DNA from: Fibrella aestuarina BUZ 2
GTDB lineage: Bacteria; Bacteroidota; Bacteroidia; Cytophagales; Spirosomataceae
Reading direction: 5' to 3'
Assembly (NCBI RefSeq): GCF_000331105.1
Contig: NC_020054.1
Coordinates: 6,079,815-6,143,814, forward strand
Length of the DNA stretch: 64,000 nt
Made by a program: the position numbers and the translations under genes. This document shows, piece after piece, positions 1 to 64,000 of the stretch. The number at the start of each line of letters is the position of its first letter. Position 1 is the first letter of the stretch. Under the pieces are notes generated by a model. It worked only from the letters and a program-made list of their open reading frames with translations, searched no databases and was not told the DNA's origin.

Positions 1-1253
1 CACACTTTGGCGGTGCCTTCAAAGCGTTCCCCTTCCTTGCCCGTGATCTTGGCGACCGAACCCGTGGGGGCCAGGTTGCCGTAGAGTACCTGCAAGTGCC
101 CGGTTTTCTTGATCGGCTGAGAGAGCGGGAATACGATTTTCTGGGCGTCGAAGTCGAGGTCGGGCGCGTCGGCGAGGTTCTCGGCAACGGTCTTACCCGT
201 TACGGTGAGGCAATCGCCGTGAATCAAGCCGTTCTGATAGAGGTATTTCATCACCGCCGGAACGCCTCCGATGGCGAGCATATCTTCCATATAATACTTG
301 CCGCTGGGCTTCAGGTCGGCGAGCAGGGGCGTGCGGTCACTGATGGCCTGAATCTCGTCGAGCGTCAGGTTGATGCCGGCCGCACGAGCGATGGCGAGGT
401 AATGCAGCACGGCGTTGGTTGACCCACCCAATGCCACGGTTACCGTCAGCGCGTTTTCGAGCGATTTCCGGCTGATGATGTCGGCGGGCGTGATGTTGCG
501 TTCGAGCAGCACTCGCATGGCGGCACCAATCTTTTTACACTCTTCCTGCTTGCCTTCGTGGGTGGCGGGGTAGCTGCTGCTGAAGGGCAAGCTCAGGCCC
601 ATAGCCTCGATGCTACTGGCCATGGTGTTGGCCGTATACATACCCCCGCAGGCACCGGCGCCGGGAATTGCGTTCTGAATGACGCCTTCGTAATCCTCGT
701 CGGAGATGGTGCCGGCGTATTTCTTACCAAGGGCCTCAAACGCCGACACGATGTCGAGTTTCTGTCCCTTGTAATGCCCTGACCGGATCGTTCCGCCGTA
801 TACCATGATGCTGGGCCGGTTGATGCGGGCCATCGCCATGATAGCGCCGGGCATGTTTTTATCACAGCCTACGACCGTCACGACGCCGTCGTACCACTGC
901 GCCACCACCACCGACTCAATGCTGTCGGCGATCAGGTCACGGCTCGGTAGCGAATAGCGCATCCCGTCGTTGCCGTTGGTCATGCCGTCGGATACGCCGA
1001 TGGTGTTAAAAATGAGCCCGACCAGCCCATTCGCCTGGATGCCTTGCTTCACGTAGACCGACAGCCCGTTGAGGTGCATGTTGCAGGTGTTGCCTTCATA
1101 CCCCGTGCTGGCGATGCCGATCTGCGGTTTCTGCATATCGTCGGCCGTCAGCCCAACGCCATACAGCATGGCTTTGGCGGCGGGGTTGTCCATTTTTTGC
1201 GTCAGCGTCTGGCTAAACCGGTTCAGTGAAGTGGGCGTCGTCTCTGTTGTCAT
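1..1253 (-). CDS. ilvD: Dihydroxy-acid dehydratase (3' end outside window)
   Basis: Catalyses dehydration of 2,3-dihydroxy-isovalerate and 2,3-dihydroxy-3-methylvalerate, the penultimate step of valine and isoleucine synthesis, in the cytoplasm. Translating the minus strand from ATG at 1253 gives about 417 residues that run off the left edge; the family is usually about 560 long. Three cysteines expected to hold the Fe-S cluster are visible: Cys57 (GNTCNMH), Cys129 (VGCDKNMPG) and Cys202 ([12 protein letters not shown]). The family signature around the last one is intact. The upstream gap holds a 14-bp palindrome close to the start codon but no leader peptide rich in branched-chain residues. 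The identification is firm; only the C-terminus is unseen. Confidence 0.96.
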
Positions 1254-1263
1254 TTTTACTGAT

Positions 1264-1277
1264 AGCGAAATTTCGCT
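1264..1277. promoter_or_regulatory. 14-bp palindrome just upstream of ilvD
   Basis: AGCGAAATTTCGCT is perfectly self-complementary and sits 10 bp upstream of the ilvD start, where a repressor or a translation-level structure could act. A second small hairpin (GTGCTTC/GAAGCAC, 1366-1383) lies further upstream. The function is inferred from position only. Confidence 0.35.
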
Positions 1278-1438
1278 GAATGCGTAATCGCGCTGTAAAG
1301 AAAAGCAGAGATTTTGTTTTTCAGAAACTCAAATCACTTTTTGTAAAAAAAGACCTTTTACTCAAGTGCTTCAGGTGAAGCACCCGCCCGTTACCGATCT
1401 TTCTAATCCATTATGTACTACCGCCACACTAGACCATC

Positions 1439-2254
1439 ATGCGCTGCTATACCTATCTCTTATCGTTACTCTGTCTTCTGCTAACCGGATCTGCCTTTGG
1501 TCAGTCGCTCAACGGGTCGTGGCAAGGGGCAATGGCGCCCGTTGGCAACGCCGGGCAGACCGTTCAAGGTACGGTTACACTGCGCGTTACAGGTGAAACC
1601 CTCACAGGCAACCTCACCGTGCAGGCAAATGGCACCATCGATAGCTATACGCTACAGGGACGGGTGCAGGGTGAGCAAACGGCGGGCACAGCAACGTACC
1701 CAGCCGATGGCAGTGTGTTTCAGTTTGAGGCGGCTATCCAGAACGGAGAGTTACTACTGGCGATTGGCCAAAACGGCAAGGCATTAATGAATGGTCGACT
1801 GGCCAGAACCGCGTTAAAATCGGGGCAGCCCCAACCCGCGCGCCCCACAGCCGTTACCAAACCAGACGGCCTCTACCGTGACCCGGCCCTTGTAGGCGCC
1901 TGGCAAACGACGGCCAACTACGGAGGCGGCCTCACCGACGGTGGGTTCTACGGCAGCACGTCGTCGATTATGCTACTCAACGCCGACGGCTCCTTTGGCG
2001 ACGGCGGGTCGGCGGGCTACGCCAGCGGGTCGGGAGTGTCGGTGCAGTCGTCGGGCGGCACCAACCCCAACAGCGCCATCGCCCGGCTCAACGCAATGGG
2101 CGCACGTTGGTACACCAAAGGCAATGTCATCTACGTGCGGATACGGGCCAACGGGCAGCAGGACGTACCTACGTCGACCTATTATATTGACAAGGGGCGT
2201 ATGCTCCTGACCGACCCCAAAACCGGCAAGAAAACCTTGTACACCCGACCCTGA
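1439..2254 (+). CDS. Secreted protein of unknown function
   Basis: A 271-residue protein with a clear signal peptide (residues 1-22, cleavage near AFGQS). The mature part falls into two halves: residues about 24-120, rich in beta-strand-like T/V/G alternation, and residues about 145-271, starting at GAWQTT and rich in Gly and Ser. A proline/alanine-rich linker (PQPARPTAV) joins them. No catalytic motif was recognised. It diverges from ilvD and is followed by a convergent reductase, so it looks monocistronic. It could be a lipocalin-like or other small beta-barrel periplasmic protein, but that is a guess from composition. Confidence 0.75.
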   Translation: MRCYTYLLSLLCLLLTGSAFGQSLNGSWQGAMAPVGNAGQTVQGTVTLRVTGETLTGNLTVQANGTIDSYTLQGRVQGEQTAGTATYPADGSVFQFEAAIQNGELLLAIGQNGKALMNGRLARTALKSGQPQPARPTAVTKPDGLYRDPALVGAWQTTANYGGGLTDGGFYGSTSSIMLLNADGSFGDGGSAGYASGSGVSVQSSGGTNPNSAIARLNAMGARWYTKGNVIYVRIRANGQQDVPTSTYYIDKGRMLLTDPKTGKKTLYTRP

Positions 2255-2308
2255 GCCGCTAATGGCTTGGCCAGCTTGACGGCTTCTGACTCCTTTATAG
2301 GTAGGTAC

Positions 2309-2980
2309 TCACTCGGCCGATTGGGCCGCCAGCGCCTGAATATCGCGTACCTCCAGCACTTGCCGTCGGGTGCTGTCGCCCACAGCATTAATCATGGCCT
2401 GCCCCAGTTCGGCCAACGTGAGTACGTAATTGGCCGCTACTTTGCGCAGGAACGGATACAGCCAGCTAATGTATTTGTAGGGCCCGAGCGTATTCTTCAA
2501 GCCAGGCGTCGGGTGGATATAGCCCGGCCGGAAATTAAATACCCGCTTGAAGGGCAGGGCCATCAGGTCATTTTCTGTCTTGCCTTTCACCCGCGCCCAC
2601 ATGCTTCGGCCTTTTTCGGAACTGTCGGTACCCGCGCCCGACACGTAGCAGAAGGTCATGTCGGGGTTCAGCCCACTCAGCAGCGTCGCCGTGTTGAGCG
2701 TCAGCGTATAGGTCGCTTTGTAATAATCAGCCTCGCTCATACCTACCGACGACACGCCCAGGCAAAAGAAACAGGCGTTGTAACCGGTCAGCGTCTCGGT
2801 ATGTGCATCGAGTTGATCAAAGGCTGGCACCACCAATTCGTCAAGCTTGGGGTGCGTCAGGCCGCAGCTACGCCGCCCTACCACCAGCACCCGCTCGACC
2901 GACGACCGTTGCAGACACTCGTGAAGCACGCCCTCCCCTACCATGCCGGTAGCACCAGTTATAATTGTACGAATTCCCAT
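2309..2980 (-). CDS. NAD(P)-binding Rossmann-fold oxidoreductase/epimerase-like protein
   Basis: A 223-residue protein opening with a dinucleotide-binding motif (ITGATGMVGEGVL, residues 6-18), followed by an acidic/basic patch after strand 2 (VVGRRS) and a short SDR-type core. It resembles the atypical SDR group (NmrA/epimerase-like) of small Bacteroidota proteins; the substrate cannot be named. The frame stays open upstream past the fabF start, but the ATG at 2980 places the glycine motif at the very N-terminus as usual and avoids overlap with fabF, so it was chosen. It is transcribed divergently from fabF across a 151-bp gap. Confidence 0.82.
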   Translation of the reverse strand: MGIRTIITGATGMVGEGVLHECLQRSSVERVLVVGRRSCGLTHPKLDELVVPAFDQLDAHTETLTGYNACFFCLGVSSVGMSEADYYKATYTLTLNTATLLSGLNPDMTFCYVSGAGTDSSEKGRSMWARVKGKTENDLMALPFKRVFNFRPGYIHPTPGLKNTLGPYKYISWLYPFLRKVAANYVLTLAELGQAMINAVGDSTRRQVLEVRDIQALAAQSAE

Positions 2981-3131
2981 ACCGGTAAAAATACAATTAA
3001 TTGCTTCGGTGCAATAGCCTACACAAGCTGGCAGGCCATATACGCCCTTTCCTGCCGCCGATAAAGCGTATGATTTTTCTAATTCCCCGAATCCAACCAT
3101 CTTTGCGGGCATAGAAAGCATACCCGCAATT

Positions 3132-4385
3132 ATGGAGTTAAAACGAGTCGTTGTGACGGGCTTAGGTGCCCTTACCCCCATCGGAAACACCGTTGCCGAT
3201 TTCTGGCAGGGTCTCAGCACAGGCACCAGCGGAGCCGCGCCCATCACGAAATTCGACGCGACGTTATTTAAAACCCGGTTCGCCTGTGAAGTCAAAGGCT
3301 TTGATCCGCTCAATTATTTCGACCGGAAAGAGGCCCGCAAGATGGACGGCTACGTTCACTACGCCATCGTCACGGCCGATCAGGCCATCGAAGACGCCGG
3401 GCTGCTCAGCGAAGGCATCAACAAAGAGCGGGTCGGGGTTATCTGGGCGTCGGGGATCGGCGGTCTTCACAGTTTTCAGGAAGAAGTACTCGCCTATGGT
3501 GCTGGCAACAAAGTGCCCCGCTTCAGCCCCTTCTTTATCCCGAAGATGATCGCCGACATGGGCGCCGGCCTGATCTCGATCCGGCACGGGTTCATGGGCG
3601 TCAATTTTGCGCCGGTTTCGGCCTGCGCATCGAGCACCCACGCCCTGATCGACGCCTTCAACTACATCCGGCTGGGTAAAGCCGACGCCATCGTGACGGG
3701 TGGTTCCGAATATGTCATCACCGATTCGGCGCTGGGCGGTTTTAGCAACATGAAAGCCCTGTCGGAGCGGAACGACGAACCGCAGCGGGCCTCGCGCCCC
3801 TTCGACGCCGACCGCGACGGTTTTGTATTGGGCGAAGGGGGTGGCGGCATCATCCTGGAAGATTACGACCACGCCAAAGCACGCGGCGCGAAAATCTATT
3901 GCGAACTAGTAGGCACCGGGGCTACGGCCGACGCCTACCACATGACCGGCACGCACCCCGAGGGCCTCGGCGCGGCCAATGCCATGCGTGAAGCCCTGCG
4001 CGAAGCCGGCCTGCAACCCGACCAAATCGACTACCTGAACGTGCACGCGACCTCGACGCCCATCGGCGACGTGTCGGAAGCCAAAGCCATCGTGAAGGTA
4101 TTCGGCGAAAACCCAACGAACCTGAACATCAGCGCGACCAAGTCGATGACGGGTCACCTGCTGGGTGCCGCCGGGGCTATCGAAGGCGTGGCGGGCATCC
4201 TGGCGATGCAGCACAACCTGATTCCGCCGACGATCAACCTCGAGAACCGCGACGAGAACGTACCGGCCGGCCTGAACCTGACGCCCAACGTCGCGCAGGC
4301 CAAACCGGTCAACACGGTAATGAGCAACACGTTTGGCTTTGGTGGCCACAACGCTACCGTACTGTTCAAACGACTGGAAGCGTAA
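3132..4385 (+). CDS. fabF: 3-oxoacyl-[acyl-carrier-protein] synthase II
   Basis: Elongating condensing enzyme of type II fatty acid synthesis, joining malonyl-ACP to acyl-ACP in the cytoplasm. The 417-residue length is normal for FabF. The thiolase-fold triad is visible: Cys165 (VSACASST), His305 (NVHATST) and His342 (TGHLLGAAG), with the conserved lysine Lys337 (ATKSMTG). The ending NTFGFGGHNATVLF is also typical. No acyl-carrier gene sits beside it. It is followed by a hairpin and a glycosyltransferase. A near-consensus promoter box (CATCTTTG, one mismatch to TAnnTTTG) lies just upstream. Confidence 0.96.
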   Translation: MELKRVVVTGLGALTPIGNTVADFWQGLSTGTSGAAPITKFDATLFKTRFACEVKGFDPLNYFDRKEARKMDGYVHYAIVTADQAIEDAGLLSEGINKERVGVIWASGIGGLHSFQEEVLAYGAGNKVPRFSPFFIPKMIADMGAGLISIRHGFMGVNFAPVSACASSTHALIDAFNYIRLGKADAIVTGGSEYVITDSALGGFSNMKALSERNDEPQRASRPFDADRDGFVLGEGGGGIILEDYDHAKARGAKIYCELVGTGATADAYHMTGTHPEGLGAANAMREALREAGLQPDQIDYLNVHATSTPIGDVSEAKAIVKVFGENPTNLNISATKSMTGHLLGAAGAIEGVAGILAMQHNLIPPTINLENRDENVPAGLNLTPNVAQAKPVNTVMSNTFGFGGHNATVLFKRLEA

Positions 4386-4407
4386 TTTGGCCATACGGCT
4401 CACTGTC

Positions 4408-4465
4408 AACGTCCAAAGTCCAATGGCTATCTGCGCACCAGCAAGGTCATTGGGCTTTGGACGTT
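4408..4465. repeat. Intergenic 18-bp hairpin between fabF and glycosyltransferase
   Basis: Arms 4408-4425 (AACGTCCAAAGTCCAATG) and 4448-4465 are inverted copies with one mismatch, separated by 22 nt. The arm contains the internal repeat GTCCAA. It has no long T-run, so it may be an mRNA processing or stability element rather than a simple terminator. It belongs with the other word-repeat hairpins in this window. Confidence 0.7.
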
Positions 4466-4483
4466 TCACTTTATTAACACGCC

Positions 4484-5575
4484 ATGAGGCACATTTTCGT
4501 CGATACCGAGCGCATGCGCGACCTGAACAGCGGGTTGGGCCAAACCTGTTTGCGCGTGGGTCAGGAGTTGGTCAGGCAACAGCCGTCAGGTACGTCGCTG
4601 ACCTTTTTGGTACCGCCGGGACAATCGGGTGTTTTTGGCGAGCCGTCAGGTACGTTGCAGTATCGAGAAGCGAGCTGGTGGCAGCGGTTCTACGGACCCG
4701 GTCCGGCGGCGGGCTCAGCGGGCACCGACCGGTTCGATGTCTGGCACAACCTGCATCAGGACGCCGCCTACTGGCCTTCGCACCAGCCCGACCGGCTGAT
4801 TCTGACCATCAACGACCTGAACTTTCTGGAACGCCCCGATTATTCCGACGAGAAGAAGCAGCGCAAACTGGCGGCCGTTCAACGCCGCATCGACCGGGCG
4901 CAGGTGCTCACCACCATCTCGAACTATACGGCGGGGGTGGTGCGGCAGCACCTGAACGTACCTGACAGCAAGCCCCTGCAGACGGTTTACATCGGTGTGT
5001 CGGAGCTGCCACCCGTGCCGATCAACATGCCCGCCGCGCTGGGTACGTTGGCAAAGCCGTTTTTTTTGTTTCTGGGCGTCATTCATCCCAAAAAGAACAT
5101 TCACGTGCTACTGGCCCTCGCGCAGGCGTTCCCCGACTACACGCTGGTCCTGGCCGGGCGCGACAATCACCCCTACGCGGCGCACCTACGGCAACAGGCC
5201 GAGCAGTTAGGCGTGGCCAACAACGTGTTGTTTACGGGGCCAGTGGATGAAGCGGCCAAAGCGTGGCTCTATGCGCATTGCGAGGCCTTTCTGTTTCCGT
5301 CGTTGAGCGAGGGCTTCGGCCTGCCGGTTGTCGAGGCCATGCACTACGGCAAACCGGTTTTTCTGTCTCGGCTCACCAGCCTGCCCGAGGTGGGCGGCAA
5401 GGAAGCGTTTTACTTCGATTCCTTCGGGCCCGAGGCCATTGTCGAGACGTTCCGGGCGGGTATGCAAGCCTACTACGACGATCCGCTCAAAGCCCAGCGA
5501 CTTACCTGGCAGGCCAACCGCTTCAGCTGGCAGCAAACCGGCAAGGCTTACTGGGCTTTGTACCTTGAGGCTTAG
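4484..5575 (+). CDS. GT4-family glycosyltransferase
   Basis: A 363-residue GT-B glycosyltransferase that transfers a sugar from a nucleotide donor. The C-terminal domain carries the group 1 pattern: FFLFLGVIHPKKN (start of the donor domain, about residue 190), the VLFTGPVDE segment, and FPSLSEGFGLPVVEAMHYGKPV with the E-x7-E donor-binding pair (about residues 269-290). The N-terminal acceptor domain is short and begins MRHIFVDTERMRDLNSGLGQ. The acceptor is unknown. It lies 98 bp downstream of fabF with a hairpin between, and is not next to other polysaccharide genes. Confidence 0.9.
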   Translation: MRHIFVDTERMRDLNSGLGQTCLRVGQELVRQQPSGTSLTFLVPPGQSGVFGEPSGTLQYREASWWQRFYGPGPAAGSAGTDRFDVWHNLHQDAAYWPSHQPDRLILTINDLNFLERPDYSDEKKQRKLAAVQRRIDRAQVLTTISNYTAGVVRQHLNVPDSKPLQTVYIGVSELPPVPINMPAALGTLAKPFFLFLGVIHPKKNIHVLLALAQAFPDYTLVLAGRDNHPYAAHLRQQAEQLGVANNVLFTGPVDEAAKAWLYAHCEAFLFPSLSEGFGLPVVEAMHYGKPVFLSRLTSLPEVGGKEAFYFDSFGPEAIVETFRAGMQAYYDDPLKAQRLTWQANRFSWQQTGKAYWALYLEA

Positions 5576-5822
5576 GGCCCGGGGCGGGGGGCGCAGGGCT
5601 GGTTTAACAACGTTTTTATCGTCCTTAGGCCCCCTGCTCCTAGCCCCCTGCTCACGGCTGTTAAAAGTTGTTAAGCGGCCGTTAGACAACGAATTTTTGG
5701 GCCTTCGGTCATCGTTATGTTGACAGAAGCGGCACCCTGGGCAACTCAATTATTCCGCGAAACTCAGACCTTTTTGCCGCCATTTTAGTTCTACACAAAA
5801 CAGTTTTTAGTACCTACTAATC
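5576..5822. other. Gene-free region upstream of htrA
   Basis: This 247-bp gap holds a GC-rich stretch with a 10-bp direct repeat (CCCCCTGCTC twice, about 5633-5656), loosely complementary to the G-rich segment at 5578-5600. It also carries TTTAACAACGTTTTT, partly complementary to the tandem box at 5660-5676. No small gene was found. Confidence 0.5.
5660..5676 (+). promoter_or_regulatory. GTTAA-N5-GTTAA tandem box upstream of htrA
   Basis: GTTAAAAGTTGTTAAGC contains two GTTAA half-sites exactly 10 bp apart, the spacing expected for an OmpR-family dimer. The identical 17 nt recur at 27409-27425, next to an OmpR-type two-component operon. The arrangement mirrors the CpxR box (GTAAA-N5-GTAAA) upstream of degP in enterobacteria. 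Binding is inferred. Confidence 0.5.
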
Positions 5823-7349
5823 ATGAAAAGCAACTGGAAAGTTTTAGTGTTGATTGCGCTGCTTTCGAGTGGCGTTACGCTGGCCGCTTACAACCTGCTG
5901 GGTTTTAACAAGCGGGATGTAATCTTCACCGAGTCGGCTGGCTCGCCCATGAGTCGGCTGGCTTCGCTGACGGGCAACGCGCCCTCGGGTGCCCCTGGCG
6001 ACTTCTCATACGCCGCTGAAGCCGTCACCCCGACGGTCGTGCATATACGCACCACCATTACCCGTACTGTACGTCAGCAACAAGTTCCCGATATCTTCCG
6101 CGATTTCTTTGGCGATGAGGGCTTCCCCGGTCAGGGGCAGGGTCGTCCGCGCCGTGAGCAAGGTCAGGCATCTGGTTCAGGGGTGATCATCTCGAAAGAT
6201 GGCTACATCGTAACCAACAACCACGTGGTACAGGACGCCGACGAAGTAGAGGTAGTGATGACCGACAAGCGCAGCTTCAAAGCCAAAGTGGTGGGCACCG
6301 ACCCCCTCACCGACCTCGCCGTTGTGAAAGTAGAGGCCAACAACCTGCCGTCCATCACGCTGGGCGACTCTGATGGTCTGAAACTAGGCGAATGGGTATT
6401 GGCCGTTGGTTACCCGCTTGATCTTGAATCGACGGTTACGGCCGGTATCGTAAGCGCTAAAGGCCGGGGTATCGGTATCCTGAGCCGCAATCAGCAGCAA
6501 CAGCAGCCGGGTGGCAAGGCCGTCGATACGCCCATCGAGTCGTTTATCCAGACGGATGCCGCCATCAACCCTGGTAACTCGGGTGGTGCGCTGGTCAACC
6601 TGCGCGGTGAACTAGTGGGTATCAACTCAGCTATCGCCTCAGCCACAGGTTACTACAGCGGTTATGGGTTTGCCGTACCGGTGTCACTGGTGAAAAAAGT
6701 AACGGCCGACCTGCTGAAATACGGCAACGTACAACGCGGCTACATCGGTATTCTGCCCCGCGAGCTGGACAGCAAAACGGCTACCGAACTGGGCACGAAA
6801 GTAGGCCGTGGTATCTACGTAGAAAGCGTGACCGAGAACGGCGCGGCTAAAGCGGCCGGTATCCAGAAAGGCGACGTGATCGTGAAGATGGAAGGCCAAC
6901 CGCTCGATTCAGACGCACAGATGCGCGAAATCGTGGGTCGTCGTCGGCCGGGCGATGTCGTCAACGTAACCATCAACCGGGGTGGCTCAGAGAAAGAGCT
7001 GAAGCTCGAACTCCGCAACCGCAACGGCGGTCGTGACGTGATCAAGAAAGAAGAAATGGCCGTGGCGGGTATGAAATCGCTGGGCGCCGAATTCTCGAAC
7101 CTCACCGACCGTGAACGTCAGCAACTTGGCGTCAACGGCGGGGTGCGGGTCACGAAAATTCTGGATGGTAAAATGGCCGAAACCGACGTAGAGGAAGGGT
7201 TCATCATCGTGAAGGCCAATGGCAAGAACGTGAAAACCGTGAAAGACCTCGAAACCATCGTGGGTACGGTGAAAGAGGGCGAAGGCTTGCTGTTGATCGG
7301 GATGTACCCCAACAGCTCACGCATGATCTACTACGCCGTGCCGATGTAA
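5823..7349 (+). CDS. htrA: HtrA/Do-family periplasmic serine protease with PDZ domains
   Basis: A 508-residue envelope protease/chaperone that degrades misfolded exported proteins. An N-terminal membrane anchor or signal (residues about 6-26) is followed by the trypsin-like domain with triad His134 (NNHVV), Asp164 (DPLTDLAVVKV) and Ser253 (NPGNSGGAL). Two PDZ domains follow: about 290-390 (GYIGILPREL, GDVIVKMEGQPL) and about 415-505, the second more divergent. A PQG/RREQG-rich linker follows residue 95, as in the LA loop. It is monocistronic, with a terminator right after the stop codon and a tandem GTTAA box 147 bp upstream, suggesting stress control. Confidence 0.95.
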   Translation: MKSNWKVLVLIALLSSGVTLAAYNLLGFNKRDVIFTESAGSPMSRLASLTGNAPSGAPGDFSYAAEAVTPTVVHIRTTITRTVRQQQVPDIFRDFFGDEGFPGQGQGRPRREQGQASGSGVIISKDGYIVTNNHVVQDADEVEVVMTDKRSFKAKVVGTDPLTDLAVVKVEANNLPSITLGDSDGLKLGEWVLAVGYPLDLESTVTAGIVSAKGRGIGILSRNQQQQQPGGKAVDTPIESFIQTDAAINPGNSGGALVNLRGELVGINSAIASATGYYSGYGFAVPVSLVKKVTADLLKYGNVQRGYIGILPRELDSKTATELGTKVGRGIYVESVTENGAAKAAGIQKGDVIVKMEGQPLDSDAQMREIVGRRRPGDVVNVTINRGGSEKELKLELRNRNGGRDVIKKEEMAVAGMKSLGAEFSNLTDRERQQLGVNGGVRVTKILDGKMAETDVEEGFIIVKANGKNVKTVKDLETIVGTVKEGEGLLLIGMYPNSSRMIYYAVPM

Positions 7350-7373
7350 GGCTTTAACAAAAAGTACGCATAC

Positions 7374-7404
7374 AAAAAGGCAGTTCTTATGAGCTGCCTT
7401 TTTT
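7374..7404 (+). terminator. Intrinsic terminator of htrA
   Basis: AAAAAGGCAGTTC-TTAT-GAGCTGCC followed by TTTTTT forms an 8-bp stem (one G-U pair) with a tetraloop, 25 bp after the htrA stop. Confidence 0.88.
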
Positions 7405-7441
7405 GCGTTGTTACGGAGACAACTCGATCTAAAGAATTGAT

Positions 7442-7473
7442 AAAAAGAAAAGGGCGGCCACGATGGGCCGCCC
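7442..7473 (-). terminator. Intrinsic terminator of gmd
   Basis: GGGCGGCC (7452-7459) pairs with GGCCGCCC (7466-7473). Read on the minus strand, the stem is followed by TTTTCTTTTTA. It lies about 23 bp beyond the gmd stop. Confidence 0.88.
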
Positions 7474-7495
7474 CTACAGGCAACGTACCTGGATT

Positions 7496-8608
7496 CTATT
7501 CGTAATAATTCAGCACCTGATGGCCGCTCTTCGCCAGCAGTTGGTCGCGCTGGAAGAGGGTGATATCGGCCTGCATCATGTCTTTCACCAGCGCGGGCAG
7601 ATCGTACTTCGGCGTCCAGTTCAGTTTGGTCATTGCCTTGGTGGGATCACCCAGCAGCAGGTCTACTTCCGTCGGGCGGAAATAGCGGGGGTCGATCGCC
7701 ATTACTTCCTTGCCAACCTCAACCGGGAACTCGGGGTTGCTGGCGCTGACAACGTAAGCTTTTTCTTCCACCCCTTCACCACGGAACTCTAGCTCGACGC
7801 CGATTTCCTGGAAGGCCATTTTGATGAAGTCACGCACCGTCGTGGTTACGCCTGTAGCGATCACGAAGTCTTCGGGGGTATCCTGTTGCAGAATCAGGTA
7901 CATCGCCTCAACGTAGTCTTTGGCGTGGCCCCAGTCGCGCAGGGAGTCGATGTTGCCCATGAACACTTTATCCTGCAGGCCCAGACCGATCCGGGCTACG
8001 GCGCGGGTGATCTTGCGCGTAACGAAGGTCTCGCCGCGCAGGGGTGATTCGTGGTTGAACAGAATCCCGTTACAGGCAAACATGTTGTAGGCTTCGCGGT
8101 AATTGACCGTGATCCAGTAGCCATACAATTTAGCAACGGCATACGGCGAACGCGGGTAGAACGGCGTGGTTTCCGACTGAGCGTGGCCTTGCACCCCACC
8201 ATACAGTTCCGAGGTCGATGCCTGGTAAATGCGTGTCTTCTCAGTCAGGCCCAGCAGCCGCACCGCCTCCAGAATACGAAGTGTACCGATGCCATCCACC
8301 TGCGCCGTGTATTCCGGCTCGTCGAAGCTCACCCGTACGTGCGACATGGCACCGAGGTTGTAGATCTCGTCGGGCTGCACCTCCTGAATCAACCGGATGA
8401 TGTTCGTTGAATCCGACAGATCGCCGTAGTGCAGTTTGAAACGAACGTGCTGTTCATGCGGGTCTTCGTACATGTGGTCGATCCGCTGCGTATTGAACAG
8501 CGAGCTCCGACGCTTGACACCATGTACCTCATACCCTTTTTCGAGCAGCAATTCAGCTAGGTAAGCTCCATCCTGCCCGGTGATGCCAGTGATCAACGCT
8601 TTTTTCAT
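7496..8608 (-). CDS. gmd: GDP-mannose 4,6-dehydratase
   Basis: Converts GDP-D-mannose to GDP-4-keto-6-deoxy-D-mannose, the precursor of GDP-fucose, rhamnose and related sugars. The 370 residues match full-length GMD. It has the NADP-binding start [25 protein letters not shown], the [13 protein letters not shown] segment typical of the family, the catalytic region STSELYG, and [10 protein letters not shown] with the Tyr-x3-Lys pair. [19 protein letters not shown] and the [13 protein letters not shown] motif are also present. It is monocistronic and lies some 30 kb from the capsule locus, which has its own shorter paralogue (37017-37991). No fcl-type epimerase neighbours it. Confidence 0.96.
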
Positions 8609-8786
8609 AAGTGTATCAGAAAAGTTTGCATTTAACTCGGTGTACTTTTCTAATTGTTAGGATGCCTAACGCAACAAGAGTAACGTTATTTGTCAACAAC
8701 AATTAGATAATTCGCCGAACAAATTGAATTTGTAAGATTTTGTGTATCAAGCCGTAAAACTACACGATAACAGCCACATCATTGCA

Positions 8787-9371
8787 TTATTTTATTAAAA
8801 TGCTCCGACGCACATCCACTTTATCGGGTTGCATTTGCGCACCGGCAAATAGGGTTTTCAGCCGGGCGAAATAGCGTTCAGCATCCATTTTTCGCATAAA
8901 ATCGCCCACTTTCAGCCGGTAAGTCGGCTGTTGATAACTGGTGTAGGCGCTCAATTCCGGGAACTGTTTGTAGACCTCCAATTTGGCCGCATCGGCAGCA
9001 GCACGCTCATTGCCCACATAAATCTGCACCCGGTAGCCCGGTGCATAACGTACCCGGCGGTTCTGCTGAGCAATGGTGTCCAACAGCGCGTCGAGCCGCT
9101 TATTTATATGCAGAGCCTCAGCCGGAGCGGGCGGTGCGCTGGCTTTCCTGGGGATTTCGGCGGAGCGCGTAACGGGAGGCGCCGATGTCGTTACGACCAC
9201 CTCCCTGCGGGGCGGTGTATACACGGGGCGAGCCGCCGTAAGATCTTCCGAATACTCGTTGTAGTTGCTGGTGGTGGTGCGGCTACTGGTGGTGGCGGGG
9301 CTGGGCGCGCAAGCCTGGATAAACAACCAGATTCCGCTCAACGCAAACCCATACTTCCTGAGACCATTCAT
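8787..9371 (-). CDS. SPOR-domain lipoprotein
   Basis: A 194-residue envelope protein. The N-terminus is a lipoprotein signal with lipobox LFIQAC (Cys21). A low-complexity Ser/Thr/Pro-rich linker (residues 22-90) leads to a SPOR-like domain at about 108-194 (YRVQIYVGNERAAAD, YRLKVGDFMRKMDAERYFARLK). SPOR domains bind denuded glycan strands of peptidoglycan, often at division sites, so a cell-wall role is likely. It is transcribed divergently from murB, with back-to-back promoter boxes in the gap. Confidence 0.87.
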   Translation of the reverse strand: MNGLRKYGFALSGIWLFIQACAPSPATTSSRTTTSNYNEYSEDLTAARPVYTPPRREVVVTTSAPPVTRSAEIPRKASAPPAPAEALHINKRLDALLDTIAQQNRRVRYAPGYRVQIYVGNERAAADAAKLEVYKQFPELSAYTSYQQPTYRLKVGDFMRKMDAERYFARLKTLFAGAQMQPDKVDVRRSILIK

Positions 9372-9414
9372 ACGTAATTGGCATTTCGCTGACTCACACG
9401 AGCCAGCCTGCCCA

Positions 9415-9422
9415 CAAACTTA
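9415..9422 (-). promoter_or_regulatory. Bacteroidota -7 box for the SPOR lipoprotein gene
   Basis: TAAGTTTG on the minus strand is a perfect TAnnTTTG match, 44 bp upstream of the start codon. No clear -33 TTTG was identified. Confidence 0.5.
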
Positions 9423-9423
9423 C

Positions 9424-9431
9424 TACTTTTG
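9424..9431 (+). promoter_or_regulatory. Bacteroidota -7 box for murB
   Basis: TACTTTTG is a perfect TAnnTTTG match. It abuts the oppositely oriented box at 9415-9422 and predicts a start near 9436, giving murB a leader of about 130 nt that contains the inverted repeat at 9460-9546. Confidence 0.5.
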
Positions 9432-9459
9432 CCACCGAGTATAAATTACGATTTGTGAG

Positions 9460-9546
9460 CGGTCCGCCGCAACCCCAATCGACAAGTCGGTACAGCTGAT
9501 CGTATCGGCGGGGGTCATTCACGAATCGTACCGCTGCGGCGGACCG
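9460..9546 (+). promoter_or_regulatory. Structured murB 5' leader with inverted repeat
   Basis: CGGTCCGCCGC (9460-9470) and its exact reverse complement (9536-9546) enclose a second, inner pair, CGGTAC (9488-9493) and GTACCG (9528-9533). The structure ends 22 bp before the murB start codon. The 12-mer GCGGTCCGCCGC recurs at 30475-30486 upstream of hemB. It may be a structured regulatory leader or a dispersed repeat. Confidence 0.5.
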
Positions 9547-9568
9547 ACTGTTAATCATACATCTATAC

Positions 9569-10594
9569 ATGCTGACTGTGCAACGCGGCGTTTCGTTGCG
9601 GCCCTATACCACCTTTGGCATTGAAGCTCAGGCCAATTATTTCGCCGATCTTATCTCCGAAGCTGATCTTGAGACCCTTCGCCAACTCAACGAACTCACT
9701 GACCTGCCCAAGCTGATTCTGGGTGGCGGCAGCAATCTTCTGTTGACCCAGAATTTCAGCGGCCTTGTGCTAAAACTATCGCTCGGCGGCATTGAGGTTG
9801 TTCGCGACGACGAACGCCACATCTACGTGCGGGCCGGCGGTGGGGTTGTCTGGCATGATCTGGTCATGTACTGCGTGGCCAACAACTACGCCGGGCTCGA
9901 GAACCTGTCGCTCATTCCCGGCACTGTGGGGGCGGCTCCTATGCAGAACATCGGAGCCTATGGCGTCGAGATTGAACAGGTGTTTGATCACCTCGAAGCT
10001 GTGCACATCGAGACGGGTGAAAAACGCCGCTTCGAGCATGCCGACTGTCAGTTTGGCTACCGCGAGAGCGTGTTCAAACACGCCCTTAAAGGGCAGTACA
10101 TCATCGCCTCGGTCACGTTCCGGCTCGATAAGGTGCCCACGTTTCATACGGGATACGGCGCCATCAGCGAGACGTTGGCCGAGATGGGCATCACCGACGA
10201 GACGTTGACGATCCGGGCGATCAGTGAGGCCGTCATCCGTATCCGGCGCAGCAAACTCCCCGACCCGGCCGAGATTGGCAACGCGGGTAGCTTCTTCAAA
10301 AACCCCGAAATCGATCAGGCGCAGTTCGATCAGTTGAAGGCAACGTACCCAGCCTTACCCGGTTACCCGCTGACCTCCGGCCGGGTGAAAGTACCGGCGG
10401 GTTGGCTCATCGAGCAGGCTGGCTGGAAGGGCTACCGGAGCGGCGACGCGGGCGTTCACGCCAAACAGGCGCTGGTGTTGGTCAATTATGGCAACGCTAC
10501 GGGCCAGGACATACTTGATCTGGCGCAGCGCGTCCGGGCGTCGGTGCTGGAAAAATTCGGGATCGAGATCAACCCGGAAGTCAACGTTATTTAA
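9569..10594 (+). CDS. murB: UDP-N-acetylenolpyruvoylglucosamine reductase
   Basis: NADPH- and FAD-dependent reduction of UDP-GlcNAc-enolpyruvate to UDP-MurNAc, the second committed step of peptidoglycan synthesis, in the cytoplasm. The 341-residue length matches the E. coli-type enzyme. FAD-binding motifs LGGGSNLLL and IPGTVGAAPMQNIGAYG are present. Likely catalytic residues are Ser241 (NAGSFFKNP), Arg165 (GYRESVFK) and Glu337 near the C-terminus (INPEVNV). It is monocistronic with a structured leader and a shared terminator downstream. Confidence 0.96.
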   Translation: MLTVQRGVSLRPYTTFGIEAQANYFADLISEADLETLRQLNELTDLPKLILGGGSNLLLTQNFSGLVLKLSLGGIEVVRDDERHIYVRAGGGVVWHDLVMYCVANNYAGLENLSLIPGTVGAAPMQNIGAYGVEIEQVFDHLEAVHIETGEKRRFEHADCQFGYRESVFKHALKGQYIIASVTFRLDKVPTFHTGYGAISETLAEMGITDETLTIRAISEAVIRIRRSKLPDPAEIGNAGSFFKNPEIDQAQFDQLKATYPALPGYPLTSGRVKVPAGWLIEQAGWKGYRSGDAGVHAKQALVLVNYGNATGQDILDLAQRVRASVLEKFGIEINPEVNVI

Positions 10595-10600
10595 ATAGAA

Positions 10601-10639
10601 AAAGGGCTGACGCGCCCATTGTGCCTGCGTCAGCCCTTT
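10601..10639. terminator. Bidirectional terminator between murB and the ROK kinase gene
   Basis: AAAGGGCTGACGC (10601-10613) and GCGTCAGCCCTTT (10627-10639) form a perfect 13-bp stem between convergent genes, with A-rich and T-containing flanks. Confidence 0.85.
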
Positions 10640-10669
10640 CACTCATTCACGCTTTATCTCGTTCGCTTG

Positions 10670-11581
10670 TTAAAAACAGAGCGATGCGGCACCCAGCAGG
10701 CCGGCGTCATTCCCCAGCGTGGCTTTCGTCACGGTCAGGCTCTTTTTGTAGTAAGGCGTGAGCCAGTAGTCGAGTTGTTTGTTAACAGCGGGCATAATGT
10801 AGTCGAACGACGCCGACAAGCCACCGCCGATCAGGATTTGCTTGATGTCGAGAATCCGAACCATTGTCACGAGCGCATCGCCCAGCATCTCGCCCACTTC
10901 AGCCCAGATGGCCAGTGCCAGCGCGTCGCCTTCCGCGGCAGCGGCCACCAGCCCCGTCGTCGAAATGGTGCCGTCGTCAGACAACATCGTCTTGCCCCTG
11001 AACTCAGAGCGACGGAGTGTAGCCAGATCGAGCAACTCTTTCTTGCCGATGTTGCGCTCCAGCACTTTTCCGTTGCGCGACGGAATGTGGCCAGGCTCCA
11101 TGGCGTTACCGTCACCACCAACAAACACTTTCTTGTTGATGATAGCTGCTCCGCCTACGCCCGTGCCGAGGGTGATGAAGATGTAGTTTTCATCGTTCAT
11201 GTCCTCCACAAAGTAAAATTCACCCAGAGCGGCGGCGTTAGCGTCATTTTCCAGGAAAAATTCAACGTCGGGGAAGCGCTTGGTCAGGATATCGACCATC
11301 GGCACACCGTCCAGCTCGGGGATGGCCGTGATCTCGAGAGGGACCGTACGGTCGCGGTTGATCATGCCCGGCAGCCCGATACCCACCTTCTTTACGTCTT
11401 TATTGGCGTACAGCTCGACAGCGATGGCATCGGCGAAGCGTTCCATGAAATGGCCCGATTCGCGCCAGCTGGCCGTGTCGTGGCTATAAAAATTGGTGAT
11501 TTTGCCCGTTTTCGCGTCAACAACGCCCATTTTGACGTTGGTGCCACCCACGTCGATACCTAAATACTGTGCTGAAGCCAT
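10670..11581 (-). CDS. ROK-family sugar kinase (glucokinase-like)
   Basis: A 303-residue cytoplasmic protein of the ROK family, probably phosphorylating glucose or another hexose with ATP. The first phosphate motif GIDVGGTNVK (residues 8-17), the catalytic-Asp region LENDANAAALGE (about 110) and the second ATP motif TLGTGVGGAAI (about 137-147) are clear. The usual ROK zinc-binding cysteine cluster (CGCGxxGC) after the GH motif is missing: MEPGHIPSRNGKVLERNIG has the Glu-x-Gly-His but no cysteines. It therefore belongs to a cysteine-free subgroup, and its exact sugar is uncertain. No transcription-factor HTH is attached. Confidence 0.9.
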   Translation of the reverse strand: MASAQYLGIDVGGTNVKMGVVDAKTGKITNFYSHDTASWRESGHFMERFADAIAVELYANKDVKKVGIGLPGMINRDRTVPLEITAIPELDGVPMVDILTKRFPDVEFFLENDANAAALGEFYFVEDMNDENYIFITLGTGVGGAAIINKKVFVGGDGNAMEPGHIPSRNGKVLERNIGKKELLDLATLRRSEFRGKTMLSDDGTISTTGLVAAAAEGDALALAIWAEVGEMLGDALVTMVRILDIKQILIGGGLSASFDYIMPAVNKQLDYWLTPYYKKSLTVTKATLGNDAGLLGAASLCF

Positions 11582-11661
11582 TCCTATGAATGAAAATTTA
11601 TGAATGAAGAATTAAGTGAGCCGTAGAGTCAGAATGCCGCGAAATTACGGAAGGTCTTGAC

Positions 11662-11692
11662 ATTACATACCTAAGATTTGGATGTATGTAAT
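11662..11692 (+). promoter_or_regulatory. Inverted repeat upstream of padR gene
   Basis: ATTACATAC (11662-11670) and GTATGTAAT (11684-11692) are perfect inverted arms spaced by 13 nt, ending 20 bp before the start codon. PadR proteins commonly bind AT-rich dyads containing ATGT/ACAT and repress their own genes, so this is a candidate autoregulatory operator. Confidence 0.55.
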
Positions 11693-11712
11693 TTCATTAC
11701 TTATTTTCGGGC

Positions 11713-12054
11713 ATGAACAGCACCACTCAACATGTACTAAAAGGAAGTCTGTCCGTAATTATCCTTAGGCTACTGGAAGAGCGCGACCGCATGTATGGCT
11801 ACGAGATCACGCAGCAGGTGAAAGCGCTTACGGCTGGCGAGATGATGATTACGGAAGGGGCCCTTTACCCGGCGCTGCACAAACTCGAAGCCGAGGGCCT
11901 GCTCACGGCCACGACCGAGCTGGTGGACGGGCGCGCCCGAAAGTACTACTCCCTTACCCGCGACGGGCAGCAACAGGCCGTCGGGCGCGTTTCGGAACTA
12001 CGGGCATTTGTGGAACACCTCAACACCATCCTGAACCTGAAACCAGCCATCTAG
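11713..12054 (+). CDS. PadR-family transcriptional regulator
   Basis: A 113-residue winged-helix DNA-binding protein. The N-terminal PadR domain shows the typical pattern: LKGSLSVIILRLLEERDRMYGYEI, then ITEGALYPALHKLEAEGLL, then ARKYYSLTRDGQ (wing), followed by a dimerisation helix at about 90-113. Such regulators often control a downstream membrane-protein operon. Here two membrane proteins follow with a 4-bp gap and then an ATGA overlap, forming one likely transcript. A perfect 9-bp dyad upstream suggests autoregulation. The inducing signal is unknown. Confidence 0.93.
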   Translation: MNSTTQHVLKGSLSVIILRLLEERDRMYGYEITQQVKALTAGEMMITEGALYPALHKLEAEGLLTATTELVDGRARKYYSLTRDGQQQAVGRVSELRAFVEHLNTILNLKPAI

Positions 12055-12058
12055 TCCC

Positions 12059-12724
12059 ATGACTCCGCACCAACGGCAACAGCTAGTAACGTACCTGCAA
12101 CAGAACGGGATCGTGTATAAAGAAGTCTTTGACGAACTCTTTGATCATTTGTCATGCAGTATAGAAGAGTCTATGCAGCAGACGCTTCCATTCGACGTTG
12201 CCTTTCGTCGAGCCACTTCCTCGCTGGGCGGGCAACCGGCTATTCACCAGATTCAAGCGTACCGAAAAGCAGCCATAAAGCAGCAGTATAAGCGATGGGT
12301 GAAGCAGCAGTACACAATGGCCTTACGACGCCCGGTTGTCGTAGCGCTGGTGATTATGGTAGGCTTTGGGCTATGGCAGGTGATTGAATCAACACCTGGC
12401 GCCAATCGCCTGCACATCTTGGCAGGAGGGTTTACGGCGCTTTATATAGGCAGTTGGCTCGTTCCGCTCATACAGTCAGCTTATCAATACAGGTTATACC
12501 GGAAAGGGCGGGCAAACACACCCTACACGCTCGTTATCAAACTGCTGAACGAGCAGAATCTTGTAATCCTTTGCGGCTTTTTACCTGTGCTGTTAGGATC
12601 AAAGACAATCCCATCCTTAGCTGATCTGGCATTGACGTGGCTCACCTGCATGGGCCTCTGCTTCCAGTTCTGCATAACCAGCCGCCATGTGCAAGTAGCT
12701 TATACCCTATCAACAACACGATGA
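12059..12724 (+). CDS. Membrane protein of the PadR operon (paralogue 1)
   Basis: A 221-residue protein starting MTPHQRQQLVTYLQ. Residues 1-90 form a soluble helical domain (VFDELFDHLSCSIEESM, then AFRRATSSLGG) resembling the short alpha-helical domain that often sits N-terminal to membrane segments in PadR-linked proteins. About four membrane helices follow (about 96-112, 122-140, 165-185, 190-205). It shares its MTPHQ start and architecture with the next gene, so the two arose by duplication. The function is unknown; a PadR-controlled membrane sensor or stress protein is plausible. Confidence 0.8.
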   Translation: MTPHQRQQLVTYLQQNGIVYKEVFDELFDHLSCSIEESMQQTLPFDVAFRRATSSLGGQPAIHQIQAYRKAAIKQQYKRWVKQQYTMALRRPVVVALVIMVGFGLWQVIESTPGANRLHILAGGFTALYIGSWLVPLIQSAYQYRLYRKGRANTPYTLVIKLLNEQNLVILCGFLPVLLGSKTIPSLADLALTWLTCMGLCFQFCITSRHVQVAYTLSTTR

Positions 12725-13389
12725 CTCCGCACCAATTACGCCTCATTGATAAGCACCTGCGCGCCGACAACTGGCTACTAAGTGAGGAACTGATTGCCGA
12801 ACTGACCGACCACTACGTAGCAGGGATCATCGATCATATGGCGGCTGGTGAATCATTCGACGACGCCCTGCGAGCCGTTCACATGGGCTTTGGCGGGCGC
12901 AAGGGACTGCTGGCGCTGGAAGAACAATTTGAACAGGAACAGGCGCGGCGACCCCGTCGCCTGATGCAGAAAATTTTGCTAAGCTATCTGCAATGGCCAC
13001 GGGCAGCTTACACGATGGCGCTGGTGGCCACGCTGGTGTATCTGTCGTCGACGAATGTGCTGGCGTCAAAGGTTACGTATGCCGCCAATTTCGCTGTGGC
13101 GGTGGCCGTAGGGCATTTTCTAATCCTACTGCTGGGTACGTGGTATCGGCGCTGGAAAAAGCAATCGCCCCGCCTGACCAATCAGACGCTGTCTATGCTC
13201 TATAGCCACTACGGCTTGATTTGCTGGGTCGTTATCTGGCCGCGTTTCTTCCTAAAAGGCGACTCATCTGCCACGGCCAACTGGCTATTATCAGTCCTGG
13301 TTATCGTCACAGTGGTAGTGTACGAGCTAGCTGTCGGCGGGTTTTTACAAGCCATCATGCAACAACGAAATTCGGTCACTAAGGCCTGA
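12721..13389 (+). CDS. Membrane protein of the PadR operon (paralogue 2)
   Basis: A 222-residue protein whose ATG overlaps the stop of the preceding gene (ATGA), indicating translational coupling. The frame is open further upstream, but the overlap start gives MTPHQLRLIDKHL, matching the paralogue. The N-terminal helical domain (ELIAELTDHYVAGIIDHM, then ALRAVHMGFGG) keeps the D-H pattern of its neighbour. Four membrane helices follow (about 93-112, 117-135, 160-176, 185-205). No enzymatic motif was recognised. Confidence 0.8.
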   Translation: MTPHQLRLIDKHLRADNWLLSEELIAELTDHYVAGIIDHMAAGESFDDALRAVHMGFGGRKGLLALEEQFEQEQARRPRRLMQKILLSYLQWPRAAYTMALVATLVYLSSTNVLASKVTYAANFAVAVAVGHFLILLLGTWYRRWKKQSPRLTNQTLSMLYSHYGLICWVVIWPRFFLKGDSSATANWLLSVLVIVTVVVYELAVGGFLQAIMQQRNSVTKA

Positions 13390-13442
13390 ACTACGGAACT
13401 TTACCAATGGTCGACTTACCGGTTGATCCAACTGTGATTAAC

Positions 13443-14807
13443 TCAAAAATTACCGTCGAAGGGCTTGCCTGTTTTCAGGTCTTTGAGCGAAAACGAGTTG
13501 ACGGCGCCTACACCCGCAAATTCGACGGTGACGCCGTAGATGCGTTTCAGTGGCATTTTGTAGCTGGTTTCATGTACCCGACGCCCATTGATGAACAGCT
13601 GTACCCGCTGATCGACGACCCGCAGCGTCAGCGTACCGCCCCGGCGTAGGTCTGCGCCCAGAAAACGGACATCATCCCGTGAACCGCTTTTGTGTTGGTC
13701 GGAAAACTGCATTTCCGCCCAGTAGACACATCCCGGCTTGATAATGTCGACGGTGTGCTGCGACGACTCGCCATATATGGTAACGCCCACCTGTGAACAG
13801 CGCACACCGGCCCGGTCGGGCGAGGTTACCACCTGGGTGGTCAACTCAAAGTTATCGGCGTCGATATCCGTAACCTGCGTATTCGTAAACCCGATAAAAA
13901 ATGTGCGGTTGGTGTCGACGCCCGCACGCGCGGCAGCCAGCGGGCCAACGCTTCGCCGACCACCCACAAACAACCCGGGTACGTCGATCGGATACACCCG
14001 CGTCGTGTCGTGGGGCATGTGGGCCGTGGCTACCCAGCCTTTGGTCGGCAAGTAAATGGTGGCGGTATCGAGGCGGAGAGTGCCCTGTTTCAGGACGGCA
14101 AAATAACGTCCCGGCTTTTCGTAATAATGGTTGTAGAGGGCGGTAGAAACTTCGGCCTCGATGGGCTTACGCCGACCATCCCCAAACTCAATAACATACG
14201 GCACCGGGTCGTCGGCAACGCCAGCCAGCCCACGAATCTGAAAATTGGCCGAGTGCGGATTCTCGCCGATTGGGTTCTTACAAATGAGTTGCACCGCCCC
14301 CGTGGTTGCCGGTTTGGTCAGAAAGTGGCGGTACGTAGCCATTCCCCCGATGAATAAGGCAATAACGGCCAGCCCAGCCAGCCAACGCCACGTACCCGAC
14401 CGCTTCTGCGGCGATGGGCCAATCGGATGAGGAGACACAGCTACCGACACGGCTACGATTGGCTGATCTGGCACCTCGATTGTCTGGTCGGGTATTGACT
14501 CCGCCTGGGGCGATGCCTCAACAAAGTGTTCCCAATCGGTGTAGCCGCTATACTTCGCCAGCGCGTCGCGGGTTGCTTTTTGCGGGTAATAGCGGGAGCC
14601 GGTCCTGATTTTGCCGAAAATTCGCTTCAGTGTGTTCGGGCTGATCTGCACGCCCGTCTGCCGGAACAGCGTATGGCTAAGCCTGACGAAATCGCTGTTG
14701 GTCCAGTCTTCCCAGTTGGGGTTCCCGAACACCTCACTCACCAGCAGACAGCAGCGGTCCAGTTGGTGATAACAGGCAGCCTTATCTTGTCCATTTTCCG
14801 CGACCAT
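13443..14807 (-). CDS. Membrane-tethered HTH regulator with extracytoplasmic PKD domain
   Basis: A 454-residue protein with an unusual order. Residues about 40-96 form a cytoplasmic helix-turn-helix-like domain (TGVQISPNTLKRIFGK, then ATRDALAKYSGYTDWEHF). A Pro/Ser-rich linker leads to one membrane helix (about 141-159). Outside, a PKD-like fold (about 168-265, YVIEFGDG then NHYYEKPGRY) precedes a C-terminal LamG-like beta-sandwich (FINGRRVHETSYK). It is divergent from susC, with a perfect dyad in the shared gap and a third half-site inside its own 5' end. The layout suggests a ToxR-like one-component sensor of glycans that controls the susCD operon; this role is inferred. Start at ATG 14807 rather than a GTG one codon upstream. 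Confidence 0.72.
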   Translation of the reverse strand: MVAENGQDKAACYHQLDRCCLLVSEVFGNPNWEDWTNSDFVRLSHTLFRQTGVQISPNTLKRIFGKIRTGSRYYPQKATRDALAKYSGYTDWEHFVEASPQAESIPDQTIEVPDQPIVAVSVAVSPHPIGPSPQKRSGTWRWLAGLAVIALFIGGMATYRHFLTKPATTGAVQLICKNPIGENPHSANFQIRGLAGVADDPVPYVIEFGDGRRKPIEAEVSTALYNHYYEKPGRYFAVLKQGTLRLDTATIYLPTKGWVATAHMPHDTTRVYPIDVPGLFVGGRRSVGPLAAARAGVDTNRTFFIGFTNTQVTDIDADNFELTTQVVTSPDRAGVRCSQVGVTIYGESSQHTVDIIKPGCVYWAEMQFSDQHKSGSRDDVRFLGADLRRGGTLTLRVVDQRVQLFINGRRVHETSYKMPLKRIYGVTVEFAGVGAVNSFSLKDLKTGKPFDGNF

Positions 14808-14862
14808 CACTCAGCAATATCTTCTCTATCAACAGGTTAGCTTGTCCATAATTCTGGACAAG
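14786..14862. promoter_or_regulatory. Candidate operator between HTH/PKD regulator and susC
   Basis: CTTGTCCA (14841-14848) and TGGACAAG (14855-14862) form a perfect 8-bp dyad with a 6-nt spacer. A third CTTGTCCA at 14786-14793 lies inside the first codons of the divergent regulator gene, 55 bp from the first copy. This is the pattern of a multi-site operator shared by divergent genes. Confidence 0.6.
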
Positions 14863-14984
14863 AAAATGGGTAAGTTAGGCTACTGCCGCACCACATAGTG
14901 CAATTTTATATTCGCACAGTCAAATTTTTGAATCACCTCTGGTCGCCTCCCGACGGCTATGATTCACTAAATATCGATAAAAAT

Positions 14985-17900
14985 ATGCGACAAAAACTTC
15001 TACTAAGTTGCGCCCTGTTTCTGGGCTGGCTCGCTCCGATGCTGGCGCAGAACCGGAGCATCAGCGGCCGGGTCACCGACGAAAGCGCCAAGGAGCTGCC
15101 CGGCGTCAGTATTGTCTTGAAAGGAACGCAGCGCGGTACGGTCAGCGAGGCCAATGGCCAGTACAAACTCAACCTACCCGACAGTGGCCCGGTCACGCTT
15201 ATTTTCTCGTTTGTGGGTTACCAAAGTCAGGAAGTAAACGTAACGGATCAGGCCAATCTGAACATCAGCCTCAAGCCCGACGACAATTCGCTCGAAGAGG
15301 TGGTGGTCGTGGGCTACGGCACGCAGAAGAAAAAAGACCTGACCGGTGCCCTCTCGACCATCGAAGCCAAAGACGTGGCGGGGCGGCAAACCACCCAGAT
15401 TTCGGAAGCGCTGCAAGGCAGCATCGCGGGCGTTTCGGTAACCCGTGGCAGCGGCGCACCGGGGGCCAGCTCAAGTATCCTGATCCGGGGCATCACCACG
15501 CTCGGCACCAACAGCCCGCTGATTATCGTGGATGGCGTGCCGGTCAGCAGCATCGACAACGTCAATCCGGGCGATGTCGAAACCGTGACGGTCTTGAAAG
15601 ATGCTGCGTCGGCCGCTATTTACGGGTCGCGCGGGGCGGCGGGCGTCGTGCTCGTCACCACCAAACGCGCCAAAGAAGGCTTCAGCAGTTTTGAATATAC
15701 GGGCGAATATGGCGTTCAGAAAGCCACCGCCCTGCCCACCTACGTCAACGCCCCCACCTACATGCGTCTGTTCAACGAACAGGCCACCAACGACGGTTCG
15801 GCCACTGGCCCTTACTCGCAGGACGTCATTACCAATTTTGAGAAGTATAACCGCGACACGCCCGACCTCTTCCCGTTTGCCAACACCGACTGGCAGCGCA
15901 CGGTGATGACGAAGACCTACGCCCCCCGCTACCGGCACGACCTGGTTTTTACGATGGGGACGGGTAAAATCAAAACCAAGGCGTCGCTTGGGTACGTTAA
16001 GCAGGATGCGTTCTACACCAACTATTCCTACGAGCGGTATCTGTTTCGGGTCAACAACGACCTGCAAATCAACCCGAAGCTGAGCGCCAGCCTCGACGTG
16101 GCCTACAAGCGCACCAACACGGTTACGCCGGTGGTCAACCCGATCTACGAGGCGCGGGTGATGCCTCCTATCTACGACAATTTTTATGCAGATGGCCGAT
16201 ATGCGCTGGCGAAAGACGGGCGTAATCCCATTGCCCAGCTCAACGAGGGCGGCACCAGCAACGGCACCTTCAACCAGTTTCTGGGGCGGCTGGCCTTCAA
16301 CTATAAACCCGTCGACGGCCTCACGCTGACGGCCCTGGTGTCGCCCACCATCGACCTCGACAAAACAAAGGCCTTTGCCAAGCGGATCGCCTTCACCAAC
16401 CCCGACGGCACGCCCAGTTCCTTCAGCAATCAGGCCCGCACCACCCTCACCGAGGGGCGCAACGAGAGCCTGGCCATCACGGGTCAACTGCTCGCCAACT
16501 ACAACAAAGATCTGGCCGGTGGGCACAACATCGACATTTTGGGCGGTTACGAAGAAATCTATAACTCGTTTGAATCGCTGGGCGCGTCACGCAGCGGGTT
16601 TGCGCTCACGGATTTCCCCTATCTGAATGCAGGCTCCCAGGAACTGCGCGACAATTCCGGCAGTGCCAACGAGGTGGCGCTTCGGTCGGTATTCGGGCGG
16701 GTTAAATACGACTATAAGAACAAATACTACCTCCAGGGTAACCTGCGTTACGACAAATCGTCGCGGTTCGACAAACAGTACCGGGGTGCCCTATTCCCGT
16801 CGGTATCGGCGGGCTGGACCCTGTCGGAAGAGGCCTTTCTAAGAAACAGCAGCTGGCTTTCGTTCCTGAAGCTGCGCGGCTCGTATGGCGAAGTGGGCAA
16901 CGAACGAGTTGGCAACTATCCCTATCAGGCCACTATCAGCTTCAGCAACGCGCTTTTTTACCAGAACGGCGTGGTGGTGCCGCTCAACGGCGGTGGTCAG
17001 GTCGACTACGCGGTGCAGAATATTTCGTGGGAAACCACGCGCACCGTCGACGTGGGCATCGACGCGGCCTTCCTGAAAAACCGGCTCACCATCTCGGCCG
17101 ATTATTACCAGAAACGTACCTACGACATCCTGCTGGCGCTCGACATTCCGCTTTATCTGGGCTACGAACGGCCGCAGCAGAACGCGGGCATTCTGGACGT
17201 GAAGGGCTGGGAACTGGAAACGTCCTGGCGCGACCGGTTGGGTAAACTCAACTACTCGGTGGCCTTCAACCTGTCGGATGCCAAGTCGACGGTCGTCGAC
17301 CTGAAAGGCACGCAGGTGCTGGGCGCGCAGTCGACGTTCAAGGGCAGCGAGTTCAACGAGTGGTTTGGCTACCGCTCGGCGGGGCTGTACCAGACGCAGG
17401 ACGAAGCCGCCAACTCGCCCCGCCTCAACACCAACGTCTCGGCCGGCGACGTGCGCTACCTCGACCTGAACAACGACGGCAAGATTACGCCCGACGATAA
17501 AGTGCTGCTGGGCGGCTCGTTACCCCGCTACCTATACGGCAGCACCATCCGGCTCGATTACAATGGCTTCGACCTGGGGCTGGTGATGCAGGGCGTAGCC
17601 AAGAAAAGCAGCCGCCTGCCCGACGACGTCGTGCGGCCCTTTGCCGAAGCGTTTGGCAACGTACCTGAGGAACTGGTGGGCAGGTTCTGGAGCAAAACCA
17701 ACTCCGCCGAGCAAAATCTGGCGGCCCGCTACCCCCGCCTGTCGACCCGCTCGCTGGCGGCCAACTACGAGATGTCGGATTTCTGGCTCATTAGCGGGGC
17801 CTATTTCCGGGTGAAAAACATCACGCTGGGCTATACGCTCCGCAACAATTTTCTGAAGAAAATCGGGCTGCAATCGACGCGGGTGTACGTCTCGGCCAAC

Positions 17901-18008
17901 GACGTGTTTGCCGTCCACAACTTCCCCAAATACTGGGACCCGGAGGTAGGCGGTTCGTCATACCCCATCGTCACGACCCTGATGGCAGGCGCCACGCTGA
18001 AGTTTTAA
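14985..18008 (+). CDS. SusC/RagA-family TonB-dependent outer-membrane transporter
   Basis: A 1,007-residue outer-membrane protein that imports glycans or peptides using TonB energy, paired with the SusD lipoprotein encoded next. The signal peptide (residues 1-20, ending LAPMLAQ) is followed by a carboxypeptidase-regulatory-like domain (about 22-105, SISGRVTDESAKELPGVSIVLKG), the SusC signature LEEVVVVGYGTQKKKDLTGAL, the plug domain with SILIRGITTL and DAASAAIYGSRGAAGVVLVTTK, and a long barrel ending in FSGATLKF-like hydrophobic residues (AGATLKF). The frame is open 29 codons further upstream, but the ATG at 14985 begins the signal peptide. The substrate is unknown; no glycoside hydrolase accompanies it. 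Confidence 0.96.
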   Translation: MRQKLLLSCALFLGWLAPMLAQNRSISGRVTDESAKELPGVSIVLKGTQRGTVSEANGQYKLNLPDSGPVTLIFSFVGYQSQEVNVTDQANLNISLKPDDNSLEEVVVVGYGTQKKKDLTGALSTIEAKDVAGRQTTQISEALQGSIAGVSVTRGSGAPGASSSILIRGITTLGTNSPLIIVDGVPVSSIDNVNPGDVETVTVLKDAASAAIYGSRGAAGVVLVTTKRAKEGFSSFEYTGEYGVQKATALPTYVNAPTYMRLFNEQATNDGSATGPYSQDVITNFEKYNRDTPDLFPFANTDWQRTVMTKTYAPRYRHDLVFTMGTGKIKTKASLGYVKQDAFYTNYSYERYLFRVNNDLQINPKLSASLDVAYKRTNTVTPVVNPIYEARVMPPIYDNFYADGRYALAKDGRNPIAQLNEGGTSNGTFNQFLGRLAFNYKPVDGLTLTALVSPTIDLDKTKAFAKRIAFTNPDGTPSSFSNQARTTLTEGRNESLAITGQLLANYNKDLAGGHNIDILGGYEEIYNSFESLGASRSGFALTDFPYLNAGSQELRDNSGSANEVALRSVFGRVKYDYKNKYYLQGNLRYDKSSRFDKQYRGALFPSVSAGWTLSEEAFLRNSSWLSFLKLRGSYGEVGNERVGNYPYQATISFSNALFYQNGVVVPLNGGGQVDYAVQNISWETTRTVDVGIDAAFLKNRLTISADYYQKRTYDILLALDIPLYLGYERPQQNAGILDVKGWELETSWRDRLGKLNYSVAFNLSDAKSTVVDLKGTQVLGAQSTFKGSEFNEWFGYRSAGLYQTQDEAANSPRLNTNVSAGDVRYLDLNNDGKITPDDKVLLGGSLPRYLYGSTIRLDYNGFDLGLVMQGVAKKSSRLPDDVVRPFAEAFGNVPEELVGRFWSKTNSAEQNLAARYPRLSTRSLAANYEMSDFWLISGAYFRVKNITLGYTLRNNFLKKIGLQSTRVYVSANDVFAVHNFPKYWDPEVGGSSYPIVTTLMAGATLKF

Positions 18009-18047
18009 CCGACCGCCGATTCCTGCATTGATAAAATCTTGCTGATC

Positions 18048-19730
18048 ATGAAAAAATCATCCCTTGTCTTTCTGCTGGCGGCGGGCGTATCGGCCTGCAA
18101 CAGCCTGGACCTGAACCCGCTCTCCGAACCGTCGACGGCTACGTTTTATTCAAACCAGACCGAGCTCGAACTGGCCGTCAATGACCTGTACCGGCTCGAT
18201 TTCTGGGGGAACGACAACGAGCAATTTACCGACAATTACTGGCACCGGGGGCAACTGGGCAACGCTGTCACGTTCGGCACCATGAATGCCGAAGACGCCA
18301 CCGTGCAAGCCTTCTGGGTGGCCTGTTACAAAGCCATTGCCCGGACCAACACCTTTCTGGCCAACAAAGACCGGGCCGCTGCCAGCACACCCGCCGCTAC
18401 GCTGAAGCAGTTGGAAGCCGAGATGCGGCTGATTCGGGCCTACGAATATGCGCGGCTCATCGCGCACTTCGGCGACGTACCCCTGCTGACCAAGCCCACC
18501 GTGCTGGAAGAGTCGTATAGCGTAACCCGGACCCCGCAAGCCGAGGTGTTGAAGTTCGTTTTCGACGAACTCGATTTTGCCATCGCCAACCTGCCGCAGT
18601 CGTATGCCGCCTCGGCCGTAAAACGGCTCACCAAAGGGGCCGCGCTCGCCGTGAAGGCCCGGACGGCGCTGTATGCAGGCAACTGGGCCGTTGCCCGCGA
18701 TGCGTCGCAGGCGATCATGCAGTTTACGGGCGCGGGGGCCTACTCGCTTCACGGCAACTACAGCCAGCTTTTTCTGAAAGCCGGCGAGACCAGCCCCGAG
18801 CTCATCATCAGTATTCCGCGCGACGAAGCCCAGAAAGTGTTTACCCAAGGCACCAACGTGCAGGACCAACTCCCCCGCCTGACGGGCGGCTTCGGCGCGC
18901 AGATCCCGACCCGCGAAATGGTCGACGCGTATGAATGCCGCGATGGCAAACCCATCGATGAGTCGCCCCTGTATGACCCCAAAGCGCCGTTCAGAAACCG
19001 CGACCCGCGCCTGACGGCCTCCATCGTGGAGTTTGGCACGCAGTGGCTCGGCTACAACTACCAGCCCCACCCCGACAGCACCACCACCTTCAGCAGCAAA
19101 GACAACCGGCGCGTATCGAACCTGGACAACCGGGCCGTGGCGGCGTTTGCCAGCTTTACGGGTTTTCTCTGGAAAAAAGGCATCGACCAGACCTGGGCCG
19201 ACAAACGCAGCGAAGACAGCGACGCCATCATCATCCGCTATGCCGAAATTCTGCTCACCTATGCCGAGGCCAAGATTGAGCTGAACGAGATCGACGCCAG
19301 CGTACTGAACGCCATCAATCAGGTACGTGCCCGCGCCTACGGTGTGGCGGTTGGGCAAACGTCGGCTTACCCCGCCGTTACATCAACGAGCGTAGCCGAG
19401 CTTCGGCAGGTGGTGCGGCGGGAGCGGCGCGTCGAGTTTGCGAAAGAGGGGCTTCGGTACATGGACCTTATCCGCTGGCGGCTGGCCGAAAAAGCCCTGA
19501 CCCGCCCGGTAATCGGCCTGCCCGACCCGGCGGTGCAAAACCGCTCGAAGTGGCCGTTTCCCGGCATTACCCCCCTCGACGACGATGGCATTGCCGACTA
19601 CTCGGGCTTCGGTACCGACGTCAAAATAGTGGCGCAGCGCAGTTTCGACAAAACACGGCAATACCTGTGGCCCATTCCGGCCATTGAACGCCGCGTAAAC
19701 CCGAACATGACGCAAAATCAGGGCTATTAA
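18048..19730 (+). CDS. SusD/RagB-family outer-membrane lipoprotein
   Basis: A 560-residue surface lipoprotein that forms the lid of the SusC channel and binds its ligand. Lipobox VSAC (Cys17) follows a short signal peptide. The family pattern is clear: LDLNPLSEPSTATFYSNQTELELAVNDLY near the N-terminus, tetratricopeptide-like helices (AEMRLIRAYEYARLIAHFGDVPL), and the C-terminal RAYG, RRERRVEFAKEGLRYMDLIRW and QYLWPIPAIERRVNPNMTQNQGY segments. It lies 39 bp after susC, certainly in the same operon. Start at ATG 18048; a TTG three codons earlier is less likely. Confidence 0.96.
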   Translation: MKKSSLVFLLAAGVSACNSLDLNPLSEPSTATFYSNQTELELAVNDLYRLDFWGNDNEQFTDNYWHRGQLGNAVTFGTMNAEDATVQAFWVACYKAIARTNTFLANKDRAAASTPAATLKQLEAEMRLIRAYEYARLIAHFGDVPLLTKPTVLEESYSVTRTPQAEVLKFVFDELDFAIANLPQSYAASAVKRLTKGAALAVKARTALYAGNWAVARDASQAIMQFTGAGAYSLHGNYSQLFLKAGETSPELIISIPRDEAQKVFTQGTNVQDQLPRLTGGFGAQIPTREMVDAYECRDGKPIDESPLYDPKAPFRNRDPRLTASIVEFGTQWLGYNYQPHPDSTTTFSSKDNRRVSNLDNRAVAAFASFTGFLWKKGIDQTWADKRSEDSDAIIIRYAEILLTYAEAKIELNEIDASVLNAINQVRARAYGVAVGQTSAYPAVTSTSVAELRQVVRRERRVEFAKEGLRYMDLIRWRLAEKALTRPVIGLPDPAVQNRSKWPFPGITPLDDDGIADYSGFGTDVKIVAQRSFDKTRQYLWPIPAIERRVNPNMTQNQGY

Positions 19731-19791
19731 CCCATGCCCGGTCTGGCTGCGGCACGGGTTGCCCGGCCAGACCGGCGATTTACTCCATCTA

Positions 19792-22269
19792 ATGAAGCAA
19801 TACATCCTTTCGGCTTGTTTGCTGGCCTGGGCGCTGAGCCACAGCCAGTTTGGTCAGGCACAATCTAAAAAACGGCCTTCCTACAGCGGTATTTACCCGC
19901 ACTTGGCCATGTACAACAACGAAGGCGAGTGCGGCACGGGGGCCGTGGTGCCCTGGGCCAACAAGCTTTGGGTCATCACCTACGGGCCACATCTGCCGCA
20001 GGGTTCGTCGGACAAGCTGTACGAAATAACCCCGGATTTGCAGCAGATTGTCCGCTCGGAAAGCATTGGCGGCACCCCCGCCAACCGGATGATTCACCCG
20101 GAGAGCAACCAGCTGTTTATTGGCCCTTACGCCATTGATGCCAACGGCCACGTGCGGACCATTCCCTACAAAACCATGCCGGGCCGCCACACTGGCAACG
20201 CCCGCCACCTCACCGACCCGAAAGGCAAGATTTTGTACGGGACCATGGAGGAAGGCTTTTACGAAGTGGACGTAGTCACGCTGGCTCCCACCACGCTCTA
20301 TGAAGACGGCAACCGGAAAACGCACAAGGAATCCGACGAATCGAACAACCAGCAAAACGCGCTGCTACCCGGTGCCCACGGTAAGGGCCTTTATTCGGGG
20401 CAGGGCGTGATGGTATATTCCAACAACGGGGAGCCGGGGCCAAAAGCACTCGTGCAGTTCGATATCGACGCGGGTTCGCTGTCGGAGTGGAATGGCAAAG
20501 ACTGGACCGTGGTGCGGCGGAATCAGTTTGTGGAGGTAACCGGGCCGGGCGGTATTTACGGTAACAAAAATCCCGACACCGACCCCATCTGGGCCACCGG
20601 CTGGGACCACAAATCGGTGTTGCTGGGCGTGCGCGATAAACCCACGGGCTGGCACTTCTTTCGGTTACCCAAAGCGAGCCACAGCTACGACGGCGCGCAC
20701 GGCTGGAACACCGAATGGCCCCGCATCCGCGATATCGGCACCGAGCAGAAAGCCGATTACCTGATGACGATGCACGGCCTGTTCTGGCGGTTTCCAGGTA
20801 CGTTCACGGCGACCAACACGGCGGGCATTCGGCCCCGGACGGCGTATTTGAAAGTAATTGGCGATTTCACGCGCTGGAATAATCAACTCGTCTTTGGCTG
20901 CGACGATTCGGCCCAGAAAGAATTCCTGAACAAGCGCAACACCAAAGGCGCGATCGAAGGCCCCGGCCAGTCGAACTCCAACCTGTGGTTTGCGCCGCTC
21001 AACGTACCTGATCAGCTCGGCCCCAACACCGCCGAAGGGGCTGTTTGGCTGAACGAAGCCGTCAAAGCCAACCAGCCTTCCGATCCGTTCCTGTTTGCGG
21101 GCTGGACCAACCGGTCGGCCTGGGTGCAGAACACCGGCGACGCCGTAACGCTTACGTTTGAGGTCGACAAAACCGGCACGGGCAACTGGAGCAGCCTCCA
21201 GACTACCGCGCTGGGTGCGCACAGCGCGGCGCAGGTGGTGTTCCCGGCCAACGCCCCCGGCGAATGGATTCGACTTCGGTCCGACAAAGCCACGACCCTG
21301 TCGGCGCAGTTCACGTATGGGGCAAAGGATACCCGCTCCGGGGCGACCAACGCGCTGTTCAACGGCCTAGCTAACGTAACCACCACCAACACGACGGGCG
21401 GCCTGCTCTATGGCTTGAGCGACAACCGGCGGGCACTGGGGTTGAGTGCGTTAGCCTATAAAGGAGCCCTGCCAACCGACGTTGGTTACTACGAACTCGA
21501 CGCCGACATGCGCCTGACCCGCAAAGCCGACGCCCAGACGCAGTCGTTTATCAAACGCAAATTCGCCATTCCCGAGCGGGTCGTTACGGTCGATGGCGGC
21601 AGCGTGCTGGTGGTCGATGACAAAGGTCGGCGATGGCGGTTTCCGCTGGGGGACAACGCTTACACCGACCTGACCAATCAGAGTGCTCTCCGTATCTGCC
21701 GGGAAGTGGCTACCGAGCGGGACCTGTTCAACTGCCACGGCACATTTTATGAACTCCCCGCTGAAAACGCCGATGGCTACGCCAAAGTCAGGCCTATTGC
21801 CTCGCACAACCTGCGGATCAACGATTATGCGTCGTATCGGGGGTTGCTGGTGATGACGGGCATCGACCTACAGGCCGCCCGTTCCAACGAACACATTATC
21901 GTTTCGGACGACAAGAAAGCGGCCATCTGGGCGGGGGCGATCGACGACCTCTGGAAACTGGGTAAACCAACCGGCCACGGTGGCCCCTGGACCAATGCAG
22001 CGGTGAAAGCCAACGAAACGTCGGACCCTTACCTGATCGGGTTCTACGACCAGCGGAGCCTGCAACTGTCGCACAAAGCCAGCTCGCCCGTTACGTTTAC
22101 CCTCGAAGCCGACCCCGTAGGCACGGGGGTCTGGATGCCTTATAAAACCATTACGGTAGCGCCCGGCCAGGTCAATACGTTTGTATTTCCGGCCGAATTT
22201 CAGGCACGCTGGATTCGCTTCAAAACCGACAAAGCCTGCGAGGCAACCACACGGCTCAAGTATGAATAA
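19792..22269 (+). CDS. Large secreted protein of the susCD operon, with duplicated domain
   Basis: An 825-residue exported protein (signal peptide about 1-23, ending QFGQAQ) encoded 61 bp after susD. No hydrolase or lyase active site was recognised. Residues about 30-410 show repeated short W/Y-G-rich segments compatible with a beta-propeller (GTGAVVPWANKLWVITYGP, ILYGTMEEGFYEVDV). An 85-residue module occurs twice, at about 418-505 and 735-825: each has KAN-x-x-SDP, then V-x-x-TFE/L-x-x-D-x-x-GTG-x-W, then WIR-[LF]-[RK]-[ST]-DKA. This resembles a carbohydrate-binding beta-sandwich. It is probably the glycan-processing or glycan-binding partner of the transporter; the function is unassigned. 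Confidence 0.8.
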   Translation: MKQYILSACLLAWALSHSQFGQAQSKKRPSYSGIYPHLAMYNNEGECGTGAVVPWANKLWVITYGPHLPQGSSDKLYEITPDLQQIVRSESIGGTPANRMIHPESNQLFIGPYAIDANGHVRTIPYKTMPGRHTGNARHLTDPKGKILYGTMEEGFYEVDVVTLAPTTLYEDGNRKTHKESDESNNQQNALLPGAHGKGLYSGQGVMVYSNNGEPGPKALVQFDIDAGSLSEWNGKDWTVVRRNQFVEVTGPGGIYGNKNPDTDPIWATGWDHKSVLLGVRDKPTGWHFFRLPKASHSYDGAHGWNTEWPRIRDIGTEQKADYLMTMHGLFWRFPGTFTATNTAGIRPRTAYLKVIGDFTRWNNQLVFGCDDSAQKEFLNKRNTKGAIEGPGQSNSNLWFAPLNVPDQLGPNTAEGAVWLNEAVKANQPSDPFLFAGWTNRSAWVQNTGDAVTLTFEVDKTGTGNWSSLQTTALGAHSAAQVVFPANAPGEWIRLRSDKATTLSAQFTYGAKDTRSGATNALFNGLANVTTTNTTGGLLYGLSDNRRALGLSALAYKGALPTDVGYYELDADMRLTRKADAQTQSFIKRKFAIPERVVTVDGGSVLVVDDKGRRWRFPLGDNAYTDLTNQSALRICREVATERDLFNCHGTFYELPAENADGYAKVRPIASHNLRINDYASYRGLLVMTGIDLQAARSNEHIIVSDDKKAAIWAGAIDDLWKLGKPTGHGGPWTNAAVKANETSDPYLIGFYDQRSLQLSHKASSPVTFTLEADPVGTGVWMPYKTITVAPGQVNTFVFPAEFQARWIRFKTDKACEATTRLKYE

Positions 22270-22567
22270 CGGTCAGCGCAGTAACCCAAGGGGCCGTAGC
22301 AGCGAGAGCCGGTTTCGCTGAGGCGACTTGACACTTCGTAAACCAGGCTGGGCGGCTGGGTACGTTGGCCGACGGCTAACGTACCCAGCCGCTACCAGTT
22401 TCTTGAAACCGATACCGGGTGGCGTGGCGGCCGGAGTGGCAACGGGCCAACTCAGGCAAAGCAGCAGCGCTACGTTCAGACGAAAGACCATAGTGGTCAA
22501 CAGAAAGGCAACCGACCGTCGGGCCCATCGGGTGATGGAGCTAAACGGTCGGTGCTATGGGTTAGAT
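22270..22567. other. Gene-free gap between convergent genes
   Basis: This 298-bp stretch separates the susCD-operon protein gene from the convergent pore-forming protein gene. Apart from the 19-bp hairpin at 22352-22392, no gene, promoter box or T-tailed terminator was seen. Confidence 0.5.
22352..22392. repeat. 19-bp hairpin made of two opposed GGTACGTT motifs
   Basis: Left arm 22352-22370 (GCGGCTGGGTACGTTGGCC) and right arm 22374-22392 pair at 18 of 19 positions around a 3-nt loop (GAC). Each arm carries one copy of the locally abundant GGTACGTT word. It lies between convergent genes and may terminate transcription in both directions, although no T-run follows. Confidence 0.75.
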
Positions 22568-23440
22568 TTACGCTTCTACGCCTAATACGGCGTCTTCCTC
22601 AACCGGAATCATGTAGGTATTCGACGTGGCGGCCAGGCTTGCGCTCGGGCCACCCACCGGCTGTTCATCGACCTGAATCTGCACCCCAACGCCCTGGCCG
22701 CCATAGAACGTACCGCTTGAGAAAGCCGATACCGAGCTGTTGTTGATCGCGTATTCCGACGACTTGATGTTGATGAGGTTGTTCTGCTTACACTCGTTGA
22801 AGACCTTCTCGATTTTCACGAAATACAGATGGTGCGAGTCGTTGGAGCCGCTGAGCTTCACCTTGTCGTTGAACCAGATCGCCACGTACCCGGTGAGCAG
22901 GCAGTTGGCATTCCAGTTGATGTTGTAGCTCTGCGTGCCAATCACCATCGTGGTGTCGAGGATCGTCATGGGCGGGGCCGTTACAGGCTGCTCAACGCTC
23001 CAGGTCTGCGAATGGTCGGTGCTGAACTGCTGCGAGGCCGAAAACGAAACCGTAGTTGTCACCTTCGTTCCCAGCTCAGCAACGGTCGGTACTTCGACTG
23101 AGGCACTTACCTCAATCCCGATTGAGAGGTCTTCGGTCACCGACCACGTAAACGACTGCTCGGTGGTTTCCTCCTGCTTGTAGGTATAGGTTTGGGGAAT
23201 AGAACTATTGTTCCGAAACTGTGTGTGTACCGACGACACCGTGCCGGGCTCCGGTGACGGTGCGTTGGGGTCATAGACGATGGGTTGCTGATTGGCCTGC
23301 ACTTCATACTGACGGTAATCGTCGAGTTCGCTGTGCTGGCTGTAATTGGTACTGGCCGTGAACTTTACGCCGCCCCCATTGTACTGTTTGTTCATCCAGT
23401 TGCCCCAGGCATTGGTAATGTCTTGCAAAGAAGTTGCCAT
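22568..23440 (-). CDS. Aerolysin/ETX-MTX2-like pore-forming protein
   Basis: A 290-residue protein without a signal peptide. Residues about 70-155 show the hallmark of aerolysin-type beta-pore-forming domains: long Ser/Thr-rich amphipathic strands (FRNNSSIPQTYTYKQEETTE, SFTWSVTEDLSIGIEVSASV, TKVTTTVSFSASQQFSTDHS) followed by VEQPVTAPPMT. The C-terminal half (about 160-260) holds YNINWNANCLLTGYVAIWFND, also seen in this fold. Such proteins oligomerise and insert a beta-barrel into target membranes; others serve in defence or spore-like roles. The target is unknown, and with no signal peptide it may act after lysis or by a dedicated export route. Monocistronic. Confidence 0.72.
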   Translation of the reverse strand: MATSLQDITNAWGNWMNKQYNGGGVKFTASTNYSQHSELDDYRQYEVQANQQPIVYDPNAPSPEPGTVSSVHTQFRNNSSIPQTYTYKQEETTEQSFTWSVTEDLSIGIEVSASVEVPTVAELGTKVTTTVSFSASQQFSTDHSQTWSVEQPVTAPPMTILDTTMVIGTQSYNINWNANCLLTGYVAIWFNDKVKLSGSNDSHHLYFVKIEKVFNECKQNNLINIKSSEYAINNSSVSAFSSGTFYGGQGVGVQIQVDEQPVGGPSASLAATSNTYMIPVEEDAVLGVEA

Positions 23441-23704
23441 GATACTTTGTGTGTTAAGGTGAAAAAAGGATAGTCACTTCGTCAGACGAAGCGCCTGGCT
23501 GGAGGCTCAACCGGCGATCGTTTGACGGTAGCAAAGGTGGGGTAATGCCCCCCTCGGCGCAGGCGCAGAACAACCCAAACAGCAAAGCGGGTAGTTTCTG
23601 GTGGCAGCCCCCGGTGCTTCTGACCGATTTTGAAAACGGGTGTTTCTACGGGGGCATGATCCTATTAGAATGTGTTGCTTTGCCACTTAATCCTTTTCCT
23701 TCAT
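23441..23704. other. Divergent promoter region with small hairpin
   Basis: CTTCGTC-A-GACGAAG (23477-23491) is a perfect dyad about 37 bp upstream of the pore-forming protein gene. A near-consensus minus-strand box (CACCTTTG, one mismatch) lies at 23535-23542, and TTGCTTTG lies about 30 bp before the rightward gene at 23705. No gene was found inside. Confidence 0.4.
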
Positions 23705-24157
23705 ATGCAAACCGACAAAACGCCTACCTACGCCGTACCCCTCAAAGACGCCGAACAATGGGTCACCAACTGGGTCAGTGCCAACACTGAAGGCAAAACC
23801 CTCGACCCCACCGATATGCGGGCGTTTCTGGTGCACCGCGAAGACTTTATTGAGTTGCTCAGGCAGTACGATACCGAATACGTGCGCCTCTACATGGGTC
23901 GTCGCAAAGACGTTGATTCGGATGGCCAGTTGAAAGCCTGTCTGCTGATGGTATCAGCGACGCGCCAGGGCACCATCGACCCCAAAGCCTCGGACCCGGA
24001 CCTGATTGTCGATCTGGTTGGTCAGGTAACGATTCAGGAGGACGACACGACGCTGGAAGCGAATTATCAAGTGTTTGATTTCTCGCAGATCTGCCCGCCC
24101 ATGTGCGACCCAACCAGCCCGCTGTTCATCGGTGAGCCCGACGCCCGTTGTCAATAA
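23705..24157 (+). CDS. Hypothetical protein upstream of NarL-type two-component genes
   Basis: A 150-residue soluble protein with no signal peptide (MQTDKTPTYAVPLKDAEQW). Conserved-looking features are the DAEQWVTNW start, the RAFLVHREDFIELL and YVRLYMGRR segments, and a C-terminal cysteine pair in QICPPMCD. It resembles small uncharacterised Bacteroidota proteins that precede a membrane protein and a histidine kinase, but no function is known to me. The ATG at 23705 was preferred to an upstream alternative start because it follows a purine-rich stretch and gives a compact protein. It is 12 bp before the next gene, so co-transcribed. Confidence 0.75.
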   Translation: MQTDKTPTYAVPLKDAEQWVTNWVSANTEGKTLDPTDMRAFLVHREDFIELLRQYDTEYVRLYMGRRKDVDSDGQLKACLLMVSATRQGTIDPKASDPDLIVDLVGQVTIQEDDTTLEANYQVFDFSQICPPMCDPTSPLFIGEPDARCQ

Positions 24158-24169
24158 GTCGACACGTCT

Positions 24170-24838
24170 ATGCAAGACTTCCTGATTTGGTTTAGCCGGT
24201 ATGGGTCCTATTGCCTGCTGCTGTCGGCGGGCATGGTCCTGTTTCGGTTTCAGTACCTGACGGGGTACCTCCGGTTTGTGGGGTGGTTTGTCGGGCTGGC
24301 AGTGGCGGGTGAGTTGGTTTCGCACCTGACGGCCCACGTCCTCCACGTTCCGAACACCTACATCCTGCACGGCTACACCATACTGGAATTCAACATCATT
24401 GCGTTAGTCTATGGTCGTTTTTTTGGCCATTTCTACAGCCGTTTCTTTGTGCCCTGGCTGATGGCTGGTTTCACCGTCCTGGCCCTGCTGAATAGCGCGT
24501 TCATACAGCCCCCCACCGGGGGCAACGCCTATGCCCGCGGGCTTGAAGCCATCCTGGTTATTGCGCTGGCGTTGCTGGCGTTTTACAAACTGCTGAACGA
24601 GCTATCGGCCCGGCGGCTCGACAAGCAGCCGATCTTCTGGATCAACACAGGATTCTTACTCTACTTCGCGGGCAGTTTATTCTTTCTATTATTCAGTAAC
24701 GTTGTCTTATACGACTCGAACCAAACGCTTAAATTCGCCGTATTCGCACTCCATGTGTTGCTCATTGTCATGATGCACGTGCTGATCAGCATCGGGTTAT
24801 GGTTCAGTCCCAGCCTTCGGGCGACATCTACATACTGA
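24170..24838 (+). CDS. Polytopic membrane protein linked to a histidine kinase
   Basis: A 222-residue protein with about seven hydrophobic helices (about 11-27, 32-52, 63-82, 88-106, 120-138, 150-172, 182-205) and few charged loops. Its 3' end overlaps the start of the next gene, a histidine kinase, by 40 bp. The tight overlap suggests the two act together, the membrane protein perhaps serving as the sensory input for a kinase that has only a single short membrane helix. No transporter motif was recognised. Confidence 0.8.
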   Translation: MQDFLIWFSRYGSYCLLLSAGMVLFRFQYLTGYLRFVGWFVGLAVAGELVSHLTAHVLHVPNTYILHGYTILEFNIIALVYGRFFGHFYSRFFVPWLMAGFTVLALLNSAFIQPPTGGNAYARGLEAILVIALALLAFYKLLNELSARRLDKQPIFWINTGFLLYFAGSLFFLLFSNVVLYDSNQTLKFAVFALHVLLIVMMHVLISIGLWFSPSLRATSTY

Positions 24839-25590
24839 TTTTCGGTGGTTCACTGGCCTTTATCATGCTGGTGATCGGCATTGTGGTCTTTCTGCTTGTG
24901 TATCAGAAACGAATAGCCGCCCAGGAGTTACGGGTGAAACAGATGGAACTGAGCTACCAGCAAGAGGTCATTTACCGCACTCTCGACGCCGTCGAGGATG
25001 AGCGCAAACGGGTCGCCCGCGATCTTCACGACGAGGTGGGCGCGGCGCTGTCGGCCATGCGCCTGCTGTTGGCTCAGCTTACGCAGACTGCGCCGCCTTC
25101 CGATGCGTCGCGCCACCTCACCAGCCAGTTTAAATACGTCATCGACAGCACCATCGACAACGTACGGCGGATTTCGAACGACCTGCTGCCACAAGGACTC
25201 GACGAACTCGGCCTGACCTATGCGATAGAAGGCCTCTGTGAAAGCGTGATGGCGCTGGCCGATGTAAACGTGGAACTGACGGTGGCGCCCGACCTGACTC
25301 TACCCACCCGCGCTAACCTCATTGTGTACCGGCTGGTGCAGGAGTTGCTTAACAACGCCCTCAAGCACGCCGACGCCACCGACATCCGGCTGTCGCTGCT
25401 GCGCGAAGCCGATACGCTCGTGCTGCGCTACGCCGACGACGGCAAAGGCTTTGATTTTGAGCAGGCCTATCAGCAGCGCAGCTTCGGCCTGAAAAACATT
25501 GAAACCCGCGCGCAGATGCTGCAGGGTCTGGTTGCGTTCGACACCAGCCCCGGCGAAGGGCTTCGGGTTGAGGTGACGTTCCGCCCCTAG
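24799..25590 (+). CDS. NarL-type sensor histidine kinase (HisKA_3)
   Basis: A 263-residue membrane kinase. One membrane helix (about 10-34) is followed by a coiled-coil-like segment and the HisKA_3 dimerisation domain with phosphoacceptor His77 in RVARDLHDEVGAALSAM. The ATP-binding domain contains the N-box VQELLNNALKHADAT and the G-boxes YADDGKGFDFE and SFGLKNIETRAQML. It phosphorylates the response regulator encoded 36 bp downstream. It lacks a periplasmic sensor domain, so the overlapping membrane protein may supply the signal. Confidence 0.93.
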   Translation: MVQSQPSGDIYILIFGGSLAFIMLVIGIVVFLLVYQKRIAAQELRVKQMELSYQQEVIYRTLDAVEDERKRVARDLHDEVGAALSAMRLLLAQLTQTAPPSDASRHLTSQFKYVIDSTIDNVRRISNDLLPQGLDELGLTYAIEGLCESVMALADVNVELTVAPDLTLPTRANLIVYRLVQELLNNALKHADATDIRLSLLREADTLVLRYADDGKGFDFEQAYQQRSFGLKNIETRAQMLQGLVAFDTSPGEGLRVEVTFRP

Positions 25591-25626
25591 ACGCTATCTT
25601 CCACTCCCTATTGCCCGAACGCTGTT

Positions 25627-26307
25627 ATGTCCAACCCCATCCACGTAGCCATTGCCGACGATCAGGTTTTGTTCCGAAAGGGCATGATCGGGATCGTCGA
25701 TAGCTTCGATGGCATGCACATCAGCCTCGAAGCCGATAACGGCCGCAGCCTGCTCGACGGCCTTGCCACGGCTTCGCCCCTGCCCGACGTAGTGCTGCTC
25801 GACCTCTCGATGCCCGAGTTGAACGGCGTTGAAACTACCAAGCTGATTCACAAACAGTATTCAGGTGTCAAAATCATCATCCTGTCGGTATACAGTGAAG
25901 ACCGGTTTGTGACCCACCTGATGGACCTGGGCGTGAATGCCTACCTGTTCAAGAACGTAGAACCCGAGGAAGTGGAGCGCGCCATCCGCGATGTCGTGGA
26001 GAAAGAGTTTTATTTCAACGAAGCGTTCCTGCGGGCCATGAAAAACCGGATGGCCACCCGCAAGCCCCGCCGCGTGCTGACCGAAGCGGCCCCCGCCACC
26101 CTGACCCCGCGCGAAATCGACGTGCTGGGTCTAATCTGCAAGCAACTAACGGCCCCCGAAATTGCCGATCAGCTGTGCCTGAGCATTCGCACCGTGGATG
26201 GGCACCGGGCTAACCTGCTCGAAAAGACGGGGTCGCGCAACACCGCCGGTTTGGTCCTGTACGCCATTAAAAACAGCCTGATCGACCCATCAGAACTACT
26301 GAGCTAG
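25627..26307 (+). CDS. LuxR/NarL-family response regulator
   Basis: A 226-residue regulator. The receiver domain (residues about 5-125) has the acidic pair in IADDQVLF, phosphoacceptor Asp59 (VVLLDLSMPELNG), and the conserved Thr/Ser and Lys positions (IILSVYS, AYLFKNV). The C-terminal LuxR HTH (about 160-226) reads LTPREIDVLGLICKQLTAPEIADQLCLSIRTVDGHRANLLEKTG. It is cognate to the preceding kinase. A strong terminator follows the stop codon, closing a four-gene operon that starts at 23705. Confidence 0.94.
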   Translation: MSNPIHVAIADDQVLFRKGMIGIVDSFDGMHISLEADNGRSLLDGLATASPLPDVVLLDLSMPELNGVETTKLIHKQYSGVKIIILSVYSEDRFVTHLMDLGVNAYLFKNVEPEEVERAIRDVVEKEFYFNEAFLRAMKNRMATRKPRRVLTEAAPATLTPREIDVLGLICKQLTAPEIADQLCLSIRTVDGHRANLLEKTGSRNTAGLVLYAIKNSLIDPSELLS

Positions 26308-26320
26308 CCTACAGCGCACA

Positions 26321-26352
26321 AAAAAGGGGTGGATCAGTTGCCACCCCTTTTT
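26321..26352. terminator. Bidirectional terminator
   Basis: AAAAAGGGGTGG (26321-26332) and CCACCCCTTTTT (26341-26352) form a perfect 12-bp stem with A- and T-tracts, between the convergent response-regulator gene and the secreted-protein gene at 26366. Confidence 0.92.
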
Positions 26353-26365
26353 CTGCACATTAACC

Positions 26366-27355
26366 TCACTTTGAATTTTCTTCGGTTTTCAGGACAACCC
26401 GGCGAACAGCGCCATCGTCGTTTTGGGTGACCGTGACGAAAAAGACGTCCTCGGCTTTGCGGCCAACATCGACCTGCCCCACAAACTCACCGCTGAAGTC
26501 TTTCAACTCGCGCCGGGCCACCTCTTTGCCTTTGGTGTTGGTCACCACAATCTGCACGTCACCCTTCTTGGGGGCGCTGAAGCGCACATTGAGCAGGTTG
26601 CGGTCGGGGTTATTCGGGTACACGTCAAGGCCGCGCACGGTCGAGGGTTGCGCGCCCCCATCAACCCAGACGTTGAACGGGCGGGCAAACTCCCGCTGCC
26701 AGTCACGGCTTTGGAAAGCCCGGTTCATGCGGTCGGCCATCGGCGCCAACTGACGGCGCAGGGTAACGTCCATATCACGGCCCAACCGGCGCATGTTGCG
26801 CGACAGCGAATCCAGCTGCCGCCGCTGAAGCCGGAATTCCCGCGTGCGGCGTCCACCGCGCGTAGTATCGTCATCGTCGGCGTCGTACCGGAAGTGCAGA
26901 TCAAAATCGGCATCCCCCGGTGCCATCGGCGCGATTACTACGTTCGGCGCAGCAGGCGGCATGGGCGGTGTTGGCGCCATAGCCAGTGCTTCACCATCCA
27001 GAAACCGGTCTTCGACCACCCGGTTCCGGCGGCTCGTGCGGCTACCACCCGAGGCCGGCCCCCGGTACGAATCTTCGATAATGACCGAAATATTGCTGTC
27101 GCCCTTGCCTTTCCGGGCTGCCCGCAACGAGTCGATGAGCCGATTGACGAGCGCATCCCGCTTTTCGTCGGTCATGCCGTCATTGCGGTAGGTACGTTCG
27201 ATGGTGCGCGTGTCTTTGCCGTTGCGTTCGGTAATTTTTACGCGCATCTGACCCGGTTCATCGAGTTCACGTTGCGCCATCGTAACCGATGAGAGGCCGC
27301 CCAGCAAGCCAAGGCACAGGGCGAACCGGAGAGCGGTGGTGGTTGTTTTTTTCAT
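26366..27355 (-). CDS. Secreted protein with T9SS-like C-terminal domain
   Basis: A 329-residue exported protein (signal peptide about 1-27, ending SVTMAQ). The central region is low-complexity: a Met/Pro/Ala patch (APTPPMPPAAPNVVIAPMAP), an Asp run (DADDDD) and an Arg-rich helix (about 170-215). Residues about 250-329 match the pattern of the type IX secretion sorting domain: GLDVYPNNPDRNLLNVRFSA, then VQIVVTNTKGKEVARREL, FSGEFVGQVDVG and a final VRRVVLKTEE. It is probably cell-surface or secreted by T9SS, or retains this fold as a periplasmic module. The function is unknown. A tandem GTTAA box lies 54 bp upstream of its start codon, linking it to the adjacent OmpR-type system. Confidence 0.75.
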   Translation of the reverse strand: MKKTTTTALRFALCLGLLGGLSSVTMAQRELDEPGQMRVKITERNGKDTRTIERTYRNDGMTDEKRDALVNRLIDSLRAARKGKGDSNISVIIEDSYRGPASGGSRTSRRNRVVEDRFLDGEALAMAPTPPMPPAAPNVVIAPMAPGDADFDLHFRYDADDDDTTRGGRRTREFRLQRRQLDSLSRNMRRLGRDMDVTLRRQLAPMADRMNRAFQSRDWQREFARPFNVWVDGGAQPSTVRGLDVYPNNPDRNLLNVRFSAPKKGDVQIVVTNTKGKEVARRELKDFSGEFVGQVDVGRKAEDVFFVTVTQNDDGAVRRVVLKTEENSK

Positions 27356-27408
27356 AGGAGTCAGTCAGGAATTTATCGTACGTAACGGAGCGACGGCCAT
27401 TGCTACAC

Positions 27409-27425
27409 GTTAAAAGTTGTTAAGC
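27409..27425 (+). promoter_or_regulatory. GTTAA-N5-GTTAA tandem box near OmpR-type two-component genes
   Basis: An exact 17-nt copy (GTTAAAAGTTGTTAAGC) of the sequence upstream of htrA. It lies 54 bp upstream of the leftward secreted-protein gene and about 240 bp upstream of the histidine kinase gene. It is a candidate binding site for the response regulator encoded at 29726-30412. Confidence 0.5.
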
Positions 27426-27464
27426 AGGCAATGTCTTTTTCGTCTGGTTGGTTGTTTGTGTACC

Positions 27465-27613
27465 TTACCTCTCCCCCGGCCCCTCTCCTTAAACCAAGGA
27501 GAGGGGAGTCTTACGGTCAGGCTTCTGATTGTCGTACGTGGTCAACCAGAAATAAGCAAGACGTTAAGGTCCCCCTCTCTTTGGTTTAAGGAGAGGGGCT
27601 GGGGGTGAGGTAA
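27465..27613. repeat. MITE/REP-like inverted repeat element
   Basis: Arms 27465-27507 and 27570-27613 are about 43-bp inverted copies with a few mismatches, enclosing about 62 bp. Each arm contains CCCCTCTCCTTAAACCAA and a C-rich end (TTACCTC-CCCCCGG). The word CCTCACCCCCAGCCCCTCTCC is known to me as a widespread dispersed repeat in bacterial genomes. No target-site duplication or transposase was seen here. Confidence 0.75.
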
Positions 27614-27666
27614 TCAAACAGATAAAGAACCCGTTCGCTCCGTTGCATCGAACGCCAAAAAAATAA

Positions 27667-29664
27667 ATGTCAACGAAACGCATCCGCTGGATTGTTCTTT
27701 CGATGGCCATCGGGCTGCTGGGTTTAGTTGGGTTTCAGCTATACTGGATCAGCACGGCCCTGCATTTGCAGAAAGAACAGTTCGATTATAAAGTTACTGA
27801 CGCGCTACAGGAGGTTGTCCGCAGCCTGGAGCGCCAGGAAATTCAGTATCAGGCCCGGCAGCAATTGCAGCTTCAGCACCAGCAGCAGCAGTTGATGGCT
27901 ATTGGGCGGAAAAATGGCAAAGCCAACACACCCCAGACCACGGCTCCTTCCAATGCGCTCGATGCCAGCCCGGACCGGATCGCTGCCAACCAAACCCAGC
28001 CCCGGCAACGTACCCAAGGAGCTACCCAGCGAGCCACCCAACCCCATTCGGGTCAGGCAGGTACGTCGGTAGCGGGGCGCGATATGCCCGGCCCGATCGT
28101 GGTGCAATCCGACGCTCTGCATCCACGCACGCAAACGCTGACCCTGGAACAAGCCCAGGTGGTCGAAGCCTTCTTCCGGCAGCAGGAAGAGCTTATGGCT
28201 ATGGGTGACTGGCAAACACAACTGGCTCAGCAACAGCGCTTCGAACGCTGGATCAACGAAATTGCGGCCAACCCGCTAAATCAGTTTCACGATGGCGAGC
28301 TCACGCTGGTCATGCCCGATTCGGGTACGCACCGCAGCGGACCCACCCGCCCGCGCAAAACACGTACCTACAAGGCCGCACCGCTCGCCAAAACCGCGCC
28401 GACCAACGTACCCAAACCAAGCCAGGAACAGGGCATTACGGCCGTTAATTCCATGACCCACGCCGAGCAGGCGCAGATGATCAAAGATGTGCTGAAGGGT
28501 CTGCTCATGTCGGATCGGCCACTGGAAGAGCGCGTCGACCGGTTTACGCTCGATACGTTGCTACGTCAGGCCTTGCAGGAGCGCGGCATCACCATTCCGT
28601 ACAACTTCGCCGTTCGGAGCAAAGGGCAATCGCGGTTTCTGTTTGCGTCGATGCTGGCCAGCCAGGCGTCGATGAACCGACAGTTTGATGATTACGGCTA
28701 CAAGGCGGCGCTATTTCCGAACAACATTCTCGAAACGGGCAATTATGTCTACCTCTTTTTTCCCGACCAACGCTCGTTTATCCTGAGCCGCATGACCGCC
28801 ACGCTGGCGGGGTCGGCGTTGCTCATTCTGGTCATCATGGGTTGTTTCTATGTCGCCATCACGACCATTCTTCGGCAGAAGAAAATGGCCGATATCAAGA
28901 ACGACTTCATCAACAACATGACCCACGAGTTCAAAACGCCCATTTCGACCATCTCGCTGGCGGTGGATATGGCCCGCGAACAGCTCCGGTCGGCGCAGAT
29001 GCCCTCGTTGGTGGGTGCTGCTGGCAGCCCTCCCCCCACCAACGAGCTCCCCGAACGACTGGGCCGCTACATGGGCATTATCCGCGACGAAAATCAGCGG
29101 CTGGGTTCACACGTAGAGAAGGTGTTACAAATGGCTTTACTCGACAAGGGCGAGGTCAAACTCAAGCTCAGTTCGGTCAATGTGCACGACGTGATCGAGA
29201 AAGTGCTCAACACAATGAGCCTGTCGATCGAGCAGCGACAGGGCGACATTGAGCTGGAATTCGACGCCACTGACGAGATTGTGCAGGCCGATGAGGTACA
29301 CCTCACCAATATGCTCTACAACCTCATCGACAACGCCATCAAATACTCGCCCGAGCGGGTGGCGATCCGTATACGTACCCGCAACACGACCCTGCCCGAC
29401 CCCAAAACCGGTGCCCCGCGCCCATCGGTGGCCATCTCGGTAGCCGACCAGGGGCTAGGCCTGACCAAGGAGCAGCAAAGCCGCATCTTCGACACCTTTT
29501 ACCGCGTCCCGACGGGCAACCGCCACGACGTAAAGGGCTTCGGGCTGGGTCTGAGCTACGTGAAAAAGATGGCTGAAGAGCACCACGGTCAAGTCACCGT
29601 GAGCAGTACCCCCGGCCAGGGAAGTGAATTTGAAATCGTTATACCAACGTCTACTAATGAGTGA
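27667..29664 (+). CDS. Transmembrane sensor histidine kinase (HisKA)
   Basis: A 665-residue envelope-sensing kinase. Two membrane helices (about 8-30 and 378-400) enclose a large periplasmic domain containing an unusual Gln/Thr-rich low-complexity stretch (about 58-135, for example LQLQHQQQQLM). The cytoplasmic part has the HisKA domain with phosphoacceptor His420 (NNMTHEFKTPISTISLAVDM), the N-box YNLIDNAIKYSPERV, and the G-boxes VADQGLGLTKEQ and KGFGLGLSYVKKM. A 22-bp perfect inverted repeat begins at its stop codon. The partner regulator follows 61 bp downstream. Linked by a shared tandem box to htrA, it may be a Cpx-like envelope-stress kinase (inference). Confidence 0.93.
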   Translation: MSTKRIRWIVLSMAIGLLGLVGFQLYWISTALHLQKEQFDYKVTDALQEVVRSLERQEIQYQARQQLQLQHQQQQLMAIGRKNGKANTPQTTAPSNALDASPDRIAANQTQPRQRTQGATQRATQPHSGQAGTSVAGRDMPGPIVVQSDALHPRTQTLTLEQAQVVEAFFRQQEELMAMGDWQTQLAQQQRFERWINEIAANPLNQFHDGELTLVMPDSGTHRSGPTRPRKTRTYKAAPLAKTAPTNVPKPSQEQGITAVNSMTHAEQAQMIKDVLKGLLMSDRPLEERVDRFTLDTLLRQALQERGITIPYNFAVRSKGQSRFLFASMLASQASMNRQFDDYGYKAALFPNNILETGNYVYLFFPDQRSFILSRMTATLAGSALLILVIMGCFYVAITTILRQKKMADIKNDFINNMTHEFKTPISTISLAVDMAREQLRSAQMPSLVGAAGSPPPTNELPERLGRYMGIIRDENQRLGSHVEKVLQMALLDKGEVKLKLSSVNVHDVIEKVLNTMSLSIEQRQGDIELEFDATDEIVQADEVHLTNMLYNLIDNAIKYSPERVAIRIRTRNTTLPDPKTGAPRPSVAISVADQGLGLTKEQQSRIFDTFYRVPTGNRHDVKGFGLGLSYVKKMAEEHHGQVTVSSTPGQGSEFEIVIPTSTNE

Positions 29665-29715
29665 AAGAGATAAAGAGTGAATCGTTCGACTTATCACTCT
29701 TTATCTCTTTCACTC
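29659..29715. repeat. 22-bp perfect hairpin between kinase and response-regulator genes
   Basis: Arms 29659-29680 and 29694-29715 are perfect inverted copies built on GAGTGAAAGAGATAAAGAGT, overlapping the kinase stop codon and ending 10 bp before the regulator start codon. It may tune regulator expression relative to the kinase by processing or by blocking its ribosome site. Confidence 0.75.
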
Positions 29716-29725
29716 TTTACCACCT

Positions 29726-30412
29726 ATGCCCTCAATCCTACTCGTTGAAGACGACCCTAACCTGGGCCAGCTTACACAGGAATACCTAACGCTGAAAGGA
29801 TACCCGACCGACCGCGCGACCGACGGCAACGCGGGCCTGCAACAGTTCATGGCCAACACGTATGACCTGTGCATTCTCGACGTGATGATGCCGAAAAAAG
29901 ACGGGTTCACCCTGGCCAAAGAGCTGCGCATGGCCAACCGCGACGTACCCATCATTTTCCTGACGGCCAAGTCGATGCAGGACGATGCCATTCAGGGTCT
30001 GCGCCTCGGGGCTGATGACTACATCACGAAGCCGTTCAGCATGGAGGAATTGCTGTTGCGGATTCAGGCCATTTTACGGCGGTATCAGCGCACCGAGAAC
30101 GTACCTGAAACGGGCATTTACCAGATCGGCACGTTCCAGTTCGACTACCCGCGCCAGACCCTCACCCGCAACGGCGATGGAGCCGGCCAACGCCTGACGA
30201 GCAAAGAATCGGAATTGCTGAAGTTGCTGGCGCAGAACCTCAACCAGCCGCTTGGCCGCAGCTTTGCTCTGAAAATGGTCTGGGGCGACGACTCGTATTT
30301 CAACGCCCGCAGCATGGACGTGTACATTACCAAGTTGCGCAAATACCTCAAAGACGACGAGCAGGTGCAGCTCGTAAACGTGCACGGCGAGGGATTTAAA
30401 TTAGTGGCGTAG
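29726..30412 (+). CDS. OmpR/PhoB-family response regulator
   Basis: A 228-residue DNA-binding regulator. The receiver domain (1-118) has the acidic pair LVEDDPNLG, phosphoacceptor Asp52 (CILDVMMPKKDGF), the switch Thr (IIFLTAKS) and Lys (DDYITKPFSMEELLLRI). The winged-helix domain (about 130-226) reads LTSKESELLKLLAQNLNQPLGR, then SMDVYITKLRKYLKDD and VHGEGFKL. OmpR-type dimers bind direct repeats with 10-bp spacing, exactly the geometry of the GTTAA boxes at 27409 and 5660. It is co-transcribed with the upstream kinase. Confidence 0.95.
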   Translation: MPSILLVEDDPNLGQLTQEYLTLKGYPTDRATDGNAGLQQFMANTYDLCILDVMMPKKDGFTLAKELRMANRDVPIIFLTAKSMQDDAIQGLRLGADDYITKPFSMEELLLRIQAILRRYQRTENVPETGIYQIGTFQFDYPRQTLTRNGDGAGQRLTSKESELLKLLAQNLNQPLGRSFALKMVWGDDSYFNARSMDVYITKLRKYLKDDEQVQLVNVHGEGFKLVA

Positions 30413-30440
30413 GGGAATTGTCGGTTAGTGTCATTGGTTG

Positions 30441-30535
30441 TCATGGGTAGTCATTAGCCTTCAGCGTCATTGATGCGGTCCGCCGCTGCGAATCTCTCAC
30501 AATGAATGACGCCGAAGGATAATGACTACCCATGA
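30441..30535. repeat. 31-bp hairpin upstream of hemB, GTCATT-word family
   Basis: Arms 30441-30471 (starting TCATGGGTAGTCATTA) and 30505-30535 pair with two mismatches over 31 bp. The loop contains GCGGTCCGCCGC (30475-30486), the same 12-mer as in the murB leader. The preceding TCATTGGTTGTCAT is shared with the hairpin at 34049-34119. It occupies the whole gap before hemB. Confidence 0.75.
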
Positions 30536-30545
30536 CGCGAAGCAA

Positions 30546-31535
30546 ATGACTACTTCTTTTCAACCTCGTCGGCCGCGCCGGAACCGGCAGTCGGCGGCTA
30601 TTCGGGAGATGGTGCAGGAAACTCGCCTGCACGTCTCTGACTTCATTTTTCCCGTTTTCGTGATGGAGGGCGCTGGCCAGCGAACCGAAGTCGCGTCGAT
30701 GCCCGGCATTTTCCGCTACTCGCCCGATCTGCTGCTCGACGAAATCGGCCGCTGCCTCGACCTGGGCATCACCACCTTCGACCTGTTTCCGAATCTGCCC
30801 GAGGCGAAGAAAGACAAGTACGCTACCGAGAGCCAGAACACGGAGGGCCTGTACCTGCAGACCATTCAGCGGATCAAAGCCAAATACCCGGAAGCCTGCA
30901 TCATGACCGATGTAGCAATGGACCCCTACAGCTCTGACGGTCACGACGGGCTGGTGGATGACGGCCAGATCCTAAACGACGAAACGCTTGAGATTCTGAG
31001 CAAGATGGCCGTAGCACAAGCGCAGGCCGGTGCCGACATGCTCGGCCCTTCCGACATGATGGACGGCCGCGTGGGCTACATGCGTCAGGCGCTCGACAAC
31101 GCTGGCCATAAGAACGTGGCGATCATGTCGTACACGGCCAAGTATGCCAGTGCCTTTTACGGCCCGTTCCGTGACGCGCTCGATTCGGCCCCGAAGTTTG
31201 GCGACAAGAAAACGTATCAGATGAACCCGGCTAACCGCCGCGAAGCCCTCATCGAAGCCGAACTCGACACCGCCGAGGGCGCCGATATCCTGATGGTGAA
31301 GCCTGCGCTGGCCTACCTGGACATCATCAGTCTGTTGCGGCAGAACAGCCAGTTGCCCATTGCCGCCTATAACGTGTCGGGCGAATATGCCATGATCAAA
31401 GCCGCCGCCCAAAACGGCTGGCTCGACGGCGAACGCGCCATGATGGAGTCGCTGATGGCCATCAAACGCGCCGGTGCCGACGTCATTCTTACCTATTTTG
31501 CCAAAGAAGCCGCTCAGTTGCTAGCCAACGCATAA
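30546..31535 (+). CDS. hemB: Delta-aminolevulinic acid dehydratase (porphobilinogen synthase)
   Basis: Condenses two molecules of 5-aminolevulinate to porphobilinogen in haem synthesis. The 329 residues are the family length. The two active-site lysines lie in MSYTAKYASAFYGPFRDA and DILMVKPALAYLD. The MTDVAMDPYSSDGHDG segment has Asp/Ser in place of the zinc-binding cysteines of the yeast-type enzyme, so it belongs to the magnesium-type group. The frame is open eight codons further upstream, but that start would lie inside the right arm of the hairpin, so ATG 30546 was chosen. Confidence 0.95.
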   Translation: MTTSFQPRRPRRNRQSAAIREMVQETRLHVSDFIFPVFVMEGAGQRTEVASMPGIFRYSPDLLLDEIGRCLDLGITTFDLFPNLPEAKKDKYATESQNTEGLYLQTIQRIKAKYPEACIMTDVAMDPYSSDGHDGLVDDGQILNDETLEILSKMAVAQAQAGADMLGPSDMMDGRVGYMRQALDNAGHKNVAIMSYTAKYASAFYGPFRDALDSAPKFGDKKTYQMNPANRREALIEAELDTAEGADILMVKPALAYLDIISLLRQNSQLPIAAYNVSGEYAMIKAAAQNGWLDGERAMMESLMAIKRAGADVILTYFAKEAAQLLANA

Positions 31536-31557
31536 CCGTCAGGTACGTTCCCAACCG

Positions 31558-31565
31558 TACCTTTG
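31558..31565 (+). promoter_or_regulatory. Bacteroidota -7 box for pyrC
   Basis: TACCTTTG is a perfect TAnnTTTG match, 39 bp upstream of the pyrC start. A small hairpin (GCCCAAC...GTTGGGTGGGC, about 31574-31597) would lie in the resulting leader of about 35 nt. Confidence 0.5.
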
Positions 31566-31604
31566 CTGACCCGCCCAACCCTTGCGTTGGGTGGGCCAAC
31601 TTGT

Positions 31605-32954
31605 ATGGCAACTTATGTAATTCGGAATGCCCGCGTCGTGAATGAGGGGCAGATTCAGGAACGCGACGTTCGAATCGAAAACGGTTTTATTGCTGAGCTG
31701 GGTACGTCCGTAACGGCAAAGGCGGGCGATGAGGTTATCGATGCGACGGGCCACTACCTGATGCCCGGCGTAATCGACGATCAGGTGCATTTTCGGGAGC
31801 CGGGCCTGACCCACAAGGCCACCATCCGCAGCGAATCGCGGGCGGGCGTGGCCGGGGGCGTCACCACGTTTATGGAAATGCCCAACACCGTGCCTAACGC
31901 GCTGACGCAGGCGCTGTTGCAGGACAAATACGACATTGCCGCCCGCACCGCTTTTGCCAATTACTCGTTTTTCATGGGCGCCTCCAACGACAACCTCGAC
32001 GAGGTACTGCGCACCGATCCACAGTCGGTATGTGGGGTGAAAGCGTTCATGGGTTCATCAACGGGTAACATGCTGGTCGATAATGAGCAGACGTTGAACG
32101 CACTCTTCTCGCAATGCCCCATGCTGATTGCCACGCACTGCGAAGACGAAGCTACCGTTCGGGCCAACACAGCCCGCTACCGCGCCGAATATCCCACCGA
32201 TGCACCGGCTCACATTCACCCGCTGGTGCGCGACGAATTGGCCTGCCTGCGGTCGTCTAGCCTGGCGGTTGAGTTGGCCAAGCAGCACAATACCCGGCTG
32301 CATATTCTGCATCTGACGACCGCCGATGAGCTGAATCTGTTCCGCAATGATATTCCGCTGACCGAAAAGCGCATTACGGCGGAGGTGTGCGTGCATCACC
32401 TCTGGTTTTCGGCTGACGATTACGAGACACTCGGCAACCAGATCAAGTGCAATCCGGCCATTAAAGCGCCGCACCACCGTGCCGCCCTCTGGGAAGCCCT
32501 GCTTGACGACCGGCTCGACATCATCGCGACCGACCACGCGCCGCATACCTGGGAGGAAAAGCAACAGCCCTACTGGCAGGCGCCGTCGGGTTTGCCGCTG
32601 GTGCAACACCCGCTGCTGCTGATGCTGGAAGCGAGCCTTCAGGGAAAAATCTCGCTCGAAAAAGTAGTACAGAAAATGGCCCACGCCCCCGCCGATTGTT
32701 TTCAGATCGATCGCCGTGGGTACGTTCGGGAAGGCTACTGGGCCGACCTGGTGCTGGTCGATCCGGGGCAGGCGACCGAGGTAACGCCTGACTCCATTTT
32801 GTATCAGTGCGGTTGGTCGCCGCTGACGGGGAAAACGTTCGGTCACCGCATTACGCACACCTTTGTATCGGGTGAGCTAGCCTACAAAAACGCAGATTCT
32901 GGAAGCGCGTTCCTGGTGGAACGCGCCGGGCAACGGATCAGCTTTGACCGTTGA
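31605..32954 (+). CDS. pyrC: Dihydroorotase (class I)
   Basis: Cyclises carbamoyl-aspartate to dihydroorotate in pyrimidine synthesis. The 449-residue amidohydrolase has metal- and substrate-binding motifs MPGVIDDQVHFREPGLTHK, ATHCEDE, LHILHLTTADE and IATDHAPHTWEEK. In the first motif the usual His-x-His reads Gln-x-His (DDQVHFREPG), so one common metal ligand is replaced by Gln. From memory this variant is frequent in Bacteroidota dihydroorotases, and the rest of the site is intact, so activity is expected. The start at ATG 31605 places the chain just before the usual YVIRNARVVNEG strand. Confidence 0.93.
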   Translation: MATYVIRNARVVNEGQIQERDVRIENGFIAELGTSVTAKAGDEVIDATGHYLMPGVIDDQVHFREPGLTHKATIRSESRAGVAGGVTTFMEMPNTVPNALTQALLQDKYDIAARTAFANYSFFMGASNDNLDEVLRTDPQSVCGVKAFMGSSTGNMLVDNEQTLNALFSQCPMLIATHCEDEATVRANTARYRAEYPTDAPAHIHPLVRDELACLRSSSLAVELAKQHNTRLHILHLTTADELNLFRNDIPLTEKRITAEVCVHHLWFSADDYETLGNQIKCNPAIKAPHHRAALWEALLDDRLDIIATDHAPHTWEEKQQPYWQAPSGLPLVQHPLLLMLEASLQGKISLEKVVQKMAHAPADCFQIDRRGYVREGYWADLVLVDPGQATEVTPDSILYQCGWSPLTGKTFGHRITHTFVSGELAYKNADSGSAFLVERAGQRISFDR

Positions 32955-32963
32955 TTGATCATC

Positions 32964-32996
32964 AGACCTTATAGGTTTTAGAAACCTATAAGGTCT
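32964..32996. terminator. 15-bp hairpin after pyrC
   Basis: AGACCTTATAGGTTT (32964-32978), loop TAG, and its exact complement (32982-32996) form a perfect stem between convergent genes. This word (AGACCTTATAGGTTT...) is familiar as a dispersed Bacteroidota intergenic repeat. It lacks a T-tract, so it may be a terminator, a repeat or both. Confidence 0.65.
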
Positions 32997-33007
32997 AGCA
33001 GTATTCA

Positions 33008-33343
33008 CTAATTTATAATCGTGTCGATCAGCCAGCTGACGATAGCCACCACCAAGCTGAACAGCAGCGCTGAAATGAAGCCGCTGACGCCGAAGCCTGC
33101 GATGAGGTAGTCGGCCAAGTAGACCATCAGCACGTTGATCACGATCAGGAACAGCCCGAGCGTCAGGATGGTGATGGGGATGGTCAGGAACGTCAATACC
33201 GGTTTAACGAAGGCATTGAGCAGACCCAACACGATAGACACGATCAGGGCGGTGGTGAAGCTGTCGACCGATACGCCCGTGATGATGCGGCTGGCGACAA
33301 AAACCGCCACTGCGTTGATTAGGATACGAATGATGAGACCCAT
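33008..33343 (-). CDS. Small four-helix membrane protein (phage-holin-4_2-like)
   Basis: A 111-residue integral membrane protein made almost entirely of four hydrophobic helices: about 1-20 (GLIIRILINAVAVFVASRII), 28-48, 55-78 and 88-108. The pattern GLLNAFVKPVLTFLTIPITILTLGLFLIVINVLMVYLAD is characteristic of the family once annotated as mycobacterial four-TM phage holins, which is widespread in bacterial chromosomes and of unknown function. It need not be phage-related; no phage genes lie nearby. Start at ATG 33343 (MGLIIRIL), seven codons inside the longest frame. Confidence 0.85.
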   Translation of the reverse strand: MGLIIRILINAVAVFVASRIITGVSVDSFTTALIVSIVLGLLNAFVKPVLTFLTIPITILTLGLFLIVINVLMVYLADYLIAGFGVSGFISALLFSLVVAIVSWLIDTIIN

Positions 33344-33427
33344 AGAAGCAAGTTTAATGGTCAATGGTTAACGTTTGATCGGCCCGGAATCACAGACCGA
33401 TTGAACCTTAAACAGTGAACGTTGCAC

Positions 33428-34027
33428 TTAGTTTGCGTGTCGCTTCTGTAGAACGGCAATTATATCGTCGAGCGACAAATTTCGCTGTTCGAGCAACACC
33501 AGGTAGTGAAACAGCAGATCGGCCGCTTCGCCTTTGAAGAGATCGTCGTTACTGTCTTTGGCTTCGATCACCAGTTCGACCGCCTCCTCGCCCACTTTCT
33601 GGGCAATCTTGTTGACACCTTTGTTGAATAGGCTTGTCGTGTACGACCTATCGGAGGGGTTGACCTTCCGGTCGTGGATAATACCTTGTAGGTAGTTCAG
33701 AAACTGCCCGCGGCCCTGGTTCACCTCCTCGAAACACGTGTCGGCTCCGGTATGGCAGGTGGGTCCGTCGGGACTGGCCTTGATCAGCAGCGTGTCGCCG
33801 TCGCAATCGACCAGGATTTGCTTCACGTGCAGGAAATTACTGGATGTTTCGCCCTTAGTCCAGAGGCGTTGTTTGCTGCGGCTAAAAAAAGTAACGATGC
33901 CTTCGGCCTGCGTTTTTTCGAAGGCTTCCTGGTTCATGTAACCCAGCATCAGCACCTTCCCGGTCTGATCGTCCTGAATAACGGCGGGCAGCAGCCCATC
34001 GGGCGATTTGTCGAAATGAATAGTCAT
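33428..34027 (-). CDS. hisI: Bifunctional phosphoribosyl-AMP cyclohydrolase / phosphoribosyl-ATP pyrophosphatase
   Basis: Steps two and three of histidine synthesis in one 199-residue protein (HisIE). The N-terminal cyclohydrolase domain (about 10-110) contains VLMLGYMNQEAF, SRSKQRLWTKGETSSNFL, the metal-binding VDCDGDTLLI and the cysteine motif GPTCHTGADTCF. The C-terminal MazG-like pyrophosphatase domain (about 115-199) contains SLFNKGVNKIAQKVGEEAVELVIEAK and the acidic EAADLLFHYLVLL. It is the last gene of the leftward his cluster, 98 bp after hisF, with a 28-bp hairpin in that gap. Start at ATG 34027; an upstream ATG lies in the hairpin region. Confidence 0.95.
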   Translation of the reverse strand: MTIHFDKSPDGLLPAVIQDDQTGKVLMLGYMNQEAFEKTQAEGIVTFFSRSKQRLWTKGETSSNFLHVKQILVDCDGDTLLIKASPDGPTCHTGADTCFEEVNQGRGQFLNYLQGIIHDRKVNPSDRSYTTSLFNKGVNKIAQKVGEEAVELVIEAKDSNDDLFKGEAADLLFHYLVLLEQRNLSLDDIIAVLQKRHAN

Positions 34028-34048
34028 GGGTATTGGGTGGTCATTGGT

Positions 34049-34119
34049 TGTCATTTATGGTCATTCAGTAGTCATTCATAGATCAACGAGTAATGACCAC
34101 TGAATGACCATAAATGACA
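34049..34119. repeat. 28-bp hairpin between hisF and hisI, GTCATT-word family
   Basis: Arms 34049-34076 (starting TGTCATTTATGGTCATTC) and 34092-34119 pair with one mismatch over 28 bp around a 15-nt loop. The arm is built from repeats of GTCATT, and the preceding TCATTGGTTGTCAT recurs at the hemB hairpin. It lies inside the his operon, so it could reduce expression of the last gene. Confidence 0.75.
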
Positions 34120-34125
34120 GTAAAA

Positions 34126-34887
34126 TCAATTCGTTAAACGCATGGGTATGCCCTGAGCCGCCAGGTACGTCTTCAGGTCGGGAATACCAATTTCTTTGAA
34201 GTGAAAAATACTGGCCGCCAGGCCCGCATCGGCTTTGCCCGTCGTGAACACGTCGGCAAAGTGGCCCATCGTGCCTGCGCCACCCGACGCGATGACCGGG
34301 ATGTTGGCGGCACCGGATACCGCCGCCGTCAGCTCGAGGGCAAAACCAGCTTTGGTACCGTCGGTGTCCATCGACGTTAGTAAGAGTTCACCCGCCCCAC
34401 GGTCTTCAACTTCCTTCGCCCAGGCCAGCGTTCGCAGTTCAGTTGGCCGCCGACCGCCGTGCGTGTGCACGATGTGTTCGCCGTCGACGTACCGTGTATC
34501 GATCGCTACGACGATGCACTGACTCCCAAACTCAAGGGCCAGTTCATTGATCAAATCGGGTCGCCGCACGGCCGACGAGTTGATCGACACCTTATCGGCA
34601 CCAGCATTGAGCAACGCCGATACATCGGCCACCGACGAGATTCCGCCCCCAACGGTGAACGGGATGTTTACGGCATGCGCCACGCGCCGCACCAGTTCAA
34701 TCAGCGTTTTACGCTCGTCGACGGTGGCCGTGATGTCCAGAAATACCAATTCATCGGCCCCCTGTCGGGCGTAGATAGCGCCCAGTTCGACCGGGTCGCC
34801 GGCATCGCGCAGGTTCACGAAATTGGTGCCTTTCACGGTGCGCCCATCTTTAATGTCAAGACAGGGAATGATTCGTTTTGTCAGCAT
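34126..34887 (-). CDS. hisF: Imidazole glycerol phosphate synthase, cyclase subunit
   Basis: A 253-residue (beta/alpha)8 barrel that, with ammonia from HisH, makes imidazole glycerol phosphate and AICAR in histidine synthesis. Catalytic Asp11 ([16 protein letters not shown]) and the second Asp in [13 protein letters not shown] are present, with the phosphate-binding loops VGGGISS and [14 protein letters not shown]. Its start codon overlaps the stop of the GNAT gene (ATGA), showing translational coupling. It partners with HisH, encoded at the head of the same cluster. Confidence 0.97.
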
Positions 34888-35306
34888 CAGTAGGCGGTAA
34901 AAAATTTAATAGCCATCGTATTTTCCGGGTTTTCGATGGGCGTAAATCCGAATTGGCGGTAGAGCCTGTGGGCGTCCTGCGTTACCAGCATCATCCGCCG
35001 GATGCCCTGTAAGGCATCGTGGTTCATGATGGTTTGCATAAGCTGTTTGGAATAGCCTTTGCCGCGCTGTTCGGGAACAATAAATACGTCGGCCAGATAC
35101 CCAAACGTAGCGTAATCGGTAACGACGCGGGCGAAACCGACCTGCTGCCCGTCTAAATAAACGCCAAAGCAAAGGGAATGCTCAATCGACCGCTGCACCA
35201 CGTCGAGCGGAATATTCCGGCACCAATAGGCTTCCTGACGGAGAAATCGGTGGATCAACCCCACGTCGAGCCGGGTTTTGTCTGTGCTGATTTCGACGGT
35301 GTTCAT
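34887..35306 (-). CDS. GNAT-family N-acetyltransferase embedded in the his cluster
   Basis: A 139-residue acetyltransferase of the GNAT fold. The acetyl-CoA-binding segment reads [21 protein letters not shown] (Gln/Arg-x-x-Gly-x-Gly type), preceded by the beta-4 strand FGYLADV and followed by [20 protein letters not shown]. It is inserted between hisA and hisF with ATGA-type overlaps at both ends, so its translation is coupled to both. The acceptor substrate is unknown. It may act on an amine linked to histidine metabolism or may simply be a passenger fixed by operon rearrangement. Confidence 0.9.
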
Positions 35307-36034
35307 GCGTTGATTGCCGACAGCTGTTTCAAGGTCACGCGCCCTTCGTAGATCGCCTTCCCGACGATTACGCCGAACAGATTCATCTCGGCCAGCTTTT
35401 CGAGGTCGTCCATGTTACTCACACCGCCACTGGCAATAATGTTCAGCGATTGGTTGTTCTGCTGGGTACGTTCCTGCAGGTTCCGGTACAGGTCAAACGA
35501 GGGGCCCTGCAACAGCCCGTCTTTGGCCACGTCGGTGCTGATCACATGCGAAATGCCCTTCTCGACCCATTCAGCAACAAAATCATATACCCAGAGGGTG
35601 GTTGACTCTTCCCAGCCGCCAACAGCAATCTTTTCGTTTTTGGCATCGGCGCCCAGAATCACCACGTCGGCCCCATGCCGCGACAGCCACCGCTCGACCA
35701 GATCGGGCTCGCGCACGGCTACGCTACCGGCAGTAATCTGCTTCGCGCCACATTCGAGCGCAATCCGTAAGTCGTCGTCCGACTGAATGCCACCGCCGAA
35801 ATCGATGTGCAGTTTGGTTTTGGTGGCGATCAGCTCGAGCACTTTGTAGTTGATGACCCGTTTGGCTTTGGCCCCATCGAGGTCAACCAGATGCAGTCGA
35901 CTAAGACCGGCATCTTCAAACTGCATCGCCACGTCGAGCGGGCGGGCGTTGTATTCGGTCTTTTGGGCGTAGTCGCCCTGCGTCAGCCGGACGGCTTTGC
36001 CCTCAATTAAGTCAATGGCAGGAATAATATGCAT
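35303..36034 (-). CDS. hisA: ProFAR isomerase
   Basis: A 243-residue (beta/alpha)8 isomerase that converts ProFAR to PRFAR in histidine synthesis. The catalytic Asp8 (MHIIPAIDLIEGKAVRL) and the second acidic residue in ISTDVAKDGLLQGP are present. Phosphate-binding loops are DFGGGIQSDDD and ASGGVSNMDDLEKL. ATG 36034 gives the canonical N-terminus; a start six codons upstream is less likely. The 3' end overlaps the GNAT start codon (ATGA). A 114-bp gap with an imperfect inverted repeat separates it from hisH. Confidence 0.96.
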   Translation of the reverse strand: MHIIPAIDLIEGKAVRLTQGDYAQKTEYNARPLDVAMQFEDAGLSRLHLVDLDGAKAKRVINYKVLELIATKTKLHIDFGGGIQSDDDLRIALECGAKQITAGSVAVREPDLVERWLSRHGADVVILGADAKNEKIAVGGWEESTTLWVYDFVAEWVEKGISHVISTDVAKDGLLQGPSFDLYRNLQERTQQNNQSLNIIASGGVSNMDDLEKLAEMNLFGVIVGKAIYEGRVTLKQLSAINA

Positions 36035-36044
36035 AGTTACTATT

Positions 36045-36146
36045 GAACGCAAAGGCGCTACGAAAAACGCGAAGTATAGGTTATAGACGCCATACTGGTC
36101 TACACCACGTTGCGTCCTTTACGTTACCCTTAGCGTCTCTGCGTTC
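36045..36146. repeat. Imperfect inverted repeat between hisH and hisA
   Basis: GAACGCAAAGGCGCTA (36045-36060) pairs with 36131-36146 with two mismatches over 16 bp, and the flanks (ACTAT, GCG) extend the similarity. The word GAACGCARAGRCGC is a common dispersed intergenic word in Bacteroidota. It sits inside the his operon and may act on mRNA stability. Confidence 0.55.
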
Positions 36147-36148
36147 GA

Positions 36149-36733
36149 TTATAGTTTCAGGAAGTTTTCGAGAATGCGCTGTCCCACGTTGCCGCTGATT
36201 TCGGCGTGGAATTGGGCGGCGTAGAAGTTATCGCGTTGCAACATGGCGCTAAACGGTCGGCCGTAGTTACAAACGGCGGTGGTGCTGGGGCACACGTCGG
36301 CCGCATAGCTGTGCACAAAGTATACGTATGCCTCCGGCGGCAGGCCTTCCGTCAGCGGTCCCGTCAGGCTATGGATGCTATTCCAACCTGTATGCGGTAC
36401 CTTCCCCGCACTCGCCGGAAAGCGTCGGACGTCGATATCGAAAATCCCCATGCAGGTCGTGTCGTTCTCTTCAGAATGGCGGCACATCAACTGCATTCCC
36501 ACACACGTACCCAGCACGGGCTGTTTCAGGCTAGGAATAAGCAGGTCGAGTCCTCGCTCGCGCAGGTAGGCCATGGCCGTACTCGCTTCGCCCACACCGG
36601 GGAAAATCACCTTATCGGCAGCACGGATCGTGGCCTCATCGTCGGTCAGTTCGTAACTGACGCCAATTCGGTCCAGCGCATACATCACCGATTGCACATT
36701 GCCAGCGTTGTATTTAATGATAACGGTCTTCAT
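36149..36733 (-). CDS. hisH: Imidazole glycerol phosphate synthase, glutamine amidotransferase subunit
   Basis: A 194-residue class I glutaminase that feeds ammonia to HisF. The catalytic triad is present: Cys77 (PVLGTCVGMQLM), His176 and Glu178 (AAQFHAEISG, where the common Pro is Ala). The glycine loop FPGVGEASTAM and the C-terminal HPE-like segment fit the family. The frame is open far upstream, but ATG 36733 gives the standard N-terminus (MKTVIIKYNAGN). It is the first structural gene after the leader peptide and terminator, so its transcription is likely governed by attenuation. Confidence 0.96.
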   Translation of the reverse strand: MKTVIIKYNAGNVQSVMYALDRIGVSYELTDDEATIRAADKVIFPGVGEASTAMAYLRERGLDLLIPSLKQPVLGTCVGMQLMCRHSEENDTTCMGIFDIDVRRFPASAGKVPHTGWNSIHSLTGPLTEGLPPEAYVYFVHSYAADVCPSTTAVCNYGRPFSAMLQRDNFYAAQFHAEISGNVGQRILENFLKL

Positions 36734-36743
36734 GAGGGCCAAT

Positions 36744-36771
36744 AAAAAACCCGGCTCTGGGCAGAACCGGG
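36744..36771 (-). terminator. Attenuator terminator upstream of hisH
   Basis: On the minus strand CCCGGTTCT-GCCC-AGAGCCGGG forms a 9-bp stem (one G-U pair) directly followed by TTTTTT. It ends 11 nt before the hisH start codon, an unusual place for an ordinary terminator but the expected place for an attenuator. Confidence 0.9.
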
Positions 36772-36825
36772 CTACGTAGTTTCGTGAATCAGACAGGTCA
36801 GTCACAAAGCATACAGCGGTCTGCA

Positions 36826-36888
36826 TCAGCAGGCGAGCCGATGATGGACAGCATAGTGAGCGATGTGAGTTGCTGAGCAGTGATTCAT
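36826..36888 (-). CDS. Histidine-rich leader peptide (20 aa) of the his cluster
   Basis: ATG at 36888 to TGA at 36828-36826 encodes MNHCSATHIAHYAVHHRLAC. Five of 20 residues are His (3, 8, 11, 15, 16), with the last two adjacent and near the end. The peptide itself is unlikely to have a function; its translation speed is the sensor for charged tRNA-His. It lies between a promoter box and an attenuator terminator, upstream of hisH. No Shine-Dalgarno is possible if transcription starts where the -7 box predicts, so it may be translated from a leaderless or nearly leaderless mRNA. Confidence 0.82.
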   Translation of the reverse strand: MNHCSATHIAHYAVHHRLAC

Positions 36889-36892
36889 GCCG

Positions 36893-36900
36893 CAAAATTA
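36893..36900 (-). promoter_or_regulatory. Bacteroidota -7 box of the his cluster
   Basis: TAATTTTG on the minus strand is a perfect TAnnTTTG match, ending 4 bp before the leader-peptide ATG. An ATTG about 20 nt upstream (36921-36924) could serve as the -33 element. The predicted transcription start falls at or next to the leader start codon. Confidence 0.6.
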
Positions 36901-36986
36901 CAACAGCTTGCCGGGAAGTGCAATGTAACGGGCCACCTGCCGCCTTCTTTTGACGAAATGGTAGCAAGCAACCCCGTTTTGTCGCT

Positions 36987-36994
36987 TACTTTTG
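36987..36994 (+). promoter_or_regulatory. Bacteroidota -7 box for the second GMD-like gene
   Basis: TACTTTTG is a perfect TAnnTTTG match, 22 bp upstream of the start codon, and marks the left end of the capsule locus. Confidence 0.55.
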
Positions 36995-37016
36995 TGCCCA
37001 CTCGTAACTAAAGGAT

Positions 37017-37991
37017 ATGAAGACGGCGTTGATTTGTGGCATTTCGGGACAAGATGGGGCTTACTTAGCCAAATTATTGCTTGAGAAAGGCTATCAGGTT
37101 TACGGTGGGTCACGCGATGCCCAGATGTCATCCTTCCGAAACCTGGAGCGCTTGGGCATCCGAGAGGCTATTCAGGTCGTTTCGGTCAGCATCAATGACT
37201 TTCGCAGTGTGCTGCAAACGCTGCAAAAGGTACAGCCCGACGAAGTCTATAATCTGGCTGGCCAGAGTTCGGTTGGGCTGTCCTTCGAGCAGCCTGTTGA
37301 GACGTTAGAGAGTATCAGTATTGGCACGTTGAACCTGCTTGAGTCAATTCGATTCACCAACCGCCCCATCCGGTTTTACAATGCGGGTTCCAGTGAATGC
37401 TTCGGCGACACAGGTACGTTGGCGGCCGACGAACATACACCGTTCCGGCCGCGAAGTCCTTACGGCGTGGCGAAGGCGGCGGCGTTCTGGCAGGTAGCCA
37501 ACTACCGCGAAGCCTACCAACTTCACGCGAGTACCGGTATTCTGTTCAACCACGAGTCGCCTCTTCGGCCCGAGCGCTTTGTCACCCAGAAAATCGTGTC
37601 AGCCGCCTGCCGGATTGCCAATGGCAGCAACGAGAAGTTGACGCTTGGTAATGTGGATATTGCCCGCGACTGGGGCTGGGCTCCTGACTACGTGGAGGCA
37701 ATGTGGCGCATGCTGCAACAGGAGCAGGCCGACGATTTTGTTATTGCCACTGGTCAAACGCACACGCTGAAAGAATTCATCGCCGTTGTTTTCGAGCAGG
37801 TCGGCCTGAAATACGAAGAGCACGTCGTATCAGATTCGCAACTGTTCCGCCCAACTGATATTGCGGAGGGGCACGCCAACCCAGCCAAAGCAAAACAATT
37901 ACTTGGCTGGCAAGCCCGCCATTCGATGGAGACGGTGGCCAAGATGATGGTCGACGCCGCGTTGATTCGGTCTCGCCCACAACTGGCTTAA
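37017..37991 (+). CDS. GDP-mannose 4,6-dehydratase-like nucleotide-sugar dehydratase
   Basis: A 324-residue extended SDR closely related to [32 protein letters not shown] (NADP site), then LAGQSSVGLSFEQPVET, SSECFGD and SPYGVAKAAAFW (Ser and Tyr-x3-Lys), NHESPLRPERFVTQKI and RDWGWAPDYVEAM. It is about 45 residues shorter than the gmd product at 7496-8608 and lacks the [13 protein letters not shown] stretch, having SRDAQMSSFRNLERLG instead. It probably makes a 6-deoxy sugar for the capsule encoded downstream. The substrate is GDP-mannose by analogy. Confidence 0.9.
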   Translation: MKTALICGISGQDGAYLAKLLLEKGYQVYGGSRDAQMSSFRNLERLGIREAIQVVSVSINDFRSVLQTLQKVQPDEVYNLAGQSSVGLSFEQPVETLESISIGTLNLLESIRFTNRPIRFYNAGSSECFGDTGTLAADEHTPFRPRSPYGVAKAAAFWQVANYREAYQLHASTGILFNHESPLRPERFVTQKIVSAACRIANGSNEKLTLGNVDIARDWGWAPDYVEAMWRMLQQEQADDFVIATGQTHTLKEFIAVVFEQVGLKYEEHVVSDSQLFRPTDIAEGHANPAKAKQLLGWQARHSMETVAKMMVDAALIRSRPQLA

Positions 37992-38023
37992 CTAGAATGA
38001 CATAACATTTAGGCAATCCATTG

Positions 38024-38031
38024 TACCTTTG
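38024..38031 (+). promoter_or_regulatory. Bacteroidota -7 box for the polysaccharide export gene
   Basis: TACCTTTG is a perfect TAnnTTTG match, 32 bp upstream of the ATG at 38064. Confidence 0.5.
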
Positions 38032-38063
38032 CCGACTTATTGACGGCTTACGGGCCACGTTTT

Positions 38064-40448
38064 ATGACCGTAACTCACTTGCTAATTCCTTCGCTTCTTC
38101 GACAATGCTTGTCATATTGCCTGCTCGGGCTACTTTTCCTCTTTACCTCAACCGTTGACGGCCTTGCTCAGTCCCGAGTTGACCAGTTATCGGATGAGCA
38201 GGTGCAGGAATTTTATCGCCGGGCCCAGTCGAGCGGCTTAAGTGAGCTTCAGATTGAACAGGCGGCCATGTCGCAGGGCTACACACTCGATGACATCACC
38301 AAGATGCGCCGCCGCATCACAGAAATTAGAGGTAAATCGCCCCGTAGCTACCGTGGCAGCGGCGAAGCCGACACCAGCATCGTACGCACATTGCCTTCAG
38401 GATTATCACGCCGCCGCGCTGACTCGCTGGGTTTACCACGTATTGATTCAACGAGTCTGCGCAGCCGCGTTTTTGGCGCCTCTCTGTTCCAGAATGCGGG
38501 GCTTTCGTTTGAACCCGACATTCGAATCGCTACCCCGAAAAACTACATCGTTGGTCCCGATGATGAGATTCTGTTAGATATCTACGGCGCTTCGTCCGAT
38601 AATTTTCGGTTACGCGTTACGCCTGAAGGCACCGTGAAAATTCCCAACCTGGCGCCTGTCCTGGTTAGCGGACTAACGGTCGAGCAGGCTGAGCAACGTA
38701 TCATCGCCCGGCTGCGCCAAGGTGGTTTTCAAGGATTAGGTACAGCGGGTAGCGGTACGTATGCATCGGCTTCACTCGGCAAAATCCGCAGCATTCGGGT
38801 TACGCTCGTCGGCGAAGTTGTACACCCAGGTACGTATACCATTTCGTCGCTAGGCTCGGCGTTCAATGCACTGTATTTGGCTGGGGGGCCTAACCCCGAG
38901 ACGGGTTCATTTCGGCGCATCCAGGTCATTCGGGGAAACAGGATAGTACGTACTATCGACCTGTACGATTTTTTGCTGCGCGCCGATCAGCGCGATAACA
39001 TTCGGCTTCAGGATCAGGACGTCATTCGAGTAGCCGAGTACCAGACACGTGTCGATGTGCAAGGCGAGGTGCGTCGGCCTTATCTGTTTGAACTTTTACC
39101 AGGCGAAAACTTTCAAACGCTACTGGCTTTTGCTGGTGGGTTCAACGAAGAGGCTTACACCGCTTCTATATCCGTTCGCCGCAACACGCCCCGTGAACGA
39201 AAAGTGATTACGCTCACACCAGATGAGTTTACCTCGTTTATGCCCCAACGTGGTGATCGTTTCACCATTGGCCGTATTCTGAATCGGTACGAGAATCGGG
39301 TACAGATCGTTGGTGCGGTAATGCGGCCGGGCGATTACGCCCTTGAGAACGGACTGGTTACTGTTGGGGACCTCATCCGGCGAGCCGATGGTCTTCGGAA
39401 GGATGCGTCAACGACCCGGGCCAATATCTTTCGGGAAAGCGACAATATGGATGTGCAAAACATCACTTTTGACGTGAGTCGTTTGCTCAAGGGTGAGGTG
39501 GCTGATATTCCCCTTCAACGCCAGGATAGCGTGGTCATCCAGTCAATTCGTGATCTAAGAGAAGCGTATAACGTCACTATCGAAGGAGCCGTCAACAAGC
39601 CTAGTACATTCAGCTACGTAAGCAATATGACCGTGGCGGATTTGATTACTCTGGCAGGTGGTTTCCAGGAAGGAGCTACAGCGAACCGGATCGAGATCGC
39701 CCGTCGGATACGTAGCGACTCAACTAATAGCCAGACCAACACGGAGATTTACCGATTTAATATTGATCGGTCTTTGAGACTTACAGAGGAGGATGCCCGC
39801 TTTTTGCTCCAGCCGTTCGATGTCGTCTATATACGTACCCAGCCTTATTACGAAACGCAGCAACAAGTGTTCGTTAATGGAGAAGTCCTCCACCCAGGCG
39901 TATATGCTATTTTAAGTCGTACTGAACGTATTTCTGATTTGATTCAACGGGCAGGTGGCCTCAAACCGGATGCTTATCTAGCTGGCTCACAGTTTTACAG
40001 AAGCCGTAAATTGATCGGGACAGATATCCGAGCAATTCTTGATAATCCCAGCGCTGACGGAAATCTCCTCCTACAAGATCGGGATACGTTGTACATTCCC
40101 CGCCGTTCAGACCTTGTAGAGGTGCAGGGGGCGGTGTTGAATCCGTCAACCGTCAGTTATGGCCAGCGCCTGACGTTGCGTGACTATGTCACGCAAGCGG
40201 GTGGATACACGGAAAACGCCCGAGTGAGTCGGTCCTATGTTATTTATCCAAATGGACGCAAAGACCGAACAAAGCGATTTTTTGGTATTAAATCATACCC
40301 TAAAATTCAGCCGGGTTCGGTCGTGGTAATTCCGTTTAAACCACTTGACAATGATCGACTCACCCCTACTGAACGATTTGGTATTTTTTCGCTAATCGGC
40401 ACGCTAGCTGCGACGGCGACAACCATCATCATTAATCTGAGCAAGTAA
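38064..40448 (+). CDS. Wza-type polysaccharide export protein with multiple SLBB domains
   Basis: A 794-residue outer-membrane/periplasmic export protein. A signal peptide (about 1-35) precedes a Poly_export domain (about 150-220, GPDDEILLDIYGASSDNFRLRVTPEGTVKIPNL). At least four SLBB-type repeats follow, each with a GxVxxPGxY-like start and an AGG turn (for example VTLVGEVVHPGTYTIS, NGEVLHPGVYAIL, LIQRAGGLKPDAY). It ends with two short hydrophobic stretches. It would form the export channel for the capsule with the Wzz-like protein encoded 7 bp downstream. The frame opens at a TTG eight codons earlier; ATG 38064 is preferred. It is longer than E. coli Wza, as usual in Bacteroidota. Confidence 0.93.
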   Translation: MTVTHLLIPSLLRQCLSYCLLGLLFLFTSTVDGLAQSRVDQLSDEQVQEFYRRAQSSGLSELQIEQAAMSQGYTLDDITKMRRRITEIRGKSPRSYRGSGEADTSIVRTLPSGLSRRRADSLGLPRIDSTSLRSRVFGASLFQNAGLSFEPDIRIATPKNYIVGPDDEILLDIYGASSDNFRLRVTPEGTVKIPNLAPVLVSGLTVEQAEQRIIARLRQGGFQGLGTAGSGTYASASLGKIRSIRVTLVGEVVHPGTYTISSLGSAFNALYLAGGPNPETGSFRRIQVIRGNRIVRTIDLYDFLLRADQRDNIRLQDQDVIRVAEYQTRVDVQGEVRRPYLFELLPGENFQTLLAFAGGFNEEAYTASISVRRNTPRERKVITLTPDEFTSFMPQRGDRFTIGRILNRYENRVQIVGAVMRPGDYALENGLVTVGDLIRRADGLRKDASTTRANIFRESDNMDVQNITFDVSRLLKGEVADIPLQRQDSVVIQSIRDLREAYNVTIEGAVNKPSTFSYVSNMTVADLITLAGGFQEGATANRIEIARRIRSDSTNSQTNTEIYRFNIDRSLRLTEEDARFLLQPFDVVYIRTQPYYETQQQVFVNGEVLHPGVYAILSRTERISDLIQRAGGLKPDAYLAGSQFYRSRKLIGTDIRAILDNPSADGNLLLQDRDTLYIPRRSDLVEVQGAVLNPSTVSYGQRLTLRDYVTQAGGYTENARVSRSYVIYPNGRKDRTKRFFGIKSYPKIQPGSVVVIPFKPLDNDRLTPTERFGIFSLIGTLAATATTIIINLSK

Positions 40449-40455
40449 TAGTCGT

Positions 40456-41520
40456 ATGTCAGTAATAGAAAGGGGGGAAGATACTGCAAACGACCAGGTC
40501 ATCGAGATCCGTCTGAGCGATGTGACGACTTTTCTGAAGAAGAGTCGACGCATTATGCTTATAGGTGCTCTGATAGGCGCGCTAATCGGGGGCATCTATG
40601 CCTTTTCGAAACCAAACGAATATACTTCCCAGATAACAGTGTTACCGGAAATTCAGGCTAAGGGATCTTCTGGTTTAGGCGGCTTAGGTTCTTTAGCAGG
40701 TTTAGCAGGTATTGATATCAGCAGTATGACTTCAGCTACAGATGCCATCCGTCCTGAGTTGTACCCTGATGTATTACAGAGCGTCCCTTTCGCGTTAAAT
40801 ATGCTCAAACGTCCTGTTTATGTAAAGGAATTCAAACGTACCCAATCATTAGAAACGTACCTAGCAGAGAAGTCAAGATCTCGTTTTTCTGACTTACTGA
40901 GCTTCGGCAATGCTAGCACCGAGAGCGATGACATACCAGGCGATACAAGTCAGGTATTGCGTATGAATAGAGAGCAAGAGGTATTGGTTAAGGCTTTACA
41001 CAAACAAATAACCGGTACATACGAGAAGAAATCAGGCGTGCTAACGATTACGACGATTATGAATGACCCGGTTGTAGCAGCCGATGTCGTGCGTCATTCA
41101 TTAGCTTACTTAACCGATTACATAACGACCTATCGTACAGAGAAAGCCCGCCGTGAAGTTGACTTTCTGAACCGGCAGGTGGCAACGGCAAAACAACGCT
41201 ATCAAACGGCAGAGTACGCGCTTTCTGCCTATCGCGATCAGAACCGTAGTGTATTTCTGAATACAGCCAAAATTGAAGAGCAACGTATACAGGCAGAATT
41301 CTTGCTAGCTCAGGATTTATACAATACGCTCTCCAAACAGTCAGAAATGGCAAAAATTAAGGTGCAGGAGAACACGCCTGTTTTTAAGGTTCTAGAACCC
41401 GCCCGTATTCCCTTAAAGAAAAGTGGTCCAGGGCGTATTGGTATCATATTGATATTTATAACATTAGGTTTGTTCCTTTCCTTATTTATTAAGGCGTACA
41501 ATACGTGGCGGTCAATATAG
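40456..41520 (+). CDS. Wzz-type polysaccharide co-polymerase (no kinase domain)
   Basis: A 354-residue inner-membrane chain-length regulator. The first membrane helix (about 34-52, IMLIGALIGALIGGIYAFS) is followed by the Wzz domain (PNEYTSQITVLPEI), a long periplasmic coiled-coil region (about 230-310, REVDFLNRQVATAKQRYQTAEYALSAYRDQN) and a second helix (about 328-348) preceded by the proline-rich ARIPLKKSGPGR. There is no C-terminal tyrosine kinase domain. It is 7 bp after the export gene. It marks the right end of the GC-rich part; base composition drops sharply just after it. Confidence 0.92.
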   Translation: MSVIERGEDTANDQVIEIRLSDVTTFLKKSRRIMLIGALIGALIGGIYAFSKPNEYTSQITVLPEIQAKGSSGLGGLGSLAGLAGIDISSMTSATDAIRPELYPDVLQSVPFALNMLKRPVYVKEFKRTQSLETYLAEKSRSRFSDLLSFGNASTESDDIPGDTSQVLRMNREQEVLVKALHKQITGTYEKKSGVLTITTIMNDPVVAADVVRHSLAYLTDYITTYRTEKARREVDFLNRQVATAKQRYQTAEYALSAYRDQNRSVFLNTAKIEEQRIQAEFLLAQDLYNTLSKQSEMAKIKVQENTPVFKVLEPARIPLKKSGPGRIGIILIFITLGLFLSLFIKAYNTWRSI

Positions 41521-41531
41521 CAACTTAGCCT

Positions 41532-41539
41532 TATTTTTG
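41532..41539 (+). promoter_or_regulatory. Bacteroidota -7 box upstream of the flippase gene
   Basis: TATTTTTG is a perfect TAnnTTTG match in the 216-bp gap, about 200 bp upstream of the flippase start. The long distance makes its assignment uncertain. Confidence 0.35.
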
Positions 41540-41736
41540 CATTTCTGCTCATTAACCTTCACATTCAGTCTATCAATGGCTTGCAAACTCGAATTCTTTT
41601 CAAATAGCCTTACTAAATTCAGCTTAAAGTATATTCAAAAATATTGAAACAGTCTAATTAGGTGCTTTCATTCTTCTTTAAAAGCCTTTACTAAAGAAGC
41701 TGTCATGATCCCTGATCGAAAATAGATAATCCAAGT

Positions 41737-43188
41737 ATGATGAAAAGCAGCGTGTTTAATATAATTGGAGGTGGCTTAAGGATTATCATTACGCTGATAT
41801 CGGTCCCTATTCTGATAAAATTATTAGGAACAAAACAATTTGGCATTTATTCAATCGCTAATGCTGTAATTAATATTGTCTCGCTAGCTGAATGGAGTAT
41901 CGCTTTATCAACAACAGTTTTAACAACCAAAGACAATAATAAGAACATTTCAAGTGCGTGCTTCTATTCATCAATTATACTCGGGTTATTTGTATTTAGC
42001 GTAACAATTCTCATATCTACAGCTATAAGTGAGTTTTACTCTTCCTTATCACCAGATGATGTTCAATCCTTACAGCGAATAATACAAATTGGAAGTATAA
42101 CTATGTGCTTACGCGTTATACAACAATATTTCGTAGGGATAGAGCAGGCAAATAACAGATACGATGCACAAAATATTATCAACACAGTTTCTAATACACT
42201 TTTTTATTGTGGATCCATAGCATTTGCTTACACATCCAAATCGTTACTAACGATATTTGCTTGGCAACTAATAATAACCTTTTTTTCAGTAATTACTCAT
42301 GTCTTATTCAGTATTAGGATAAAGTTGATAACCGGCATAAAACAACTTCTTACATGGTCTAACACGGATATAAAAAAAGTATTAACGTACTCATCTAAAA
42401 TTTGGCCTAGTGCTTTCGGTAGTGTCTTGTTTTCACAAGGTGATAGACTGATTGTAGGTAAGCTATTAGGTTTGGAGGCTACTGGCATTTACACAGCTCT
42501 TACTTCAATTGTGAATCAAATAAACATCTTATCCGCACTACCAGCCCAACCACTAGTGTCTTACGTAAAAAGTTATCTAGGTACTGCAGAAGAAACAAAA
42601 CTCAAAAAATTTGTTGAAAACTCATCGTCTTTGAATGTTCTTCTTTCAATTGGGATTGGCATTATACTTATTTGCTTTTCTCCAGAAATAATAAATCTAT
42701 TATTAGGAAAATGGACAGGCACTCTTAATATGAGAAAAAGTTTTATTCTGCTAACAATAATCTATTCAGTGTATTCTTTAAATGCATCTGGATACTATAT
42801 TCTTTTTGCTGTAAGTAAAGAAAAACTGAACACAGCAATTTCGTTAACTGCGGGTCTAATCACATTGACAAGCATATTTATACTTTCTAATGAATTTGGG
42901 TTGATCGGAGCAGTGGTCGGTAATGCAGGCTACTGGATCACACTCCTTTTAGCATATTATGGTCTAAGATATATTCCAAATTCCTTTAATTACCTCATAA
43001 AAAGCTACATAATTTGCACAGGTATATTATTTTTATCAATGATATCTACTCTAATAAGTAATTTGTTAGGTAGGGGGATGATTTGTATTGTATGCATACT
43101 ATTGCTATGCCTCGTTCTAAACATCAATATCAAGTCGTTAAGTCAAAAAATACTCAATAAAATTAGGCCTCATAATAATCTGCTATAA
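41737..43188 (+). CDS. Wzx-type polysaccharide flippase
   Basis: A 483-residue integral membrane protein with about 12-14 helices, of the polysaccharide transporter (MATE-like) superfamily. It would flip undecaprenyl-linked repeat units across the inner membrane. The start MKSSVFNIIGGGLRIIITLISVPILIKLLGTKQFGIYSIANA is typical, as is IWPSAFGSVLFSQGDRLIVGKLLGLEATGIYTA in the middle. It is the first gene of the strongly AT-rich segment. Two consecutive ATGs (41737, 41740) could start it. Confidence 0.92.
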   Translation: MMKSSVFNIIGGGLRIIITLISVPILIKLLGTKQFGIYSIANAVINIVSLAEWSIALSTTVLTTKDNNKNISSACFYSSIILGLFVFSVTILISTAISEFYSSLSPDDVQSLQRIIQIGSITMCLRVIQQYFVGIEQANNRYDAQNIINTVSNTLFYCGSIAFAYTSKSLLTIFAWQLIITFFSVITHVLFSIRIKLITGIKQLLTWSNTDIKKVLTYSSKIWPSAFGSVLFSQGDRLIVGKLLGLEATGIYTALTSIVNQINILSALPAQPLVSYVKSYLGTAEETKLKKFVENSSSLNVLLSIGIGIILICFSPEIINLLLGKWTGTLNMRKSFILLTIIYSVYSLNASGYYILFAVSKEKLNTAISLTAGLITLTSIFILSNEFGLIGAVVGNAGYWITLLLAYYGLRYIPNSFNYLIKSYIICTGILFLSMISTLISNLLGRGMICIVCILLLCLVLNINIKSLSQKILNKIRPHNNLL

Positions 43189-43395
43189 ATTAATTAAGGT
43201 TAAAAGGCAACTTGATAAGTACATTTTTTTACACTAAAAAGGTTTTCAAAAATCAAAAACTTTTCTATCTACAATGAACTCTATAACACGGTTATAAGTA
43301 TATAAACTTTTGCAAAAAAGTGATTTTTAAGAATATGTGACAGCTTTCTATTGCTTTCCAGCAAAGCTTATCAGAATAAAGGCCAAACAATTATA

Positions 43396-44082
43396 TCATA
43401 TCCCTAGGCAATTATTATCCTTATAAAAGAACCCAGTCGATGTTTCATATTTAATACCAGCCGACAGGCCTCTAAACTCAATCTTACGAAAATTATTATC
43501 TTTCAATTTTTGAAGCCCTTCCTCATATTCTTTTCTATACTCACAATTATCAAATATGATTACACCACCTAATGCTAGATTATTAATAGCTGGTTCAACA
43601 CAATTATTCCTGTCAATTCCATCTATAATTACTATATCAAATTTTCGATTAAATTCATAAATTTTATCAGAATATAAACTTATGCCTTCATTCATAGGGT
43701 AAAAAGCAGCTAGCTCATAGGGTATGTTGCCCGTCTCAACATAAACATAGTTGACGTTTTGAGGAATGTTCTTCGATACTAAATCAAACCATACCTTATC
43801 ATTTTCTATGGATGTCACAGACGCAACGCGATCGGATAGCCACAAAGTTGACCCACCAGATCCATACTCGAATACTGTTAAGCTTTTATTTAATTTTTCT
43901 TCTAAAAAATGAATTGCGCTATAAGTAAACCAAGGTATTGGTTTACCCTCAACACTTAAGGGTCTTTTTTGCCAGAAGCTTTTCAACCATCCAGTTTCTC
44001 TCAGGTAACCATTTGTTGATGAAACCATAAAAAGAAAATCCACTCTCATTAGATGCATCATCTGCCGAATTACCTTTTTCAT
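43396..44082 (-). CDS. SAM-dependent methyltransferase-like protein in the capsule locus
   Basis: A 228-residue protein, the only leftward gene in the AT-rich segment. The central region looks like a class I methyltransferase: VFEYGSGGSTLWLSD (motif I, SAM-binding glycine loop), ASVTSIENDKVWFD (acidic end of strand 2), DIVIIDGIDRNNCVEPAINNLALGGVIIFDNCEY (motif for strands 4-5). It might methylate or otherwise modify a capsule sugar. It may also be a non-methylating relative. A minus-strand -7 box (CAAATATA on the plus strand, 44113-44120) supports ATG 44082 as the start. Confidence 0.75.
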   Translation of the reverse strand: MKKVIRQMMHLMRVDFLFMVSSTNGYLRETGWLKSFWQKRPLSVEGKPIPWFTYSAIHFLEEKLNKSLTVFEYGSGGSTLWLSDRVASVTSIENDKVWFDLVSKNIPQNVNYVYVETGNIPYELAAFYPMNEGISLYSDKIYEFNRKFDIVIIDGIDRNNCVEPAINNLALGGVIIFDNCEYRKEYEEGLQKLKDNNFRKIEFRGLSAGIKYETSTGFFYKDNNCLGI

Positions 44083-44112
44083 AATAAAAAGCTTACTGTA
44101 AGTCTTATCATG

Positions 44113-44120
44113 CAAATATA
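44113..44120 (-). promoter_or_regulatory. Bacteroidota -7 box for the methyltransferase-like gene
   Basis: TATATTTG on the minus strand is a perfect TAnnTTTG match, 30 bp upstream of ATG 44082. Confidence 0.5.
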
Positions 44121-44828
44121 TCTCAAGAAAGATTCTATGCAAATTATAGTCTATCTAACGAAACACATTAGCCAGCTAATGTACGGATGTATTACAAAAG
44201 AGAGTTAACGAGCTGATAAAGTCTAGAATACTTATTAACGGTGCATGATGGCAATATCATATTAAAATAATTATCTTGCTTTTTCTATAACAACTAAGTC
44301 AATAAAGAATACCTATTCAGGGTTCACAACCCTATACCCATTGGCAGATCGTTTTTCTAGCTATCAAATATAGATGTAAACATAACTTTTCGCCACAAAG
44401 AACTGATTTCATGGTTAAGAGGGTAGGCATTCTGATACGATAATACAAAGGTTGAATTAGTGGCATTACTAAGATAACACAACCTATCTATCGATTGTGT
44501 AACTAATTCGGTAACTTATATATGTATACTAGTATTTTAGTTTTTACAAAGTAAATCGCTGAATCAAAGTTTAATAAGGCTTAAACCAAAACAACTATTC
44601 ATAGATTAAAGTAAAATAACAACACATCTGTGTATACGCTACAAATGATAAAGCACCCAATATTCCTTCTTTGAAGTAAATTGTAGTAAACTGCCATTCA
44701 GATCATAATATATCTACGATGTCTATGAGCAGAATCCCTTCCAGAGGCATTTCATGAGTGTCCGTCAATAGTTTATCAACTGACAATCAGCAAATTACAA
44801 TTATTTAGTAAATATATATTTTTTACTA

Positions 44829-44836
44829 TAAATTTG
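44829..44836 (+). promoter_or_regulatory. Bacteroidota -7 box for the glycosyltransferase operon
   Basis: TAAATTTG is a perfect TAnnTTTG match, 29 bp upstream of the start codon at 44866; it would drive the run of tightly packed genes to 49393. The region is AT-rich, so a chance match is more likely here than elsewhere. Confidence 0.45.
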
Positions 44837-44865
44837 GTATTTCATAGAGATCATAAAACTTCATT

Positions 44866-45591
44866 ATGAATGGTCCTTTAATTACAGTTATCACGGTAAC
44901 GTACCAAGCGGAGAAAAGTCTTGAGGAAACAATCAAGAGTGTCATAAATCAAGCACCTATTTATGAGTATCTCATTATAGATGGGGGAAGCACAGATGGC
45001 ACAGTTGACATAATTAAGAAATACAACAGTCAAATAAAGTATTGGTTGTCTGAAAAAGATAACGGAATTTATGAAGCAATGAATAAAGGAATAGATAAAG
45101 CAAGTGGTCAATGGATTTATTTTCTTGGGAGTGATGATCAGCTATGTAAAAACTCGCTGACTTCAATCAGTAAATACCTTACAGATGAGAACGACATGGT
45201 ATTTGGAGATGTTAAAAGCAGCAACCAAAAACGCATCAAATCTTTCTTGAATAAAAGAATAATCTTTCAAAATACACTTCATCATCAGGGCGCTTTTTAT
45301 TCTTCAAAGCTATTTGACACTTTCAGATATGATTCAAAATTAAAAATACTATCTGATTATGAATTGAACCTATATATATACATCCACAAACTTCCAGTTA
45401 AGAAGGTGAACCTTGTAATAGCCGAATGTGGCGATGGAGGGGCTAGTAGCAACATCGCTTTATCAATTAACGAAACTAACATAGTGAGATCAAAGTTAAT
45501 CAAGAGTAACTTCCTAAACACTGTAGCATCATTTGCTTTAAAAGTCTACTACAACCAAAAAGAGTTTAGAAATAAATTCAATTTCTTATAA
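44866..45591 (+). CDS. GT2-family glycosyltransferase
   Basis: A 241-residue GT-A transferase for capsule repeat-unit assembly. The N-terminal nucleotide-binding pattern is clear: PLITVITVTYQAEKSLEETIKSV, then YLIIDGGSTDGT, DNGIYEAMNKGIDKASGQWIYFLGSDDQL (DxD-like). Such WcaA-like enzymes often add the second or third sugar. The acceptor is unknown. First gene of a likely five-gene operon. Confidence 0.92.
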   Translation: MNGPLITVITVTYQAEKSLEETIKSVINQAPIYEYLIIDGGSTDGTVDIIKKYNSQIKYWLSEKDNGIYEAMNKGIDKASGQWIYFLGSDDQLCKNSLTSISKYLTDENDMVFGDVKSSNQKRIKSFLNKRIIFQNTLHHQGAFYSSKLFDTFRYDSKLKILSDYELNLYIYIHKLPVKKVNLVIAECGDGGASSNIALSINETNIVRSKLIKSNFLNTVASFALKVYYNQKEFRNKFNFL

Positions 45592-45611
45592 CTACTTTAA
45601 AGTAAGTCTTT

Positions 45612-46544
45612 GTGGAAAAATTTATTCGAATACCGAATACTGGGCAAAACGAGTTTGCCAATATTAGAAACGAGAACAGTTTCCTCGATGATGTTTTATT
45701 CGTTATAACACTATACAAGACTGAATTGCCAAACAGCATTACTTTTAACTCATTGAAAAAATTCATACATACACAATCAATAGAAAGCCCACGAGCAGAT
45801 TTAGCCCTGATGGATAATAGTCCTATAAGTGATTTTAGTAGTATTGAGCAGTTGAATATAAATTGGCTAAATATATATTACTTCCATGATCCATCCAACC
45901 CAGGTGTTAGCAAATCTTATAATCGCGCCGCCGATTTAGCCACAACATTGAAAAAAAAGTGGCTATTATTATTAGATCAAGATTCTCTTCTACCTGATAA
46001 TGGCTTAGAAAAATATCAAATAGCAACTAGTCTCTGGAAAGGACATTCAGTGTATGCACCCATATTAAGGTCTCAGAAAATTATATTATCACCATGTGCT
46101 TATCATTTTTTCAGGGCATCTCATCTCAAAAAAATAGGTATAGGTATAAATACAACACACAATAGAAATGTATTAAACAGTGGTCTATTAATAGATATTG
46201 AGAGCTTTGACATGGTAGGGAGATATGATGAGAATGTCTGGCTATATTTTAGCGATTTTGTCTTCTTTAATAGATTAAAAAAACATTATAAACATTTTGT
46301 TATAGTAGATATACACATTGAGCATGATTTATCCAGTGCAGATTACGTTGATATAAACATCGCTAAAGAAAGGTTCGAGTTGTATTGTGATGGTGCTTTT
46401 TTAGCATATAAATCTGAGAGAAGTTCTTACTCACTAATATGTTATACCGCCACTATCGGATTAAGAAGCTTGCTTATGAGTTTAAGATTAAGAAAAATAA
46501 CTTTTCTGTCAATTTTTTATAAAAAGTTCTTATCAAGAAAATGA
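45612..46544 (+). CDS. Rhamnosyltransferase-like GT2 glycosyltransferase
   Basis: A 310-residue protein resembling rhamnosyltransferases: VLFVITLYKTELPNS at the N-terminus, then YYFHDPSNPGVSKSYNRAADLA, KKWLLLLDQDSLL (acidic metal site), LNSGLLIDIESFDMVGRYDENVWLYFSDFVFFNRLKK. The start is a GTG (45612); no ATG occurs before the first motif, so either GTG is used or a short N-terminal part has been lost. Overlaps the next gene by 4 bp (ATGA). Confidence 0.82.
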   Translation: MEKFIRIPNTGQNEFANIRNENSFLDDVLFVITLYKTELPNSITFNSLKKFIHTQSIESPRADLALMDNSPISDFSSIEQLNINWLNIYYFHDPSNPGVSKSYNRAADLATTLKKKWLLLLDQDSLLPDNGLEKYQIATSLWKGHSVYAPILRSQKIILSPCAYHFFRASHLKKIGIGINTTHNRNVLNSGLLIDIESFDMVGRYDENVWLYFSDFVFFNRLKKHYKHFVIVDIHIEHDLSSADYVDINIAKERFELYCDGAFLAYKSERSSYSLICYTATIGLRSLLMSLRLRKITFLSIFYKKFLSRK

Positions 46545-47761
46545 ATACTAAAATTCTGTTTAATCCATTCTATCTATACGCAATAAGCTTTGGCTTATCT
46601 TTATTTATTTATTCATGGCAATGGTCAGATCTATATCCTCCTCTAAGCACTAATGTAACAACTTTTTTGTGCTTAACATTTATAGTCTCTACTTATTTAG
46701 GAATTAAAGTGGCAAAGAAAATTGAATTTAAACCTGTTAAGAAAAGTAGAAAAAATTTGTTGATTTGCTTACTTATAATACTATCATATAGTGTAGAGTT
46801 TTTATATAATAGAGGCATACCTTTATTATTATTATTTAAAGGAGTAGACATTTCGTATATGGAATTTGGCATTCCAACTTTCCACGTATTCTTACATACC
46901 TTTACAAGTTTTTATACAATCTACCTATATCATCAATATCGAAGTAATAAAGAATTTAAACTGTTGTTACTTACACTTCTGTTATTGATTCCTAATATAC
47001 TAATCATAAACCGAGGGGCATTAATAATGACGATGACCGCCTGTCTATTGATCTACCTCCTTTCAATCCGTAAGGTAATAGTTAAGACCCTGCTTTTACT
47101 TGTTACTTCTGCAGCATTATTCTTTTTTGGTTTCGGCTATTTGGGCAATCAGCGCTCCTTTAACGGAGATCCAGTCGCTTTTTTAAGTCTTACAGAAGCA
47201 TCTCCTAGTTTTGTAGACAGTAACATACCTAAGGAATATTATTGGTTCTATATATATGCTTCGTCACCATTCGCGAATTTCCAAAATTCGACTTTGACCA
47301 GTAAAAATCACCGATATGATATTCTATCTTTCATTTCTTGGGAATTGTTACCAGATTTTCTTTCTAAAAGAATCGTACCGATTGAGGAAGATTATGACGG
47401 AAAAAACCGTTTAGACTATTCCATTAATCCTATTCTGACCGTAGGTTCAATTTATTTTGAGCCTTTTATAAGGCTTGGTTGGCTGGGCCCAATAATTGTT
47501 TTTTGCTTCTACTGCATGCTATTATTTTTGTATGCATATTTTTTTGACATAAGAAGCGATTATTTCTTGACAGGAATATCTATACTATGCGTTATTTCCA
47601 TTTTCAACATATTTGAGAACATGATAAACTTCTCTGGATTAAGTTTACAATTATTATACCCAATATTATTTACATTCATAAAAAAGAATTTTCGTTTATT
47701 TATTCCAAGTGTAAATATTATCGTTCCAAGTACTAAATTTAGAATACTATGGAGAAAGTAA
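46541..47761 (+). CDS. Wzy-like oligosaccharide repeat-unit polymerase
   Basis: A 406-residue membrane protein with about ten hydrophobic helices and a large extracytoplasmic loop (about 210-300) rich in aromatic and charged residues, the usual topology of O-antigen/capsule polymerases. Sequence conservation is low in this family, so the assignment rests on topology and location between glycosyltransferases. It would polymerise repeat units after flipping by the Wzx protein encoded at 41737. Overlaps both neighbours. Confidence 0.8.
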   Translation: MNTKILFNPFYLYAISFGLSLFIYSWQWSDLYPPLSTNVTTFLCLTFIVSTYLGIKVAKKIEFKPVKKSRKNLLICLLIILSYSVEFLYNRGIPLLLLFKGVDISYMEFGIPTFHVFLHTFTSFYTIYLYHQYRSNKEFKLLLLTLLLLIPNILIINRGALIMTMTACLLIYLLSIRKVIVKTLLLLVTSAALFFFGFGYLGNQRSFNGDPVAFLSLTEASPSFVDSNIPKEYYWFYIYASSPFANFQNSTLTSKNHRYDILSFISWELLPDFLSKRIVPIEEDYDGKNRLDYSINPILTVGSIYFEPFIRLGWLGPIIVFCFYCMLLFLYAYFFDIRSDYFLTGISILCVISIFNIFENMINFSGLSLQLLYPILFTFIKKNFRLFIPSVNIIVPSTKFRILWRK

Positions 47762-48444
47762 GCGTATGTATGGCCACTTTCAATGGCGCTAAATTTGTAA
47801 AAAGGCAACTTTTATCAATATTGCCACAACTTGAGCCGTTAGATGAAATTATAATTTCTGATGATAACTCTACTGATGATACAGTATCTGTTATCAACTC
47901 CATACATGATAAGAGGATTAAAGTGCATTTGAATAAGATTGGCTCAGGGCCTACAGCTAATTTTCAAAACGCTTTATACTTATGCTCTGGAGATATAATT
48001 GTTCTATGTGATCAAGATGACATATGGCTACCAACGAAACTTTCGGATATCCGCCATGCACTAAGCACTAGTGATCTCGTCATTACTGATTGCATTGTTG
48101 TTGATGAAAAAGAACAAATAATACATGAGTCATTTTTTGCTTTAAGGAATAGCCGGAAAGGATTTTGGAGAAACTTATACAAAAATTCTTATGTTGGATG
48201 TTGCATGGCATTTAAGAAAGAAGTTTTGTCATACAGTCTGCCTTTTCCTCGCCATATACACATGCATGACTGGTGGATTGGATTATGTGTTGAGAAGCTA
48301 GGAAAAGTCTATTTTCTGGATAAACCATTAATAAAATATGTCAGACATGGTAATAATGCGTCCCCAACTGGTGAAGCAGGTTACAATTTATTGACAAAAC
48401 TAATTAACAGATTGCAACTATTATTTTACATAATTTTTCGCTAA
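47749..48444 (+). CDS. GT2-family glycosyltransferase
   Basis: A 231-residue GT-A transferase. Motifs are VSVCMATFNGAKFVKRQLLSIL, EIIISDDNSTDDTVSVI, DIIVLCDQDDIWLPTKL (DxD type) and the acceptor-side HMHDWWIGLCVEKLGKVYFLDKPLIKYVRHGNNAS. The pattern CDQDDIW plus DWW is typical of rhamnosyl- or galactosyltransferases in capsule loci. It overlaps the polymerase gene by 13 bp. Confidence 0.92.
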   Translation: MEKVSVCMATFNGAKFVKRQLLSILPQLEPLDEIIISDDNSTDDTVSVINSIHDKRIKVHLNKIGSGPTANFQNALYLCSGDIIVLCDQDDIWLPTKLSDIRHALSTSDLVITDCIVVDEKEQIIHESFFALRNSRKGFWRNLYKNSYVGCCMAFKKEVLSYSLPFPRHIHMHDWWIGLCVEKLGKVYFLDKPLIKYVRHGNNASPTGEAGYNLLTKLINRLQLLFYIIFR

Positions 48445-48463
48445 CATTAGAAATCCTGATTCT

Positions 48464-49393
48464 ATGTCAAATGGTGTTGCGGTTATCATTCCGACATACA
48501 ATGCGGAGTTTTATCTACCCGATTTACTACGTGCCCTGAAACAGCAGTCATTGTCGCACGAATTGATTGTAATAGATTCGGAATCTGAGGATACCACTCA
48601 AGATATTCTGCACGATAATAACGTAAGAACTGTATCAATAAAGAAATCTACTTTTAACCATGGTTCTACCAGAAATCTGGGCTTAACTCTGACCGATGCT
48701 GATATAGTAATATACATGACACAAGATGCCATACCTTACAATAATGACACATTACTCAATATCGTTACTTTTCTGGAGAGTTCAGATTCAATAGCGATGG
48801 CGTATGGTCGTCAAGTGCCTTACCCCCATACAGGTATATTGGGTCAACTAGCTAGATTAGCTAATTATCCAGGAGAAAGTATCATAAAAAGCAAGGAAGA
48901 CATTCCGTTGCTGGGTATAAAAACGTGTTCTTGTTCAAACTCGTTTGCTGCTTATAAACGAAAAGAATTAATTAATATAGGGTCCTTTCCAGATGACATT
49001 ATTTTAGGCGAGGATGTAACAGTAGGTGCTAAATTGATTCTTGAAGGGAAATCTATTGCATATGTAGCAGATTCAGTTGTGTATCATTCACATGACTATA
49101 CGCTAATGGAAGAATTCAAACGTTATTTTGATATAGGCGTTTTCCATAAAGATGAGCATTATCTGTTGAAAGAATTCAAGGCTGCTGAGTCAGAAGGCAT
49201 CAAGTATGTAGCTTACGAAATAAAGTATCTTGTTAAGAATAGCCATTTCTTATTATTACCTTCCCAATTAACAAGAACATTACTTAAATACTTAGGATAT
49301 AAACTAGGCTACTACTATAAATATCTTCCAGCCAATTTAATACTAAATTTGAGCATGCATAACCGATTCTGGAAGAGCAAAAAAATACCATAA
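48464..49393 (+). CDS. GT2-family rhamnosyltransferase-like protein
   Basis: A 309-residue glycosyltransferase. Motifs are GVAVIIPTYNAEFYLPDLLRAL, LIVIDSESEDTTQDI, FNHGSTRNLGL, DIVIYMTQDAIPYNNDTL and, further on, IILGEDVTVGAKLILEGKSIAYVADSVVYHSHDYTLMEEFKRYFDIGVFH, as in dTDP-rhamnosyltransferases. It closes the run of AT-rich glycosyltransferase genes. Confidence 0.92.
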   Translation: MSNGVAVIIPTYNAEFYLPDLLRALKQQSLSHELIVIDSESEDTTQDILHDNNVRTVSIKKSTFNHGSTRNLGLTLTDADIVIYMTQDAIPYNNDTLLNIVTFLESSDSIAMAYGRQVPYPHTGILGQLARLANYPGESIIKSKEDIPLLGIKTCSCSNSFAAYKRKELINIGSFPDDIILGEDVTVGAKLILEGKSIAYVADSVVYHSHDYTLMEEFKRYFDIGVFHKDEHYLLKEFKAAESEGIKYVAYEIKYLVKNSHFLLLPSQLTRTLLKYLGYKLGYYYKYLPANLILNLSMHNRFWKSKKIP

Positions 49394-49894
49394 TTAATTT
49401 TTACCCTTTTACTATGTTTTAAAGATTTCAAAAAGCGTTTAGTCTAACCAACTAATTACACTAATCGAACATAATATGTATTGAGGTTCATTAATTAGAA
49501 GTTACCTTTTGCTGCGTAATCAAGAAAATCCTTTTATAATAAGTATTTATACTAGAAAATTGATAAATTATGGCATTTGAGTAAGTATTTTATCTTGACT
49601 GGAAAAAATAGCTGTGTCACTATTATCGTTTAAAGGAACTAAGCGTGTATTCAGGCCTTTGTCAGATCACTGCTGATTAAGCAAAAGTATCTTTTTAATA
49701 TGGTGGCTGTGCTTATAAGCGATTCGGATACTATCTAGATTAATAATACGTTTAGCAAGGCAATTATTTAAGACGGTCTGAATCTAGCCAATATGATGCC
49801 TTTTTGAACTTACACTAACTATAGCATAACTTCTAAAACACTTATCCATTGTGAGGGTTTGCCTTTTAAATCCTCATAAATTTTACTCATCCAT
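49394..49894. other. 501-bp AT-rich gene-free region
   Basis: No gene, clear promoter box or hairpin was recognised. It forms the right boundary of the AT-rich cassette; the composition becomes richer in GC within the following fibre genes. Confidence 0.5.
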
Positions 49895-51556
49895 ATGGCA
49901 TCGAATCGTGTACTTATCGTCATCAGCATATATTTGGTGACAACGCTCAATGGCGTATACGGACAACTCCGAGTTGGTTTACCAACTGGTACTGTTAACC
50001 CTTCCGCTTCGCTTGAGGTCGGTCCGGGTCCTTACCCAACAGGAAGCCCTTTCAGAGGGATCATAGCTCCCAATATGACTATTTCCCAAAGAAATCAGAT
50101 ACAAAATCCAAGTACTGGTATCTTCCTTTACAACACTGATAATAAACAAATTGAGGTAAACGTAGGTACTCCGAGTGCTCCTGTTTGGGGGCCTGCTGTT
50201 GGCAGTGGAACAGCTTGGAGCATTAATGGTAACAGTGGCACAAATGATAAGACGAACTTTATCGGTACCCCCGATAATGTTCCGCTCAGCTTCAGGGTAT
50301 TTAACCAGCCAGCAGGTCGGATTGATCATATACTGTTTAATCTAGGTCTGGGCTTTTTCTCAATCAACCCATCAACAACAGGTACGTATAACACCGCTGT
50401 TGGAAGTTACACACTCCGCAATAATACAAGTGGCATTGCCAATACCGCAGTTGGAGCCGGTGCTCTGACCACCAACACTTCAGGAACGGGTAACACTGGT
50501 ATAGGTCACGATGCCATGATTGGCAACATCAACGGCCGAGAAAATACAGGTATAGGGCAGAATGCTTTGCGAAGTAACACCTCAGGTATATCCAACACTG
50601 CATTAGGAGCTGATGCAATGAACGATGGAACTTCTGCTAGTGATAATACAGCATTAGGTGCATCCGCTCTTTACAGCATCAATACAGGCAATCAAAATAC
50701 AGCCGCAGGAGCACTTGCATTATTCTCTAATACTACAGGTTATAATAATTCCGCATTAGGCAATTATGCTCTTCAGAATAATGTCGGGGGTTACTTAAAT
50801 ATTGGAGTTGGTCATAATGCCGGGCCCTCAAGTAGAAATGTCTCAGTTAATAATTCGACAGCAATTGGTGCAGGGTCAGTCATCGACGCGGTGTTCTCAG
50901 TTGCCATTGGCGCTAATGCTACCATCAACGCAGGTAGTGGACTTAATACATTAGTCGGCGCAAATTCAAGTACTGGCAACAATGTAACCAATTCCACCGC
51001 TATAGGCGCAAGAAGTGCCGTCAACAGTAGTAATACGATAGTATTGGGTGATGCCAATATCTCTTCACTTCGATGTAATGTTCAGTCTATATCTTCATTA
51101 TCTGATGCCCGGATAAAAGAGAATATCAAAACTAACGTACCTGGCTTGGCTTTCATAACCAAGTTGCGTCCCGTTACTTATACCGTTAATAAGACCAAAG
51201 AAGCGGCATTGGTTGGCTACAAAAATGACAATATCGTATCTGACACAACTACGCATAGTGGATTTATTGCGCAGGAAGTTGAAAGAGCAGCCTTCTCAGC
51301 AGGTTACAACTTTGAAGGAGTAAAATCAGAAGAAGGTGGTCGGTACTACACCGTCGGTTATTCTTTATTTGTCGTGCCTCTTGTTCAGGCAGTTAAAGAG
51401 CTAAACGATGAAGTAAAGCTTCTGAAAGAGAAGCTGAAGAAAAGTGAAAATGCATACGATCAGTTGTCGGTACAGCTCTCACGTCTCCAAGAAACAGTTA
51501 ATTCTATTGTCACGCCTCAAGCTGATGCCCGTAGCATAAACCAACACTCTAAATAA
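49895..51556 (+). CDS. Fibre-like secreted protein with C-terminal S74 intramolecular chaperone
   Basis: A 553-residue exported protein (signal about 1-23, ending GVYGQ). Residues about 120-390 hold tandem repeats of about 14-24 residues of the form NT-[AG]-[VIL]-G-x3-L with short variations (NTAVGSYTLRNNTSGIANTAVGAGALTTNTSG), as in YadA-like trimeric beta-rolls. The C-terminal part is a peptidase S74 chaperone: LSDARIKENI contains the Ser403/Lys408 dyad expected to cut the chain before Ser403, and GFIAQEVE is conserved. A coiled coil (about 505-545) ends it. Such domains assemble trimeric fibres in phage tail spikes and are released afterwards. It lies inside a capsule locus, not a prophage. 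Confidence 0.82.
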   Translation: MASNRVLIVISIYLVTTLNGVYGQLRVGLPTGTVNPSASLEVGPGPYPTGSPFRGIIAPNMTISQRNQIQNPSTGIFLYNTDNKQIEVNVGTPSAPVWGPAVGSGTAWSINGNSGTNDKTNFIGTPDNVPLSFRVFNQPAGRIDHILFNLGLGFFSINPSTTGTYNTAVGSYTLRNNTSGIANTAVGAGALTTNTSGTGNTGIGHDAMIGNINGRENTGIGQNALRSNTSGISNTALGADAMNDGTSASDNTALGASALYSINTGNQNTAAGALALFSNTTGYNNSALGNYALQNNVGGYLNIGVGHNAGPSSRNVSVNNSTAIGAGSVIDAVFSVAIGANATINAGSGLNTLVGANSSTGNNVTNSTAIGARSAVNSSNTIVLGDANISSLRCNVQSISSLSDARIKENIKTNVPGLAFITKLRPVTYTVNKTKEAALVGYKNDNIVSDTTTHSGFIAQEVERAAFSAGYNFEGVKSEEGGRYYTVGYSLFVVPLVQAVKELNDEVKLLKEKLKKSENAYDQLSVQLSRLQETVNSIVTPQADARSINQHSK

Positions 51557-51564
51557 CCAGCTTG

Positions 51565-52974
51565 ATGAAAACTCTACTTCTTCTCACTGTGTCGCTCGTA
51601 TCGTTTCACACAACTTTTGCCCAGCAGATTTTCTCGCCTAATTCCCAACCGTTCGGTGTCAAAACGGACGCGAATAATAACATGCTAATGGTTGGACTAG
51701 ACCCTTCGGTTAGTAACGGTGGAAATGCCAATACGCTACTCGGCTATCAGGCAGGCCAAAGAGTAAACACAGTACGAGAGAATACAATTGTTGGTTTTCA
51801 GGCTGGCTACAACAGCCTGGGCGACGCCAACCTGTTCCTGGGCGCCTACGCCGGCTTCAGCCAGCAAAACGCCACCGGCTACAACAACACCTTCATCGGA
51901 CAGCGCACGGGCTTCAACAACTCATCGGGCTTCGCCAACATCTTCCTGGGCAGCAACGCGGGCTACTCCAACCAGTCGGGCAACTACAACACCTTCATCG
52001 GCAACTCGGCGGGTCAGCAAAGCCAGTTCGGCAGCTTCAACACCTTCATCGGCAACGGCGCGGGCTACAACGCCGGCAACGCCAACTACAACCTGATGAT
52101 GGGCGCTCAGGCGGGCTTCTACACCACCTCCGGCAGCTACAACGTAATCCTGGGTCAGGATGCAGGCATCAACAACCGAGGCGGCAACAACAACACGTTC
52201 GTGGGCAAAGGCGCGGGCGGCGACCAGAACAGCCCCAACCTGGAGAACTCAACGGCTATCGGGGCCAACGCCGTTGTCTCAGCGAATAACGCGCTGGTGC
52301 TGGGCAGCAACGTCAATGTGGGCATCGGCACATCAGCACCGGCGCGCAAGCTGGAAGTCGTGTCGGGAACAGCCGGCAGCAGCGGGCTGCGGCTGACCAA
52401 CCTGACAACGGCTAACCCCGGTACGATTGCCACGGCCACGCGCTTTTTGACCGTCAATGCCCAGGGGGACGTGGTGCTGGGCAGCACTACCGGAGCTCGG
52501 ATGGGGGCTGACGAGGCCAACTGGACTGCTGAAGGCAGCAACCTGATCAATGCCAATGCAGGGGCGGTGATCATCGGCTCAGGCATTGCCAAAACGCCGG
52601 CTGGCTACCGGCTCTTTGTGAAGGAGGGCATCTTGACGGAGAAGGTGAAGGTAGCAGTCGCCAACACGAACGAGTGGTCCGATAAAGTATTCGAGGCGGG
52701 TTACAACCTACGTTCGCTTAATCAGGTTGAGGCCCACATCAAGCAGCATGGTCACCTGCCCGGCGTCCCCTCAGCCACTGAGGTGGTCAAGGAAGGCATT
52801 GACGTTGGCAAAATGGATGCCAAGCTCTTGGAAAAAATTGAAGAGCTGACCCTATACGTGATTGACCTTGAGAAGAAACTTGCAGCACAACAACAGGAGA
52901 TTAATGTTCTAAAAGTCAAAGAAATACGTAATCGTTATAAAAAATCAATAACGACTAGATATCAAATTAAATAA
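51565..52974 (+). CDS. Fibre-like secreted protein with shared C-terminal cassette (copy 1)
   Basis: A 469-residue exported protein (signal about 1-20, ending TTFAQQ) starting 8 bp after the previous gene. Residues about 50-240 contain repeats of the type N-x-F-[IL]-G-x-x-[AS]-G-x4-[ST]-G (for example NTFIGQRTGFNNSSGFANIFLGSNAGY). From codon 76 to codon 434 it is apparently identical in DNA to part of the gene at 55289. The C-terminus (HLPGVPSATEVVKEGIDVGKMDAKLLEKIEELTLYVIDLEKKL) is a common Bacteroidota fibre ending with a coiled coil. A TTG three bases upstream is a less likely start. Its composition changes at the cassette border, from AT-rich to GC-rich. Confidence 0.82.
   Translation: MKTLLLLTVSLVSFHTTFAQQIFSPNSQPFGVKTDANNNMLMVGLDPSVSNGGNANTLLGYQAGQRVNTVRENTIVGFQAGYNSLGDANLFLGAYAGFSQQNATGYNNTFIGQRTGFNNSSGFANIFLGSNAGYSNQSGNYNTFIGNSAGQQSQFGSFNTFIGNGAGYNAGNANYNLMMGAQAGFYTTSGSYNVILGQDAGINNRGGNNNTFVGKGAGGDQNSPNLENSTAIGANAVVSANNALVLGSNVNVGIGTSAPARKLEVVSGTAGSSGLRLTNLTTANPGTIATATRFLTVNAQGDVVLGSTTGARMGADEANWTAEGSNLINANAGAVIIGSGIAKTPAGYRLFVKEGILTEKVKVAVANTNEWSDKVFEAGYNLRSLNQVEAHIKQHGHLPGVPSATEVVKEGIDVGKMDAKLLEKIEELTLYVIDLEKKLAAQQQEINVLKVKEIRNRYKKSITTRYQIK
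51790..52865 (+). repeat. 1,076-bp direct repeat, copy 1 (fibre cassette)
   Basis: Apparently identical to 55919-56994 (offset 4129) by reading both copies; translated proteins agree throughout except at the last codon. It begins at GTTGGTTTTCAGGCTGG and ends at CTATACGTGATTGA. The flanks differ completely. Confidence 0.9.
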
Positions 52975-53017
52975 CTTTAAACAGTTCTTTTCAGAAAAAG
53001 AATTTCATAAATCTGAA

Positions 53018-53071
53018 AACCAGAAGGTGCATATAGGTTGTCCATCAATAATCTATATGCACCTTCTGGTT
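53018..53071. terminator. 19-bp perfect hairpin between convergent genes
   Basis: AACCAGAAGGTGCATATAG (53018-53036) and its exact complement (53053-53071) enclose 16 nt, ending 2 bp before the stop codon of the leftward gene. It probably terminates transcription from both sides; there is no long T-tract. Confidence 0.7.
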
Positions 53072-53073
53072 AA

Positions 53074-54450
53074 CTAGTAAGCTTTCTTTAACGAAGGACT
53101 ATTATCAATTAATCCATCTTCGACAGTTCTGTTAATGACAGTCCACTTTTTCACCGTTCCTTGAAGGCCCGAAAAGTTATAAGCCCTTTGATGTTGTATT
53201 CTATTACGCGTGTCTATAACTTTATTCGTTTTTCCTTCTGCGTATTTGGTGCACTCCCAAATCTCAACTACCGCCCCGCCTAGAGTATTACCAGTTACTA
53301 TACAGTCTTTGAATGTATTACCAGACAAAACAATATTATCTGTACTATATATACCTAGACCTATAGCCCCAGAAGAAGACACATAATTATTTATTAATTT
53401 AATATTCGATTGCCTTTTTGGCTCTGTTAAACCGATTTGATTGTTATCACCTAGACTTGCGCAGATAATCGCAGCTCTTCCCGAAGATGCTTGTCCACCA
53501 TTAATAAATACTTTTTTATTGATAATAGTCTTAGAACAATTACTGACGCATTTATTATTCAGAACCTGAACATTTTTAAGGCGGGTCACCCCATCTGGGT
53601 ATAATAACTTTTGATTCATGAGCGCAATACCTGCAAGAACAGTATTACTAAACATACTATTCTTGATTACCATATCAGCACCTGCCACAGAACCAAATCC
53701 TTGATAACAATTTTTAACCTGACATTTATCAATTACCAATCCAGAAGCTTGGTGGATTCCTCGTCTCATAAGATATTGACGTTCAGCATCTCTCCCGTAG
53801 TCATGAAAACTCATTGCATCATCTTTACAATCGCTATACTTGTTATTAATGTATTTAATTTTTGCTGAATAATGAGCATAGGTACCGTCACGCCAAGTAT
53901 GTTCAATCCAAGAGTTTTCAATTGTAATACCGTAACATTGCGTAATGGCTATTCCAATCTCTGGACTATTTCGTATGTGAGATTTCGATAGCAATATATT
54001 TTCGCATTGATCGAATTGTAAGGTATGCTGGTTATTACCGCCGTTGGTTACGGGCATTTTTACATAGCCCCATTCACCACCTGTGAGGACAACATCTTTA
54101 CATTTCTGAAATAGCCAAGCCGGTTTACTTAAATCATTACATAAAATTATGGCTTTATCTGCTCTTACACTCAGATTGGTGACATTAGCTATCAAAATCT
54201 GACCAGAAACTAAATAAAACTTTGGCGCCTTTGGAACCACAACCTTGCTATTAGATCTAAAACAGCGCAAAAAAGCCTGTGTGTCATCGTGCTTGCCATC
54301 GCCCTTTGCTCCATATTGCTGTGGGGTAATACTCTTTTCACGCAAATCACTATCCTTAACGCGCGATTGTAGCACGGGGCTATGGCTATATTTCACGAAC
54401 AATACCAACATAAAGTGAGCCAAATTTGAAGGAGTAATCAACGTGAGCAT
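53074..54450 (-). CDS. Right-handed beta-helix protein (pectate-lyase-like) in capsule locus
   Basis: A 458-residue protein. A hydrophobic N-terminal segment (about 10-22) may be a signal or anchor. The family start ITPQQYGAKGDGKHDDTQAFLRCF (pectate lyase superfamily type 3) is followed by parallel beta-helix repeats of about 22-25 residues with N/I/V ladders (ILLSKSHIRNSPEIGIAITQCYGITIENSWIEHT, INNKYSDCKDDAMSFHD). The Asp-rich DCKDDAMSFHDYGRDAE stretch is a plausible active site. It may be a capsule lyase or a tail-spike-like depolymerase, acting on chain length or release. A TTG start 13 codons upstream is less likely. Confidence 0.8.
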   Translation of the reverse strand: MLTLITPSNLAHFMLVLFVKYSHSPVLQSRVKDSDLREKSITPQQYGAKGDGKHDDTQAFLRCFRSNSKVVVPKAPKFYLVSGQILIANVTNLSVRADKAIILCNDLSKPAWLFQKCKDVVLTGGEWGYVKMPVTNGGNNQHTLQFDQCENILLSKSHIRNSPEIGIAITQCYGITIENSWIEHTWRDGTYAHYSAKIKYINNKYSDCKDDAMSFHDYGRDAERQYLMRRGIHQASGLVIDKCQVKNCYQGFGSVAGADMVIKNSMFSNTVLAGIALMNQKLLYPDGVTRLKNVQVLNNKCVSNCSKTIINKKVFINGGQASSGRAAIICASLGDNNQIGLTEPKRQSNIKLINNYVSSSGAIGLGIYSTDNIVLSGNTFKDCIVTGNTLGGAVVEIWECTKYAEGKTNKVIDTRNRIQHQRAYNFSGLQGTVKKWTVINRTVEDGLIDNSPSLKKAY

Positions 54451-55288
54451 GTTCTTTAGATTTATAGCCAGATCAATATCAAAAAGCAAACGATATATTC
54501 TTCTTTACAGAATGTTCTCGAGTCATGAGTTAGTTCTTGAAAATACGATAATTTTTGAATAGGCTTGCTTTACGCTCTGGTAGTGATAATACGTCAGTAA
54601 ATAGATGCATAGCTATTCAGATTGAAAATTACTCTCTGCTGCTATGCTCAGCTAGTATATAGCAGCTAAAAACATATTCGTATATTTAGATTACTAGCAG
54701 GCCAGCCTTGCTAAAGGTATAAGGAGAGCCACTCAGGCAATACACTGGTCTGATCCACTTGACAATGAGCCAACCATGCTGTTGTCTATTATACGATCAA
54801 AAGTGTACCTTCATAGTTATAGCATCACTTTTAAAGCATTATACTATAGATGTGAAGTAAAGTGGCAAAGGGTTATCAGACATTGTAAGACGATTTTGTT
54901 AAAGACAAACTGGTTGGGGTAGATGTTGATTTCAGCCGTCCAGAACTATAGGTACTAGTAGACTACCTTTAGAGAGCGGTAAGGATTACCGCCCACCTAT
55001 TAAGTCACCTGACAATCAACCGATTAAGTATAAACTACAAATAGTCAATGTTCTAATTGTTACCTTTTGCCACTGTTACAGATAAATAGTCTCCATTGAC
55101 CAGTTAAATTAAAAACCTAATCGTTATTGGATACTGGTACACTTTCTGCTAATGGATACCATTGTAGGCTTCATAAATACTCCCCCTTTGCTTGTTAGGT
55201 CAAAAGTGCTCACCTCGCTTTGATTCCATGCACGCTTGCAATTAACTTATGCCCTTTTACACAGACTTTGAACTGAACCGATTTTAGC
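54451..55288. other. 838-bp AT-rich gene-free region
   Basis: No intact gene was recognised. A broken frame around 54888-54960 (residues like VKDKLVGVDVDFSRPEL, then a stop) may be the remains of a coding sequence but cannot be assigned. No clear promoter for the gene at 55289 was found. Confidence 0.45.
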
Positions 55289-57073
55289 ATGAAACAATTC
55301 GTCTACTTGACCATAGCTTCCATTGGGGTATGGACATCTTCACTTGCACAAACAAACTACGTGGCAACAGGCCCGGGCACAGCGGCGCCTGGAGCCGATA
55401 ATACACTAGTAGGCGTTGGTGCAGGTAACCTCAACATGAGCGGCGCCAGTAATCTCTTTATTGGTCGAGGTACTGGAATGCAAAATATGTCCGGCACTCA
55501 AAACGTCTTTCTGGGTGCATCCGCGGGGAACTTGAACACTTCAGGTCAAGGCAACTCGTTTGTCGGTTATCAGGCGGGCTACAGTAACGTTGGCGGCAAC
55601 AACAACACGTTCTTCGGGTCTGGAGCAGGTTTCAAAAACGATGCAGGCTTTAGTAATGTTTTCGTTGGTCAACGGTCTGGCTACTTTAATGCTGGTGGCG
55701 CTTATAACGCTTTTGTGGGTACAGGAGCTGGTTACAATAATACGAGTGGAGCTAACAATTCGTTTATCGGTTCGGATGCAGGCTCTACCAATACTACAGG
55801 AAGTGATAACATCTTTATCGGATCACTAGCTGGCTCAGCGAATGATGTAGGTAGTTCTAACGTCTTCATTGGCAGCAAAGCTTCCTTGAACAACAAAGCA
55901 GGTAAAGAAAGTGTATCGGTTGGTTTTCAGGCTGGCTACAACAGCCTGGGCGACGCCAACCTGTTCCTGGGCGCCTACGCCGGCTTCAGCCAGCAAAACG
56001 CCACCGGCTACAACAACACCTTCATCGGACAGCGCACGGGCTTCAACAACTCATCGGGCTTCGCCAACATCTTCCTGGGCAGCAACGCGGGCTACTCCAA
56101 CCAGTCGGGCAACTACAACACCTTCATCGGCAACTCGGCGGGTCAGCAAAGCCAGTTCGGCAGCTTCAACACCTTCATCGGCAACGGCGCGGGCTACAAC
56201 GCCGGCAACGCCAACTACAACCTGATGATGGGCGCTCAGGCGGGCTTCTACACCACCTCCGGCAGCTACAACGTAATCCTGGGTCAGGATGCAGGCATCA
56301 ACAACCGAGGCGGCAACAACAACACGTTCGTGGGCAAAGGCGCGGGCGGCGACCAGAACAGCCCCAACCTGGAGAACTCAACGGCTATCGGGGCCAACGC
56401 CGTTGTCTCAGCGAATAACGCGCTGGTGCTGGGCAGCAACGTCAATGTGGGCATCGGCACATCAGCACCGGCGCGCAAGCTGGAAGTCGTGTCGGGAACA
56501 GCCGGCAGCAGCGGGCTGCGGCTGACCAACCTGACAACGGCTAACCCCGGTACGATTGCCACGGCCACGCGCTTTTTGACCGTCAATGCCCAGGGGGACG
56601 TGGTGCTGGGCAGCACTACCGGAGCTCGGATGGGGGCTGACGAGGCCAACTGGACTGCTGAAGGCAGCAACCTGATCAATGCCAATGCAGGGGCGGTGAT
56701 CATCGGCTCAGGCATTGCCAAAACGCCGGCTGGCTACCGGCTCTTTGTGAAGGAGGGCATCTTGACGGAGAAGGTGAAGGTAGCAGTCGCCAACACGAAC
56801 GAGTGGTCCGATAAAGTATTCGAGGCGGGTTACAACCTACGTTCGCTTAATCAGGTTGAGGCCCACATCAAGCAGCATGGTCACCTGCCCGGCGTCCCCT
56901 CAGCCACTGAGGTGGTCAAGGAAGGCATTGACGTTGGCAAAATGGATGCCAAGCTCTTGGAAAAAATTGAAGAGCTGACCCTATACGTGATTGAATTGAA
57001 GAAAGAAACACAAGCATTGAAGGTTGAAAATGCTCGCATCAAACAGCAGCTTCGTCGCCCCACCCGCCGCTAA
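55289..57073 (+). CDS. Fibre-like secreted protein with shared C-terminal cassette (copy 2)
   Basis: A 594-residue exported protein (signal about 1-20, ending TSSLAQT). The N-terminal 210 residues contain about nine repeats of the form N-x-F-x-G-x-x-A-G (NNTFFGSGAGFKNDAGFSNVFVGQRSGYFNAGG). Codons 211-569 are the cassette shared with the gene at 51565. After ELTLYVIEL the end differs (KKETQALKVENARIKQQLRRP), still a coiled coil. It lacks the S74 chaperone. It is probably a trimeric surface or extracellular fibre. A strong terminator follows. Confidence 0.82.
   Translation: MKQFVYLTIASIGVWTSSLAQTNYVATGPGTAAPGADNTLVGVGAGNLNMSGASNLFIGRGTGMQNMSGTQNVFLGASAGNLNTSGQGNSFVGYQAGYSNVGGNNNTFFGSGAGFKNDAGFSNVFVGQRSGYFNAGGAYNAFVGTGAGYNNTSGANNSFIGSDAGSTNTTGSDNIFIGSLAGSANDVGSSNVFIGSKASLNNKAGKESVSVGFQAGYNSLGDANLFLGAYAGFSQQNATGYNNTFIGQRTGFNNSSGFANIFLGSNAGYSNQSGNYNTFIGNSAGQQSQFGSFNTFIGNGAGYNAGNANYNLMMGAQAGFYTTSGSYNVILGQDAGINNRGGNNNTFVGKGAGGDQNSPNLENSTAIGANAVVSANNALVLGSNVNVGIGTSAPARKLEVVSGTAGSSGLRLTNLTTANPGTIATATRFLTVNAQGDVVLGSTTGARMGADEANWTAEGSNLINANAGAVIIGSGIAKTPAGYRLFVKEGILTEKVKVAVANTNEWSDKVFEAGYNLRSLNQVEAHIKQHGHLPGVPSATEVVKEGIDVGKMDAKLLEKIEELTLYVIELKKETQALKVENARIKQQLRRPTRR
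55919..56994 (+). repeat. 1,076-bp direct repeat, copy 2 (fibre cassette)
   Basis: Apparently identical to 51790-52865 and in the same frame relative to its gene. About 3 kb of unrelated sequence, including a gene on the other strand, lies between the copies. Confidence 0.9.
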
Positions 57074-57111
57074 GCTATTTTTGCGAATCGGTTAAATTAA
57101 TGCTGATTGGC

Positions 57112-57147
57112 AAAAGCCACCTTCTCGAGAAGGTGGCTTTTGTTTTT
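57112..57147 (+). terminator. Intrinsic terminator after fibre gene 2
   Basis: AAAAGCCACCTTCTC (57112-57126) is immediately followed by its exact complement (57127-57141) and then GTTTTT. A 15-bp palindromic stem with a minimal loop. Confidence 0.9.
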
Positions 57148-57158
57148 GTAACCCTGCC

Positions 57159-57166
57159 TATCTTTG
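57159..57166 (+). promoter_or_regulatory. Bacteroidota -7 box for the Wzi gene
   Basis: TATCTTTG is a perfect TAnnTTTG match, 37 bp upstream of the GTG start at 57204, just after the terminator. Confidence 0.55.
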
Positions 57167-57203
57167 AGCCGCTTTCCAGTACGCGTCAACTCTTTTACCT
57201 CTA

Positions 57204-58733
57204 GTGAAACAACAGCTCTTTTCTTATTTGTTTCTGCTCAACGTTCTCGTCAACGTAGCCGAGACCAGCGCCCAATCGACCTTATTTCGATTGCCAACCC
57301 ACTATCAGGTAGAAGTAGGTACGTACCTGTCTGGTACAGGCGATAATCCGTACTGGTTACGGGCCAATCAGTATGGATCAGTGCCGTACAATACACCGGC
57401 TGGCTCAGCAAAAATTGGTTTCGCGGCCCCCTATGATACGAGTCGAAGAAAGTTTGATGTCGGCTATGGTATTGATATCGTCGCCAACGCCGCCGGTACC
57501 ACGAATCTACCTCCTGACCAACCCATTATTCTACAACAGGCTTATGTAAAAGCCCGCCTCGGCGTTTTTGAAGCTTATGCAGGTCGGCGGCGTGAAGTTT
57601 TTGGACTTGTCGACACATTGCTTACATCTGGTTCTTACGTCTGGTCGGGCAATGCACTTCCCGTCCCTAAAATACAGATTGGTATTCCCAACTACGTACC
57701 CATTGGTTTCACTAAAGGCTGGTTATCTGTCATGGGTACGTTCGCACATGGCTGGTTAGGGGGGCGTTACGTTCGGCATACATTCCTGCATCAAAAGTCT
57801 TTATTTTTCCGGCTAGGCAAGCCTCAGAGTACATTCCGCGCTTATGGGGGTATCAATCATGCAGTCGTGTGGGGTGGCATCAGCCCAGACCTGTTAGGAA
57901 CCGGACTGGTTACATCGGAGCGCCTTCCGGCTAGTTTTACGGACTATTTGCTGGTTGTGACTGGATTGCGTACTGGCGACCAGTCCCTGATTCCATTCGA
58001 TAATAATCTCACCGATTTCGATTTAACCAATCGAATTGGCAATCATTTGGGTTCAGTTGATCTGGCACTCGAAATAGATCTGCGGCGTCACTCCTTGTAT
58101 GTATATAGGCAAAATCCGTTCGACTCTGGTGCACTTTTTTACTTTACAAGCATAGCCGACGGCCTCAATGGAATCAGACTGCGTAACCACGATTCGAAAG
58201 CCATATTTCAAACACTGTTATTCGAATTTTTGAATACGACGAGTCAGGGAGGACCTGAGTTTGTTATCGACGATCCCCAGCGCCGCGGCAAAGTCAATTA
58301 TTTTAATAATGCTCAATTCAGAGATGGCTGGTCATATCAGCGGCTAGGTCTGGGGACACCACTCATCACTCCCAGATATAACCCTGATGGCACATCAACT
58401 TACGGCGCCTTTACGGGGAATAACCGAATTCTCGCCTGGCACTTAGCCGCGTCAGGTACGTTACCAATAAAGGCAAAATGGCTAAAACAAAGTCCCTCTT
58501 ACTTAACTAAATTGACATTGAGCCGTAATCTGGGTACGTATGATAGCCCCTATGTTGTACCGTTAACTCAGTTTAGCGCGTTTGGTCAACTCGCCGTTCC
58601 TCTGCAATTCCGTGGTAATGAACAAATAGTTAATAGTACTGAAATCATAGGTCGAGTTGGTTTTGACATAGGAAGTTTATATTCTACAAACTTAGGCGTA
58701 TACCTCGGTGTACGTAAAACTTGGGGCCGCTAA
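57204..58733 (+). CDS. Wzi-family capsule assembly protein
   Basis: A 509-residue outer-membrane beta-barrel protein, with a signal peptide (about 1-24, ending AETSAQS). Wzi proteins bind the capsule at the cell surface. The family pattern includes YLSGTGDNPYWLRANQYGSVP near the N-terminus and AYAGRRREVFGLVDTLLTSGSYVWSGNALPVPKIQIGIPNYVPI, with many alternating hydrophobic strands and a final strand ending in a basic/aromatic tail (VRKTWGR). It starts with GTG. It is monocistronic by terminator and promoter position. Confidence 0.9.
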   Translation: MKQQLFSYLFLLNVLVNVAETSAQSTLFRLPTHYQVEVGTYLSGTGDNPYWLRANQYGSVPYNTPAGSAKIGFAAPYDTSRRKFDVGYGIDIVANAAGTTNLPPDQPIILQQAYVKARLGVFEAYAGRRREVFGLVDTLLTSGSYVWSGNALPVPKIQIGIPNYVPIGFTKGWLSVMGTFAHGWLGGRYVRHTFLHQKSLFFRLGKPQSTFRAYGGINHAVVWGGISPDLLGTGLVTSERLPASFTDYLLVVTGLRTGDQSLIPFDNNLTDFDLTNRIGNHLGSVDLALEIDLRRHSLYVYRQNPFDSGALFYFTSIADGLNGIRLRNHDSKAIFQTLLFEFLNTTSQGGPEFVIDDPQRRGKVNYFNNAQFRDGWSYQRLGLGTPLITPRYNPDGTSTYGAFTGNNRILAWHLAASGTLPIKAKWLKQSPSYLTKLTLSRNLGTYDSPYVVPLTQFSAFGQLAVPLQFRGNEQIVNSTEIIGRVGFDIGSLYSTNLGVYLGVRKTWGR

Positions 58734-58786
58734 CGGTCGAAGCCCCGTATATACTTAGGCTTTACTAACGTTCAGACCGGTTTCCT

Positions 58787-58794
58787 TATCTTTG
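58787..58794 (+). promoter_or_regulatory. Bacteroidota -7 box for the initiating transferase gene
   Basis: TATCTTTG is a perfect TAnnTTTG match, 92 bp upstream of the start codon at 58887. Confidence 0.5.
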
Positions 58795-58886
58795 CGAAGG
58801 CCCGATTATTGCCATTGCCTAATACCTGTCATTGAATTAGCTTGTTGTGAGCTACCTTGCAGTGACTGCTGCTCTTACAAGTTGCT

Positions 58887-60266
58887 ATGAGACATCGTTA
58901 TTCCATCTTACTTTTTCCATTGCACGTCTTCTTCGATTTCGCGTGTCTAAACGCGTCGTTCGTTGGTGCTTATTGGTTAAAGTTTGATACACTCGATGCC
59001 ATTGCTCAGCCTCCTTATCAACTGCTTTGGGTAGCATTCAATGTCTGCTGGGCCGTTATTGTTGCCATAACACAGCCTTACATTTTCCCAAGGCAACTAT
59101 TTAAGGCCGGCCCCCTTTTAGGGAAGTTACTTTATCTCGTTGTACTACATGCCGCAGTTATTTCTTTGTTTTGGGTATTTGTACAAGGGGTTTATTTCTC
59201 CAGAGGCCAGCTTCTGTACACGTACCTGCTCTTTGTCTTAAGCGGTGGCCTGTTTCGGATTGGCGGACTGTTGTTTCTGCAGGAGTACCGGGCCAGAGGA
59301 TATAACAGCCGGCGGTTCATTGTCGTTGGCTATGGTAAGTTAGCCCACACCATCACCCGCTTTTATGAGGTCCATCCTGAAATGGGCTTTCGCTTTCAGG
59401 GTTATTTTGATTGGTACACAGCTGATAATGAGGCTCAACTGGCAGGGTCATACAACGATATTGTTGACTTTGTTAAGCGCGAACAGATCGACTGTGTCTA
59501 CTGCTGCCTTCCTTACGTCGATAATACGCAACTCAAGCAATTGGTCGACAAATCTGAAATACTTGACATCCAGGTCAAGCTGCTCGTTGATTTCCGGGGC
59601 TTTCTTACAAAAGGGGCATCAGTTGAATACCACGACTTTCTACCCGTACTGAATCTCTCGACGCAGGAAATCGATAATTTCCGAGTCGCTTTTTTGAAGC
59701 GTTGCTTCGACGTGAGCTTTTCCTTATTGGTTCTGCTACTTGGCTCCCCCATTTTTCTTCTGGTCGCTGCCATTACACGTTTCTCGTCTAAGGGACCAAT
59801 CTTTTACGCACAGGAACGCGTTGGGCATCGGGGGCATCCTTTCATGATCTACAAGTTTCGAAGCATGTACGTCGATGCCGAAAAAGCGGGACCCTCACTT
59901 TCACAGGGCTCGGCTGATAACCGCATCACCCCCTGGGGGCGATTCATGCGCCAGACCCGGATCGATGAGCTACCTCAATTTTTCAATGTACTGAGGGGGG
60001 ATATGTCAGTGGTAGGCCCCCGCCCCGAGCGGCAGTACTTTATCGATAAGATTACAGAGGTCGCCCCTGAGTATACCAACCTCCTGAAAGTAAAGCCGGG
60101 CATTACATCAATCGGTCAGGTCCGGTTTGGCTATGCTGCCAGCGTCGATGAAATGGTGCAACGTCTCCGGTTTGACTTGCTGTACCCCGATCGTCGATCG
60201 CTGCTCCTTGACCTTTGGATCATTGCCCAGACACTGCGTGTGATGGTGCAGGGACGTGGTCGATAG
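58887..60266 (+). CDS. WcaJ-type polyprenyl-phosphate sugar-1-phosphate transferase
   Basis: A 459-residue inner-membrane enzyme that starts repeat-unit synthesis by moving a sugar-1-phosphate onto undecaprenyl phosphate. Four N-terminal helices (about 10-30, 45-65, 82-105, 110-130) and a Rossmann-like CoA-binding-type domain (about 145-260, RFIVVGYGKLAHTITRFYEV) precede the sugar transferase domain: KRCFDVSFSLLVLLLGSPIFLLVAAITRF (re-entrant helix), GPIFYAQERVGHRGHPFMIYKFRSM, RIDELPQFFNVLRGDMSVVGPRPER. It lies at the right end of the capsule locus. A glucose or galactose donor is likely but not provable. Confidence 0.95.
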   Translation: MRHRYSILLFPLHVFFDFACLNASFVGAYWLKFDTLDAIAQPPYQLLWVAFNVCWAVIVAITQPYIFPRQLFKAGPLLGKLLYLVVLHAAVISLFWVFVQGVYFSRGQLLYTYLLFVLSGGLFRIGGLLFLQEYRARGYNSRRFIVVGYGKLAHTITRFYEVHPEMGFRFQGYFDWYTADNEAQLAGSYNDIVDFVKREQIDCVYCCLPYVDNTQLKQLVDKSEILDIQVKLLVDFRGFLTKGASVEYHDFLPVLNLSTQEIDNFRVAFLKRCFDVSFSLLVLLLGSPIFLLVAAITRFSSKGPIFYAQERVGHRGHPFMIYKFRSMYVDAEKAGPSLSQGSADNRITPWGRFMRQTRIDELPQFFNVLRGDMSVVGPRPERQYFIDKITEVAPEYTNLLKVKPGITSIGQVRFGYAASVDEMVQRLRFDLLYPDRRSLLLDLWIIAQTLRVMVQGRGR

Positions 60267-60453
60267 CAAGGCGTCCATCCTAGCTTGCCTAGCCCATTGG
60301 TAAGCAATCACTGATCATTTACACAATTTTGACGCTTTGGTCGTTGACTGGCTGTGGGGTAACTTCTATTTTTACACCATCGGTCTGCTATACTGGTAGG
60401 CCAACCGATCTTATTTTATCACAACTACTGATTAAGCGACCGCGTTTGTGCTG

Positions 60454-61707
60454 ATGATTGTGTTGTTTCGTCGCTGGGTTACGTTTGCCTGGGTATCATT
60501 GCTTATTACGGTTGGCGTCTCCTGTGGCCAGTCTACACAGAACCAACTAAACCGGTCGGCAGCCGAAGTTCGCAATTGTGCCGAAGATCAGGTCGTTTCT
60601 CCGAAAGAAGAAGCCGACCTAAGGCGGGCCATCCGAGCCGACGAAAAACGGCAGCGCATTGAAGCGATCATGCAGCAAAAGGTGCGTGAGGGGCTGAATG
60701 GTAACGTGCTTATTGCCCAGAAGGGTATCGTGCTCTACAAGCACTGTTTCGGCTTCTCCCATTTTGAGAAAAACGCCCGCGACTCGCTGGTCGCGCAGTC
60801 AAAGTTTCAGTTGGCCTCGCTCTCAAAGACCTTTACGGCGGTAGCTGTTCTTAAACTGCAGGAGTTGGGCAAAATCAATTTTACCGATTCTATCCAGCAG
60901 TTTTACCCGGATTTCCCGTATCACGGCATCACGGTTCGTGACCTGCTGAGCCATCGGAGTGGTTTACCCAACTATGTGTATTCCTTCGATGATAGCATGA
61001 AGGTGAATTACTACCGGAAAAACCCAAAAATTCCGACCAATGCCGATATCATGCACTGGTTCGCGACGGTGAAGCCGACCCCGAAACGGTACAACGTACC
61101 TGGCCGCGGTTTCTCCTACAACAACACCAATTACATGGTGCTGGCGGCCATTGTCGAGAAGGTTACCAAGCAGCCTTTCGAGGAGTACCTGCGTCGAAGC
61201 ATCTTTCTCCCATTGGGTATGCATGATACCTACGTCGCTACGACCAAAAATGATTCGATCAATCAGTATCGGACGGCGGGTTATCAGTGGAACCGACGTA
61301 TTCCGAAGGATTACTTCGATGATGTTGTAGGCGATAAAGGCGTCTATTCAACCATCGATGATCTGTTCCGATGGTATCGCGCTTTGAACGGCGACTGCCT
61401 GCTCTCGCGCAAGACCTTGGCCGAGGCATTTGTGCCGAGAAGTTTTGAAAAGAAAGGAGCCAAGAATTATGGGTACGGCTTCCGCATGCAGTTGAATGCG
61501 CTCAATCAGCCCGAATTCATCTATCATACAGGCTGGTGGAAAGGCTATAACACGATGTTCTGGTTCAGCCCGAAAGATGAGTATGTTATTATCATCCTGG
61601 GCAACCGATTTAACCGAACCGTCTACGGCATTAAGGAATTGATCAATGTGCTTCACGACAACGACAAGCCAATTACAGAGGATGTCAGCGGTGAGGTAGA
61701 GATCTAA
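60454..61707 (+). CDS. Class C beta-lactamase-family serine hydrolase (lipoprotein)
   Basis: A 417-residue exported hydrolase. Lipobox VSC near residue 24 suggests lipid anchoring. Penicillin-binding-like motifs are present: Ser122-x-x-Lys125 (ASLSKTF), Tyr222-Asn-Asn (FSYNNTNYM) and His-Thr-Gly near the C-terminus (YHTGWWKGYN). The family includes D-amino-acid peptidases, esterases and class C beta-lactamases; activity on antibiotics cannot be inferred. It may act on cell-wall peptides. A GTG two codons earlier is a possible alternative start. A terminator overlaps the gap to the next gene. Confidence 0.9.
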   Translation: MIVLFRRWVTFAWVSLLITVGVSCGQSTQNQLNRSAAEVRNCAEDQVVSPKEEADLRRAIRADEKRQRIEAIMQQKVREGLNGNVLIAQKGIVLYKHCFGFSHFEKNARDSLVAQSKFQLASLSKTFTAVAVLKLQELGKINFTDSIQQFYPDFPYHGITVRDLLSHRSGLPNYVYSFDDSMKVNYYRKNPKIPTNADIMHWFATVKPTPKRYNVPGRGFSYNNTNYMVLAAIVEKVTKQPFEEYLRRSIFLPLGMHDTYVATTKNDSINQYRTAGYQWNRRIPKDYFDDVVGDKGVYSTIDDLFRWYRALNGDCLLSRKTLAEAFVPRSFEKKGAKNYGYGFRMQLNALNQPEFIYHTGWWKGYNTMFWFSPKDEYVIIILGNRFNRTVYGIKELINVLHDNDKPITEDVSGEVEI

Positions 61708-61711
61708 TTGC

Positions 61712-61743
61712 AAGGGCTTTGTTGTTCAACAAAGCCCTTTTTT
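61712..61743 (+). terminator. Terminator abutting the esterase start codon
   Basis: AAGGGCTTTGTTG (61712-61724), loop TT, and its exact complement (61727-61739) form a perfect 13-bp stem, followed by a T-run ending at 61743. The next gene's ATG begins at 61744, so no room is left for a separate ribosome site. Confidence 0.9.
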
Positions 61744-62661
61744 ATGGTCTCATCTCTGCTTCGCCTGGCGGCAACCTGCTGCCTACTACCCCTCACTACG
61801 ATGGCGCAGGAAGTACTTCCACTATGGCCCGCCAATGCCATTCCAAATAACAAGCCCAACATTACGCTCACCGAAACCAGCGCCACGGAAGGCGGTATTC
61901 TTCGGATCAGCAACGTGACAGTGCCTACATTGGCGGTTTATCGCCCTGCTAAACAGGCCTCGCCGGTGTCGGTGCTGGTTTGCCCGGGGGGCGGGTATTC
62001 TATTCTGGCGGCTAGTCACGAAGGAGCCGACATCGCGCGCTGGTTTACCGATCGGGGCATCACGGCCTTTGTGCTCAAGTATCGGCTCCCCGACGAACGT
62101 ACCCAGACCAACCCCCACGAAGTGCCCCTGAACGACGCCGTTCAGGCAATGCGATTGATTCGGCAGCGGGCTGGCCAGTATAGCATTGATCCGAACCAGA
62201 TCGGGGTTATGGGCTTTTCGGCCGGGGGACATCTGGCTTCTACCCTTGCTACTCATACCGTTCAGGGCCCACATGCAGCGCCCGACGCCAAGCCTAATTT
62301 TGCCATTCTGATGTACCCGGTCGTTACTTTTGGCGAGAAGGCGCATGGCGGTTCGCGGGATAAGCTGCTGGGTACGTTGAAAGCCGACCCGGCCATGATC
62401 GAGTTGTATTCCAACGAAAAGCAGGTCTCGGCCCAAACACCACCCACGTTTCTGGTACATTCGATGGACGACAAGGCCGTGCCTGTCGAAAATAGCATCG
62501 GTTTCTACCTCGCTTGCCTGAAACAGAACGTACCTGCCGAGATGCACCTCTACCCTACCGGCGGCCACGGGTACGCTCTCCGCACCAAACCCGGCGAATC
62601 GGTGTCAGGTTGGCCCGTCGCGCTGGAAAACTGGTTGAAAACAATTGGGACTAAGCGTTAA
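61744..62661 (+). CDS. Secreted alpha/beta-hydrolase (esterase/acetylxylan-esterase-like)
   Basis: A 305-residue exported esterase (signal about 1-22, ending TTMAQ). The oxyanion region VLVCPGGGYSILAASHEG, nucleophile Ser159 (MGFSAGGHLAS), acid Asp242 or Asp243 (HSMDDKAVP) and His275 (GGHGYAL) make a complete triad. The family includes enzymes that remove acetyl groups from plant polysaccharides, plausible in a Sus-bearing genome. The frame opens 12 codons earlier in the terminator stem; ATG 61744 starts the signal peptide. Confidence 0.93.
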   Translation: MVSSLLRLAATCCLLPLTTMAQEVLPLWPANAIPNNKPNITLTETSATEGGILRISNVTVPTLAVYRPAKQASPVSVLVCPGGGYSILAASHEGADIARWFTDRGITAFVLKYRLPDERTQTNPHEVPLNDAVQAMRLIRQRAGQYSIDPNQIGVMGFSAGGHLASTLATHTVQGPHAAPDAKPNFAILMYPVVTFGEKAHGGSRDKLLGTLKADPAMIELYSNEKQVSAQTPPTFLVHSMDDKAVPVENSIGFYLACLKQNVPAEMHLYPTGGHGYALRTKPGESVSGWPVALENWLKTIGTKR

Positions 62662-63002
62662 GCCCCAACCCACCTACAAAACGCTTATCGTTACCGCATT
62701 TCCATCGGTAAGCCTCCGGCTTCAAAGCCCGTATGCCAGCCACAACGTCCTCGTGGCTAGCCTACGGGCTTTGTGTTATTGTGCCCCTGCTTATTAACTA
62801 ACTATCCCCTTACAATTGAATATATAAACATATTTCACTGTTTGTAACTCAGCCTTTACACAATATAACCTATTTCTCTAGCTCATAGATACCGTTAAAA
62901 ATTTCTTAAAAATGATTTTGACAACATATGTTGAATTTATTACTTGTTGGGGTCATTGTTCAGCGAATTCCTTACTACTCTTACTACTAACGACCCCATT
63001 TT
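62662..63002. other. 341-bp intergenic region with terminator and AT-rich promoter zone
   Basis: The left part holds the 20-bp hairpin at 62724-62772. The right part is AT-rich, with the 12-bp palindrome CAACATATGTTG (62922-62933) about 70 bp before the metallopeptidase gene. No gene was found. Confidence 0.5.
62724..62772 (+). terminator. Hairpin terminator after esterase
   Basis: AAAGCCCGTATGCCAGCCAC (62724-62743) pairs with 62753-62772 with two mismatches over 20 bp. The right side ends TTTGTGTTATTG, a weak T-tract. Confidence 0.75.
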
Positions 63003-63824
63003 ATGACCAGATCAACTATTTACATTTCATCAATCTTACTGGGCGCATTTGCCTTTGCGTGCCAGCCCACCGCCCAAAATGATCTCGCCGCGACCAAAGC
63101 CGAAGAGATTCCGTCGGCGGTAGTTGCCAAAGTAAAAGAGCTGGGATTTAGTACTCAGAATATGAAACGTATCCCCGAAGGCTATCTGGTCGAAGGTGAT
63201 ATCATTCTGGATGACCACGCCCTGGAACAAGGTCATGGCAAACAGGCGAGTCTGCTACGGGTGGGCGACGAAGAGCAATACCGGACAACAGCCCTGGTAG
63301 GCAGTTTGCCGCGCACGATCACGATTAGTGTGTCGAGCAGCCTGCCCTCAGTGTATGTAACGGCGGTCGACGAGATGATCCGTCGGTACAATGCAGAAGG
63401 CCTTCGTATTGCGTTCACGCGCGTGTCGTCGGGTGGAGCCATTCGGTTTACGGCGGCACCGTCTGGCTCGGGGTATCTGGCATCGAGCGGTTTCCCCAGC
63501 GGTGGTAACCCGTACAATCAGGTGCTGGTCAACGTGGGGGCTCTGGGTACCACAACAGGCACAACGCGGGTCAACTATTACGCTACCGTCTTTGCGCACG
63601 AGGTGGGCCACTGCATCGGTTTCCGCCACACCGACTATTACGACCGCTCGATCAGCTGCGGTGGCGCTTATGCCAACGAGGGGGCCAGCAGCGTGGGCGC
63701 TATCCTGATTCCGGGAACGCCATCGTCGGCCGACCTGAGTTCGTGGATGCTGGCTTGCGTAGCTGGCGGACAGAATCGGCCATTCAGCACGAATGACCGC
63801 ACCGCCTTGAATTACCTCTACTAA
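63003..63824 (+). CDS. HEIGH-type zinc metallopeptidase (lipoprotein)
   Basis: A 273-residue exported peptidase. Lipobox FAFAC (Cys20) suggests lipid anchoring. The metzincin-like zinc motif reads FAHEVGHCIGFRHTD, with His199, Glu200, His203 and His209. The preceding FPSGGNPYNQVLVN and the early VEGDIILD segments fit the dual-action HEIGH metallopeptidase family (Myxococcus type). It probably degrades extracellular or predator/prey proteins; the substrate is unknown. It is followed by a strong terminator. Confidence 0.9.
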   Translation: MTRSTIYISSILLGAFAFACQPTAQNDLAATKAEEIPSAVVAKVKELGFSTQNMKRIPEGYLVEGDIILDDHALEQGHGKQASLLRVGDEEQYRTTALVGSLPRTITISVSSSLPSVYVTAVDEMIRRYNAEGLRIAFTRVSSGGAIRFTAAPSGSGYLASSGFPSGGNPYNQVLVNVGALGTTTGTTRVNYYATVFAHEVGHCIGFRHTDYYDRSISCGGAYANEGASSVGAILIPGTPSSADLSSWMLACVAGGQNRPFSTNDRTALNYLY

Positions 63825-63852
63825 CGTATTACTGCGCTGGACAATGCAACTT

Positions 63853-63880
63853 AACCCCGACCGTTTGGTCGGGGTTTTTA
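63853..63880 (+). terminator. Intrinsic terminator of metallopeptidase gene
   Basis: AACCCCGACC (63853-63862), loop GTTT, GGTCGGGGTT (63867-63876), followed by TTTT. Confidence 0.93.
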
Positions 63881-63930
63881 GTTAATTTTTATCCTAAATG
63901 TCGCACTCAGTAAATAGTCATTTAACCATT

Positions 63931-64000
63931 ATGAAGAACCCGTTAAAAAGTGTTGCTTTGTTATGTTACTGCATGAACAAACAACACTTTTCTCCCTTAC
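63931..64000 (+). CDS. Possible start of a further gene (cut by window edge)
   Basis: ATG at 63931 opens a frame of at least 23 codons to the window end (MKNPLKSVALLCYCMNK...). The first residues look like a signal or lipoprotein leader. It is too short to identify. Confidence 0.3.
   Translation, partial: MKNPLKSVALLCYCMNKQHFSPL

Follow-up and report, generated by a model that had tools for sequence, protein, structure and literature searches.

What does a strong intrinsic terminator do immediately before hisH in a Fibrella genome? The upstream neighbour is a gmd-like gene (start at 37017) on the opposite strand, and because it is divergent there is no upstream transcript for such a terminator to end. 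We analysed a 64-kb stretch of DNA (the window, meaning that whole stretch) from this genome of 6.94 Mb in two contigs; Fibrella is a genus of the family Spirosomataceae, order Cytophagales, represented here by five genomes. The phylum uses neither Shine-Dalgarno sites nor sigma-70 type promoters, and control of amino-acid synthesis is little studied there. In enteric bacteria, his attenuation by a ribosome on His codons has long been known, and we conclude that the hisH-hisA-GNAT-hisF-hisIE genes are very probably under ribosome-mediated transcription attenuation of this kind, reading the supply of charged tRNA-His.

The hisH locus and its leader

All five genes are on the minus strand. The first structural gene after the attenuator is hisH (36149..36733; TIGR01855, 193.5 bits, above cut-off), followed by hisA (35303..36034; TIGR00007, above cut-off), a gene for a GNAT-family acetyltransferase of unknown role (34887..35306; Pfam PF00583, 58.2 bits, with no NCBIfam model above cut-off), hisF (34126..34887; TIGR00735, above cut-off) and hisIE (33428..34054; NF002747, above cut-off). 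The gaps between hisH and hisA (114 nt) and between hisF and hisIE (71 nt) contain no TAnnTTTG box by eye, and the downstream genes are presumably co-transcribed with hisH. A tblastn search also places the GNAT gene in Fibrella rubiginis, Fibrisoma, Spirosoma telluris, Rudanella and one Cytophagales MAG; it was not found in Larkinella or in the three Dyadobacter loci checked.

An earlier note on this DNA had described a -7 box, a 20-residue leader peptide with five His, a pairing segment just past the stop codon and a strong T-tailed terminator, and direct reading of the minus strand bears out each of these parts. The -7 box TAATTTTG, of the Bacteroidota type (36893..36900), stands 4 nt (CGGC) before the leader ATG at 36888, and a directly read -33-like element, ACATTGC (36920..36926), has its TTG around -35 to -33 when 36888, the predicted start, is taken as +1. 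The leader ORF MNHCSATHIAHYAVHHRLAC (36826..36888) has 20 codons, of which codons 3, 8, 11, 15 and 16 are His, and ends in TGA (36828-36826). Its tandem His codons 15 and 16 (36841..36846) are the predicted stall site, from direct reading and from the ribosome-position model. Directly past the stop codon is the antiterminator 5' segment GCAGACCG (36817..36824), which starts at 36824 and is thereby separated by 16 nt from the end of the last His codon at 36841. A predicted antiterminator inner hairpin (36781..36808) would pair TTTGTGA (36808-36802) with TCACGAA (36787-36781), and TTTGTG/CACAA segments resembling it are present in Spirosoma rows of the alignment.

The intrinsic terminator is the stem-loop AGCCCGGTTCT-GCCC-AGAGCCGGGTT (36748..36773; -17.3 kcal/mol), with a run of six T (36744..36749) at which the terminated RNA is expected to end. 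Its 5' arm and loop CGGTTCTGC (36761..36769) are the partner of GCAGACCG in the predicted antiterminator. The terminator lies where the note had put it, but the 11 nt given to hisH has to be corrected: there are 10 nt between the T-run and the hisH ATG (36733), and 14 nt from the stem. The locus thus combines a leader ORF with codons for the operon's own amino acid and an intrinsic terminator between leader and first gene, to which computation adds an antiterminator that excludes the terminator (pairing and co-evolution) and an outcome set by ribosome position (models).

Leaders and promoters in Spirosomataceae

hisH is present in 215 of 222 Spirosomataceae genomes, and we read the upstream regions of 90 of the 215, namely the best 30 matches and 60 from further down the list, from many genera. 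An attenuator leader is found at 73 of these 90 loci. Seventy were identified as box-led ATG ORFs with at least one His, and the others are L082, in which the leader is located farther upstream of hisH than in the 70, L017, and L048 (counted through L106); in L017 and L106 a transposase-like gene separates the attenuator from hisH. Genes resembling IS200-like transposases precede hisH in L017, L106 and L024, the one in L106 matching Pfam Y1_Tnp at 21.9 bits, just under cut-off.

The 17 loci without a leader count in part against the attenuator reading: 13 have none (among them L024, with its transposase-like insertion and too little sequence to judge) and one, L008, keeps the box and terminator and has lost the leader, the remaining three (L059, L067 and L074) being contig ends with less than 150 nt upstream of hisH. 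In a further sample of 27 genomes, mostly of other genera, a leader is present at 4 of the 26 hisH loci read, L191 and three weak second matches being left out. Leaders occur in 19 of the 33 genera read, and genera without one at hisH include g2, g3, g9, g20, g22 and g29. A strict terminator rule holds for 64 of the 70 leaders, and the other six have a mismatch, a bulge or a short T-run. When the box is ignored and a short ORF with HH plus three His, or with four His, is sought within the last 260 nt before hisH, 58 of 90 loci have one; reading the reverse strand gives 3 of 90, and shuffled sequences give 30 of 900.

A conserved His frame in relatives had been set beforehand as a test of this reading, and it is present both in these counts and as invariant His codons with synonymous changes. 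In 23 Spirosoma leaders of 15 codons each, codons 11 and 12 are His in all 23, with CAT/CAC used 14/9 times at codon 11 and 21/2 times at codon 12. Other codons, such as TCT at 13 and CGG at 15, are near-fixed as DNA, so the 3' part of the Spirosoma ORF is also constrained by the RNA. Across the 70 leaders His makes up 246 of 1111 residues and HH occurs in 65; the lowest His counts, down to 2 in relatives and 1 in L045, count against the attenuator reading.

Two other arrangements were seen near hisH. In L187-L199, which comprise most loci of g4, g15, g20, g22 and g34, a shared stretch close to AAAGATTTTTTCCTGACAAATTTAGCGAACAAATA is followed by a GC hairpin and a T-run within about 400 nt upstream of hisH, with no His leader; this is maybe the end of an undescribed small RNA, and an Rfam search of the stretch in L190, L193 and L196 gave no match. 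In Cesiribacter andamanensis (L167:3531-4459) a leader with both Tyr and His codons, MTLFSAYHHHYYHLPESPGFDTSCVCAF, and a terminator precede a gene for a biopterin-dependent aromatic amino acid hydroxylase that stands immediately before hisH, and this leader is perhaps a sensor of two amino acids.

The promoter is tied to the leader by a nearly fixed distance, with exactly 4 nt between the -7 box and the ATG in 68 of the 70 leaders and 3 and 5 nt in the other two. The box-led search behind the 70 could find spacings of at most 5 nt, and the picture did not change when spacings of 2-9 nt were admitted in a search of 80 named loci; in L082 the spacing is 5 nt. Of 70 relatives, 52 have a TTG between about -38 and -30. 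In F. johnsoniae the -7 box is placed at -12 to -5, 4-5 nt from the transcription start, in the available text of PMC6847099, and this distance together with the 4-nt spacing would make the A of the leader ATG, or a base adjoining it, +1. The leader mRNA is accordingly predicted from these distances to be leaderless, starting at its AUG, a point absent from the earlier note. Few mRNAs of the phylum are leaderless, to judge from the portions available of two sources: in F. psychrophilum the share is 5.5% (PMC9723704), and in B. thetaiotaomicron about 3.7% of 5' UTRs are shorter than 10 nt (PMC7366714).

Alternative pairings and the position of the ribosome

Both helices carry marks of selection. 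In the alignment 92.8% of the cells of the terminator helix are paired, and the compensating stem changes that the earlier note proposed to look for in relatives are found, with 34 double-changed cells against 9.9 in shuffles (none of 500 reach it), while slid versions give no more than 10; two of five covariation measures are not clearly beyond shuffles (pairs with a double change, 33/500; pair types, 197/500). A single alignment of the 70 leaders for antiterminator covariation was dropped, as the post-stop segment is unalignable across genera and near-invariant within Spirosoma, and a test of cognate against non-cognate duplexes was used in its place. Among 64 leaders of 17 genera, the duplex of post-stop segment and terminator arm has -13.8 kcal/mol with the partner of its own genus and -11.0 kcal/mol with that of another. 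None of 20000 permutations was as good (p 5e-5, which is optimistic given relatedness). The genus of the window ranks only 7 of 17, and g12, g27, g32 and g35 have ranks 10-12, which counts against the co-evolution.

In the folding models the two pairings are mutually exclusive and vary with the place given to the ribosome. With a ribosome modelled at the last His codon, the nascent RNA up to the terminator loop forms GCAGACCG:CGGTTCTGC and the inner hairpin at -16.7 kcal/mol, and with a ribosome at the stop codon this fold is blocked and -7.2 kcal/mol is obtained. In the window, the value for the terminator 5' arm being paired with RNA upstream of it is 0.67 in the stalled state and 0.01 at the stop. 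It had been argued earlier that a stall at the tandem His codons leaves the antiterminator segment free and that a ribosome at the stop codon covers it, and both the 16-nt gap and these model values agree with that logic; the order and spacing of ribosome-mediated attenuation hold in the window and in relatives. When the segment from stop to terminator is shuffled the predicted switch is lost, with none of 1000 shuffles reaching the His-versus-stop difference of the window; the stalled value alone is unexceptional, as 153 of the 1000 pair the arm at least as well, and this counts against the model. Assumed footprints of 12-16 nt keep the stop value at 0.06 or below, and footprints of 10-11 nt give a less clean 0.22-0.23.

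Over 64 leaders the mean arm pairing is 0.66 (His) and 0.36 (stop), the corresponding shuffle values being 0.51 and 0.46. All but five of the leaders (59 of 64) exceed their own shuffle mean; the Wilcoxon p of 3e-11 is not a true probability since the leaders are related. Without a ribosome the antiterminator is disfavoured in the window RNA (0.11). Three observations count against the switch as modelled. Arm pairing is as high in free as in stalled RNA for several Dyadobacter-type leaders; a ribosome at the stop still leaves arm pairing at 0.64-0.69 in the Fibrella relatives L002 and L003; and the terminator is the preferred equilibrium structure in every ribosome state (P about 0.94 for the window and about 0.95 on average over 64 leaders). 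Equilibrium folding was therefore rejected as the decision rule, and because the terminator wins in all states the choice would have to be a kinetic one that falls during transcription.

In the mechanism that we propose, transcription would start on the A of the leader ATG or on a neighbouring base, and the leader would be translated. A shortage of His-tRNA would make the ribosome stall at tandem His codons 15-16, with its edge leaving GCAGACCG free to pair with the terminator 5' arm, the TTTGTGA:TCACGAA hairpin being enclosed within. Polymerase would then continue into hisH-hisA-GNAT-hisF-hisIE. When histidine is plentiful the ribosome would reach the stop codon and cover GCAGACCG, so that the terminator forms and transcription stops near 36744.

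The same His leader might instead act through Rho, through coupling or through translation of hisH, with the hairpin a fixed partial terminator. Many His-rich hisG leaders, those of families f22 and f4, are without a terminator by a simple scan, which means that such control does not always involve one. At hisH, however, the terminator and the post-stop pairing are conserved and covarying and the predicted switching depends on ribosome position, and we consider this explanation improbable. Still less likely is a functional small His-rich peptide, e.g. a metal binder, with the RNA structure secondary: HRHHHSER-type motifs do recur in many Spirosoma genomes, but leader peptides of different genera differ strongly except for His, the leaders precede his genes (trpE in the case of a Trp-rich one), and the post-stop pairing co-evolves.

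A metabolite riboswitch or a T-box would also present a structured 5' region with a terminator, but it would leave the His-codon frame unexplained, and we give it very little credence. Rfam returned no match for the region at gathering and only 10 chance-level matches at E up to 10, and none of the His_leader, T-box and riboswitch covariance models matched it at either setting.

Within the 64 kb, on both strands, the leader ORF is the only one of 408 ATG ORFs of 14-30 codons with at least four His, and region 36740-36888 folds better than 200 of 200 shuffles (z -4.1). Terminator-like matches are common, with 8 found in 34000-40000 and 6.1 expected by chance, so the match at hisH, which has the most pairs, is weak evidence by itself. 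A chance arrangement is nevertheless scarcely tenable in the face of the family-wide conservation and the ORF, shuffle, covariation and ribosome-position controls, and ribosome-mediated attenuation is the reading that we retain.

Related leaders and known attenuators

The hisG gene of the window's own genome has neither an ORF with at least two His nor a terminator in the 500 nt upstream. Among 30 Spirosomataceae genomes searched for hisG, box-led His leaders precede it in Fibrisoma, one Spirosoma and G052, none with a clear terminator. Three Runella genomes have His-rich ORFs before hisG; Runella hisH has no leader, and hisA, hisF and hisIE were not found near hisH in two Runella loci. By eye, His codons before hisG lie between two short inverted-repeat arms in the Runella loci L204-L206 and in L211 and L230, a layout unlike that of the hisH attenuator; the arms are CTACGC...GCGTAG in L204 and L205 and AACAGGC...GCCTGTTTT in L211 and L230.

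Across the phylum hisG was found in 128 of 148 genomes drawn, and 61 of the 90 upstream regions read contain a His-rich short ORF, compared with 1 of 90 when the reverse strand is read and 34 of 900 after shuffling. Since shuffled sequences give about 4%, a small number of the 61 may have arisen by chance. The ORF is present in all members read of f2 (4), f4 (5), f5 (4), f6 (2), f7 (14), f8 (2) and f22 (15), in 11 of 12 in f15, and in none of 5 in f16 and none of 4 in f27. Leaders in f22 (L255, L259, L260, L291, L292, L294 and others) start with GTG 4-5 nt past a -7-like box and have about 10 His in 25 residues.

Leaders for tryptophan were seen as well. In the window's own genome (L329:3022-3075, minus strand) the interval from a tRNA gene to trpE contains a WWW leader of the same layout, MNQINNKAWWWHFSCKG, followed by a terminator (AAAAGGCTCACCG/CGGTGAGCCTTTT), and we count this leader as support for the attenuator reading at hisH. 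In Runella G160, MILNVKNSAWWWRSSSKKMNT stands 4 nt past a -7 box. Rfam gave only sub-threshold matches to Trp_leader (RF00513) at trpE of L323 and L325, and the ilvD upstream regions of 10 genomes showed nothing convincing for branched-chain amino acids.

We would put at about even chances a joint reading in which leader-peptide sensing of histidine is the ancestral control of his genes in much of Bacteroidota, with hisG as its usual place, and in which the switch ended up on the hisH-hisA-hisF-hisIE half once the his operon had split in Spirosomataceae. It would be leaderless there, with ribosomes loading on the 5'-terminal AUG as the RNA emerges and transcription-translation coupling built into the promoter spacing; the type with many His codons and no visible terminator (f22, f4 and some Spirosomataceae hisG) may work otherwise. 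The hisH element would be a well-conserved and testable attenuator in Bacteroidota. Its fixed 4-nt spacing makes the sharp prediction that the leader mRNA begins at AUG, and in Cytophagales such leaders would allow His-tRNA charging and the coupling of transcription to translation to be followed in vivo.

We found no his attenuator reported for Spirosomataceae or at hisH, nor a test of one, in openly licensed papers. Vitreschak 2004 (FEMS Microbiol Lett 234:357) reportedly has Bacteroidetes/Chlorobi among the groups with candidate attenuators, so that paper may already predict a his attenuator for the phylum. In the text available of each, PMC2965389 (2010) has leader peptides known only in Proteobacteria and Actinobacteria, plus its own finding in Firmicutes, and PMC8305728, on his genes of the superphylum, brings in attenuation only as background on regulation and does not mention leaders. 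The closest case in the phylum is in F. psychrophilum, where the accessible portion of PMC9723704 describes strong clues that amino-acid operons are preceded by leader-peptide attenuators, together with a 5' element before hisG that is conserved in other Flavobacteriaceae as well. That element likewise belongs to a his gene, but it is at hisG and in another family, and that portion gives neither a mechanism for hisG itself nor a histidine test.

The his attenuators of Firmicutes (PMC9413887) are similar comparative predictions of a His leader and alternative hairpins before his operons; they are from another phylum, and the available text does not mention a leaderless start. Bacteroid-trp (RF01692; PMC2864571, as far as its available text goes) is, like the Fibrella element, a cis-regulatory motif of an amino-acid operon in the same phylum, but for Trp rather than His. 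Leader peptides of amino-acid operons are also described in the ilvBNC, trp, leuA and aroF attenuators of Corynebacterium glutamicum, the ilvBNC leader peptide being without a ribosome binding site according to the title of a cited paper (excerpts of PMC4046766 and PMC11857589). These attenuators differ from the Fibrella element in phylum, amino acids and sequences. All four C. glutamicum leaders are said (Neshat 2014) to be leaderless.

The enterobacterial hisL attenuator (Rfam His_leader, RF00514) has in common with the Fibrella element a His-rich leader peptide, alternative antiterminator and terminator hairpins, and their order and spacing. The Fibrella element differs in having no sequence or covariance-model match to it, in standing before hisH rather than hisG, in its Bacteroidota promoter and predicted leaderless start, and in having fewer His codons that do not form one long run. 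The mechanism is thus a known one, and what appears new from the sequence comparisons is the predicted leaderless start and hisH as the target gene.
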